Shown here one piece after another: positions 1 to 37,975 of a stretch of 37,975 bases of DNA. The notes beneath the pieces were generated by a model. It was not told the origin of the DNA, did not search any database, and saw only the letters and a list, made by a program, of their open reading frames with translations. Position 1 is the first letter of the stretch. Every line of letters starts with the position of its first letter. The DNA comes from an uncultured Ignavibacteria bacterium (GTDB taxonomy: Bacteria > Bacteroidota > Ignavibacteria > Tepidaquicellales > OLB5), in the NCBI GenBank assembly GCA_937873695.1, contig CALMYL010000001.1, forward strand, positions 1-37,975, read 5' to 3'. A program made the translations under genes and the position numbers.

Positions 1-55
<55 letters not shown>

Positions 56-117
56 AGTGAAAATTGTTTTGTGTATCTGAAAAAGTATTATTTATATTTT
101 TATAAATAAAAATTCCG

Positions 118-200
118 TGGGTAGAGAAGGATTCGAACCTCCGAAGGCATAAGCCGACAGATTTACAGTCTGTTGCGTTTAACCACTTCGCTATCTACCC
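118..200 (-). tRNA. tRNA-Tyr (GTA)
   Basis: On the minus strand the acceptor arms GGGTAGA and TCTACCC pair. The anticodon stem ACAGA/TCTGT encloses loop CTGTAAA with anticodon GTA (tyrosine). A long variable arm (class II tRNA) is present, followed by the GGTTCGAATCC T arm. Length is 83 with the discriminator A. The following bases are CGG, so CCA is not encoded. A TTG-N20-TATTTTTG promoter lies just upstream at 216-246. Confidence 0.95.
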
Positions 201-215
201 TTAAATCTCAAACTT

Positions 216-246
216 CAAAAATATCTAAAAAATAAACTAAAATCAA
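216..246 (-). promoter_or_regulatory. Bacteroidota-type promoter for tRNA-Tyr/tRNA-Thr
   Basis: The minus strand reads TTG (246-244), 20 bases, then TATTTTTG (223-216), matching the -33 TTG / -7 TAnnTTTG consensus. Transcription would start about 10 bases before the mature tRNA-Tyr. The same 20-base spacing occurs at five other places in this window. Confidence 0.65.
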
Positions 247-273
247 GTTATTTTATGCTGTATAAAGGCATTT

Positions 274-1062
274 TCATTGCCCGAAACGGGAAATCCTGAT
301 TTCCCCACTATGGTATTTCGAACTTCCGGAATTTGTTTGTATTGTTATACTACCATCTTTATTTAAATCTATAATTTTACCATTACTTATGCCGCCACTA
401 TCAATATTTATTTCGCATGATTTTCCAATGATTTTTGCAGAATTTTTCCATTTTTCAAAGATTGTATCATGATCTGAAGACAATAACTCAGAAAAATTCA
501 AAGAAAAGTTGCTTATCAGTCTGATAAGGAATCTATTCAGATCAATCTTCTTTCCCAATATTTCCTTTAAGGAAATCGCGTTAATACTATCAGAAAATAT
601 CTCCTGATTACAATTGATCCCAATTCCTACAACAAACACATTGCTTGGCAACTTCGACTCAACCAAAATCCCGGAAAGTTTTTTATTCTCGTACATGATG
701 TCATTAGGCCACTTAATGAAGAGTTTATCCTTTTCAAAATAGCTTCCGCTATTTTGCATTTCGCTCAGAATAGAATCAAAAACGTAATATGAGAAATAGT
801 AAACTGCATTGTGAATTTCAGTGGGGGAGAGTGGCAAAAATTTTTTTATGGAAAATGTGAGATTCATATCTTTTTCTGATTCCCATTTCCTGTCCAAACG
901 ACCTTTGCCGGAAGTTTGATTTGTAGTGATCACAAGTGAATCAACAGGTATTTCCTTCTTTGCAGCTATTGTATTTGTAGAATCCAGCTCTTCGAAATAA
1001 TAAATATGAGAAATGAATCCATTTTCTTCAATTGAAGTTCTGATAAGTTCGATATCGAGCAT
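274..1062 (-). CDS. birA: biotin--[acetyl-CoA-carboxylase] ligase (BirA, catalytic form)
   Basis: This 262-aa protein makes biotinyl-AMP and transfers biotin to the biotin carboxyl carrier protein, feeding fatty acid synthesis. The biotinyl-AMP loop is visible as SGKGRLDRKW (residues 51-60), close to the GRGRRGR-type loop of the family. The KWPND motif is at 117-121, followed by KLSGIL and GIGIN (146-150) and a small C-terminal beta domain. There is no N-terminal winged helix, so it should be an enzyme only, not the biotin repressor. The ATG at 1062 is 42 bases after the stop of the upstream subtilase gene and has no obvious Shine-Dalgarno, so read-through from that gene is plausible. Confidence 0.93.
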   Translation of the reverse strand: MLDIELIRTSIEENGFISHIYYFEELDSTNTIAAKKEIPVDSLVITTNQTSGKGRLDRKWESEKDMNLTFSIKKFLPLSPTEIHNAVYYFSYYVFDSILSEMQNSGSYFEKDKLFIKWPNDIMYENKKLSGILVESKLPSNVFVVGIGINCNQEIFSDSINAISLKEILGKKIDLNRFLIRLISNFSLNFSELLSSDHDTIFEKWKNSAKIIGKSCEINIDSGGISNGKIIDLNKDGSITIQTNSGSSKYHSGEIRISRFGQ

Positions 1063-1104
1063 TTGCTGATAAAATAATTTCTAAGTAAAGGAAGTATTTA
1101 CGTT

Positions 1105-2751
1105 TTACCTGTCGTCTGCTTTTGGTTTTTTTGCCCTGTCATTTTTACTATTGCGGTCTTTAGGGGTTTCATTCTCATCGTTAGCCTTTGCCCGGGTGCT
1201 GTTGCCGTTATTATCGCTATCTTTGTATTTTTCATATTCGTAATCTTTATCATCCCGTTTAGTGTTCTCTTCCACGGGATCTTTCACCTTTTCTTTCTTT
1301 CCGCTCGAATATGTTCCGTAATTAAGTGCCTCATACAGATCGACCCTGCCATAGCCGTAATAATCGTCAAAGCCGGGTTTATCTTCCCTGGAGTCGCCTA
1401 CCTGGTCGTCAGCAGTCTGAGTTATAATTTCCCTGAGATCGTTATTTGTCCTGGAAGGATCTTGTCCAAGCAAAATGCTTGCAATACCGCTTACGTAAGC
1501 TGTTGCCTGTGAAGTTCCGCTCCAGTATACATCATAATTTGAATTATCTTTATAATCCAAACCATATATCTTATTTCCGGGTGCAACCACTGAAATGTGC
1601 CTGCCCCAATTGCTTCCGCCTCCCCAGGTAAATTCTCTGCAGCGGCTGTCATCAGTATCTGTTGCACCTACCGCAAGTACATTCTTAAAACTGGCCGGAT
1701 AGTAAGTATCACCGTTATTCTTGTTCATCATACTTGCAACTATTAAACAGCCTGCATCCTGTGCATATTTGATCGCATTTTCAAGTGTTTTTGAATAGTC
1801 GTAACCCCCTTCACTCATATTAAGTACGCGTGCGCCATTATTAGAGGCATAATACAATGAAGCAGACCACCATGAATATTCGCCCAGATTTTCATCATCA
1901 AGATTCTTGCAGATCATTAATTTGCATTTCTGATCTATGCCTGCATAACCAATTTCATTATTTGTAGAAGCGCCAATTGTACCTGCAATATTTGTACCAT
2001 GTCCGCCATCATCCTTAACGTTAGGATTATCATATGCAAAATTGTAACCGTAAATATCATCAACAAAACCATTACCGTCATCATCTTTACCGTTTTTTAC
2101 TTCTTCGCTGTTTACCCAGATTCTTCCTTCAAGATCAGGATGGTCCGTCTTTGTACCTGAGTCTAAGATGCCAACAATTATATCGCTGCTGCCTGCAGCA
2201 ATATCCCAGGCTTTAAGAACATTCATATCCGCACCGGGTTTTCCTGTTCTTCCGGCAGTTGTTCTCTGGGTACCATCGTTATGTAATCCCCATTGCCTGC
2301 CGAAAAAATTGTCGTTTGGAGTTACAGCGCCGCCTTTTACACCTGCCGCCTCACCAATAAAATCCGGTTCCGAAAAATCTATTCTGTCTTCTGAATTCAG
2401 ACTGCTGCAGATTTCCGGCACGTTAATATTTCCTTCAAAATAGGCAACAAAGTAAGTTTCCAGTTCATATTTATGATAAAGGACAGAGTTTCTTTTCGTG
2501 TCTCTTGGGAAGAGAACTTTTGTTTTTTTGAGCTCAACATTGTGTGAGACCAATATATCTTTTAGTATTTCTTCGTATGTTTCCGTTAATGGTTTTGAAG
2601 CTGCAACAGAAAGATTCTGCTTCTTCATTTTGACAATAATATGATCTTTGGCATAACGGGATTTACTTCCGAATTCTTTTGTCGTAATATTGTGCGCAGG
2701 AAACATAATAAATGCGCAAAGAATCAATATTGCAGAGATAATTTTCTTCAT
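1105..2751 (-). CDS. secreted S8 family serine peptidase (subtilisin-like)
   Basis: This 548-aa protein begins with a signal peptide (MKKIISAILILCAFIMFPAH). An N-terminal region of about 110 residues resembles subtilase propeptides. The peptidase domain carries all three catalytic motifs: ILDSG with Asp197, GGHGTNIAGT with His251, and SGTSQA with Ser414. A calcium-loop-like stretch DDDGNGFVDD lies at 223-232, as in fervidolysin-type subtilases. The last 65 or so residues form a highly charged Lys/Asp/Asn/Glu tail, probably disordered; no recognisable sorting domain is seen there. It should act outside the cytoplasm on peptides. It lies 16 bases after the beta-barrel gene on the same strand and is likely co-transcribed with it. 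Its substrate is unknown. Confidence 0.9.
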   Translation of the reverse strand: MKKIISAILILCAFIMFPAHNITTKEFGSKSRYAKDHIIVKMKKQNLSVAASKPLTETYEEILKDILVSHNVELKKTKVLFPRDTKRNSVLYHKYELETYFVAYFEGNINVPEICSSLNSEDRIDFSEPDFIGEAAGVKGGAVTPNDNFFGRQWGLHNDGTQRTTAGRTGKPGADMNVLKAWDIAAGSSDIIVGILDSGTKTDHPDLEGRIWVNSEEVKNGKDDDGNGFVDDIYGYNFAYDNPNVKDDGGHGTNIAGTIGASTNNEIGYAGIDQKCKLMICKNLDDENLGEYSWWSASLYYASNNGARVLNMSEGGYDYSKTLENAIKYAQDAGCLIVASMMNKNNGDTYYPASFKNVLAVGATDTDDSRCREFTWGGGSNWGRHISVVAPGNKIYGLDYKDNSNYDVYWSGTSQATAYVSGIASILLGQDPSRTNNDLREIITQTADDQVGDSREDKPGFDDYYGYGRVDLYEALNYGTYSSGKKEKVKDPVEENTKRDDKDYEYEKYKDSDNNGNSTRAKANDENETPKDRNSKNDRAKKPKADDR

Positions 2752-2767
2752 ATTATTGTAAATTTTC

Positions 2768-3532
2768 CTAAAAATGATACTTCATACCAATTGAGAGCCT
2801 GGTTCCATCAATCAGCAGCCTGGAATAAACTGGATTATCCATATTGTATACATTGCCATTTATGTTAACATAATCCACGTCAAATCTGTCCTGAGATTCG
2901 AAAGAAGCCTCTCTGAACTTAAACTCAAAATTCAGGGATAAGTTCCTTTCAGCGAAATATTCGAGGCCGGCAAGTACATTCATACTAACACCGGCTTTTC
3001 TTGAAATGGCAGATGTAGAATAAGGTCCCACAGACCTTTTGCGGTTTCCGAAATATAAACCGGCGCCCCCGCCTATAAATATTTTGAATCTTTCAGTGCT
3101 GACAGGCAAATTCCATTTCAAACCTGCCTCGAGAGGGAGCATATTGTATTCTTCGGTAAATCTGACAACAGAAGATGCTGAATCGTTTTCAAATCTTAAC
3201 AGCAGTTCATCATCTTTCACTTTAAGATATTCACTGGATAAATAGAACATAACATCAAAATCAGTGATATTCGGATTATATGTCACTTCTGCACCATATC
3301 CATAACCACCTTTAAGTTCTATTGATGCATCTCTGATAAATGAAACGTTTGATTTAATATTGTTCTGAAGTTCCGCTGCAGAAACATATGTTGCAAAAAC
3401 CTGAAGTGTAAATCTACCTGAACCGTTAAACGAAGATAATTTATCGTGTTCCGCCTGACTGTATAAAAAATATGGGTTCAAAAAATTAATTGAACCCATA
3501 AAAATCAGAAATGTTAATAAATTTTTTTTCAA
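2768..3532 (-). CDS. outer-membrane beta-barrel protein
   Basis: This protein is about 254 aa and of unknown specific role. From the TTG at 3532 it begins MKKNLLTFLIFMGSINF, a typical signal peptide with a plausible cut after YSQA. An in-frame TTG at 3574 would add 14 residues but places a charged stretch before the signal, so I prefer 3532. The rest alternates polar and aromatic residues in short strands and ends with aromatic-rich IGMKYHF, a usual outer-membrane barrel C-terminus. Segments such as GLKWNLPV, IFIGGGAGLYFG and AGLEYFAERNLSLNFEFKF look like transmembrane beta strands. It lies between the foldase gene and the subtilase gene; the foldase could help barrels of this kind fold. Confidence 0.72.
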   Translation of the reverse strand: MKKNLLTFLIFMGSINFLNPYFLYSQAEHDKLSSFNGSGRFTLQVFATYVSAAELQNNIKSNVSFIRDASIELKGGYGYGAEVTYNPNITDFDVMFYLSSEYLKVKDDELLLRFENDSASSVVRFTEEYNMLPLEAGLKWNLPVSTERFKIFIGGGAGLYFGNRKRSVGPYSTSAISRKAGVSMNVLAGLEYFAERNLSLNFEFKFREASFESQDRFDVDYVNINGNVYNMDNPVYSRLLIDGTRLSIGMKYHF

Positions 3533-3621
3533 ATACTGTTTTTCTAATTTTTTAACAGCTTTAGAATACAGCAAATTAACCTAAAAGGAATTAAATTGCA
3601 ATAATCAACTCTAAATTTATT

Positions 3622-5736
3622 TTATCTGAACATTTTATCTCTGTTATCCACAATTACAGCTTTTTCTTTCATTTCAGCCAGCCAATCCTGCACTATAGAC
3701 TGTTTCTTCTGGTTAATAATCGCTGTTCTCATTGTTTCAAACTGCTGTTGGTAAGCATTTTGGTCAAAAGCAGAGATATTTCTCATCTGTACAATATAAT
3801 AACCTCTGGCAGTTCTTATTGGGTCAGAAATCTGGCCATTCTGCAGTTTGTACACCACTGTTGAAAAATCAAAATCTGCTCCAATCTGAGGGGAAGGAAC
3901 AGAAACAGTAACTGTATCTGCTCTTTGTATAACAATCTGGGAATTAACATTTTTAAGTGAATTAATATCACCGCCCTGTATCTTTGATTTCAGATCCGAA
4001 GCCTGTTGTTTCAAAGCGTCAAGTTTCTTTTCTGTTTTAACCAGCATTGGCAGCTGCTGAACTTTCAATTCATCAAATGTATAATATCCTTCCGGGAATT
4101 TATCAGAAATAATGTATACTGCATAACCCGTCTGTATCTTGATAGGATCACTGATAGCCCCTTTTTCTTCCTCAAGCGCAAACTTTATCACAGAATTATT
4201 CTGTCCTGCACCCGGGACAAAAGCACCTTTTGTTACATAGCTGGGAATATCAACCACCTGTAATCCAAGTTTTTTTGCTTCTTCATCAAGGTTGCCTTTT
4301 TTGGAAACGAAAGAAAAATCTTCTGCACGTTTTCTTGCTGCATCTTTTGTTTTTGGAGAAGCTGTAACATTCTTCTTTATATCTGCGAATTTGAATTCTT
4401 TGTTCTGCTTGCCTTTCACTCTGATTATATGGTACCCAAACTGCGTTTTCACGGGGCCTACAATGCTGCCAACCGAGGCACTGTTTACAGCATCTTCAAA
4501 TTCTTTAACCATAGCACCTTTACCAAACCATCCAAGATCGCCGCCCTTGAATTTGTTTGATGCGTCATCAGAGTTCTCGGCTGCCAATTTAACAAAATCT
4601 TCGCCGTTTTTCAGTCTCTGTACTATTTGCTCTGCCTTGGTTTTAGCCGCGTTAGTATCGGTTCCAAAATTTATAAGTATATGCTGAGCGTTACTGAATG
4701 TTTCGGCTCCATCTTTGGTTTCCAAAAGTCTTACCATATGAAAACCGTCAGATGCTTTAATAACTTCTGAAACACTATCTTTACCGGCTGAAAAAAGAAA
4801 AGATGCAACTTCCGGTGATACTTCATTTGGCTTTACAAAATTATTTGTAAACTTCGCAGTTGAGTTATCATTTACTACACCGTAGGTCGTCGAGTCGCCA
4901 GGTATGAGTTTCTTAAGGTCCTTAGTGAAAGCTTTGATCATTTTTTCAGTAGCAACTGTATCTTCCATTGTGGCAATATCAGGAAAGAGCACGTATCTTA
5001 ACTTCGCGGATTTTTCCCGTTTAAAATCATCTTTATGATTTTCATAATAATTTTTCATATCATCATCGGAAACCTGTATCTGAGCGTCCATTACGCTGTT
5101 AGCATCCAGAAAAACATAATCAAACGAAGCTTTTATATTTTCATCCTTAAATCTTTGCATTACCTCGCCTTCTGTAACCCTGACTGTTCCGGTTATCACA
5201 CTCTGCAATTTCTGTGAAAGAAGGGTTTGTTTCAGGTATTCTTCAACCTGTGCCCAAAATTTTGTGACTTCAGGAGTCTTTGTAGTAAGTGCCTGCTGGT
5301 ATACAGCCATGTTAAACTGACCAGTTGAATCAATGAAATTTCTCTTAATCACATCCGGCAAAGTTTGAGGAGAATTATATACCCAATTAAGTATTTCCTG
5401 GTTAGTAACTGTTATACCAAGTCTTTTTATTTCCTGTTCTGCAAGAATCTGGGTTACCATTTGGTCCCATACCTGGTCCCGTATCATTTTTATGAGGTTC
5501 TCATCCGGGTCTTCACCGGTCTGTTGTCTCTGCTGATCGATTGCAAAGTTAACCTGACTTTCAAAATCTGCGTACTTTATTTCCTGACCATTAACTGAAC
5601 CAAGTTCTGTAACCTGTCCGCCTCTTAAGCCGAGGTAATCCATTCCCCACTCAAATACTATTGTAGCAAGAAATGCAAGTATCAATATTATCAGAATAAT
5701 GTGCGTCTTATCGCGCAGCTTATTCATTAAACCCAT
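3622..5736 (-). CDS. ppiD: PpiD/SurA-like membrane-anchored peptidylprolyl isomerase
   Basis: This 704-aa periplasmic foldase is anchored by one N-terminal membrane helix (about residues 12-34). A SurA-type chaperone region follows, with helix-rich segments such as IRDQVWDQMVTQILAEQEIKR. The clearest parvulin (PPIC) domain spans about residues 348-441, from AQHILINFGTD through GGDLGWFGKGAMVKEFEDA to FGYHIIRVKG. Further C-terminal sequence (for example GYYIVQMRN) looks like a second, degenerate rotamase-like domain. PpiD and SurA proteins assist folding of exported and outer-membrane proteins, which fits the barrel gene downstream. The ATG at 5736 follows an AGAGAGG Shine-Dalgarno-like stretch 11 bases away; an ATG three codons later is possible. 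A good TTG-N20-TATATTTG promoter lies at 5813-5843. Confidence 0.88.
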   Translation of the reverse strand: MGLMNKLRDKTHIILIILILAFLATIVFEWGMDYLGLRGGQVTELGSVNGQEIKYADFESQVNFAIDQQRQQTGEDPDENLIKMIRDQVWDQMVTQILAEQEIKRLGITVTNQEILNWVYNSPQTLPDVIKRNFIDSTGQFNMAVYQQALTTKTPEVTKFWAQVEEYLKQTLLSQKLQSVITGTVRVTEGEVMQRFKDENIKASFDYVFLDANSVMDAQIQVSDDDMKNYYENHKDDFKREKSAKLRYVLFPDIATMEDTVATEKMIKAFTKDLKKLIPGDSTTYGVVNDNSTAKFTNNFVKPNEVSPEVASFLFSAGKDSVSEVIKASDGFHMVRLLETKDGAETFSNAQHILINFGTDTNAAKTKAEQIVQRLKNGEDFVKLAAENSDDASNKFKGGDLGWFGKGAMVKEFEDAVNSASVGSIVGPVKTQFGYHIIRVKGKQNKEFKFADIKKNVTASPKTKDAARKRAEDFSFVSKKGNLDEEAKKLGLQVVDIPSYVTKGAFVPGAGQNNSVIKFALEEEKGAISDPIKIQTGYAVYIISDKFPEGYYTFDELKVQQLPMLVKTEKKLDALKQQASDLKSKIQGGDINSLKNVNSQIVIQRADTVTVSVPSPQIGADFDFSTVVYKLQNGQISDPIRTARGYYIVQMRNISAFDQNAYQQQFETMRTAIINQKKQSIVQDWLAEMKEKAVIVDNRDKMFR

Positions 5737-5812
5737 AATTAGTTAAACCTCTCTTTATGCGCTGAAACTATCGTCTAGCGAGTTTTCATTGAAATTTAGG
5801 TAAAAACAAACA

Positions 5813-5843
5813 CAAATATAGTTTTATGTCAGCCAATAATCAA
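5813..5843 (-). promoter_or_regulatory. Bacteroidota-type promoter for the PpiD-like gene
   Basis: The minus strand has TTG (5843-5841), exactly 20 bases, then TATATTTG (5820-5813). This predicts a start near 5808 and a 5' leader of about 70 bases. Confidence 0.65.
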
Positions 5844-5980
5844 TGTATTGATATTACCTATTAATAAATCGTGGTTTTAATGTTTATATCAGGATTTTGG
5901 GGTCTATGAATCCAAACAGGGCATATATCTAAACTTTTGTAATATGTGATATTCTAATCAAGGGTAGTTTTGTTGAACAT

Positions 5981-6181
5981 TTAAAAGCACTCTATAATAC
6001 GAGCATTTTCTTCCCTACTAAATACTTCTGTTGAATTAGGCAAAAATTCACTAATTTCTACTTCGCATTTAATTTTCTCTTCAGTTTTTCCCGGAAATTG
6101 CGAGTCGGAATATTTATCGACTTTGTGATCAGTTTCACTGTTCCATTTGTGAATTTTATCTGCAAATAATGACGATAACAT
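5981..6181 (-). CDS. hypothetical 66-aa protein
   Basis: I do not recognise this small protein. It is supported by an unusually good Shine-Dalgarno: the minus strand reads AAAGGAGATCCATC immediately before the ATG at 6181, a rare strength in this window. The product is hydrophilic with no membrane segment or signal peptide, starts MLSSLFADKIHKWN and is rich in Glu, Lys and Ser. Two cysteines are present (one in KIKCEVEI, one near the end in IIECF). It stands alone, divergent from the STAS-like gene at 6357. A near-match to the -7 box (CATTTTTG) lies upstream around 6220. Confidence 0.55.
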   Translation of the reverse strand: MLSSLFADKIHKWNSETDHKVDKYSDSQFPGKTEEKIKCEVEISEFLPNSTEVFSREENARIIECF

Positions 6182-6295
6182 GATGGATCTCCTTTACGGA
6201 CTTAATATTTTGATACAAAAATGAGTAATTTTTGTTTAGAGAGTATTTTCTATTTGTTAGAAGGTCATTTTGAATGAAGCTTATGATAATTTATC

Positions 6296-6324
6296 TTGAC
6301 AGAAAAATGATATTATGTTATTTT
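6296..6324 (+). promoter_or_regulatory. possible sigma70-like promoter for the STAS-like gene
   Basis: TTGACA at 6296-6301 is followed after 17 bases by TATTTT at 6319-6324. This resembles a classic -35/-10 promoter rather than the TAnnTTTG type seen elsewhere here. The region is very AT-rich, so a chance match is possible. Confidence 0.35.
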
Positions 6325-6356
6325 AATCATTATATTTTACGTTATTGGTGAGGGAA

Positions 6357-6758
6357 ATGAAGTATACAATAAATTATCATATTAACGATGATTTCCTTAA
6401 GGTTATTTTGGATGGTGAGTATCCTGTGGAAAAATTCCGCGAGATATCTGCTGATATGGATAAGGTGATTGATGAAAATGGGATCTCAAGAATAATGGTT
6501 GATCTTCGCAAATTCAGCGGCAGGTTCGGTGTGTTCAACGGACTTCAGGAAATTGAGAATTTCAGGGAGGAGTCAAAATATCTTCAATTTGCAATAATTG
6601 ATGTTCCTGAAAACAAATCAAACAATGACTTTTTTGAAAACGCATCATTCAACAGGGGATACAAATTGCTTTTCTTCTATAATGTAGAAGATGCTGAAAA
6701 GTGGCTTGGGGTTGATGGTAATGTCGATTTTGAAAAAGTTTTGGTAAAAGAATACTAA
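6357..6758 (+). CDS. STAS/SpoIIAA-like small protein
   Basis: The product is about 133 aa. Its pattern of alternating beta strands and helices (YHINDDFLKVILDGEYPVEKFREISADMDK..., then ISRIMVDLRKFSG, then LQFAIIDVP) resembles the SpoIIAA/STAS-like fold found in many small FCB proteins, in which the region before a middle strand holds a VDLRKFSG-type turn. The assignment is from pattern only, and the binding partner is unknown. The start is uncertain: an ATG at 6357 and upstream TTG/GTG codons at 6345 and 6348 are all in frame, and none has a well-spaced Shine-Dalgarno. The gene converges on pyrE, whose stop lies 5 bases beyond its own. Confidence 0.65.
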   Translation: MKYTINYHINDDFLKVILDGEYPVEKFREISADMDKVIDENGISRIMVDLRKFSGRFGVFNGLQEIENFREESKYLQFAIIDVPENKSNNDFFENASFNRGYKLLFFYNVEDAEKWLGVDGNVDFEKVLVKEY

Positions 6759-6763
6759 AACCT

Positions 6764-7336
6764 CTATTTATTCGTACTTCCGGGTTTGGTTACAGGAATT
6801 TTTGAAAGCCATTCCGGCACTTCATCAGGCTTAAAAGATACAACATCCATTTTTACAAGTGGCTTTAGAGGAATTCCAAAATCAACCCTGCCGCCAGAGC
6901 GGTCAACCAGGCATCCTACACCTACAATTTCTGCTTTAAATCTTCTGACTTCGTCAATTACCTCCTGTACACTTCCTCCGGTTGATATGATATCTTCCAC
7001 TATTAATACACGGTCATCAGGTTTTACTTCAAATCCGCGGCGAAATTTCATTTTACCATCGACGCGTTCTGTAAAGATGGCCTTTGTATCCAGATCTTTC
7101 CCAACTTCATACGCAAGAAGTATACCGCCTGTCATTGGTCCTACAACAAGCGTAATATTTTCATTTTCGAATTTCCTGGCCAGCTCTTTGCACAGCATTT
7201 CGGTATATCGGGGTCTCTCAAGTACACGGAATTTTTCAATGTAATGCGGCGAGTGATTGCCGGAAGTCAGCACAAAATGTCCATCAAGCAGCGCGCCTGA
7301 ATCTTTGAAGATCTGCAGTATTTCCTGTTCTGTCAT
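6764..7336 (-). CDS. pyrE: orotate phosphoribosyltransferase
   Basis: This 190-aa cytoplasmic enzyme joins orotate and PRPP to give orotidine 5'-phosphate, the fifth step of pyrimidine synthesis. The PRPP-binding signature VLIVEDIISTGGS is clear at residues 110-122. The N-terminal part FVLTSGNHSPHYIEK (21-35) forms the orotate-side pocket, and a flexible-loop segment with basic residues (RVDGKMKFRRGFEV) lies at 91-104. Length is normal. It is the last gene of the minus-strand run from the deoxynucleoside kinase, starting 9 bases after murI. An upstream nucleoside kinase in the same run gives a loose nucleotide-metabolism theme. Confidence 0.93.
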   Translation of the reverse strand: MTEQEILQIFKDSGALLDGHFVLTSGNHSPHYIEKFRVLERPRYTEMLCKELARKFENENITLVVGPMTGGILLAYEVGKDLDTKAIFTERVDGKMKFRRGFEVKPDDRVLIVEDIISTGGSVQEVIDEVRRFKAEIVGVGCLVDRSGGRVDFGIPLKPLVKMDVVSFKPDEVPEWLSKIPVTKPGSTNK

Positions 7337-7345
7337 ATATTCTGA

Positions 7346-8176
7346 TTACAAAATTACTTTATGTACATGTTTCAATTCTTTAGATAAAAATCTCTGGCTA
7401 ACTTCCTTAAATTTATGCGGAAAGTCAGACACGTAAAATACTGAGTGATTCTTCTCTGTCATTTTATGCTTGTTCAAAAGATGCTTCTTTTCAAGAATTC
7501 TTTTCACTTCTTTGGCTGTTTCTTTGCCGGAATCGATCAACTGAACACTTTTTCCTACAGAACTTTGTATCACATCTTTAAGAAGTGGATAGTGCGTGCA
7601 GCCAAGGATGAGTGTATCAATATTTTTTGTCTTAAGAGGTTTCAAGTACTCATCTGCAACCATTTGAGCAATTTTGTTCCTATTCCAGCCATCTTCTGCC
7701 AGGTGCACAAACAGCGGACACGGGTCCTGAAATACATTAACACTGCTTTTGATTTTCTTCAGCGCCTTTTTATATGCGTTTGAGCGTACTGTGCCAAGTG
7801 TGCCTATAACACCTATCTTATTCTTCTGAGTTGTTTCTATTGCTGATCTTGCACCGGGTTCTATCACACCAATTATCGGAATATGAAAATGCCTTTTCAG
7901 CGTTGGCAGCGATACTGATGAAGCAGTGTTGCAGGCAACAACAAGCATCTTGATCTTCTTCTTCATCAAAAAGTACGCAACCTGCAAAGAGTAATGCACA
8001 ATTGTTTCCTTAGACTTATTACCGTAGGGAACCCTGCCTGTATCACCAAAGTAAATTATCTTTTCATTCGGCAGAAGCCTGTTAAGCTCTTTCACAACAG
8101 TTAACCCGCCAACACCGGAATCAAATACCCCGATGGGACGCGATGCTTCGTCATATTTTGAACTTAATTCTATCAT
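7346..8176 (-). CDS. murI: glutamate racemase
   Basis: This 276-aa enzyme interconverts L- and D-glutamate to supply D-glutamate for peptidoglycan. The two catalytic cysteines sit in their family motifs: ACNTASS with Cys82 and LGCTHYPLL with Cys194. The N-terminal substrate loop GVFDSGVGGLTVV has Asp19 and Ser20, and YFGDTGRVPYG follows. A short N-terminal extension (MIELSSKYDEASR) precedes the usual start, but the ATG at 8176 abuts the cytochrome stop, suggesting translational coupling. It lies between the tetraheme cytochrome and pyrE. Confidence 0.95.
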   Translation of the reverse strand: MIELSSKYDEASRPIGVFDSGVGGLTVVKELNRLLPNEKIIYFGDTGRVPYGNKSKETIVHYSLQVAYFLMKKKIKMLVVACNTASSVSLPTLKRHFHIPIIGVIEPGARSAIETTQKNKIGVIGTLGTVRSNAYKKALKKIKSSVNVFQDPCPLFVHLAEDGWNRNKIAQMVADEYLKPLKTKNIDTLILGCTHYPLLKDVIQSSVGKSVQLIDSGKETAKEVKRILEKKHLLNKHKMTEKNHSVFYVSDFPHKFKEVSQRFLSKELKHVHKVIL

Positions 8177-8770
8177 TTATTTTTTGAACTCAATGGATAG
8201 CGGATGCTTAATCTTTTCGAAAGCTGATTTGTAATCAAAATCTTCCAACTGAAAAGGACAAGCATCATAGTTAAGTGTTTTTTCCTTGTTGCCCTTTGTG
8301 CTGTGACAGGCTAAACAGGTCTTCTCGTCACCTTTTACACCGCCGCTGCGTATAAATGAACTTTCTTCTTTCATTATCTCGGCAGAGGAATACTCGGAGC
8401 CCGCTCCGTGGCAGCCTTCACATCCAACACCCTCAGTTATATTAAAAAACTCACCTTTGGGGGTACCCTTGAATCGGTACTCAGTAGTATGGCACTTTAA
8501 ACACTTTTCTTCCTTATCAGGCGATGCCAGTCCGTTTGCTTTATTGAAATCGATTGCCTTGGTGCTGAACAGCACCGTGTAAGCACCGGAGTGTTTTGAA
8601 TTCTTCCAGGGAGTCATCTGGTCACCGATGTTCTTTAGCCCGTGACACTCATTGCACATCTGCGAACCTGTTATATGCACAGGCTCCTGTTTTGGCTCAA
8701 GTGCATTCTTAAGAAAAAAAAGCAGCGCAGCTATAAATGCGAAGAATATCAAGTATGAAATATATTTCAT
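8177..8770 (-). CDS. tetraheme cytochrome c family protein, membrane-anchored
   Basis: This 197-aa protein has an N-terminal membrane segment (about residues 5-23) and four CxxCH heme-c motifs at residues 39-43, 90-94, 117-121 and 152-156. The spacing and SKHSGAY stretch (59-64) resemble the cytochrome c554/NapC-like multiheme group, where such histidines can act as distal heme ligands. It probably faces the periplasm and carries electrons; the donor and acceptor are not visible. It is wedged between a DUF6165 gene and murI and abuts murI exactly, an unusual neighbourhood. No heme-lyase or other redox gene is nearby. It could also bind hemes for nitrogen-oxide or sulfur chemistry. Confidence 0.85.
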   Translation of the reverse strand: MKYISYLIFFAFIAALLFFLKNALEPKQEPVHITGSQMCNECHGLKNIGDQMTPWKNSKHSGAYTVLFSTKAIDFNKANGLASPDKEEKCLKCHTTEYRFKGTPKGEFFNITEGVGCEGCHGAGSEYSSAEIMKEESSFIRSGGVKGDEKTCLACHSTKGNKEKTLNYDACPFQLEDFDYKSAFEKIKHPLSIEFKK

Positions 8771-8812
8771 TTATCGGTATATATCATTTATAGCTTTGTG
8801 TTAAATAATCTG

Positions 8813-9211
8813 CTAATACTTTGAATACTGCTTCACTTCTTTAATGGCGGAGCCGAACAGAATATTTATTCTGTTCTTAATTTCAGAACGTTTATCGTTT
8901 GTTATATAAACCAATCGGGCAAGTTCAATGAACCCCTTATCGAAATTCTGTTTAGCTTCCATTGCGCGGATCCTGTTTTCAATATCCCAAAGTTTTTTGT
9001 TTACTGCCAAGAGCTTTTTCTTTTCTGTGAGTACAGCAGGTTTTATTCTCTTCGAAGAACTCAACATTTCATTCAATATCTTCCTAAGATGTGACAGCTC
9101 TGTTTTGATAAGCTTCAACTTTGACGCAGTTTTTATATTCTTCTTCTTTATCTCAAGAATCGTAATTTTATCCAAAAGCTCGCCGGGCGATACAGGTATC
9201 ATTGCGTTCAT
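8813..9211 (-). CDS. DUF6165 family protein
   Basis: This 132-aa, strongly helical and basic protein starts with the family signature IPVSPGELLDKITILEIKKKNI (written here as IPVSPGELLDK followed by ITILEIKKKNI). The middle, from KTELSHLRKILNEM to KKLWDIENRIRAMEAKQ, looks like a coiled coil. It ends ARLVYITNDKRSEIKNRINILFGS, again as in DUF6165 proteins. The function of the family is not established. The stop of the kinase gene is 4 bases upstream, so the two genes are almost certainly translated from one message. Confidence 0.8.
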   Translation of the reverse strand: MNAMIPVSPGELLDKITILEIKKKNIKTASKLKLIKTELSHLRKILNEMLSSSKRIKPAVLTEKKKLLAVNKKLWDIENRIRAMEAKQNFDKGFIELARLVYITNDKRSEIKNRINILFGSAIKEVKQYSKY

Positions 9212-9215
9212 CAGC

Positions 9216-9839
9216 TTATCTCAGGTTCTTTTTGATGCTGTTAATAATAAGCCCGAAATGTTCTTTGTTGTTAACAAAATCAATGTTGTCTGATTCTATT
9301 ACAAGCACTTTACCCAACTTGTATTCCTTTATCCACTTGCTGTAGCTACGGTTCAGCCTTTCAAGATATTGCTTTTCGATGCTCTTTTCAAACTCTCTGC
9401 CGCGCAGCTTGATTTGTTTTACAAGGGTTTTAATATCAGCCTTCAGATAAACCACAAGATCAGGCGCTTTAAGGTATGATACCATTTCATAGAACAGCGC
9501 GCGGTAATTCTGGTAATCGCGTTTTTCCATTCTGCCCATCAGGTAAAGATTACGCGCGAATATCTCTACATCCTCATATATCGATCTATCCTGGATCACT
9601 GACTTCTTTGAAGCGATTATTTTTTTATGAGTGTGGAACCTGTGCGAAAGGAAATATACCTGGAGCTGAAAGCTCCATCTTCTCATTTCTTTATAGAAAT
9701 CTGATAAGTACGGGTTATCCTGAACTGATTCAAAATAGGGGACCCAGCCAAATTCTTTGGCTATCATTCTGGTAAGCGATGACTTGCCTGAACCTATGTT
9801 GCCTGCAACCGAAATGAAATACTTCTTACCCTGCTTCAA
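9216..9839 (-). CDS. deoxynucleoside kinase
   Basis: This 207-aa member of the deoxyadenosine/deoxyguanosine kinase-like (dNK) family phosphorylates deoxynucleosides for salvage. The Walker A loop GNIGSGKS is at residues 13-20 and the DRS motif at 84-86 (VIQDRSIYED). PDLVVYLKADIKTLVKQIKLRGREFE holds the strand and basic LID region. Length is normal. It heads the minus-strand run kinase, DUF6165, cytochrome, murI, pyrE. The exact base preference cannot be read from sequence. A TATTTTTG box lies upstream at 9884-9891 but without a TTG at the usual spacing. Confidence 0.88.
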   Translation of the reverse strand: MKQGKKYFISVAGNIGSGKSSLTRMIAKEFGWVPYFESVQDNPYLSDFYKEMRRWSFQLQVYFLSHRFHTHKKIIASKKSVIQDRSIYEDVEIFARNLYLMGRMEKRDYQNYRALFYEMVSYLKAPDLVVYLKADIKTLVKQIKLRGREFEKSIEKQYLERLNRSYSKWIKEYKLGKVLVIESDNIDFVNNKEHFGLIINSIKKNLR

Positions 9840-9960
9840 GTTAGTATTATAGTAATATTATTAATAGTATACCGGTTAATTCACAAAAATAGGAATAAAA
9901 TTAATCGCATTCATTACATTAGTATGTACACATTATAGCATTTGAGCGATAAGTACATTA

Positions 9961-9993
9961 AAAAAAACCGCTAATTCTTAATTAACGGTTTTT
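9961..9993 (-). terminator. intrinsic terminator after rplS
   Basis: An A-rich, T-rich hairpin lies 24 bases past the rplS stop. On the minus strand AAAAACCG...TTAAT pairs with ATTAG...CGGTTTTTTT, ending in a T run. It is nearly symmetric but only minus-strand transcription reaches it. Confidence 0.7.
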
Positions 9994-10016
9994 AAATTCA
10001 TTGTTCAAATTATACC

Positions 10017-10436
10017 TTATTCCGCTGTTTCAGCAACCGGAGCTGATTCTATAACAGGCTCTGATTTTTTTACTGGAGCAACTATTTCGGGTGAAATTCT
10101 TTCTTTGATCTTTGTAGCTGATTTGCCTTTCAAAGCTCTTAAGTAATAAAGCTTGGCTCTTCTTACTTTACCTGATTTAAGTTTTTCTATTTTTGCGATT
10201 GAAGGTGAGTGCAGCGGGAATATTCTTTCAACGCCAACACCGTTTGAAATTTTTCTTACGCGGAAGGTTCTTCCGATGCCTTCGCCTTTAATTCCCATCA
10301 CAATACCCTGGTACTGCTGAATTCTTTCTTTGTCGCCTTCGATAACCTTAACATGTATATTAACGGTATCACCCGACTGGAACTTCGGGAAGTCACTTCT
10401 CATCTGCGGAGCGGTAACTAAATTTATTTTGTTCAT
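10017..10436 (-). CDS. rplS: 50S ribosomal protein L19
   Basis: This 139-aa large-subunit protein lies at the 30S-50S interface. The core ([18 protein letters not shown]..., [48 protein letters not shown]) is standard. After residue 115 there is an extra acidic tail rich in Pro, Val, Ala and Glu ([19 protein letters not shown]), beyond the usual length of about 115. The start ATG at 10436 follows AAGGAA. It is the last gene of the translation cluster, 28 bases after trmD, and is followed by a terminator. Confidence 0.96.
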
Positions 10437-10464
10437 TATTATTCCTTGTATGATTGCTTATTTA

Positions 10465-11145
10465 TTATTTTTCTTTTTTTACTCTCTTAACTCTTCTGTA
10501 CTTCTTTTTGCCCTGCTCCATACGCCATGCTGCTATATCTTTATGGTTACCATTCAGCAGAACTTCGGGCACTTTCATGCCCTCATATTCAGCGGGGCGG
10601 GTGTAGGCCGGTGCGTCAAAGCCAGATTCTGTCTGGAAGGAATCGGTCAATGCCGACTCACTATCATTAAGTACGCCCGGCAGAAGCCTGACAATCGCAT
10701 CTATCACAACTATGGCGGCGGCCTCGCCGCCTGTAATTACGTAATCACCTATGGATATCTCTTTGGTGACAAACTTATCAATTACCCTTTGGTCAATGCC
10801 TTTGTAATGACCGCAGATTAGTATCAGATTCCTTGACAGCGAAAGAGCGTTGGCTCTTTTCTGATTGAACTTCACGCCTTGCGGCGAGAGGTAAATTACT
10901 TCGTCATATTCCCGCTCTGCAAGAAGCTTGTTGAGGCATCTGAATAGCGGCTCGGGTTTAAGAAGCATTCCCGCTCCGCCGCCGAATGGCTTATCATCAA
11001 CCTGCCGGTATGAACCATCAGCATAATCCCTGAGGTTATGCAGAACAATTTCGGCTATCTTCTTATCCTGTGCACGCTTTAAAATGCTTTCACTCAGCGG
11101 ACCGTCGAAGATCTTTACAACTGCAGATATTACATCAATTCTCAT
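10465..11145 (-). CDS. trmD: tRNA (guanine-37-N1) methyltransferase
   Basis: This 226-aa enzyme methylates G37 next to the anticodon, preventing +1 frameshifts. The SPOUT trefoil-knot region is visible as LILICGHYKGIDQRVID and then SIGDYVITGGEAAAIVVID. The early motif DDKPFGGGAGMLLKPEP is characteristic of TrmD. The C-terminal helical domain ends with a very basic KYRRVKRVKKEK tail. It lies between khpA and rplS; rimM, which normally sits directly before trmD, is absent here. Confidence 0.96.
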   Translation of the reverse strand: MRIDVISAVVKIFDGPLSESILKRAQDKKIAEIVLHNLRDYADGSYRQVDDKPFGGGAGMLLKPEPLFRCLNKLLAEREYDEVIYLSPQGVKFNQKRANALSLSRNLILICGHYKGIDQRVIDKFVTKEISIGDYVITGGEAAAIVVIDAIVRLLPGVLNDSESALTDSFQTESGFDAPAYTRPAEYEGMKVPEVLLNGNHKDIAAWRMEQGKKKYRRVKRVKKEK

Positions 11146-11190
11146 TAATCTAACTTTGCAGCTTATCTTAAAACAGGGGAGTGGTAAATG

Positions 11191-11430
11191 TTACTCTTTA
11201 CCTTCCTCTATTTCAAGGTGACCGCTTTTATTGTTCTTTGCCGCTACCGCAGTGAAGAGTGTTCTCATCGACTTTGCGGTTTTGCCCTGTTTGCCGATGA
11301 CCTTACCCAGATCACCCTTGGCTACATGGAGCTTTAGTGTAACTTTGTTCTCTTCGGTGCTTTCATCAACACGTACGCTTCCGGGATCATCAACAAGACT
11401 CTTTGCGATGTATTCAATGAATTCTTTCAT
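11191..11430 (-). CDS. khpA: KH-domain RNA-binding protein (KhpA/YlqC)
   Basis: This 79-aa single KH-domain protein has the RNA-gripping GxxG loop (GKQG, residues 46-49). KhpA proteins bind RNA, often with KhpB, and influence ribosome function and cell division genes. I place the start at the ATG at 11430 because the minus strand has GGAGGGG 5 bases before it; an upstream in-frame TTG and ATG would overlap that ribosome binding site. It sits between rpsP and trmD, its usual position in many bacteria. Confidence 0.9.
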   Translation of the reverse strand: MKEFIEYIAKSLVDDPGSVRVDESTEENKVTLKLHVAKGDLGKVIGKQGKTAKSMRTLFTAVAAKNNKSGHLEIEEGKE

Positions 11431-11592
11431 AAGCATCCCCTCCAATTTGGAGTATTAATTAGTAGAATATTATTTATTGTAAAACAATAATTCGTATAAT
11501 TAGCGGGGACCGGTATAACCTTTTTTTGCGTCAGTTGGATGATGTTGTGGACTGTAACCGCAAAAAATGATCTCGCTTATGCAGATAAAAAA

Positions 11593-12045
11593 TTATGCAG
11601 ACTGTTCTTCAGCTGCAGGCTGCTCTGCTGCCGGTGTTGTGGCTGTTGTTTCAGCCGGTTTTTCTGCCGCTTTTTTTAATTTCTCTTTTCTTCTTAACTT
11701 TTTGTCATTCATTCTCTGCAGCTTCGATTCCTGCATGGATTCCCATTTGGAAACTTCAGCCGCTATCTTTGCCTCATCAGCACCTTTTTTTGAAAGGTGA
11801 AGTTTCAGCATCAATCCTTTGTTTGAAAGGAGGTTCCTTACTGTGACAGTCGGCAGTGCGCCGGCTTTAAGCCAGTAAAGCGCTCTTTCTTCAACAAGCT
11901 CAAGCTTTGCCGGATGTACATTGGGGTCATACTGACCAACCGCTTCAATGAACTTTCCGTCTCTTCTTGAACGCGAATCAGCTGCTACAATTTTGTAAAT
12001 GGGAGCTTTTTTTCTTCCCATTCTTCTTAATCTGAGTTTAACCAT
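11593..12045 (-). CDS. rpsP: 30S ribosomal protein S16
   Basis: This 150-aa small-subunit protein begins with the normal S16 core ([61 protein letters not shown]). It continues well past the usual length of about 80-90 with a basic helical stretch and an Ala/Pro/Glu/Thr-rich tail ([20 protein letters not shown]). Such tails occur in several Bacteroidota S16 proteins. The start follows AAGGA. It lies 269 bases after ffh and 162 bases before khpA. Confidence 0.96.
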
Positions 12046-12314
12046 TTTTTCCTTCTAGTTCCCGGGCAATTCATAACGAAATTTTTCAATCGCTGTTGCT
12101 ATATTCCGGGATGTTTAAAAACCCTGAACGAAGTGAAGGGTCTCATTCCCTTAACCTTGATCTTCAGAATTTTAATTTATTAATTTATTTATTTTATATT
12201 TTTTTCATTTACTTGAATCCGCACCAAATCCATTCGCTCTTAGAATGAGATCCTTCGCTTACTTCGCTCCTTCCTCCACTGCGTAGAGTAAGGAGCAGCG
12301 CTCAGGATTGGTGG
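12046..12314. other. rpsP-ffh spacer with dispersed short repeats
   Basis: No gene is seen. The stretch around 12121-12151 (CCCTGAACGAAGTGAAGGG) and the stretch around 12240-12310 (GAGATCCTTCGCTTACTTCG and TCAGGATTGG) resemble short imperfect repeats scattered in intergenic DNA. A pure A/T section lies between them. No TAnnTTTG promoter with correct spacing was found, so rpsP may be read from the ffh promoter. Confidence 0.5.
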
Positions 12315-13670
12315 CTATTTCAAACTGAAATTAGGAGGAAGACCCATGTTGCGAAGCATGTTGTTCATCCCTCTTCCTTTCTTAAATGTCTTGATCATCT
12401 TCTGCATGTCATAGAACTGCTTAATGACACGGTTTACATCCTGTATGCTTGTACCGCTGCCGCCGGCTATTCTCTTCCTGCGGGCGCCATTGATAATATC
12501 CGGGTTGGTTCTTTCCTTTAGGGTCATGGAATTAATAACGGCTTCAACCTGGCGAAGCGGCTTATCATCAATTTCTTTACCCTTCATAATCCTGTCAACG
12601 CCGGGTATCATTCCCATTAGCGATGAAAGTGAACCCATTTTCTTTATCTGCTGAAGCTGATCTAAGAAGTCACCGAAATCAAACTTGTTGCCTTTGAACT
12701 TCTCTTCAAGCTTCGCAATTTTCTTTTCGTCAAGCTCTTCGGGGAGCATTGTCGCGGCTTTTTCTACCAGCGATTGAATATCACCCCGGCCCAGTATCCT
12801 TGAGGCCATCCTGTCCGGGTAGAAAGGCTCAATCGCATCAAGCTTTTCGCCCACACCAACAAACTTTACGGGCTTATCAACAACTGCCCTTATAGAAAGG
12901 GCGGCACCGCCGCGTGAGTCACCATCTAACTTTGTTAAAATGACGCCGTCAAAATCAAGTCTGTCGTGGAATTCCTTTGCGGTATTAACAGCATCCTGAC
13001 CTGTCATGGAGTCAACCACGAATAATATTTCCGCGGGATTCAGCTTGCTCTTTAACTGCTCAACCTCGCGCATCATCTCTTCATCAATTGCCAAACGTCC
13101 TGCTGTATCAACAATCAGTGTATCCTTATAGTTCAGCTTGCAGAACTCAACTGCGGCCAATGCTATCTTAACGGGGTCCTTGCTGTCATCTGAATATACC
13201 GCTACATCGATCTGCTCGCCAAGTGTTTTAAGCTGGTCAATAGCAGCCGGACGGTAAACGTCGCATGCCGCTAAAGCCGGATTTTTGCCGCGTGACTTTA
13301 AGTACTTAGCCAGCTTGCCTGAAAACGTGGTTTTACCTGAACCCTGAAGTCCAACCATCATAATGACCGAGGGCACGTCATTAGAAAATTTGATATCAGT
13401 TTTCTTTTCACCCATAAGGCGCACAAGCTCGGCGGTGATAGTATCAATAACTATCTTGCCGGGGTTAATTGACCTTATGACATTTTTTTCAAGCGCCTTC
13501 TGCTTTACATCATCAACAAATTGTTTTACCACTTTGTAGTTAACGTCTGCATCAAGCATTATGCGGCGTACTTCGCGCAAAAACTCATCAATGGTAGCCT
13601 CAGATACCTTGCCTTTTCCTTTGATGAACTTAAAAACTTTATCGAACTTAGAACTTAGATCTTCAAACAT
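12315..13670 (-). CDS. ffh: signal recognition particle protein Ffh
   Basis: This 451-aa GTPase binds signal sequences and 4.5S RNA and delivers ribosomes to FtsY at the membrane. An N domain occupies residues 1-90. The G domain has GLQGSGKTT (107-115), DTAGR (188-192) and TKLDGDSRGG (about 246-255). A Met-rich M domain runs from about residue 330 to the end (KKMGSLSSLMGMIPGVDRIM, RGMNNMLRNMGLPP). It starts the minus-strand cluster that continues with rpsP. A TTG-N20-TAATTTTG promoter at 13796-13826 would give a leader of about 120 bases, containing a GGCGGGA hairpin at 13696-13711. Confidence 0.97.
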   Translation of the reverse strand: MFEDLSSKFDKVFKFIKGKGKVSEATIDEFLREVRRIMLDADVNYKVVKQFVDDVKQKALEKNVIRSINPGKIVIDTITAELVRLMGEKKTDIKFSNDVPSVIMMVGLQGSGKTTFSGKLAKYLKSRGKNPALAACDVYRPAAIDQLKTLGEQIDVAVYSDDSKDPVKIALAAVEFCKLNYKDTLIVDTAGRLAIDEEMMREVEQLKSKLNPAEILFVVDSMTGQDAVNTAKEFHDRLDFDGVILTKLDGDSRGGAALSIRAVVDKPVKFVGVGEKLDAIEPFYPDRMASRILGRGDIQSLVEKAATMLPEELDEKKIAKLEEKFKGNKFDFGDFLDQLQQIKKMGSLSSLMGMIPGVDRIMKGKEIDDKPLRQVEAVINSMTLKERTNPDIINGARRKRIAGGSGTSIQDVNRVIKQFYDMQKMIKTFKKGRGMNNMLRNMGLPPNFSLK

Positions 13671-13695
13671 TGAATTCGCCCCTTGGCGAATGAAA

Positions 13696-13711
13696 TCCCG
13701 CCCTGGCGGGA
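13696..13711. repeat. GC hairpin in the ffh leader
   Basis: TCCCGCC, two bases, GGCGGGA form a perfect 7-bp hairpin 25 bases before the ffh start. Related TCCCGC...GCGGGA hairpins occur at 15737, 21671, 23987 and 25779, so this is probably a mobile short repeat, not a specific control site. Confidence 0.5.
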
Positions 13712-13795
13712 CAAAAAATTTAACTTAAAGGGAATAATATCCCCGTATGGCTATGGAAAACCATACAAACGTGTTGATAAAACATACTTAACCTG

Positions 13796-13826
13796 CAAAA
13801 TTAACGATTTTTTTAATATAAATCAA
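13796..13826 (-). promoter_or_regulatory. Bacteroidota-type promoter for ffh
   Basis: On the minus strand TTG (13826-13824) is followed after exactly 20 bases by TAATTTTG (13803-13796). Confidence 0.65.
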
Positions 13827-13867
13827 GGTTTTAGCAAAGCCGAAACCAATTCAAATTCCCCTTTCCC

Positions 13868-14357
13868 GAAGCTTTTCATCCCCCCTTCATTTTGAAGGGG
13901 GGGGCAGATTTTGAGGCTTTAAGCTCTTGCCAATCGCGAGATTAACTCCAGGACTGGAATGATCTCAGATGGGGGTTTATTTTTGTGTCTTTCAAAGCCT
14001 TTCAAAGCAACCCCCATTTTTAATCCACGAGGGAATCAGATTCGGTTCAATTGTGGATTAATGAAAATTCAGACTGATCTTCCCCCCTTTAAAAACAAGG
14101 GGGGACTGTTTTAGAAGCTTTTCATCCCCCCTTCATTTTGAAGGGGGGAGCAGATCTTGAGGCTTAAAGCTCTTGCCAATCGCGAGATTAACTCCAGGGC
14201 TGGAAGGATCTCAGATGGGGGTTTATTTTTGTGTCTTTCAAAGCCTTTCAAAGCAACCCCCATTTTTAATCCACGAGGGAATCAGATTCGGTTCAATTGT
14301 GGATTAATGAAAATTCAGACTGATCTTCCCCCCTTTAAAAACAAGGGGGGACTGTTA
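13868..14357. repeat. 246-bp tandem duplication in a non-coding stretch
   Basis: Two nearly identical copies lie head to tail, the first from 13868 and the second from 14114. Each begins GAAGCTTTTCATCCCCCCTT, contains AATCGCGAGATTAACTCCAG and ATCCACGAGGGAATCAGATT, and ends near CAAGGGGGGACTGTT. Only a few differences are seen. The ends of each unit carry opposed CCCCCC/GGGGGG runs that could pair. The whole stretch 13671-14561 holds no convincing gene apart from this repeat and the ffh promoter. Confidence 0.85.
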
Positions 14358-14525
14358 TCTAAAAGCGTTTTCATCACCCCTCCAAATTCTCATTATCATT
14401 CTCACGATGAATCCGATTTTTTTTTATTGCCCGTCAGGGCGTGGAATCTGCGAAAACAGCCCATAATTGCAGGAAAGATTTTCTCATTATGAATATATTC
14501 ATAGTGAGAATGCTTTGCTAAGTGA

Positions 14526-14598
14526 GAATCATGTTGAGAATGTGCCGGTCTTGGAATATTTTTAAGCATTATTTTCACCCGTTTTCTCAACATGATTC
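14526..14598. repeat. 15-bp perfect inverted repeat at the 3' end of the 384-aa gene
   Basis: GAATCATGTTGAGAA at 14526-14540 is mirrored by TTCTCAACATGATTC at 14584-14598, with 43 bases between. The right arm lies within the last codons of the HTH gene. Neighbouring TGAGAATG-type words around 14395-14540 are further partial copies. It could terminate transcription or mark an element end; neither is shown. Confidence 0.5.
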
Positions 14599-15716
14599 GC
14601 ACGATGATTATTCATCTTGAGACTCTGATCGCCCTCATTATTATTTTTTATTTCAGTAGAAAATTCATCATCACAATTTATCTCTTCATCCCTGCCGCTA
14701 TCATCTTCGGGAGATGGGGTTGGCGTTGGTGTTGGCTGATATGCTGGCGTGGGCACATAAGATGGAATAGGTTTAGTCCGCGTGCGGTCAAGGAACGGGT
14801 GCGAAGCGATTATTTTGGCGACACTCTCGCGGGTGGCAGTGGGGGAGAATACCCCTACAATATGCATCACCTCATCAAACGAGTAATTACCGCCGGCACT
14901 GTTTAATGTATTGCGTATTTCGGTAAGCTGCTTAGTTGTTGAGGTAAGCTGCCTCAGCTCAAGCGGTGTAATATAGCCGCGCCGCATGGCGCTGTTAAGC
15001 TGATTGCGCAGGAGTACATCAATAGAAAAAGCTACAGCCTCCTCCTTTGACTTTCCCCCCGCCTCTGATGAAGCGGCAATGCCATCAAGGTGACCCTTTA
15101 TGACGGAGTTTTTTACATAATGCACCTCGCCGCCCGGGAAAGTGAGCTTCTGAATGCCATCGGGATCTTTGGTATCGATGCCCGCAACTTTGTAAAAGAA
15201 CTTTGAGGCATTGCCTTCATAGCAGGGCAGGTGAGTATTTTTTGGTGTGGCGCCATCTTTGCCATCAGCCCTTATGTAGGTAACGTTTGATATCTTCATT
15301 CCGTCAACCAGCTTAGGGTCAAATATATGATGTACCACTTTTGGCTTGGGGTTCATTACCAATTGAGCGGCATGGCTTATTTTCTGTTTTACTTTGCCAA
15401 GCCGTACCCGGGAGTAGTCAAACCCTTTTATAATAGACATTTCAATGAGTATCTGCTGATCATTTTTGCGTGCAAGCATCATTTCCGTGACAAGCTCAAG
15501 CTCTAAATTGGTAATTTTCGTCATATACGGCTTATGATTACGCTTGCGGTATGTCCCGGGTTTGGGTTTGCCAAGCTCGCGGTAAATGGTAGCTTTGCTT
15601 AGTTTATACTTATCGCAGATATCATCCAGCAGCTTTTTATGTTCCTGGGGCGATGAATTGCCCAACTGGCGAAGCCTGAGGATATCATTGTGTAGTGAAA
15701 GGTTAAATTGCTTCAT
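14562..15716 (-). CDS. unrecognised 384-aa protein with N-terminal HTH
   Basis: I do not recognise this family. Residues about 20-48 (LLDDICDKYKLSKATIYREL) look like a helix-turn-helix of the kind found in transposases and resolvases. A second helical segment (about 68-105) follows. The middle (about 120-320) has no motif I know. A Pro/Thr-rich linker (SYVPTPAYQPTPTPTPSPED) leads to an acidic, Asn-rich tail. No DDE, serine- or tyrosine-recombinase catalytic set is evident. It lies on the opposite strand from, and next to, the Argonaute operon, with a promoter and overlapping palindrome of its own at 15915-15968. It could be a DNA-binding regulator or part of a mobile element. Confidence 0.7.
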   Translation of the reverse strand: MKQFNLSLHNDILRLRQLGNSSPQEHKKLLDDICDKYKLSKATIYRELGKPKPGTYRKRNHKPYMTKITNLELELVTEMMLARKNDQQILIEMSIIKGFDYSRVRLGKVKQKISHAAQLVMNPKPKVVHHIFDPKLVDGMKISNVTYIRADGKDGATPKNTHLPCYEGNASKFFYKVAGIDTKDPDGIQKLTFPGGEVHYVKNSVIKGHLDGIAASSEAGGKSKEEAVAFSIDVLLRNQLNSAMRRGYITPLELRQLTSTTKQLTEIRNTLNSAGGNYSFDEVMHIVGVFSPTATRESVAKIIASHPFLDRTRTKPIPSYVPTPAYQPTPTPTPSPEDDSGRDEEINCDDEFSTEIKNNNEGDQSLKMNNHRANHVEKTGENNA

Positions 15717-15914
15717 AGTGGTTTAATTTTAGGTTGGGTCCCGCTAAAAGCGGGACGAAAACTTACTCCGAAGGAGGAAGTTAGAAATTACAAGTTAAAG
15801 GTTGAGTCTGGTACTACGTTTACCCCTTTGGGGTCTTAATCTTCATTAGCGGAGGAAGAAAGCCGGGGAAAAAGGTTTCCAATTGCTAATTGTTCATTAC
15901 TAATTGCTCATTGT

Positions 15915-15933
15915 AATATGCTGATAGCATATT
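15915..15933. promoter_or_regulatory. operator-like palindrome over the HTH gene start site
   Basis: AATATGCT-GAT-AGCATATT is a perfect palindrome with 8-bp arms. It begins 4 bases downstream of the -7 box at 15938-15945, where transcription should start. A related imperfect word, ATATGCTAAGTGCATT, lies at 15948-15963 between the two promoter boxes. A repressor bound here would block the promoter; autoregulation by the HTH protein is inference. Confidence 0.45.
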
Positions 15934-15937
15934 AAAT

Positions 15938-15968
15938 CAAATATAATATATGCTAAGTGCATTGTCAA
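15938..15968 (-). promoter_or_regulatory. Bacteroidota-type promoter for the 384-aa HTH gene
   Basis: The minus strand has TTG (15968-15966), 20 bases, then TATATTTG (15945-15938). The leader to the ATG at 15716 would be about 215 bases and includes a GCGGGAC hairpin. Confidence 0.6.
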
Positions 15969-16244
15969 GTCAATCTATAAGTCAAATACTGCGAAGCAGT
16001 GCTTGCAAGCCAAAGACCTGCTTAAAGCAGGAGGAAAAATTGAGAAATTGTTGGAGTTTGTGGAAAAAGGGGAAAACTTGGCGAAAATATTATTTAAGGC
16101 TGAACGGTGAAAGGTGATTGTGAGGGGTGAATCCCTAAATATTCTGTTTATCCGTTTATCCAGACAAAACCGAAAGTGTATTGATGTATTTTAATTGAAA
16201 ATTGTGGGAAAACATTATCTATTAAGAAAACAATAGAATATGTT

Positions 16245-16275
16245 TTGAATTAAAGTATCAGATTGTTTATATTTG
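16245..16275 (+). promoter_or_regulatory. Bacteroidota-type promoter for the Argonaute operon
   Basis: TTG at 16245-16247 (within TTTTG) is followed by 20 bases and TATATTTG at 16268-16275. The predicted start is near 16280, giving a leader of about 55 bases. Boxes and spacing equal those before ppiD and purM, so the host polymerase should read this operon. Confidence 0.65.
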
Positions 16276-16334
16276 AAGAGGGAATATTCAAATACGTACC
16301 CTATAATTAAAATAATTCAAAGCATTTATAAGTT

Positions 16335-18875
16335 ATGAATATAGGCAGTATTGAAGAAATTATTTCATTGTTTAGAAAAGAACATGTTTCTAGACCGATA
16401 CTATTGCTCGGTGCTGGAGCATCTTTTAAATCAGGAGTTCCATTAGCAAATGATTCTGTTAAAAGAATTGCAAAAGCTAGTTACACAACAAATAAAGGAC
16501 AACACTGGAAAAATTATGATCGTGTAAACACTAGCGAATGGGAACCTTATTTAAAAAGTAAGCCCTGGTACAAAGAGTTTCAAAAAAACTTAGCTGAAGC
16601 ATTTCCTACAGCTGTTGAAAAATTACTGCAACCTAAAGAATTTAGAAAAGAATTTCTATTAGATATTCTTGAACCAAAAATACCCATTAGTAATGGTTAT
16701 TATGCATTAGCAAGTATTATTGAGAAAAATTTATGTTGGACAATACTTACAACAAATTTCGATACGCTTATCTATGATTCTTTTAAATCAAAAGTTCCAA
16801 CAAAAAAAATATTTGAAATTAATAAAACTAGTGAAGGACTAAATGCCTTTAAAATTTACGGACAAAGGCAAATAGTATACTTACATGGTGCATTGGAGTA
16901 TTATACCGATAAAGTTGAACGAGGAGAAACTAAAAAATTAAATGAAAATCTAATAACAAAACTCAGACCTTGTTTAGACAATGGACCTTTAATAGTAGTT
17001 GGGTATCGAGGTGCAGAAGAGTCAATAATGAAACACTTATTGACGGAAGGTATTGAACATTGTAATAACTATTCAAATGGAATATTTTGGTGTATACTTA
17101 ATGATGAAGAACCGCATAGTTATGTAACTGATCTTGCGTCATCTATAGGGGGTAATTTTAAGCTGATCCGAATAGAAGGATTTGATGAATTAATGGAAAG
17201 GTTAGCGAGTGAATTAGAAAATGAGTATTTCATGAATACAGAGACTCAGCTAAATTTAGATAGTGCCCTGCTATTTGATGAGAAAATTTTAGAAGATAAG
17301 ACATTCGAAGATTTAGATGAAAACTTAATCAAAGTGACATTATCAAAATATTTTGAACGTTTATTAGTTTCTTCTGTCAAATCTGAAAATTATATTGATT
17401 TTCTTATAGCTGAACATTTTCTGGTTAAGAGAAATGGAAAGATTCATCCCACAAATGCATGTTATTTATTATTTGGAAAAAATATTAGTGATAAGTTTCC
17501 TTATGCAGTAATTAAGTTTGAAATAAACGGCAAATCAAGAACAATGTTTGATGGAAATCTCTTGGAACAATATAGTAAACTTCAAGATTATTTCGACAAT
17601 GAAAACATAAACCCTATTATACGCATAAAAATTGGAAAAGAATCTTTTGATCAAGAAGCATATCAACCTTCAGCAATAAGAGAACTTTTAGTCAATATGA
17701 TAGTGCATAGAGATTATGAAATAGAAGAATTTAATAAGATTGAATACAAAACAGGTGAAGGAATAAATTTTGTTTCATCAGGGGGTTTACCACAAGAAGT
17801 TCTACAAAAGGTTAAAGTGGATCCAAATGGTTTGTTTGAGCCAATTAGAGGGCTTTCTTATATAAGGAATAGGCTTATAGCTGATATTTTTTATGGAATT
17901 GGTTCAATGGATAAGGTGGGTTCTGGAATGCCAGATGTAAAAGAATATATGAGAGAAAATGGTGGAGAGGCACAATTCAAAATCAGTGAAAACAATAAAA
18001 CATTATGCTCTACTTTGCTTCAAGCAATTCAAACAAATCCTAATTATGATAACATAGCAAAACCTATAACAAAAACTGAGTTATTTATAACAAATTTACT
18101 TCCTTTCAGAGTATTGCCAAAGACAATTTACCTTTTCCCAACTTTTAATTATTTGTCTTTTATCCAGATTGTTAAAAAGTTGCCTAAGGGTGATACTTTA
18201 CCACTTTTTATAACGGATATCCATAATAATGTTTTAAATAAGAAAATAATTAGTTTTGCACATTTAGAGTTTTATAAAGAATATTTTGAAGATGTGATAG
18301 ACTTTGCAAAAGCTGAGGAAGTAGAAGTTTCTGAGTTTACAAAAGATTTAGATAAAAGGAAGAGACTTTCTTGGTTAATTTTAAAACATTTTGAGTTTTA
18401 TCTAAAAAGTTTTTCTAAATATGGTTTACGAATAGAGTATAAGGATAGAAAAGCATATTTCGAATTAGTTTCTGGAATTGAAAATAAAATAACTTATTTA
18501 TCAAGATTGAATAGAAAAACCACAAGAGCAGTTGTAAAAAGAAGAGAAACTAAAACAAGAGTATATCATGAAAATGAAGGAATTAGTTTTGGACTGGAGT
18601 ATTTAGGCAATCAGTTTTCATTAAGTATAAAGCCTATATATGTATTTACACAACAAGATGGTAAAACACCACTGCAATCCTATTTGCGTTCACGGTTTAC
18701 GACATCAAGAATGAAGTTTGATAGAAACAAGAATGTTGATGATGATTTACATTTTTGGTTAAAATTGATTAGTCAAGGTAGTAGCTCAATAAATATGGGC
18801 GGTTTTGAAGTTGATGATCTAATACTAGACTCTAAGTATATTGAAAACGAAGTAGTGGTTGAAGAGGAAAACTAG
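16335..18875 (+). CDS. SIR2 / RecG-like (HATPase_c_4) / APAZ effector of a short Argonaute system
   Basis: This 846-aa protein has three parts. Residues about 15-295 are a SIR2-like domain: GAGASFKSG (26-34), TTNFDTL with Asn141, YLHG with His184 and VVGYRG (221-226). SIR2 domains of this kind hydrolyse NAD+. Residues about 355-560 match the C-terminal part of AlbA_2/RecG-like proteins: HPTNACYLLFGK (371-382), RELLVNMIVHRDY (449-461), SSGGLP (481-486) and VGSGMPDV (528-535), an HATPase_c_4-like fold. Residues about 570-846 look like an APAZ domain, which docks onto a short Argonaute and replaces its N-PAZ half (family knowledge). The Argonaute gene starts 5 bases after the stop. The expected role is to deplete NAD+ when the guide-loaded partner finds invader nucleic acid; this is inference. 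DNA is visibly AT-richer than the flanks. Confidence 0.82.
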   Translation: MNIGSIEEIISLFRKEHVSRPILLLGAGASFKSGVPLANDSVKRIAKASYTTNKGQHWKNYDRVNTSEWEPYLKSKPWYKEFQKNLAEAFPTAVEKLLQPKEFRKEFLLDILEPKIPISNGYYALASIIEKNLCWTILTTNFDTLIYDSFKSKVPTKKIFEINKTSEGLNAFKIYGQRQIVYLHGALEYYTDKVERGETKKLNENLITKLRPCLDNGPLIVVGYRGAEESIMKHLLTEGIEHCNNYSNGIFWCILNDEEPHSYVTDLASSIGGNFKLIRIEGFDELMERLASELENEYFMNTETQLNLDSALLFDEKILEDKTFEDLDENLIKVTLSKYFERLLVSSVKSENYIDFLIAEHFLVKRNGKIHPTNACYLLFGKNISDKFPYAVIKFEINGKSRTMFDGNLLEQYSKLQDYFDNENINPIIRIKIGKESFDQEAYQPSAIRELLVNMIVHRDYEIEEFNKIEYKTGEGINFVSSGGLPQEVLQKVKVDPNGLFEPIRGLSYIRNRLIADIFYGIGSMDKVGSGMPDVKEYMRENGGEAQFKISENNKTLCSTLLQAIQTNPNYDNIAKPITKTELFITNLLPFRVLPKTIYLFPTFNYLSFIQIVKKLPKGDTLPLFITDIHNNVLNKKIISFAHLEFYKEYFEDVIDFAKAEEVEVSEFTKDLDKRKRLSWLILKHFEFYLKSFSKYGLRIEYKDRKAYFELVSGIENKITYLSRLNRKTTRAVVKRRETKTRVYHENEGISFGLEYLGNQFSLSIKPIYVFTQQDGKTPLQSYLRSRFTTSRMKFDRNKNVDDDLHFWLKLISQGSSSINMGGFEVDDLILDSKYIENEVVVEEEN

Positions 18876-18880
18876 CATAG

Positions 18881-20386
18881 ATGAAAATTGAAATAATAAA
18901 GATTAAAGAACCTAAATTAGAATTTGGAAACAAAGTAACGAGTCCTTTTATTAAAGAAGCCTTGTTGAAAGGTTGTGGTCCTTTTGAATCAAATTTTTAT
19001 GAAAATATTAAAAATATAAACTTAGGGATTGTTACCCTCCCCGATAAATTAGAATCAATTATTCACTGGGTAGAAACTCTAGACACTGCAATTTTAAGTG
19101 ATGAAAAGAACATCCTTAAATACCCTGAATTTTTGGGTACTGGAAAAATGTTGAAATGTAAATTTGTAATAAACCAAAAGCATATTAAAATCCTTAATCC
19201 TAAAAAATACGAACAATTACTTTTGATTTCGCAGCGTCATAAATTTACAGCACTATTAGAATTATATACAGAACAAATAGAATCATTATATGGTGATAAT
19301 AAGCCAGATTGCATTTTGGTATACTTTCCAGAGGAAATTGCTTCATTACGTGTAGCTAATTCAAAATTGAGTATTGCAGAAAGAACTTATCTTGAGAGAG
19401 TTTCTCAAGAAGATGATCAGGAGCAATTACAGTTATTTGAGCTTTCACCGGAAGAAAAGAAATTAGCTGAAGAATTGTTACCTCAAGCTGATGAGCTTTT
19501 ATTTAGAAGTTTCCATAGAGCACTAAAAGCGAAGTCAATGAGTATGCCCAATTGTGTTCCTTTACAGATAATTCGGGAACGTACATTCGAACCAGATTCA
19601 ACAGTTCAATCGTTATCCACGATTGCGTGGAATATAAGTCTTGGGTTGTATTACAAATCAGGTAATATACCATGGCGATTAAATGATATATCGGCAGATA
19701 CATGTTTTGTAGGTATTAGTTTTCATCATCTGAAAAAAAGAGGAGGTGATATTGTGTATGCGAGTGTCGCTCAAGCCTTTTCTTCAACTGGTGAGGGATT
19801 TGCTCTTAAAGGTGCAAATATACCCAAAGATCAAAGACGACATAAACGACCATATTTGTTAGAAGAGCAAGCTAAGGATTTGATAGAAAAAGTTGTAAAC
19901 GATTATAAAATGAGAAATGGAAATCTGCCTACTAGAATAGTTGTTCATAAAACATCAAAATATGAAATCGAGGAAGAACGTGGTATACTATCGGCACTTG
20001 AAAAAATTGTTCCAAGATGTGAACTAGTTTGGTTTTCACCATCTCCATTTCGATTATTAAAAAGGGGACAGCAACCTCCAGAACGAGGAACATTGTGCAT
20101 TTTAGAGGATCAAGAGCATTTCTTATTTACTACTGGATATATCCCACAATGGAGGGAGTATCCAGGTCCACATATTCCTTCACCTATTCAAATTGGAGCA
20201 AATGAAGATGTGGATATCGTTCAAGCTGCTAAGGAGATTTTAGCTTTAACGAAAATGAATTGGAATTCTTCTGATGGAATTGGAAGATTCCCTATCACAT
20301 TATCATTCGCTCGAAGAGTTGGAATGATAATGACGGAATTAGAGGAAGAGCAAATCCCTAATCCATCGTATAGATTCTATATGTAA
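18881..20386 (+). CDS. short prokaryotic Argonaute (MID-PIWI), catalytically inactive
   Basis: This 501-aa protein has only MID and PIWI halves, as in short pAgos. The MID part includes FHRALKAKSMSMPNCVPLQI (211-230), the likely guide 5'-end pocket. The PIWI part runs from PWRLND (264-269) through FVGISF (276-281), RIVVHKTSKY (352-361), LVWFSPSPFRLLKRGQQPP (382-400), LFTTGY and EYPGPHIPSPIQIG to the family's typical end KMNWNSSDGIGRFPITLSFA...PNPSYRFYM. The catalytic aspartates are missing: Ser280 where active proteins have GID, and Thr358 where they have an HRD-type Asp. It should bind guide and target without cutting, and switch on the SIR2-APAZ partner. A GAGGAA sequence at the end of the preceding gene may serve as ribosome binding site. 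N-terminal residues 1-130 are less conserved in my reading. Confidence 0.88.
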   Translation: MKIEIIKIKEPKLEFGNKVTSPFIKEALLKGCGPFESNFYENIKNINLGIVTLPDKLESIIHWVETLDTAILSDEKNILKYPEFLGTGKMLKCKFVINQKHIKILNPKKYEQLLLISQRHKFTALLELYTEQIESLYGDNKPDCILVYFPEEIASLRVANSKLSIAERTYLERVSQEDDQEQLQLFELSPEEKKLAEELLPQADELLFRSFHRALKAKSMSMPNCVPLQIIRERTFEPDSTVQSLSTIAWNISLGLYYKSGNIPWRLNDISADTCFVGISFHHLKKRGGDIVYASVAQAFSSTGEGFALKGANIPKDQRRHKRPYLLEEQAKDLIEKVVNDYKMRNGNLPTRIVVHKTSKYEIEEERGILSALEKIVPRCELVWFSPSPFRLLKRGQQPPERGTLCILEDQEHFLFTTGYIPQWREYPGPHIPSPIQIGANEDVDIVQAAKEILALTKMNWNSSDGIGRFPITLSFARRVGMIMTELEEEQIPNPSYRFYM

Positions 20387-20402
20387 GTTATAAAATTACT
20401 TT

Positions 20403-21245
20403 ATGCAATTTACTGTTTCACTAAATAGTCACGAAAATGATGCTTATAATTTAGGCTATCTAAATAGTTATTTAGACAATTATCTATTGCTGAAATACAA
20501 AATTCACGAAAGCAAAAATAATACTAATGATGAAGCCAAAAAAAGATTTTTTAACGCTTTAGGTATTTATAATTATTCATTATTTGAAAATCTCTGGCAT
20601 TGTTATAAAGCGAGTTATTCAGCAAAGCAAGAAACTTCATACATGCTTGGTAATGTGAAATATGTAATTTCAAATCCATTTAAGAGTAATTTGTCTTCAT
20701 TTTCTACAATAATTCTCTTGTTTGGTACTTGTAGAGACATATATTTTGTACTGTTAAAATTAATGGAGTATGAAACTGGGATAATTGATGAAGATATTTT
20801 TTTTGAAATAATTACAAATGATTCAACATTTAAAAATCCTAATCGTTACGACTTTGAAGAAAAATTGAAAAGTTTATCTAATAATGATCAAAGTTTTGTT
20901 GAAGATGGTTTGAAAATATATGACAATAATATTCTTAGGAATATGTTAGCGCATAGTTTTAGACTACCTTGGTGGTCAAATAAAATGTCAGGCTCAAATG
21001 ATTTTTTCATCTTGAGAGAATTTTATGATACATTTGAGAATTTAAAGGAGAGTGAAGCTAATAGACTAATTTTTAAAAAGTCTATATTTAATATTATCGA
21101 TAACATTTCTGATTATGAATCTTCTATCGAAAATTCCAATACTGATAAATTAATCAGTTCGTCGGAAATATTACGTAATATGCATAATCTCTTGTCAAAG
21201 TTTATCAATAACACCTTTGGTTATATCGTTAAAATCTTGAATTAA
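20403..21245 (+). CDS. hypothetical 280-aa protein with HEPN-like RNxxxH motif, third gene of the Argonaute operon
   Basis: The product is not a family I can name. It is largely helical and Asn/Ser/Lys-rich. Residues 179-184 read RNMLAH, which fits the Rx4-6H signature of HEPN ribonucleases and has the Asn commonly next to the Arg. The surrounding helix (GLKIYDNNILRNMLAHSFRL) is what is expected for a HEPN active-site helix. A hydrophobic helix with CRDIYFVLLKLMEYE lies at about 102-124. It begins 16 bases after the Argonaute stop on the same strand with the same AT-rich composition, so it is probably co-transcribed. A role as an additional RNase effector or toxin is inference. A plain structural or immunity protein remains possible. 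Confidence 0.7.
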   Translation: MQFTVSLNSHENDAYNLGYLNSYLDNYLLLKYKIHESKNNTNDEAKKRFFNALGIYNYSLFENLWHCYKASYSAKQETSYMLGNVKYVISNPFKSNLSSFSTIILLFGTCRDIYFVLLKLMEYETGIIDEDIFFEIITNDSTFKNPNRYDFEEKLKSLSNNDQSFVEDGLKIYDNNILRNMLAHSFRLPWWSNKMSGSNDFFILREFYDTFENLKESEANRLIFKKSIFNIIDNISDYESSIENSNTDKLISSSEILRNMHNLLSKFINNTFGYIVKILN

Positions 21246-22592
21246 GAGTTCTTACACCTTTCATTTCTAAATTAACGTACAATTCCTCCATCTTAACACT
21301 TTCAATTTCACATAGTATCCTAAATATTGTACTATCATTTGTTTTCATTTATAACTGTAAATAGTGAATCAATTACACATATTAGTAAACCCCCATATAA
21401 ATATCTAAATCGTAGTTGATCATAAGGTTATTGCCACTTTGCATAAAAAATAAAGAAAAACTCTCTTTTTCCTTGGCACACATGCCCTTAGGTAAACATC
21501 TAAAGACTTTCAGCCTGACACCACGGATCTCCGTGTACTCGGTTCCTCCGTGTTGAATTGCTTTTGCTTTTGAGAGGGGAGGTTTTTAACAAGGGGTTGC
21601 AACCCCTTGTTCTTGTATTTGGGGGAGGTTTGGGGGGTTGTGCCCTCACCCCCCAGCCCCTCTCCCAAAGGGATCCCGCTAAGCAGAAGAGCGGGACGTA
21701 AAAATCGACGGACGGGGGAGGTATGCTGAAATAATCGGTTTGGTTCCCCTCTCCTCGTAGGAGAGGGGTTAGGGATGAGGTTTTGAACAAGGGGTTGCAA
21801 CCCCTTGTTCTTGTTTGTGGGTGACCTCTCCCCGGCCCGTAAACCCCAAAGGGGTAAACAAGTCCTTCCCCTCTCCAAAGGAGAGGGGGGAGGCTGAGAC
21901 AACTCTCTCTGTGTACTTTGTGTCGAAGCCTGACTTGCCTTCCTACCGCTTTGCGGTTTTAAGGCGTAGCGCTTTTTGTAAGTTGTTAGAAAGCTTTTTG
22001 CTTTTGATAGGTGAGGTTTTGAACAAGGGGTTGCAACCCCTTGTTCCTGTGTTGGGGGTGACCTCTCCCCGGCCCGTAAACGGGCCTTCCCCTCTCCCAA
22101 GGAGAGGGGGGAGGCTGAGACCACGGGTCTCCGTGTTCTCTGTTCCTCTGTGTTAGTAAGCTTTTTGCTTTTGATAGGTGAGGTTTTGAACAAGGGGTTG
22201 CAACCCCTTGTTCTTGTTTTGGGGGTGATACGCCCTCACCCCCCAGCCCCTCTCCCAAAGGGAGAGGGGAGAGGTATGCTGAAATTTCTCAACTTTGTTC
22301 CCCTCTCCTCGTAGGAGAGGGGTTAGGCCGAAGGACTGGCTTTGACACGTGGAGGTCTTGTTTATTTCCAAGGGGTTGCAACCCCTTGTTCCTGTTTTGG
22401 GGGATGTCTTTTTGTTTTAGCGTACCGCAACGCGGGTCAGCGGGAATCCCAAGGAGAGGTTAGGAGGTAGCAGTGTGATATTCATGCCGGGGGCTTTCAT
22501 GAAGTGATGATCAATATTGTTTTAATATATTAATTAAACTTATAATTCTATATCTTAGCGGATATTTCAGAAATCAATGGAGCTGAGAAAAA
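21246..22592. repeat. repeat field downstream of the Argonaute operon (left half)
   Basis: The first 230 bases are AT-rich and hold no clear gene. From about 21490 the DNA is built from repeats: perfect 24-bp palindromes at 21588, 21786, 22022 and 22189 and a shorter 20-bp form at 22369, C-rich elements starting CCCTCACCCCCCAGCCCC at 21643 and 22233, and a CTTGCCTTCCTACCGCTTTG unit at 21938. Open frames across these (Pro/Arg/Gly-rich, mutually repetitive) follow the repeats in several phases and are not credible proteins. Confidence 0.8.
22324..22357 (+). repeat. 34-bp inverted repeat, left copy
   Basis: TAGGCCGAAGGACTGGCTTT continuing to GACACGTGGAGGTC is present here and, as an exact reverse complement, at 23835-23868. 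The two copies bracket about 1.5 kb that includes the methyltransferase gene. Confidence 0.85.
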
Positions 22593-23006
22593 TTGAATAA
22601 TTCTATATCAAAACTAATTGCAGCTATTGTATTAGCAGCAATTACCGCCTGGGCAATCACATTTTTTGATAGCAATACCCGGCTTATAGCGGGTATCGTG
22701 ATAGGAGTGCCGATGCTTATCATGCTTATAGTAAGCAGGAAACAGCTTGGAAAGTATTTTGCGGTAATGCCCGAAGCTAAAGGGCTTATGACCGGCGGTT
22801 TTTATTCGAAGATCAGGCACCCGATGTATTTCTTCCTTGATATGACGCTGCTTGGCGCAATATTGATAGCGGGTTTCTGGTGGCTGCTTATTGTATGGCT
22901 GGCAATTGTAATTCTGCAGGTGATACAATCAGCAAGGGAGGAAAAAGTTTTGCATGCGGCATTTGGCGGTAAATATGAAGAGTATAAAAAGGGAACATGG
23001 TTTTAA
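22593..23006 (+). CDS. isoprenylcysteine carboxyl methyltransferase (ICMT)/PEMT-like membrane protein
   Basis: This 137-aa integral membrane protein has four hydrophobic segments (about 6-24, 29-47, 80-97 and 98-112). The ICMT-type signature is present: GGFYSKIRHPMYF (68-80), then REEKVLHAAFGGKYEEYKK (115-133), where the RHPMY and EE...FG..Y..Y residues bind S-adenosylmethionine in the family. The substrate is not predictable; isoprenoid cysteine is unlikely in bacteria, and lipid or small-molecule methylation is more likely. It starts at a TTG (22593) with GGAG about 10 bases upstream, and the only nearby ATG frame ends at once. It sits between repeat arrays and is bracketed by a 34-bp inverted repeat. 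Confidence 0.8.
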   Translation: MNNSISKLIAAIVLAAITAWAITFFDSNTRLIAGIVIGVPMLIMLIVSRKQLGKYFAVMPEAKGLMTGGFYSKIRHPMYFFLDMTLLGAILIAGFWWLLIVWLAIVILQVIQSAREEKVLHAAFGGKYEEYKKGTWF

Positions 23007-23798
23007 TGTACTTAACTGCGTCAGACTTTCCTTCCTACCGCTTTGCGGTTTTAAGGCGTAGCGCTTTTTGAAAGTCGTTTGAACGCTTTTTTGTTTTTGA
23101 TAGCGGAGTTATTTGAAAATCGTTTTCGGGCGGTGGGGTGTGTCTCGGTACGAGTTTGAACAAGGGGTTGCAACCCCTTGTTGTTGTATTGGGGGTGACC
23201 TCTCCCCGGCACGCTAAAGCGTGACTACCCCTCTCCCAAGGAGAGGGGGGGAGGCTGAGACAACTCTCTCTGTGTACTTTGTGTCGAAGCCTGACTTGCC
23301 TTCCTACCGCTTTGCGGTTTTAAGGCGTAGCGCTTTTTGTAAGTTGTTAGAAAGCTTTTTGCTTTTGATAGGTGAGGTTTTCAACAAGGGGTTGCAACCC
23401 CTTGTTCTTGTTTTGGGGGTGACCTCTCCCCGGCCCGTAAACGGGCCTTCCCCTCTCCAAAGGAGAGGGGGGAGGCTGAGACAACTCTCTCTGTGTACTT
23501 TGTGTCGAAGCCTGACTTGCCTTCCTACCGCTTTGCGGTTTTAAGGCGTAGCGCTTTTTGTAAGTTGTTAGAAAGCTTTTTGCTTTTGATAGGTGAGGTT
23601 TTCAACAAGGGGTTGCAACCCCTTGTTCTTGTTTGTGGGTGGGTTGGGGGGATTCTTACAGAAAATGTTTTTACCACCTTCCAACCGCATTGCGGTTTTA
23701 AGGCGTAGCCCCATCACACCTGCGGTGTGATTTTCCCCTCCTCAAAAGAGGAGGGGAGCTTTTTTTATGCGGCGTTTCGATTTACTATAAATGCAAAG

Positions 23799-23818
23799 AG
23801 CCGCATTGCTGCGGCTCA
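23799..23818 (-). terminator. possible terminator of the DUF6600-like gene
   Basis: GAGCCGCA, four bases, TGCGGCTC form a perfect 8-bp hairpin. On the minus strand it is followed by TTTGCATTT, a weak T-rich tail. It lies about 200 bases beyond the gene's stop at 24022. Confidence 0.45.
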
Positions 23819-23834
23819 TAACAAGTTAACTCCA

Positions 23835-23868
23835 GACCTCCACGTGTCAAAGCCAGTCCTTCGGCCTA
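23835..23868 (-). repeat. 34-bp inverted repeat, right copy
   Basis: This is the exact reverse complement of 22324-22357. A degenerate copy (CCACATGTCTTCGCCAGTTC and following) lies at about 23921-23950, so the element is a dispersed repeat present in more than two states. Confidence 0.85.
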
Positions 23869-24021
23869 AATCCCCCCTTGGTAAGGAGGGGACCTATTAG
23901 CCTGAAACCTTTAGTGTCTCCCACATGTCTTCGCCAGTTCTTCGACCTTACCAAGGGGGAGTGTCCGCCGGCTGGCGAGACAGCTTGTCCCGCCCTAGCG
24001 GGAAGGGGGTCTGTCAACAAA

Positions 24022-25281
24022 TCATTTCTTCCCTTTACTTCCCTCATCCTGTTTGGTTGGGGGAGTTGATTCCTTCTTAGGCTGTTCCTGCTTGGGTGGA
24101 TCGTTCTTTTTGGGCGGATCCTGCCTGGGCTGTTCCTGTTTTGGTGGATCATACTGCTTAGGCGGATCATTCTTTTTTGGCGGAGGGTTATACTGCTTGT
24201 TACCTTCATTATTTTTGTTACCTGAATCATCCTTCTTCTTCCAGCCATCGTTATTGTTGCTGCCTGTGTTATCTTTAGTTTTCGTTCCGTTGTCGCCTTT
24301 CGTTCCGTTGTTGTTCTTGGTGCCGTTATCACCGGTGGTATTATTGTTACCCTTGGTATTGTTGTTTCCTTTGGTACCATCGGTGGAGTTACCGCCGTCG
24401 TTCTTCTTCACGCCTGTGTTATTGCTGCCGGTTTTATCATCAATGATCTTTTTATCGTTCTTTATCTTTACATCGTCATCGGTTTTATTGCCGTTGTACT
24501 TTTTAACATTGTTGTACATTGATACGTCATTTGCAAGCTGGCGCTTGCCGGTTACTTCTTCGATGTTCTTCACACCGGGTCCGTTGTTATTCACACCGCC
24601 TACAGATACTTTGGGGTTAACATCATACAGTGAATTTTTGATAACCTCTGTTTGTATATACGGGTCAATTACCGGTCTTATCGGCGGAATAGGATCAGCG
24701 AAGCGGCGCTTCTCGATGAAGGTCCAGCACCGTACCTTGTAGCGCATGTTGTGGCAGCGCCATCCGTAGCCATGGTGATACCTTACCCACGGTGAAATAG
24801 GATACCAGCCGCAATAGCCGTCGTTATACATCCACACAACCCATGCGGGCGCGAAAACAAATCCGGGCGACCATACCCAGCCCCAGCGGTCTGACCACCA
24901 CCACCTGCCGTAATGGCAGGTGCGCCATCCCCAGGTGTAATATGATACCCACATCCAGCCGTAGTTGGTGTACTGCCAGTACCCGTTGGAGTAAGGCGAC
25001 CAGCCTTCTTCGACGTTATTGGGTCTCCATACATAATCTGTGTTAATTTCAGGATCGATTCCGCCGGACTCGTCGGCAACAGCCTGCGGATCAATTTCTT
25101 CCTTGGTGACTTTTATCCACTCGCCTTCAGTTTTAAGCTCTTCCTGCACACCTTCGATGGTGAAGACGCTGTCGTTCTGGAAAACGACTGAGTCAGCCCC
25201 GCCGGCGAAGAGCTGCGCCGATGCGGCAATAACAAATGCCCCCGCCAGCGTAACCCCTCTGAAAAGTTTATGTAACAGCAT
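24022..25281 (-). CDS. secreted DUF6600-like protein with low-complexity tail
   Basis: This 419-aa protein starts with a signal peptide (MLLHKLFRGVTLAGAFVIAA, cut after about residue 26). The middle (about 75-200) is packed with Trp, Tyr and Gly (YSNGYWQYTNYGWMWVS, GRWWWSDRWGWVWSPGF, FAPAWVVW), the pattern of DUF6600 proteins, whose role is not known. From about residue 270 the sequence is low-complexity: Asn/Thr/Gly/Lys repeats (for example GNNNTTGDNGTKNNNG), then Pro/Lys/Asn/Asp/Gln repeats (PPKKNDPPKQYDPPKQ). It should be periplasmic or on the cell surface. The ATG at 25281 follows AAGGAG 7 bases upstream. It has no co-directional close neighbour. Confidence 0.8.
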   Translation of the reverse strand: MLLHKLFRGVTLAGAFVIAASAQLFAGGADSVVFQNDSVFTIEGVQEELKTEGEWIKVTKEEIDPQAVADESGGIDPEINTDYVWRPNNVEEGWSPYSNGYWQYTNYGWMWVSYYTWGWRTCHYGRWWWSDRWGWVWSPGFVFAPAWVVWMYNDGYCGWYPISPWVRYHHGYGWRCHNMRYKVRCWTFIEKRRFADPIPPIRPVIDPYIQTEVIKNSLYDVNPKVSVGGVNNNGPGVKNIEEVTGKRQLANDVSMYNNVKKYNGNKTDDDVKIKNDKKIIDDKTGSNNTGVKKNDGGNSTDGTKGNNNTKGNNNTTGDNGTKNNNGTKGDNGTKTKDNTGSNNNDGWKKKDDSGNKNNEGNKQYNPPPKKNDPPKQYDPPKQEQPRQDPPKKNDPPKQEQPKKESTPPTKQDEGSKGKK

Positions 25282-25974
25282 TTTAAACGCTCCTTCTTAA
25301 ATGGTTTTGAATTATTGTCAGTTTTATTTTATCCCCAAAAAAACAATAAAGCAAAACTATGACCCTCACCCCCCAGCCCCTCTCCCAAAGGGAGAGGGGG
25401 GAGATGGATTATGATTATTTTAATATTTATAATTAATGAACAATACAGTTTCCTGCATGTAAAATAATATAAAATTAATATGTTTGGGGTAACATTTTGT
25501 AAAAATATGTAACAGGGTAGGGGGGAGTACAGATTACAGACTTGCCTTACTGAACAGAGTGAAGGAAGGTTGCAAATTACAGATTAATGACCTCACCCCA
25601 TCCCGCTGAAGCCCCAACGGGGTAAACAAGGATTGCCCCTCTCCCTCCGAAGGCCCGAAGGGCTCCTTTGTAGAGTCCCTTCGGGACAAAAAAGCGCAGA
25701 ATGAGGGAGACTCTGCGGGTTTATATCCCTCACCCCCCAGCCCCTCTTCTTAAAAACAAGACCTTCGGCCCAAAGGGATCCCGCTAAGCAGAAGAGCGGG
25801 ACGTAAAAATCGACGGAGGGGAGAGGTATGTAGAAATTATCGATTTGTTTCCCCTCTCTTTTTCTCAAAGGGGCTCCTTTGGTGCAGGAGCGGGGTGAAT
25901 GAATGTTTGAGGTAAAAATAAAAAAAGGCAGCCAATTGGCTGCCTTTGAATTTTCAATTCATACTATGAATGAT
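25282..25974. repeat. intergenic repeats between the DUF6600-like gene and lat
   Basis: No gene is seen. Two copies of the C-rich element starting CCCTCACCCCCCAGCCCC lie at about 25363 and 25727. The second extends through ATCCCGCTAAGCAGAAGAGC and AAAAATCGACGG to about 25866, matching 21643-21776. An AT-rich 150-base piece separates them. The lat terminator closes the stretch. Confidence 0.75.
25910..25947 (-). terminator. intrinsic terminator after lat
   Basis: AAAGGCAGCC-AATT-GGCTGCCTTT is a perfect 10-bp hairpin. On the minus strand it runs straight into TTTTTATTTTT. It lies about 27 bases past the lat stop. Confidence 0.9.
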
Positions 25975-27336
25975 TTACAATTCCTTTACAACTGATTCAA
26001 TTACATCAAGACCTTCATCTATCTGCGCTTTTGTGATATTGAGTGACGGGCGGAAGCGGATGCTTCGCTCGCCGCAGCCAAGCAGTATCACGTTCTTTTT
26101 GAATATTTCAGCAACAGCTTTTCCGCGCAGCTCGCCGTTGGGAAGGTCAATGGCTGCGAATAATCCTTTGCCTCTTGCATTGCTGAGTTTTTCGGGGTAC
26201 TTGATCTGCATATCAGTAAGTTTGCCAAGTAAATGTGTGCCAACAATTGCGGCGTTTTCTACAAGGTTATCTTCCTTAATAATCTCGAGGTATCTCTTGA
26301 AGCGTATCATATCAACAATGTTGCCGCCCCATGTGGAGTTAATCCTGCTTGAGGTATGGAACACGTTTTCGGGAATTTCATCTACTCTTTCGGTAGCCAG
26401 AATTCCGCATACCTGTGTTTTTTTGCCGAACGAGATTATATCCGGCTGCACGTAGTGCTGATGCGCCCACCATTTACCTGTCATGCCCACGCCTGTCTGT
26501 ACTTCGTCAAATATCAACAGTATTTCATTCTCATCGCAAATCTTTCTGAGCTCACGGAAGAACTCAACCCTGAAATGATTATCTCCGCCCTCGCCCTGGA
26601 TAGGTTCAAGTATTATGCATGCGATATCATCTTTGTTATCAGCTATCGCTTTGTGAATTTCTGCAATAGCCTGCTTTTCGAGTTTTACGACTTCATCCAG
26701 ATTATTTTCATTCAAAGGGAAAGTTACTTTTGGATTGGTAATTCTTGGCCAGTCGAATTTGGGATACAATGCGACTTTAACAGGATCAGTGTTGGTAAGC
26801 GACATTGTGTAGCCTGTCCGCCCGTGGAATGCCTGTTTAAAATGAATTACCTTATGCCCTTTTTCTTCTGTGTAGCCCTTTTTAAAGTTTTTGCGAACCT
26901 TCCAGTCAAATGCTGTCTTCAGCGCGTTTTCAACTGCAAGTCCGCCGCCTTCGATAAAGAATGCGTACTTAAAATAAGAGGGGATGGCTGTCTCGAAGAA
27001 TGTCTTTACGAATTCCGCGAATTCAGCGTAATATATATCACTGTTGGATGGCTTGTTCAATGCGATCTTGCCGATATGCTCAATGAAAGCCGGGTTGTTC
27101 ATCTTGGGGTGATTCATACCAACGGGATTTGATGCCACGAATGAAAAAAGATCAAGGTACGGTCGGTTATTTCTTGCCTCATATATATATACGCCCTGAG
27201 ATTTATCAAGATCCATCACAATATCGAGTCCATCTACATTAATGTAATTCCTTAGTGTACCAAGCACATTATCGGGTTGTATCACATTCTTTACGTTCTG
27301 ACGGGTCATTGCTGTTTTGGTTATTACGTTATCCAT
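25975..27336 (-). CDS. lat: L-lysine 6-transaminase
   Basis: This 453-aa PLP enzyme moves the epsilon-amino group of lysine to 2-oxoglutarate, giving 2-aminoadipate semialdehyde. Class III aminotransferase features are present: IEGGGLAVENALK (128-140), FHGRTGYTMS (170-179), LEPIQGEGGDNHF (243-255), IFDEVQTGVGMTG (275-287) and the cofactor lysine in SFGKKTQVCG (302-311). The FGKKTQVCG and STWGGN motifs separate lysine 6-transaminase from ornithine or acetylornithine enzymes. The ATG follows AAAGGAG. It is downstream of asd by 122 bases on the same strand. Asd makes the precursor of lysine, so the pair links lysine synthesis and turnover. A good terminator follows. Confidence 0.92.
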   Translation of the reverse strand: MDNVITKTAMTRQNVKNVIQPDNVLGTLRNYINVDGLDIVMDLDKSQGVYIYEARNNRPYLDLFSFVASNPVGMNHPKMNNPAFIEHIGKIALNKPSNSDIYYAEFAEFVKTFFETAIPSYFKYAFFIEGGGLAVENALKTAFDWKVRKNFKKGYTEEKGHKVIHFKQAFHGRTGYTMSLTNTDPVKVALYPKFDWPRITNPKVTFPLNENNLDEVVKLEKQAIAEIHKAIADNKDDIACIILEPIQGEGGDNHFRVEFFRELRKICDENEILLIFDEVQTGVGMTGKWWAHQHYVQPDIISFGKKTQVCGILATERVDEIPENVFHTSSRINSTWGGNIVDMIRFKRYLEIIKEDNLVENAAIVGTHLLGKLTDMQIKYPEKLSNARGKGLFAAIDLPNGELRGKAVAEIFKKNVILLGCGERSIRFRPSLNITKAQIDEGLDVIESVVKEL

Positions 27337-27458
27337 TACCTTACGTCTCCTTTCATTCTAAAACTCACACTTATTTAAGAGTTTGAGTTTATTTTATTTG
27401 TGAAGCAAAAACTTATGTTACGAAATTTGTGCACAGAAATGAATGTCTGTGCTACTGA

Positions 27459-28457
27459 TCATTTTCCTTTTACGTATTCTTCCGCGATCTGCACTGCGTT
27501 TGTGGCTGCGCCTTTTCTGACGTTATCTGAGACTATCCATAAATTGATTCCGTGTTTAACAGATTCATCTTTTCTTATCCTGCCTACAAATACATCATCC
27601 TTTTCAGCGGAGTTAACCGGCATGGGATAAATGTTGTTAGCCGGATCATCGGTAACGGTCACTCCTTTTGCTGAGCTGAGTACCGCTTTCACATCATCAG
27701 GTGATACTTTTTTATCGAATTCGATATTAACCGATTCCCCGTGCCCGGTCATAGTAGGTATCCTTACGCATGTTGCCGTAATTGCCAGGTCTTTTCTGCC
27801 CATTATTTTGCGTGATTCATTGATCATCTTAAGCTCTTCGCGGGTGTAATTATCATCAAAGAACACATCAATATGCGGGATAGCGTTGTGCGCTATCCTG
27901 TGCGGAAAAGGGGAGTGCTCATACTGCTGCAGGTTGCGGAGTTCGGTTTCAAGCGCAGTAATTCCTTTATTGCCTGCGCCCGATACAGACTGGTATGTTG
28001 ATACCACAACTCGTTTAATTTTGAATGCCGTATCAAGCGGCTTAAGCGCAGTAACAAGCTGAATAGTTGAGCAGTTTGGATTGGCAATAATACCCTTGTT
28101 CTTAAACATATCCTGGCGGTTCACTTCAGGAACAACCAGCGGCACATCTTCCTGCATCCTGAATGCTGAGCTGTTATCAATAACTATCGCGCCATCAGCG
28201 GCCGCTTTTGGCGCCCACTCTCTTGAAACAGGGCCGCCTGCGGAGAAAAACGCGAATTCGAGATTCTTGAATATATGCGGCTCAAGCTTATGGAGCTTAA
28301 AAGTCTTGCCCTTTATGTTCAGTTCTTTTCCCGCTGAAGCATCAGAGGCAATTGCAACAACTTTGCCGACTTCAAAATGCCTTTCCTGGATAATTTCCAG
28401 TATCTTGCGGCCCACAAGTCCGCTTGCGCCAACTACTGCAATATCGTGTAATCTCAT
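27459..28457 (-). CDS. asd: aspartate-semialdehyde dehydrogenase
   Basis: This 332-aa enzyme reduces aspartyl phosphate to aspartate semialdehyde with NADPH, the branch point to lysine, threonine and methionine. The Rossmann loop VGASGLVGRKIL (9-20), the catalytic Cys129 in NPNCSTIQ and the active-site His239 in TMTGHGESV are clear. Length is normal. Its ATG overlaps the purM stop by one base (TAATG), so the two are translationally coupled although they belong to different pathways. lat follows. Confidence 0.95.
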   Translation of the reverse strand: MRLHDIAVVGASGLVGRKILEIIQERHFEVGKVVAIASDASAGKELNIKGKTFKLHKLEPHIFKNLEFAFFSAGGPVSREWAPKAAADGAIVIDNSSAFRMQEDVPLVVPEVNRQDMFKNKGIIANPNCSTIQLVTALKPLDTAFKIKRVVVSTYQSVSGAGNKGITALETELRNLQQYEHSPFPHRIAHNAIPHIDVFFDDNYTREELKMINESRKIMGRKDLAITATCVRIPTMTGHGESVNIEFDKKVSPDDVKAVLSSAKGVTVTDDPANNIYPMPVNSAEKDDVFVGRIRKDESVKHGINLWIVSDNVRKGAATNAVQIAEEYVKGK

Positions 28458-29452
28458 TATTCTGTAATCTCTCCGATAATATGATTTTTGATTTTTTGTT
28501 TCTTAAGCTGCTCTGTTATTGCTTTCGCATTTTTTTTGTTAACAATAAATATCAAACCAATTCCCATGTTGAAGACCTTACGCATTTCATTATCGCTTAT
28601 CCTGCCGGTACGCTGTATAAGCCCGAATATCGGATTCGGCTTCCAGGCGTTCCAGTCTATCTTTATCTTCAGGTGTTTGGGTACTACTCTTTTAGTATTG
28701 CCAAGTATCCCGCCGCCGGTTATGTGGCTGATTGAATTAACCTTAAACTTTTTTGTTACTAACTGAATCTCTTTTAAGTATGACCTGTGAACCTTCAAAA
28801 GCTCTTTAGCAAGAGTGCTTTTAAGTTCAGGTATATATTTAGTTAAACTGTATTTCTTAAGTAAAACATTCCGGGCAAGTGAGTAGCCGTTTGTGTGGAG
28901 TCCGCTGCTTGGTAAGCCAATTAAAACATCACCGGACCTAACATTCTTTTTATCTATGATCTTACCGCGCTCAACAGCCCCGATTATCGTACCTGCAACA
29001 TCGTAATCATTTTTGGCATATAGTCCGGGCATTTCGGCGGTTTCACCGCCTATCAGGGCCACGCCATTGGCTTTGCATCCGCGAACGAGTCCTTTAACAA
29101 TATCAATTGCTACTTTTGAGCTTAGTTTTCCGAAAGCCATATAATCCAGAAAGAACAGGGGGGAAGCTCCGCAAACAGCGATATCGTTTACACAATGGTT
29201 AACCAGATCTTCGCCGATTGTATCATGTTTTTTGGCAGAGACTGCTACTTTCAGCTTTGTGCCAACGCCATCTGTGCTGGCTACAAAAACGGGGTTTTTG
29301 TATGATTTTGGGATATTGAAAAATGCCCCAAAATTGCCAATTCCGCTGATAACTCCTTTATTGAAAGTACCCTTCACAAGCGGTTTTATCCTTTCAACAA
29401 ATTTATCTCCTTCGGAAATACTGACCCCTGCTGCTGAATAAGTAGATTTCAT
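28457..29452 (-). CDS. purM: phosphoribosylformylglycinamidine cyclo-ligase
   Basis: This enzyme of about 331 aa closes the imidazole ring of AIR in purine synthesis using ATP. Motifs include STYSAAGVSISEGD, the VASTDGVGTKLKVA segment, GGETAEMPGLY, GLPSSGLHTNGYSLAR and SHITGGGILGNTKRV, all typical of PurM. I start it at the ATG at 29452, where homologues begin; an in-frame TTG at 29458 would overlap the promoter. A TTG-N20-TATATTTG promoter ends only 3 bases before that ATG, suggesting a leaderless or nearly leaderless message. It is first in the unit purM, asd, lat. Confidence 0.95.
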   Translation of the reverse strand: MKSTYSAAGVSISEGDKFVERIKPLVKGTFNKGVISGIGNFGAFFNIPKSYKNPVFVASTDGVGTKLKVAVSAKKHDTIGEDLVNHCVNDIAVCGASPLFFLDYMAFGKLSSKVAIDIVKGLVRGCKANGVALIGGETAEMPGLYAKNDYDVAGTIIGAVERGKIIDKKNVRSGDVLIGLPSSGLHTNGYSLARNVLLKKYSLTKYIPELKSTLAKELLKVHRSYLKEIQLVTKKFKVNSISHITGGGILGNTKRVVPKHLKIKIDWNAWKPNPIFGLIQRTGRISDNEMRKVFNMGIGLIFIVNKKNAKAITEQLKKQKIKNHIIGEITE

Positions 29453-29455
29453 TAG

Positions 29456-29486
29456 CAAATATACCCAAAATTGGCATTATTTACAA
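29456..29486 (-). promoter_or_regulatory. Bacteroidota-type promoter for purM-asd-lat
   Basis: The minus strand has TTG (29486-29484), 20 bases, then TATATTTG (29463-29456). The start codon of purM lies 3 bases further on. Confidence 0.65.
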
Positions 29487-29668
29487 TTCTCAAAAGTGCT
29501 CATAATAGGCTGTTTTAGGCACATTTGCGGTTTAAAGTGTTTAAAGTGCATTAGCAAAAGTAGTATTTTCAGGTATTTTTAAATCATTTAAACAAAATAA
29601 CGGTTAACAGTGAGGGATATATTAACATATCACGGTATTTTTGAGGAACATTAAACTAACAAAAAGAC

Positions 29669-29917
29669 GTGAGAGCTGGCGAAAACAAAATCGTATTCAC
29701 AAAGGAAGAAGCAGAAGCGGGGAGAGAAAAAATTAAGCAATTTAAGATAAACATCTCGAAGGTTATCACCGATGAGGCGTGGAAACATTTTCCTGAGCTT
29801 TCAAAGCTGGAGCTTGAAAAGTTCGTTTTGTTCCAGGAAATAGTTAACACCGTTTCCGATGATCTGACATTCAAGATCAATAATCTATCCGGTAAAACAA
29901 ACCGGAAAACCGCTTAA
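29669..29917 (+). CDS. hypothetical 82-aa helical protein
   Basis: I do not recognise this small protein. It is hydrophilic and predicted mostly helical (TKEEAEAGREKIKQFKINIS, AWKHFPELSKLELEKFVLFQ), with no signal peptide or membrane segment. The only possible start is GTG at 29669, since an in-frame stop lies 12 bases before it, and the Shine-Dalgarno is poor. Support comes from its compact coding pattern and from a strong terminator at 29956-29990, 39 bases after the stop, with nothing else to terminate. Confidence 0.55.
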   Translation: MRAGENKIVFTKEEAEAGREKIKQFKINISKVITDEAWKHFPELSKLELEKFVLFQEIVNTVSDDLTFKINNLSGKTNRKTA

Positions 29918-29955
29918 TTTTTTCCTGGTTTCTTTCTGGGTTACACCGTTTTTAG

Positions 29956-29990
29956 ACGGGGATAGAATTTCTATCCCCGTTTTCGTTTTA
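29956..29990 (+). terminator. intrinsic terminator after the 82-aa gene
   Basis: ACGGGGATAG, a 5-base loop, CTATCCCCGT, then TTTTCGTTTTA: a perfect 10-bp GC-rich stem with a T run on the plus strand. Confidence 0.92.
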
Positions 29991-30072
29991 TTCAAAGAAC
30001 CATTTATGCCGCTTTAAAACAATTCGATAAATATTTCCTCTGAAATCCTTTCAGATTTTAAAAAAAATAGTG

Positions 30073-30080
30073 TAATTTTG
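30073..30080 (+). promoter_or_regulatory. possible -7 box before the 267-aa membrane protein
   Basis: TAATTTTG fits TAnnTTTG and lies 31 bases before the ATG. The -33 position has TTT rather than TTG, so it is weaker than the six full matches. Confidence 0.4.
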
Positions 30081-30110
30081 TAAAAACAAATTCAGGAGGA
30101 ATACTTTATC

Positions 30111-30914
30111 ATGAAAATGAACTGGGGAATGTGGATCGGACTGGGCGGCGCAGCCATAGGGCTTATTGTGGGACTTGGCGCCGTTATAGCAACAAAAGCA
30201 TGGTTCGCTTTGATAATTATGGTAATAGTTGTAGGTATAATGGGTAGTGTTTTCTGGAAAGTATTGTTCGGGCCTATGGTGTTAAGCCGGAGGCTTGCCA
30301 AATCAGGCTTTGCAACCACTGCAAGGGTTGTTGAAGTATCCGATACAGGGGTGACAGTGAACAATGCCCCGCAGGTAAAGATGATACTTGAAGTGACTCC
30401 CCCCAATGGTACAGCGTACCTGGTTGAAACCAAACAACTTATTTCCAGGCTGCAGACAGCAATGTACCAGCCGGGAAACATGATCCCAGTATTAATAGAC
30501 CTGAATGATAAGAACAGCATAGTAATTAACTATGAAGGAGCCGGCGGTTCATCGGGGCAAAACGTACAGTACTCCTCAGGTGTAGTTCCTTCGGGACCAT
30601 GGGCCGGTATGAGTCAGGCAGAAGCTGAAAAAAGACTGTTTGATAATGACGCAAAGAATAAGGAACTTCTAGCTTACGGCATTTCATCCAGGGCTATAGT
30701 TACAAAGTATACCTGGCTTGGAATCTATGTGAACGGCAATAATCCCGCAGTAGAAATTGAGGCCGAAGTTCTGGCATCTGACAGGCCCGCGTTCGGAGCC
30801 AAAATGATAGGAGTAATAATGGAGCAATCCGTTTCAAAATTCCAGGTGGGTGAAGAGATATATGTTAAGTATGACGCCAATAATGTATCTAAAGTGACCA
30901 TAGAACACAGTTGA
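30111..30914 (+). CDS. membrane protein with two similar beta-rich domains
   Basis: This 267-aa protein has two N-terminal membrane helices (about 7-28 and 33-54). Two related beta-rich stretches follow: about 65-125 (GFATTARVVEVSDTGVTVNN...ILEVTPPNGTAYLVE...PGNMIPVLIDLNDKNSIVINYE) and about 175-265 (GISSRAIVTKYTWLGIYVNGNNPAVEIEAEV...VGEEIYVKYDANNVSKVTIE). The shared plan (random residues, a strand with 'ARV', a 'VNN/VNG' turn, then 'V..D.N..S.V') suggests an internal duplication of a small SH3/OB-like domain; similar repeats are seen in DUF3592-like membrane proteins. The function is unknown. The ATG is preceded by AGGAGGA 11 bases upstream. Confidence 0.72.
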   Translation: MKMNWGMWIGLGGAAIGLIVGLGAVIATKAWFALIIMVIVVGIMGSVFWKVLFGPMVLSRRLAKSGFATTARVVEVSDTGVTVNNAPQVKMILEVTPPNGTAYLVETKQLISRLQTAMYQPGNMIPVLIDLNDKNSIVINYEGAGGSSGQNVQYSSGVVPSGPWAGMSQAEAEKRLFDNDAKNKELLAYGISSRAIVTKYTWLGIYVNGNNPAVEIEAEVLASDRPAFGAKMIGVIMEQSVSKFQVGEEIYVKYDANNVSKVTIEHS

Positions 30915-31073
30915 CCGGAAAGGGGTTATTGTATATATATTTAAAAGAGTTAGATTAGGGTATTTCTACTATTTTCACGGTATTTGTTCCGGCCTTAGGA
31001 TCTGTATCAATTGTTGTACCAGTAAATTCTTGTTTCTAAATCCTTCCGTTAGTTTATTCAGACTACAATAGCT

Positions 31074-31081
31074 TAATTTTG
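31074..31081 (+). promoter_or_regulatory. possible -7 box before the 257-aa barrel gene
   Basis: TAATTTTG fits TAnnTTTG and lies 25 bases before the ATG at 31107. No clear TTG is present 20 bases upstream. Confidence 0.35.
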
Positions 31082-31106
31082 TGTTACTTCAAAACAAGGG
31101 GGTAAC

Positions 31107-31880
31107 ATGAATTATTTAAAATTAGTGTTAGTTTTGATGCTGGTAAACATAACTTTAATTAACGCACAGCAGAAAGTGAAAACAAAGGTTCAAAGGAAGG
31201 TACCAAGAGTATCAATTGCTGTAAACGCAGGTTTTGGTTATGTGATGAGTTCTGCCAATGGCGAAGGCAAGGATTTTTTAAGCAGTTACAACACGCCGGG
31301 GGGAAACCTGTTTACTGCAAAGAACCTGGGTATGCAGCAGGGCTATGGAATAGGTGTGACAGCTAAATTCACGGTCACAAGGAACAAAAAGCTTTCAGTT
31401 ACAGGCACAACAGGCTACAACCTGTTCTACAATTCAGAAGACAGGGGCCTGAACCGCACGAGGTGGAACATTATAAATCTGGGAAGCGGTGTTGAATATA
31501 ATTTCACGCCAAAAGAACGGGAAAGCCTTTTTATCGGGGCAGATCTGAACTATAACCTGATGTTCGGGGCGTGGCAGTCAAACATCACCTATCCCGACGG
31601 GAGCACATCAAACATATATACAAATTTTAAACCGGCAAGCAGGCTGGGTATGAGCTTAACAACAGGGATGCAGTTCAAACTGAACAGGAGGGCGGATTTT
31701 TTTGTGGCCATAAAAGGCGTATGGGTGAACCTGATACCAAAACAGAATTATTACACCAGCGAAGCGTACAGCACATACATTAATGATTCCGGAAGCAGCA
31801 ACGGAATTGAGCTTAACGGAAGGAAAGAAATAATTTATCTGCAGGTTGTTGCCGGGGTAAACGTACCTCTCAGGTATTGA
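31107..31880 (+). CDS. outer-membrane beta-barrel protein
   Basis: This 257-aa protein has a signal peptide (MNYLKLVLVLMLVNITLINA, cut near AQQ). It then shows a basic stretch (KVKTKVQRKVPRVS) and repeated amphipathic strands (AVNAGFGYVMSS, GIGVTAKFTVTRNKKLSVTG, GSGVEYNFTPKERESLFIGA, LNYNLMFGAW, MQFKLNRRADFFVAIKGVWV), ending VVAGVNVPLRY. This is the outer-membrane porin-like barrel pattern (OMP_b-brl type). The start has GGGGG 4-5 bases upstream. It stands alone and is followed by a strong terminator, so it is probably a single-gene unit. Confidence 0.78.
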   Translation: MNYLKLVLVLMLVNITLINAQQKVKTKVQRKVPRVSIAVNAGFGYVMSSANGEGKDFLSSYNTPGGNLFTAKNLGMQQGYGIGVTAKFTVTRNKKLSVTGTTGYNLFYNSEDRGLNRTRWNIINLGSGVEYNFTPKERESLFIGADLNYNLMFGAWQSNITYPDGSTSNIYTNFKPASRLGMSLTTGMQFKLNRRADFFVAIKGVWVNLIPKQNYYTSEAYSTYINDSGSSNGIELNGRKEIIYLQVVAGVNVPLRY

Positions 31881-31947
31881 ACTGCCGAATTACGGGATTG
31901 TTTTCATAGCTGCATTAAATTTGGGGGAGTGCAGACTAACAGCTAAG

Positions 31948-31973
31948 GCGGGTTTTATAACCCGCTTTTTTAT
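31948..31973 (+). terminator. intrinsic terminator after the barrel gene
   Basis: GCGGGTT-TTAT-AACCCGC followed by TTTTTTATTT is a perfect 7-bp stem with T run, about 68 bases past the stop. Confidence 0.92.
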
Positions 31974-31988
31974 TTACTAAAGTATCAA

Positions 31989-31996
31989 TAAATTTG
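31989..31996 (+). promoter_or_regulatory. possible -7 box before the DinB gene
   Basis: TAAATTTG fits TAnnTTTG and lies 25 bases before the ATG at 32022. The -33 position falls in the T run of the preceding terminator. Confidence 0.4.
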
Positions 31997-32021
31997 CATA
32001 ATAAATCAAACATACACTAAA

Positions 32022-32531
32022 ATGAAATATACTTCATTAAACGAGTTTTTAAATGACTGGGCTTATGAAAGCTCATCAACCCTGAAAGTAATGAATGAAC
32101 TTACAGATCCGTCGATGGATCAGAAAGTAACGCCGGACGGAAGGTCACTTGGCTTTATTGGCTGGCATATCACTGAAACAGTTGGTGAAATGATGGCGAA
32201 AACAGGGCTCAAGGTCTTTTCGCCGGATATGGAATCAGGTAAATGGGATATGAACAAAGCCGCTGACCTGCGGGAGTGTTATAAACACGCCTCGGAATCG
32301 CTAGCGGAGAAGATAAAAGCGGAATGGAATGACCAAACACTTGATATTGAAGATGACATGTACGGCGAAAAATGGAACAGGGGTACTACGTTAAATATAC
32401 TTATCACACACCAGGCGCACCATAGGGGACAAATGACAGTATTAATGCGGCAGGCCGGACTTAAAGTGCCCGGATTCTACGGACCGAGCAAAGAAGAGGG
32501 GATAGCCTTCGGGATGGAACCGCATAAGTAA
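32022..32531 (+). CDS. DinB family protein
   Basis: This 169-aa, four-helix-bundle protein has the metal-binding histidines of the DinB/YfiT family: His49 in IGWHITETV, and His130 with His133/134 in THQAHHRGQM. Members coordinate a divalent metal and include thiol transferases and hydrolases, and several are stress-induced. The substrate here cannot be read. Length is normal. The gene stands alone and is followed at once by a heptamer repeat. Confidence 0.85.
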   Translation: MKYTSLNEFLNDWAYESSSTLKVMNELTDPSMDQKVTPDGRSLGFIGWHITETVGEMMAKTGLKVFSPDMESGKWDMNKAADLRECYKHASESLAEKIKAEWNDQTLDIEDDMYGEKWNRGTTLNILITHQAHHRGQMTVLMRQAGLKVPGFYGPSKEEGIAFGMEPHK

Positions 32532-32534
32532 AAT

Positions 32535-32618
32535 GTGAAACGTGAAACGTGAAACGTCAAATGTGAAATGTGAAACGTGAAACATCAAATGTCAAATGTC
32601 AAAATCCAAATGTCAGAA
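32535..32618 (+). repeat. tandem heptamer repeat (GTGAAAC/GTCAAAT)
   Basis: About twelve head-to-tail 7-base units alternate between GTGAAAC, GTCAAAT and close variants. The last units contain the start codon of the next gene. The array begins 4 bases after the DinB stop. Confidence 0.8.
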
Positions 32619-33122
32619 GCGGCATTTATTTTATTTATTTTTAATGTTTCATTGTTCTCTCAGATAAATGATACATGGCTTGGTATTTGGAAAGGCGAAC
32701 TGAAGATCCACACCTATGGTGATGCAGATATCAGACATACGTTACCAATGGAACTTCATGTAAGCAAGGCTGATTCTGCCGGTGTATGGAACTGGAGAAT
32801 TATCTACAGGGATTCGACCAAAGATGACCGAAAATATTTGTTGAGGATTGATGATTACAATAATGGCAAATACTTTATTGACGAAACTGACGGGATATTG
32901 CTGGAGGCGAATCTTTTTGGAAACAAGTTAATAAGCAGGTTTGAAGTAATGAGCTCTCTGCTGGAAATTACATATACTCTTGGTGGTGATAAAATACTTT
33001 TTGAAGTATCTTCAAGTAAGGTTAAACCAACATCAGTTACTCAGAGCCAGGCTGAGCAGATAGAAGTTAAATCATACGAAATAACAAGTTACCAAACTGC
33101 GGTTTTATATAAACTGGAATAG
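32610..33122 (+). CDS. secreted hypothetical protein (about 170 aa)
   Basis: I do not recognise this family. From the ATG at 32610 it begins MSEAAFILFIFNVSLFSQ, which works as a signal peptide cut near FSQ. Mature sequence starts with NDTWLGIWKGELKIH, an opening seen in lipocalin-like or calycin-like secreted proteins, followed by short beta strands (WRIIYRDSTKD, KYFIDETDGILLEANLFG, LEITYTLGGDKILFEVSS). A longer frame from the GTG at 32577 would read the heptamer repeat as protein, which I reject. It is single, and converges on ctlX, whose stop lies 1-2 bases beyond its own. Confidence 0.62.
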   Translation: MSEAAFILFIFNVSLFSQINDTWLGIWKGELKIHTYGDADIRHTLPMELHVSKADSAGVWNWRIIYRDSTKDDRKYLLRIDDYNNGKYFIDETDGILLEANLFGNKLISRFEVMSSLLEITYTLGGDKILFEVSSSKVKPTSVTQSQAEQIEVKSYEITSYQTAVLYKLE

Positions 33123-33123
33123 A

Positions 33124-34059
33124 TCATTTCCGGGGCAGGAAAATTTCAGCCATCATGCATCTGGCAGAGCCGCCGCCTACGGTTTCTATAGTGTTGATGT
33201 TTACTTCAACAAGCCTGCCGTATTTTTGAAGCACTTCAACCTGTCGGTCCTCAAAGCTCCACATAGCGCTTGCTGATAGCACTATCAATGATTCTCCATT
33301 ATTGTTTTTTACATTCAGTATATTACCGCAGAAATTCTTTAGCTGGTTGTAGGTAATATCAATTATTTCCAGCCCCAGTTCACGGAGTTTTGAAAGTACT
33401 TCACTGCGTTCACCCTGCTCGATACACTCGCTGCAAATAACAGCAAAGCCATTGCCAATACTCATAATAACATTAGTGTGGTAAATTGGATTTCCATTTT
33501 CATCATTGGCGTGAAAAAATACCCGGTTTGAAGAAGGAATATTCATTTCATCGCAGTATCTGTCAAACAAAATCCTGTTTGTGCGCTCAGATTCAATTGC
33601 AAACACTGCGCTATTTTTCCTGTCAAGCACAAGGCTCCCTGTGCCTTCAAGTATCAATCCCTGTTTTTCGTATTCGCTGTAATCAACAAACTTTTTTATT
33701 TCAAAGCCCGATGATTCCAGTACTTCGGTGATAGTATCTTTGCTGCGCTCAAGTCTGCGGTTTTCGCTCAGCATGGGGAAAAGCATTACAGTACCATCTT
33801 CATAAGTTGCGAACCAGTTATTGGGGAATACAGCGTCCGGCACTTCAATTTCAGTATCATTACTTAGTACCAAAACATCTACACCTTCACGGGTGAGTTT
33901 TTTTGTCATACCGTTAAATTCTTCAAGCGCCTTGTTACGCAAAGTCTCAGGGTCAAATTCAGGTTTGTTTTGAAATGAATTTGAGTCCGCTGTTTGCGTG
34001 TTGTATGCAAAGGAATCTGGTGAAACCATTAATATGCTCTTTGTTAACTGGGATGCCAT
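33124..34059 (-). CDS. ctlX: CtlX-type hydrolase (amidinotransferase/guanidine-modifying fold)
   Basis: This 311-aa member of the guanidine-modifying superfamily carries the full catalytic set: Asp75 in PDAVFPNNW, Glu138 in LEGTGSLVLD, His194 in YHTNVIMS and Cys301 in GGGSARCM. The close fit to the group named citrulline utilisation hydrolase (CtlX) suggests hydrolysis of citrulline or a related ureido/guanidino compound to ornithine; substrate is by family only. The opening MVSPDSFAYNTQTADSNSFQ is typical. It begins 10 bases after terC on the same strand, so they may share a message, although no functional link is obvious. Confidence 0.87.
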   Translation of the reverse strand: MASQLTKSILMVSPDSFAYNTQTADSNSFQNKPEFDPETLRNKALEEFNGMTKKLTREGVDVLVLSNDTEIEVPDAVFPNNWFATYEDGTVMLFPMLSENRRLERSKDTITEVLESSGFEIKKFVDYSEYEKQGLILEGTGSLVLDRKNSAVFAIESERTNRILFDRYCDEMNIPSSNRVFFHANDENGNPIYHTNVIMSIGNGFAVICSECIEQGERSEVLSKLRELGLEIIDITYNQLKNFCGNILNVKNNNGESLIVLSASAMWSFEDRQVEVLQKYGRLVEVNINTIETVGGGSARCMMAEIFLPRK

Positions 34060-34069
34060 TGGTTTTGTA

Positions 34070-34792
34070 TTATAAATTCTTTTCTTTAAGTACTACCGGT
34101 TTAGAGCGTTTTGTTCTTATTTTGATATTTATCATTTCAACAAATACACTGAATGCCATTGCGAAGTATATATATCCTTTTGAAATATGCTGGTCAAATC
34201 CTTCGGCTATTAATGTTATTCCAATTAAGAGCAGAAAACTCAAAGCCAGAATTTTAACCGTGGGGTGTTTATGCACAAAATCACTTACCGCCCCTGAAGT
34301 GAACATCATAAATATCACCGAGATCACAACAGCGGTGATCATAACCCAAAGCATATCTGTCATACCAATAGCCGTTATAACGGAATCCAAAGAAAATACA
34401 ATATCCAGTATCATTATCTGGATTATTATCCCAGTAAAAGAAGCGGCTTTTTTAACTTTGCCCTGTTCGTGGTCTTCACCTTCAAGTTTATCGTGAATTT
34501 CAAAGGTGCTTTTTGCAAGCAGGAACAAACCGCCTGTTATCAGGATGATATCACGTCCTGAGATCTCATTCCCGAATAAAGTGAAAAGGGGAGCTGTGAG
34601 TTTCATTATCAGTGAAAGTGAAAACAACAGCAGCACTCTCATTATCATTGCAGCGGCAAGTCCGGCCAGCCTGGCTTTCTTCTGTTTATCGGGGGGAAGT
34701 TTTCCGGCAAGAATAGAGATAAAAATGATGTTATCTATACCTAAAACAATTTCAAGTGCTACAAGTGTTAAAAGCGCTATTGCTATTTCCAT
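34070..34792 (-). CDS. TerC family integral membrane protein
   Basis: This 240-aa protein has about seven membrane segments. It carries the two conserved acidic motifs of the family, GIDN (18-21) and SLDS (134-137), each inside a helix, which in TerC/Alx proteins handle metal ions, notably manganese export. A soluble loop with HDKLEGEDHEQGKVKK (about 100-115) lies between. Length is normal. It begins the unit terC, ctlX. No manganese riboswitch (yybP-ykoY) sequence was recognised upstream. Confidence 0.9.
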   Translation of the reverse strand: MEIAIALLTLVALEIVLGIDNIIFISILAGKLPPDKQKKARLAGLAAAMIMRVLLLFSLSLIMKLTAPLFTLFGNEISGRDIILITGGLFLLAKSTFEIHDKLEGEDHEQGKVKKAASFTGIIIQIMILDIVFSLDSVITAIGMTDMLWVMITAVVISVIFMMFTSGAVSDFVHKHPTVKILALSFLLLIGITLIAEGFDQHISKGYIYFAMAFSVFVEMINIKIRTKRSKPVVLKEKNL

Positions 34793-35127
34793 AGAGTGAT
34801 CCGGTATGAATCTGTATTTTATTTAATTTCCGCAAATTACTTAAAACCCGCAACTAAATAAATCATAAAAATTACGTATATATTCAGGCGGATTAAAGAA
34901 CCATCAGGTTTTTTCGTGCCACGAGTATCTGTTGATTTATATTTTTGAATATAATCGTGCCACGAAAATCGTTTATATTGTGATCTAAATTTCAATTTGA
35001 TTGGATGCTGTCTAAGAATTCCGGTATATATCTATTCGTGGTACGAGGACATAATAGCTTATAGAGGGGTTAGGTTACATTTCATTTGCTTGTGAAGTTT
35101 CGTAAATTTGTTAAATAATATTCAGTT
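34793..35127. other. terC upstream region with CGTGCCACGA repeats
   Basis: No gene is seen. CGTGCCACGA occurs at 34915-34924 and 34956-34965, and a variant CGTGGTACGA at 35037-35046. The first two each sit in TTCG/ATCG contexts and could be ends of a short element. A TAAATTTG -7-like box at 35103-35110 precedes the next gene. Confidence 0.55.
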
Positions 35128-35484
35128 ATGTTCGAACATTCCAAAAAGCGGCTTGCGACAAAGAGGGTTTTCAGGAACAGGCTGATAAAATTTTCACTTA
35201 TCAGCTCGGGGATATTTTCGTTCTCACTTATGATCGGAATATTGGGTTACCATATTTTCGCCGGATTGGGATGGGTGGATTCATTCCTGAACGCATCAAT
35301 GATACTCGGCGGTATGGGTCCGGTTGATCTGCTTAAGACCGACGCAGCGAAAATATTCGCGGGCTGTTACTCGCTTTTCAGCGGCGTAGCGTTCCTTTCA
35401 AGCATGGCAATTTTTTTAACGCCAATTTTACACAGGTTCCTTCATAAGTTCCATCTTGATGTGGACGAAGATAAAAAGCAATGA
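35128..35484 (+). CDS. conserved two-helix membrane protein
   Basis: This 118-aa protein has a basic N-terminus (KKRLATKRVFRNRLIK), a membrane helix (about 22-46), a re-entrant-like segment (NASMILGGMGPVDLLKTDAAK, written here as NASMILGGMGPVD then LLKTDAAK), a second helix (about 77-102) and a short His/Asp-rich end. Helix, pore-like loop, helix resembles a two-TM potassium channel fold, but no TVGYG-like selectivity filter is present; GGMGPVD takes that place. Similar small proteins with this GMGPV signature are common in bacteria and uncharacterised. It is followed after 29 bases by the HAD gene. Confidence 0.75.
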   Translation: MFEHSKKRLATKRVFRNRLIKFSLISSGIFSFSLMIGILGYHIFAGLGWVDSFLNASMILGGMGPVDLLKTDAAKIFAGCYSLFSGVAFLSSMAIFLTPILHRFLHKFHLDVDEDKKQ

Positions 35485-35513
35485 TGTAATGTTTATATAA
35501 TCCAGGGGCAAAA

Positions 35514-36236
35514 ATGATAAAGAACGTGATATTTGATTTTGATGATACTCTTTTTGATCACAGGCATTCAAGCCGGGAAGGACTGAGAGCGGTTTGGAAA
35601 CGCTATACATGTTTCCATGAAATGACACTGGAAGCGCTTGAAACGGAGCACGGTGAAATCCTTGAGCAGATACATTTTTCGCATGTTCTTTTCGGGAAAA
35701 TGACAATTGATGAAGCCAGGGCAGAGCGGTTTAAGTTCCTTTTTCTTAACAGGGGAATTGAAGTTGATTTTAACACAGCCGAAAACGCGGCACAGATATA
35801 CAGGATGGCATACCAGAAGAACCGGAGGAGATCTGAAGGTGCGGCGGAAATTTTGAAGCACTTTAAGAAAGAATTCAAAATCGGGATAATAACGAATAAT
35901 CTTATTTCTGAACAGAAAGAAAAACTGGATTTTCTTGAATTGACAGATTATATTGACCTTATGGTGACTTCCGAAGAAGCACGGGTTCCGAAACCTGACC
36001 CGCAGATATTTAATTTGACCCTTAAAAAACTGCAGGCAAAACCCGAAGAAACTGTAATGATAGGCGATTCATGGGAACACGATATAAAGGGCGCATTCAA
36101 CGCGGGATTGAAATGCATATGGCTGAATCACCACAAACTTCCATGTCCTGACCCGGCAGTTGCACTTGAGATCAGAACATTAAATAACCCGGAATATATT
36201 AAATCGCTTTTCAGCAGTACAGGTACCGGCAAATAG
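35514..36236 (+). CDS. HAD superfamily hydrolase (YjjG-like)
   Basis: This 240-aa enzyme has all HAD motifs: DFDDT with Asp8 and Asp10 (8-12), ITNN for motif II, VPKPDP for the lysine of motif III and GDSWEHDIKGA for motif IV. The helical cap (about 15-95) is C1-type. YjjG-like members dephosphorylate nucleotides or sugar phosphates; the substrate here is unknown. The start has GGGGC 6-7 bases upstream. It is flanked by the two-TM gene and DUF1028 gene on the same strand with 29 and 34 bases between them, so all three may form one unit. Confidence 0.9.
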   Translation: MIKNVIFDFDDTLFDHRHSSREGLRAVWKRYTCFHEMTLEALETEHGEILEQIHFSHVLFGKMTIDEARAERFKFLFLNRGIEVDFNTAENAAQIYRMAYQKNRRRSEGAAEILKHFKKEFKIGIITNNLISEQKEKLDFLELTDYIDLMVTSEEARVPKPDPQIFNLTLKKLQAKPEETVMIGDSWEHDIKGAFNAGLKCIWLNHHKLPCPDPAVALEIRTLNNPEYIKSLFSSTGTGK

Positions 36237-36270
36237 TTTTTACATTCACAAAAGTAAGTACATTCCGAAA

Positions 36271-37269
36271 ATGAAAACAATACTGCTGTTATTTTTAGTT
36301 ATAGCTGTCAATTTGCATGGGCAGTCAGTCTTTAAACAAAGTGAGCAGCTGGTTTCTACATACTCAATTGTTGCCCGTGACAGCGTTACGGGCGAAATTG
36401 GTGTGGCGGTTCAGTCGCACTGGTTCAATGTAGGCGCAATTGTCAGCTGGGGCGAAGCCGGGGTTGGAGTGGTTGCTACGCAGTCGTTTGTTAATCCTGC
36501 TTTTGGTATTAAAGGACTTGACCTGCTTAAACAGGGTAAGACTCCACAGCAGGTAGTTGATGAGCTTATTGCCGGTGATGAAGGCAGAGATTTCCGCCAG
36601 CTTGCTGTGCTTGATAAAGACGGCAATACCGCGTCATACACGGGCAGTAAATGCGTTGATGCTGCGGGTAATATCGCAGGTAAGAATTATTCCGTGCAGG
36701 CGAACCTGATGCTGAGCGAAAAAGTATGGCCCGCCATGGAAATAGCTTTTACTCAGACTACGGGTCCATTGGCTGAACGTATGCTTGCAGCACTTGAAGC
36801 AGCTCAGCAAATGGGCGGCGATATCAGGGGAATGCAAAGCGCATCAATAATGGTGTGGAAGGGCAATTCGACAGGAAAACCATGGGAAGATAAGCTGATG
36901 GATCTGAGGGTTGAAGATAATCCCGCCCCGCTTGAAGAATTAAAGAGGCTGCTTACGGTTCACAGAGCGTATGAACACATGAATGCAGGTGATGTTGCAG
37001 TAGAAAAAAATGATATGACCCTTGCAATGAATGAATACAATGCGGCAATGGAGATGTTCCCCGATAACCTTGAGATGAAATTCTGGACTGCTGTTACGCT
37101 TGCAAATAACAACAGACTTGATGAAGCGCTGCCGTTATTTAACATAGTATTTGCAACAGATAAGAATTGGAAGACGCTAGCTCCAAGGTTGCCAAAATCC
37201 GGTTTGCTGAATGTTACCGAGGAAGAAATGAAGAAAATTATGAGTGTTGGTGAAAAAAATGAGCATTAG
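36271..37269 (+). CDS. secreted DUF1028 family protein with C-terminal TPR-like region
   Basis: This 332-aa protein has a signal peptide (MKTILLLFLVIAVNLHGQS) followed by the DUF1028 domain, recognised by STYSIVARDSVTGEIGVAVQ, SHWFNVGAIVSWGEAGVGVV, ATQSFVNPAFGIKGLDLL and then the SVQANLM and AMLAALEAA-type segments. DUF1028 has an Ntn-hydrolase-like fold by family knowledge, so a peptide- or amide-cleaving role is possible; this is inference. A C-terminal part (about 225-325; HRAYEHMNAGDVAVEKNDMT, ALPLFNIVFATDKNWKTLAP) looks like TPR or Sel1-like helices. It is last in a three-gene plus-strand run. Confidence 0.87.
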   Translation: MKTILLLFLVIAVNLHGQSVFKQSEQLVSTYSIVARDSVTGEIGVAVQSHWFNVGAIVSWGEAGVGVVATQSFVNPAFGIKGLDLLKQGKTPQQVVDELIAGDEGRDFRQLAVLDKDGNTASYTGSKCVDAAGNIAGKNYSVQANLMLSEKVWPAMEIAFTQTTGPLAERMLAALEAAQQMGGDIRGMQSASIMVWKGNSTGKPWEDKLMDLRVEDNPAPLEELKRLLTVHRAYEHMNAGDVAVEKNDMTLAMNEYNAAMEMFPDNLEMKFWTAVTLANNNRLDEALPLFNIVFATDKNWKTLAPRLPKSGLLNVTEEEMKKIMSVGEKNEH

Positions 37270-37726
37270 TTTTTTTAGAAGATATGATTTCCATAAAATA
37301 TCTAACTGCGAATTACACAATTTTATACTAATTGTATAATGATATTTTGTGCGACACCTATGGTGTCGGTAACATTTTGAATTTAATTCTATAAACGTAT
37401 GACACCTACGGTGTCAAAATTGCGGTCAATCAAATAAGAATCCCGTAGGGATTCCATGTTTATAGAAAATCATTAAGTTCAAATTTCGATGCCGTAGGTA
37501 TCGAACATGATTTTGCGGAATTATTAAATGTCATGCGCGACACATGCCCCAAAGCGGCTCATTTGGATTGGTTAAGCTTCTGACGAGTTATAATTAAATA
37601 TAAAATTTAAAGTATTGAATAAGGAGCAAAAATCTATCGAATCAGAAATTCCGAATCTTGAACTTGTTTTTAAGTTAACCGGCAACATTTATTTAATAAT
37701 TTAATATCTTTTAAGGAGGTAGTTTT
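37270..37726. other. intergenic stretch with four small palindromes
   Basis: No gene is seen in 457 bases. Short hairpins with a related centre lie at 37352-37368 (CGACACC..GGTGTCG), 37401-37415 (GACACC..GGTGTC), 37438-37454 (GAATCCC..GGGATTC) and 37487-37503 (CGATGCC..GGTATCG). The rest is AT-rich. An AAGGAGG Shine-Dalgarno precedes the next start. Confidence 0.6.
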
Positions 37727-37945
37727 ATGAAGGCTCAAAATTCATCCAAAATGTTTTACTTAGCAGCTTTATTTTTTGTTTTATCATCATATCTCTATGC
37801 GCAGGATATGAAAAAACCTGATCCCGTAAAGAATGAGACTTTGAATATGTTAATGGGAACTTGGGAAGCGGAACCATATGATATGATGGGTTCTAAGTGG
37901 AGTGAATCGGCTAATCATTATATTGAAGTGACCTCGATTTTGTAG
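37727..37945 (+). CDS. short secreted protein, possibly truncated or frameshifted
   Basis: This 72-aa product starts MKAQNSSKMFYLAALFFVLS with a cleavable signal (cut after YAQ) and continues NMLMGTWEAEPYDMMGSKWSE, an opening that fits longer secreted proteins of the DUF1579-like or lipocalin-like sort. The strong AAGGAGG, 7 bases before the ATG, supports expression. The frame stops at 37943, but an overlapping frame reads on as DLDFVDKKL to the window edge, so a frameshift or a truncated copy is possible. The window ends 30 bases later. Confidence 0.6.
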   Translation: MKAQNSSKMFYLAALFFVLSSYLYAQDMKKPDPVKNETLNMLMGTWEAEPYDMMGSKWSESANHYIEVTSIL

Positions 37946-37975
37946 ACAAGAAATTAAGGTGTATATTCGTAAAAG

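Follow-up and report, generated by a model that had tools for sequence, protein, structure and literature searches.

Paired palindromes in a dispersed promoter block may mark an autoregulated, largely noncoding regulon in one genus of uncultured Ignavibacteria

What does a palindrome at the start of a single promoter control? The stretch of DNA that we analysed, 37,975 nucleotides from an uncultured Ignavibacteria bacterium (the window), contains a gene for a 384-aa protein with a predicted helix-turn-helix (HTH) domain. The original prediction placed a palindrome over the start site of this gene's promoter and a degenerate copy of it between the promoter boxes. Both elements are present, and with the promoter they form a block that recurs throughout the genus. 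The features concerned are:

15914 to 15934, unstranded: O2, a perfect 9-3-9 palindrome across the expected transcription start
15950 to 15962, unstranded: O1, a second ATGC-N5-GCAT, inside the -35/-10 spacer, 32 bp from O2
15940 to 15968, minus strand: sigma70-type promoter, TTGACA-17-TATATT; TTG and TATATT do not vary across the 38 aligned modules
15915 to 15969, minus strand: the dispersed promoter/operator module, a match to the R1 model (E = 1.5e-15)
15970 to 16035 (ends approximate), minus strand: hairpin-bearing segment immediately 5' of the module, common to six other modules
15717 to 15933, minus strand: untranslated 5' region containing degenerate AATTAGCAATTG-type repeats
14562 to 15716, minus strand: gene for the 384-aa orphan protein, with an N-terminal tandem HTH (residues ~6-121); a likely regulator
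14386 to 14611 (left end approximate), minus strand: type-A array of inverted repeats that follows the HTH gene and overlaps its 3' end

The palindrome, TAATATGCT-GAT-AGCATATTA, has arms of 9+3+9 when its outermost T/A pair is included (15914-15934) and a 19-bp core, AATATGCT-GAT-AGCATATT, at 15915-15933. It does lie at the start of the HTH gene's promoter, because the expected +1, at about 15933, falls at its edge. Within the window it is unique at up to three mismatches, both listed matches being its two strands, and dinucleotide shuffles contained it 0.03 times on average. The degenerate copy between the boxes is equally real, and is ATGCTAAGTGCAT at 15950-15962, 32 bp from the palindrome. 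Both sites have the form ATGC-N5-GCAT, of which the window has one further example, at 36832. The minus-strand promoter consists of TTGACA (15968-15963), a 17-nt spacer and TATATT (15945-15940), agreeing with the sigma70 consensus at 11 of 12 positions, and it also fits TTG...TAnnTTTG, which we take to be the Bacteroidetes-type promoter (TATATTTG, 15945-15938). In the scan of this 701-bp stretch there were 5 promoter-like sites, compared to 2.9 in shuffles, and the promoter match alone is therefore little proof.

Several repeats surround the block. Seven copies of the module, including that of the window (15970-16035), have directly on their 5' side a segment of about 62 bp with two short hairpins (CCTGCTTTAAGCAGG and ACTGCTTCGCAGT); the other six are L090, L091, L092, L094, L095 and L102. 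In the promoter/terminator scan the two stem-loops of the window's segment appear terminator-like. A related copy on the side of an mscL-like gene, L097, has a similar flank without the segment, by eye as if the segment had been inserted at the module edge. Degenerate AATGAGCAATTAGTAATTAGC-type repeats, with many occurrences across the genus, occupy 15855-15913. Between the array behind the HTH gene and ffh are two head-to-tail 243-bp repeats (13868-14110 and 14114-14356) that are 98% alike, and two tRNA genes lie at the edge of the window (1-200), one of them cut by its end.

A pattern search for the palindrome elsewhere in its own genome, the check that had been proposed for it, gave near-identical sites whose flanks matched too, and DNA searches found the block repeatedly within the genus. 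The local operator reading of the original prediction thus survives in part: the palindrome is real, but the block is dispersed, so it is not the operator of one gene. We made a sequence-only model of the block (R1) from 38 aligned copies (alignment A2). This 57-bp model matches 13 of 13 genomes of the genus, with 1-18 matches per genome and 116 overall at E ≤ 0.01, including a few marginal ones. In 46 other genomes it gave 10 marginal matches in nine genomes (the best with E = 3.7e-4, the rest about 0.005 or worse), in a search of 59 genomes that used stricter filters, which lose weak matches. Across the 38 copies TTG, CATATA and TATATT are invariant, the O2 half-sites and the left half of O1 are invariant or nearly so, and the N5 spacers and the gap between the -10 box and O2 are variable; the right half of O1 takes its CAT from CATATA and has no fixed G. 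The O2 motif is exact in 94 of 107 modules, and O1, which is much less exact, in 31 (with at most one mismatch of 8 in 71, and three or four in 15), while a control stretch gave 0 of 107 better than two mismatches; because R1 includes the sites, these counts are partly circular, and they are a sign of consistency and not a discovery. All 88 modules in which the offset between O1 and O2 was scored have it at 30-32 bp. Fourteen of the 107 modules lead into a gene of the HTH family within 1.5 kb and 93 do not, an arrangement, expected of a small-RNA regulon, in which several loci without a protein gene have one putative regulatory palindrome in common. As a separate observation, locus L133 has GTTGTTGGTGTTGTCACCAACAAC palindromes at about 1400-2000, in the same stretch as another module, and the sequence there reads like what we presume to be a REP-type Y1 transposase.

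At E ≤ 0.01 the 384-aa protein matches neither a Pfam nor a PHROG family, and it has no match above the cut-off in NCBIfam and none in PADLOC. Some of its relatives match HTH_7, above the curated cut-off only in L021. Its N-terminal 123 residues are modelled as two HTH units (mean pLDDT 89, pTM 0.52), and the full-length model has a mean pLDDT of 63 and a pTM of 0.25. There was no structural match at E ≤ 0.001 for the full-length model, nor a Foldseek match at that threshold for the N-domain, whose best Foldseek matches are non-significant (E of 0.15 and above) and are the DNA-binding domains of IstA and TnsB, with MuA lower. The best VIA row for the N-domain is 4xvn (Z 8.7, 54 residues), covering the second HTH only. 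A profile of the HTH domain (A4) matches PDB 2lvs with E = 1.2e-4, a lead only, with aligned profile positions confined to 31-103; this entry has the displayed name 'Putative uncharacterized protein', and we take it to be a Cbp1, an archaeal repeat-binding protein. Among the five 384-type orthologues, pN/pS is 0.24-0.41 across 10 pairs, so the gene is under purifying selection.

The family is nearly confined to the genus. Of 395 genomes sampled across the phylum, two contained its domain, both of this genus, and the nine named relatives of the 384-aa protein are all from Ignavibacteria MAGs. A protein search of 148 nearer relatives gave 26 matches in 13 genomes, those outside the genus being one gene in another genus of the same family and two weak matches at the level of the order. 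Two of these 26 matches are pieces of one gene and those in G027 and G038 lie outside the taxonomic family, which leaves 23 genes. Genomes differ in gene number: the genome of the window (G000) has two, and G009 has six. We rejected a viral origin because neither the 14 candidate stretches from viral contigs nor, at E ≤ 0.01, the phage records contained a relative of the protein. The sole viral contig with the module pattern, L216, has a single match, a short way upstream of an ORF, which we took to be due to chance.

The strongest argument that the family regulates its own genes is the enrichment of the site upstream of them. Of the 23 orphan tandem-HTH genes from the genus and the taxonomic family to which it belongs, 17 have ATGC-N5-GCAT within 400 nt upstream; these 23 genes were found by protein search alone, independently of the site, and are not independent of each other since orthologues were counted separately. 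In 200 dinucleotide shuffles of the same upstream stretches the mean was 0.14 and the maximum 2, and control ORFs at the same loci have the site in 4 of 38 cases. Of the six family genes without a site within 400 nt, one (L117) has a module 511 nt upstream. Among the genes preceded by the sites are some whose products share only about 30% N-domain identity with the 384-aa protein (A4). The proposed operator layout holds up among the orthologues as well, from whose upstream regions the palindrome might have been absent: a module precedes all five 384-type genes (L009, L096, L103, L117 and L119). Operator-like palindromes overlap the promoter of the presumed regulator's own gene, and the regulator has a DNA-binding domain in the predicted tandem HTH model, as expected of an autorepressor. 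These results support autoregulation of the window gene by a family protein, a pairing of protein and site that holds at the level of the family only, because the genomes contain several paralogues.

The Argonaute operon on the other side of the promoter does not appear to take part. It is divergent, with its start codon at 16335, and consists (16335-21245) of a SIR2-domain/short-Argonaute pair (PADLOC class I) and a third ORF of 280 aa with a weak match to a type II restriction-enzyme model (E = 5e-4). A switch shared with this operator had been thought conceivable. We rejected it because short Argonaute was found in 1 of the 13 genomes of the genus (and in 3 of 59 relatives), and because G009 and G011, both without Argonaute, have the same order of module and HTH gene upstream of ffh. 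Among 212 loci the operon had a match only in L009, which is the window itself. On this evidence Argonaute would be a neighbour, not a partner.

What follows the other modules is of a different kind. Behind the non-HTH modules that we viewed there are mostly 150-300 nt of inverted-repeat-rich, apparently noncoding sequence (the payload), belonging to several sequence families, and 1 of the 93 non-HTH modules lies inside an ORF of at least 120 aa. The module copies form clusters of 16, 10, 8, 6, 5 and smaller, plus 34 singletons, some of which, chiefly weaker matches, have no obvious array. The cluster of 16 comprises the type-A copies, whose motif (TTCTCAnnATGA / TCATnnTGAGAA) is clustered in the genome of the window. 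This motif is enriched in G000, G002, G005 and G011 (26-50 sites each, compared to 1-3 in controls) and has at most five sites in each of the other nine genomes of the genus. Among the five genomes that encode a 384-type protein, four show this enrichment; of the eight that do not encode one, none shows it. The type-A array of the window and the copy L092 have in common a 3' end pattern of 36 positions, two of them free. A hand-made core pattern gave matches, not all of them certain, in 36 of 107 modules; in two sets of 93 controls it turned up in 4 upstream stretches and in 6 reversed payloads. We also built a payload-core model (R2) from 26 sequences chosen by pattern and by eye. It has 42 matches in 8 of the 13 genomes, 39 of them on the same strand as a module and no more than 1.1 kb downstream of it; since all 26 training places are among the 42, the count without them is 13 of 16 behind a module, and 37 of the 116 R1 matches (those on the contigs concerned) entered this comparison.

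The sole conserved short ORF that we tested, a 67-aa frame through seven type-A payloads, has pN/pS of 0.94 over 21 pairs, without coding selection, and we therefore rejected a short conserved peptide. The frame is probably not coding, and to the extent tested that type-A payload is noncoding. In three single-sequence folds the stability exceeds that of shuffles (z of -2.8 to -3.2). RNAalifold found no consensus pair in alignment A5, a named GATT/AATC helix had covariation no better than shuffles, and none of the payload helices had covariation across types; in alignment A3 a two-sided change occurs in 4 of 25 predicted pairs, with a covariation term of -0.27. Despite the stable folds, the lack of covariation for a common helix means that the label of structured RNA is not established. 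Rfam gave tRNAs only, and no other known RNA, in the 5 + 16 sources searched, and our literature searches, to which this statement is limited, returned nothing pairing Ignavibacteria with noncoding RNA and nothing on this block.

For 67 of the non-HTH modules both neighbours are in view, and 30 of these lie in divergent gaps and 4 in convergent gaps; in tandem gaps 26 modules point with the genes and 7 against. A same-strand module lies upstream of ffh in 8 of the 10 genomes of the genus where ffh was found (G000, G002, G003, G007, G009, G010, G011 and G012), and the ffh contigs of the other two (G004 and G006) have no module match. What follows this module differs: G000, G009 and G011 have a 384-type gene there, G002 has a type-A array together with what was judged by eye to be a broken remnant, and G003, G007, G010 and G012 have other sequence. 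Because the module is kept before ffh while its contents differ, we conclude that the position of the promoter is old and the payload has changed. A module also precedes a gene that we take to be lpxC-like in six genomes. Duplication to new sites has occurred too, as pairs of copies at unrelated sites have a common block with similar limits, commonly aligning with a start between about -10 and +5 and an end between about +300 and +380 (types pooled).

On balance, we favour the view that the block, with its sites, promoter match, dispersal and association with the gene family, is the two-operator promoter cassette of an autoregulated HTH-family regulon with many noncoding targets. A dimer of a tandem-HTH protein, either the 384-aa protein itself or one of its paralogues, for example that on contig C7, would bind ATGC-N5-GCAT at both O1 and O2. 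With O2 occupied over the +1 and O1 in the -35/-10 spacer, polymerase would be blocked, and the spacing of about three helical turns would favour cooperation between the sites. The promoter would stay shut until a signal relieved the repression. In the window the first product would be the regulator itself, which would close an autoregulatory loop, and the 1-18 cassettes per genome, mostly before noncoding stretches, would drive co-regulated small RNAs or leaders, induced together with the window gene. We infer operator binding, repression rather than activation, and transcription and a role for the payloads; activation instead, or a paralogue as the binder, would be variants of the same model. 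More tentatively, the whole might be a nearly genus-specific, quasi-mobile regulatory system with an orphan tandem-HTH family, paired operators and up to about 18 modules per genome. In such a system hairpin payloads would pass as whole units from one species to another, with promoter and position unchanged, and the C-terminus of the protein and the payload type may co-evolve.

Other explanations fit part of these data. The common limits of copies at unrelated sites, the 16 type-A copies in one cluster and the non-significant matches of the N-domain to IstA, TnsB and then MuA would suit a dispersed MITE- or REP-like element, in which module and inverted-repeat array form a transposable unit of about 300 bp, the HTH-gene copies are autonomous and the palindromes are transposase-like recognition sites. 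We consider this unlikely, because the 384-aa protein has no transposase domain at Pfam sensitivity (no DDE catalytic integrase core at E ≤ 0.01), no MITE-type terminal inverted repeat joins the block ends in the two type-A copies tested, and mobility accounts poorly for the orientation bias in tandem gaps and for the recurrence of the module before ffh and the presumed lpxC-like gene. It is a little less likely still that the operators are real and serve another, unlinked global regulator, with the HTH family merely one of its targets. The sites do precede many loci, and in the window's genome a similar palindrome (TATATGCTTTTAGCATATA in L005, at C29:6899) adjoins an ORF that, by eye, looks like an S24-type phage repressor, as well as a terminase-like ORF; however, enrichment before a whole diverged family is the usual mark of autoregulation, and this family is DNA-binding and, like the module, nearly confined to the genus.

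The modules could also be long regulated leaders of the adjacent protein genes (ffh, the lpxC-like gene and others) and not independent noncoding units. In 69 of 81 cases the module and the first ORF downstream of it point in one direction, a figure helped by the modules in divergent gaps (30 of 67), where either direction counts, and the recurrent positions before ffh and the lpxC-like gene point the same way. This explanation seems improbable to us, since the next ORF begins anywhere from less than 100 to 1,801 nt away, the genes concerned are diverse, and 12 of the 81 modules face an opposing gene, four of these genes being presumably mscL-like. An ordinary operator private to the 384-aa gene, or common only to it and the divergent Argonaute operon, is what the local layout alone would suggest, and we regard it as extremely unlikely: dispersal across the genus and the rarity of Argonaute already contradict an exclusive reading.

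If the two-operator regulon is real, a group of uncultured bacteria would gain a candidate noncoding regulon from sequence alone, with one operator, one orphan regulator family and about 100 modules. Its promoter block stays put, as before ffh, with a protein gene in some copies and one or another repeat array in others behind it, and this exchange at a fixed position would make the evolution of noncoding payloads directly testable.

The proposed system has partial likenesses to several known ones. It may resemble IstA, TnsB and MuA in the bipartite HTH arrangement of the predicted model, where the match is not significant, and differs from them in having no catalytic domain at Pfam sensitivity. 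The archaeal CRISPR-repeat-binding protein Cbp1 has three HTH domains, according to PMC10883916. On that description it would be similar in being a tandem HTH protein acting on repeat arrays, in keeping with the match of the A4 profile to PDB 2lvs, whereas our model has two HTH units, not three, and a C-terminal part in addition. Rsm RNAs have repeated hairpins. In Pseudomonas, rsmX, rsmY and rsmZ share a palindromic upstream sequence that is a potential GacA binding site, as stated in PMC2375449. Both systems have several noncoding loci with one palindromic regulatory sequence and repeated hairpins, but here two sites overlap the core promoter, there are more copies, and the payload families differ between genomes. 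Autorepressors of the phage CI type and the TetR type have operators within their own promoter and immediately beyond it on the downstream side. The likeness to these is in the two palindromes of a single promoter, the first in the spacer and the second over the +1, and in the presence of the site before the regulator family; unlike them, the cassette is repeated before many apparently noncoding loci and the protein is an orphan with a tandem HTH. By analogy, the system would work like a two-operator autorepressor, with a target set that resembles multicopy small-RNA regulons.
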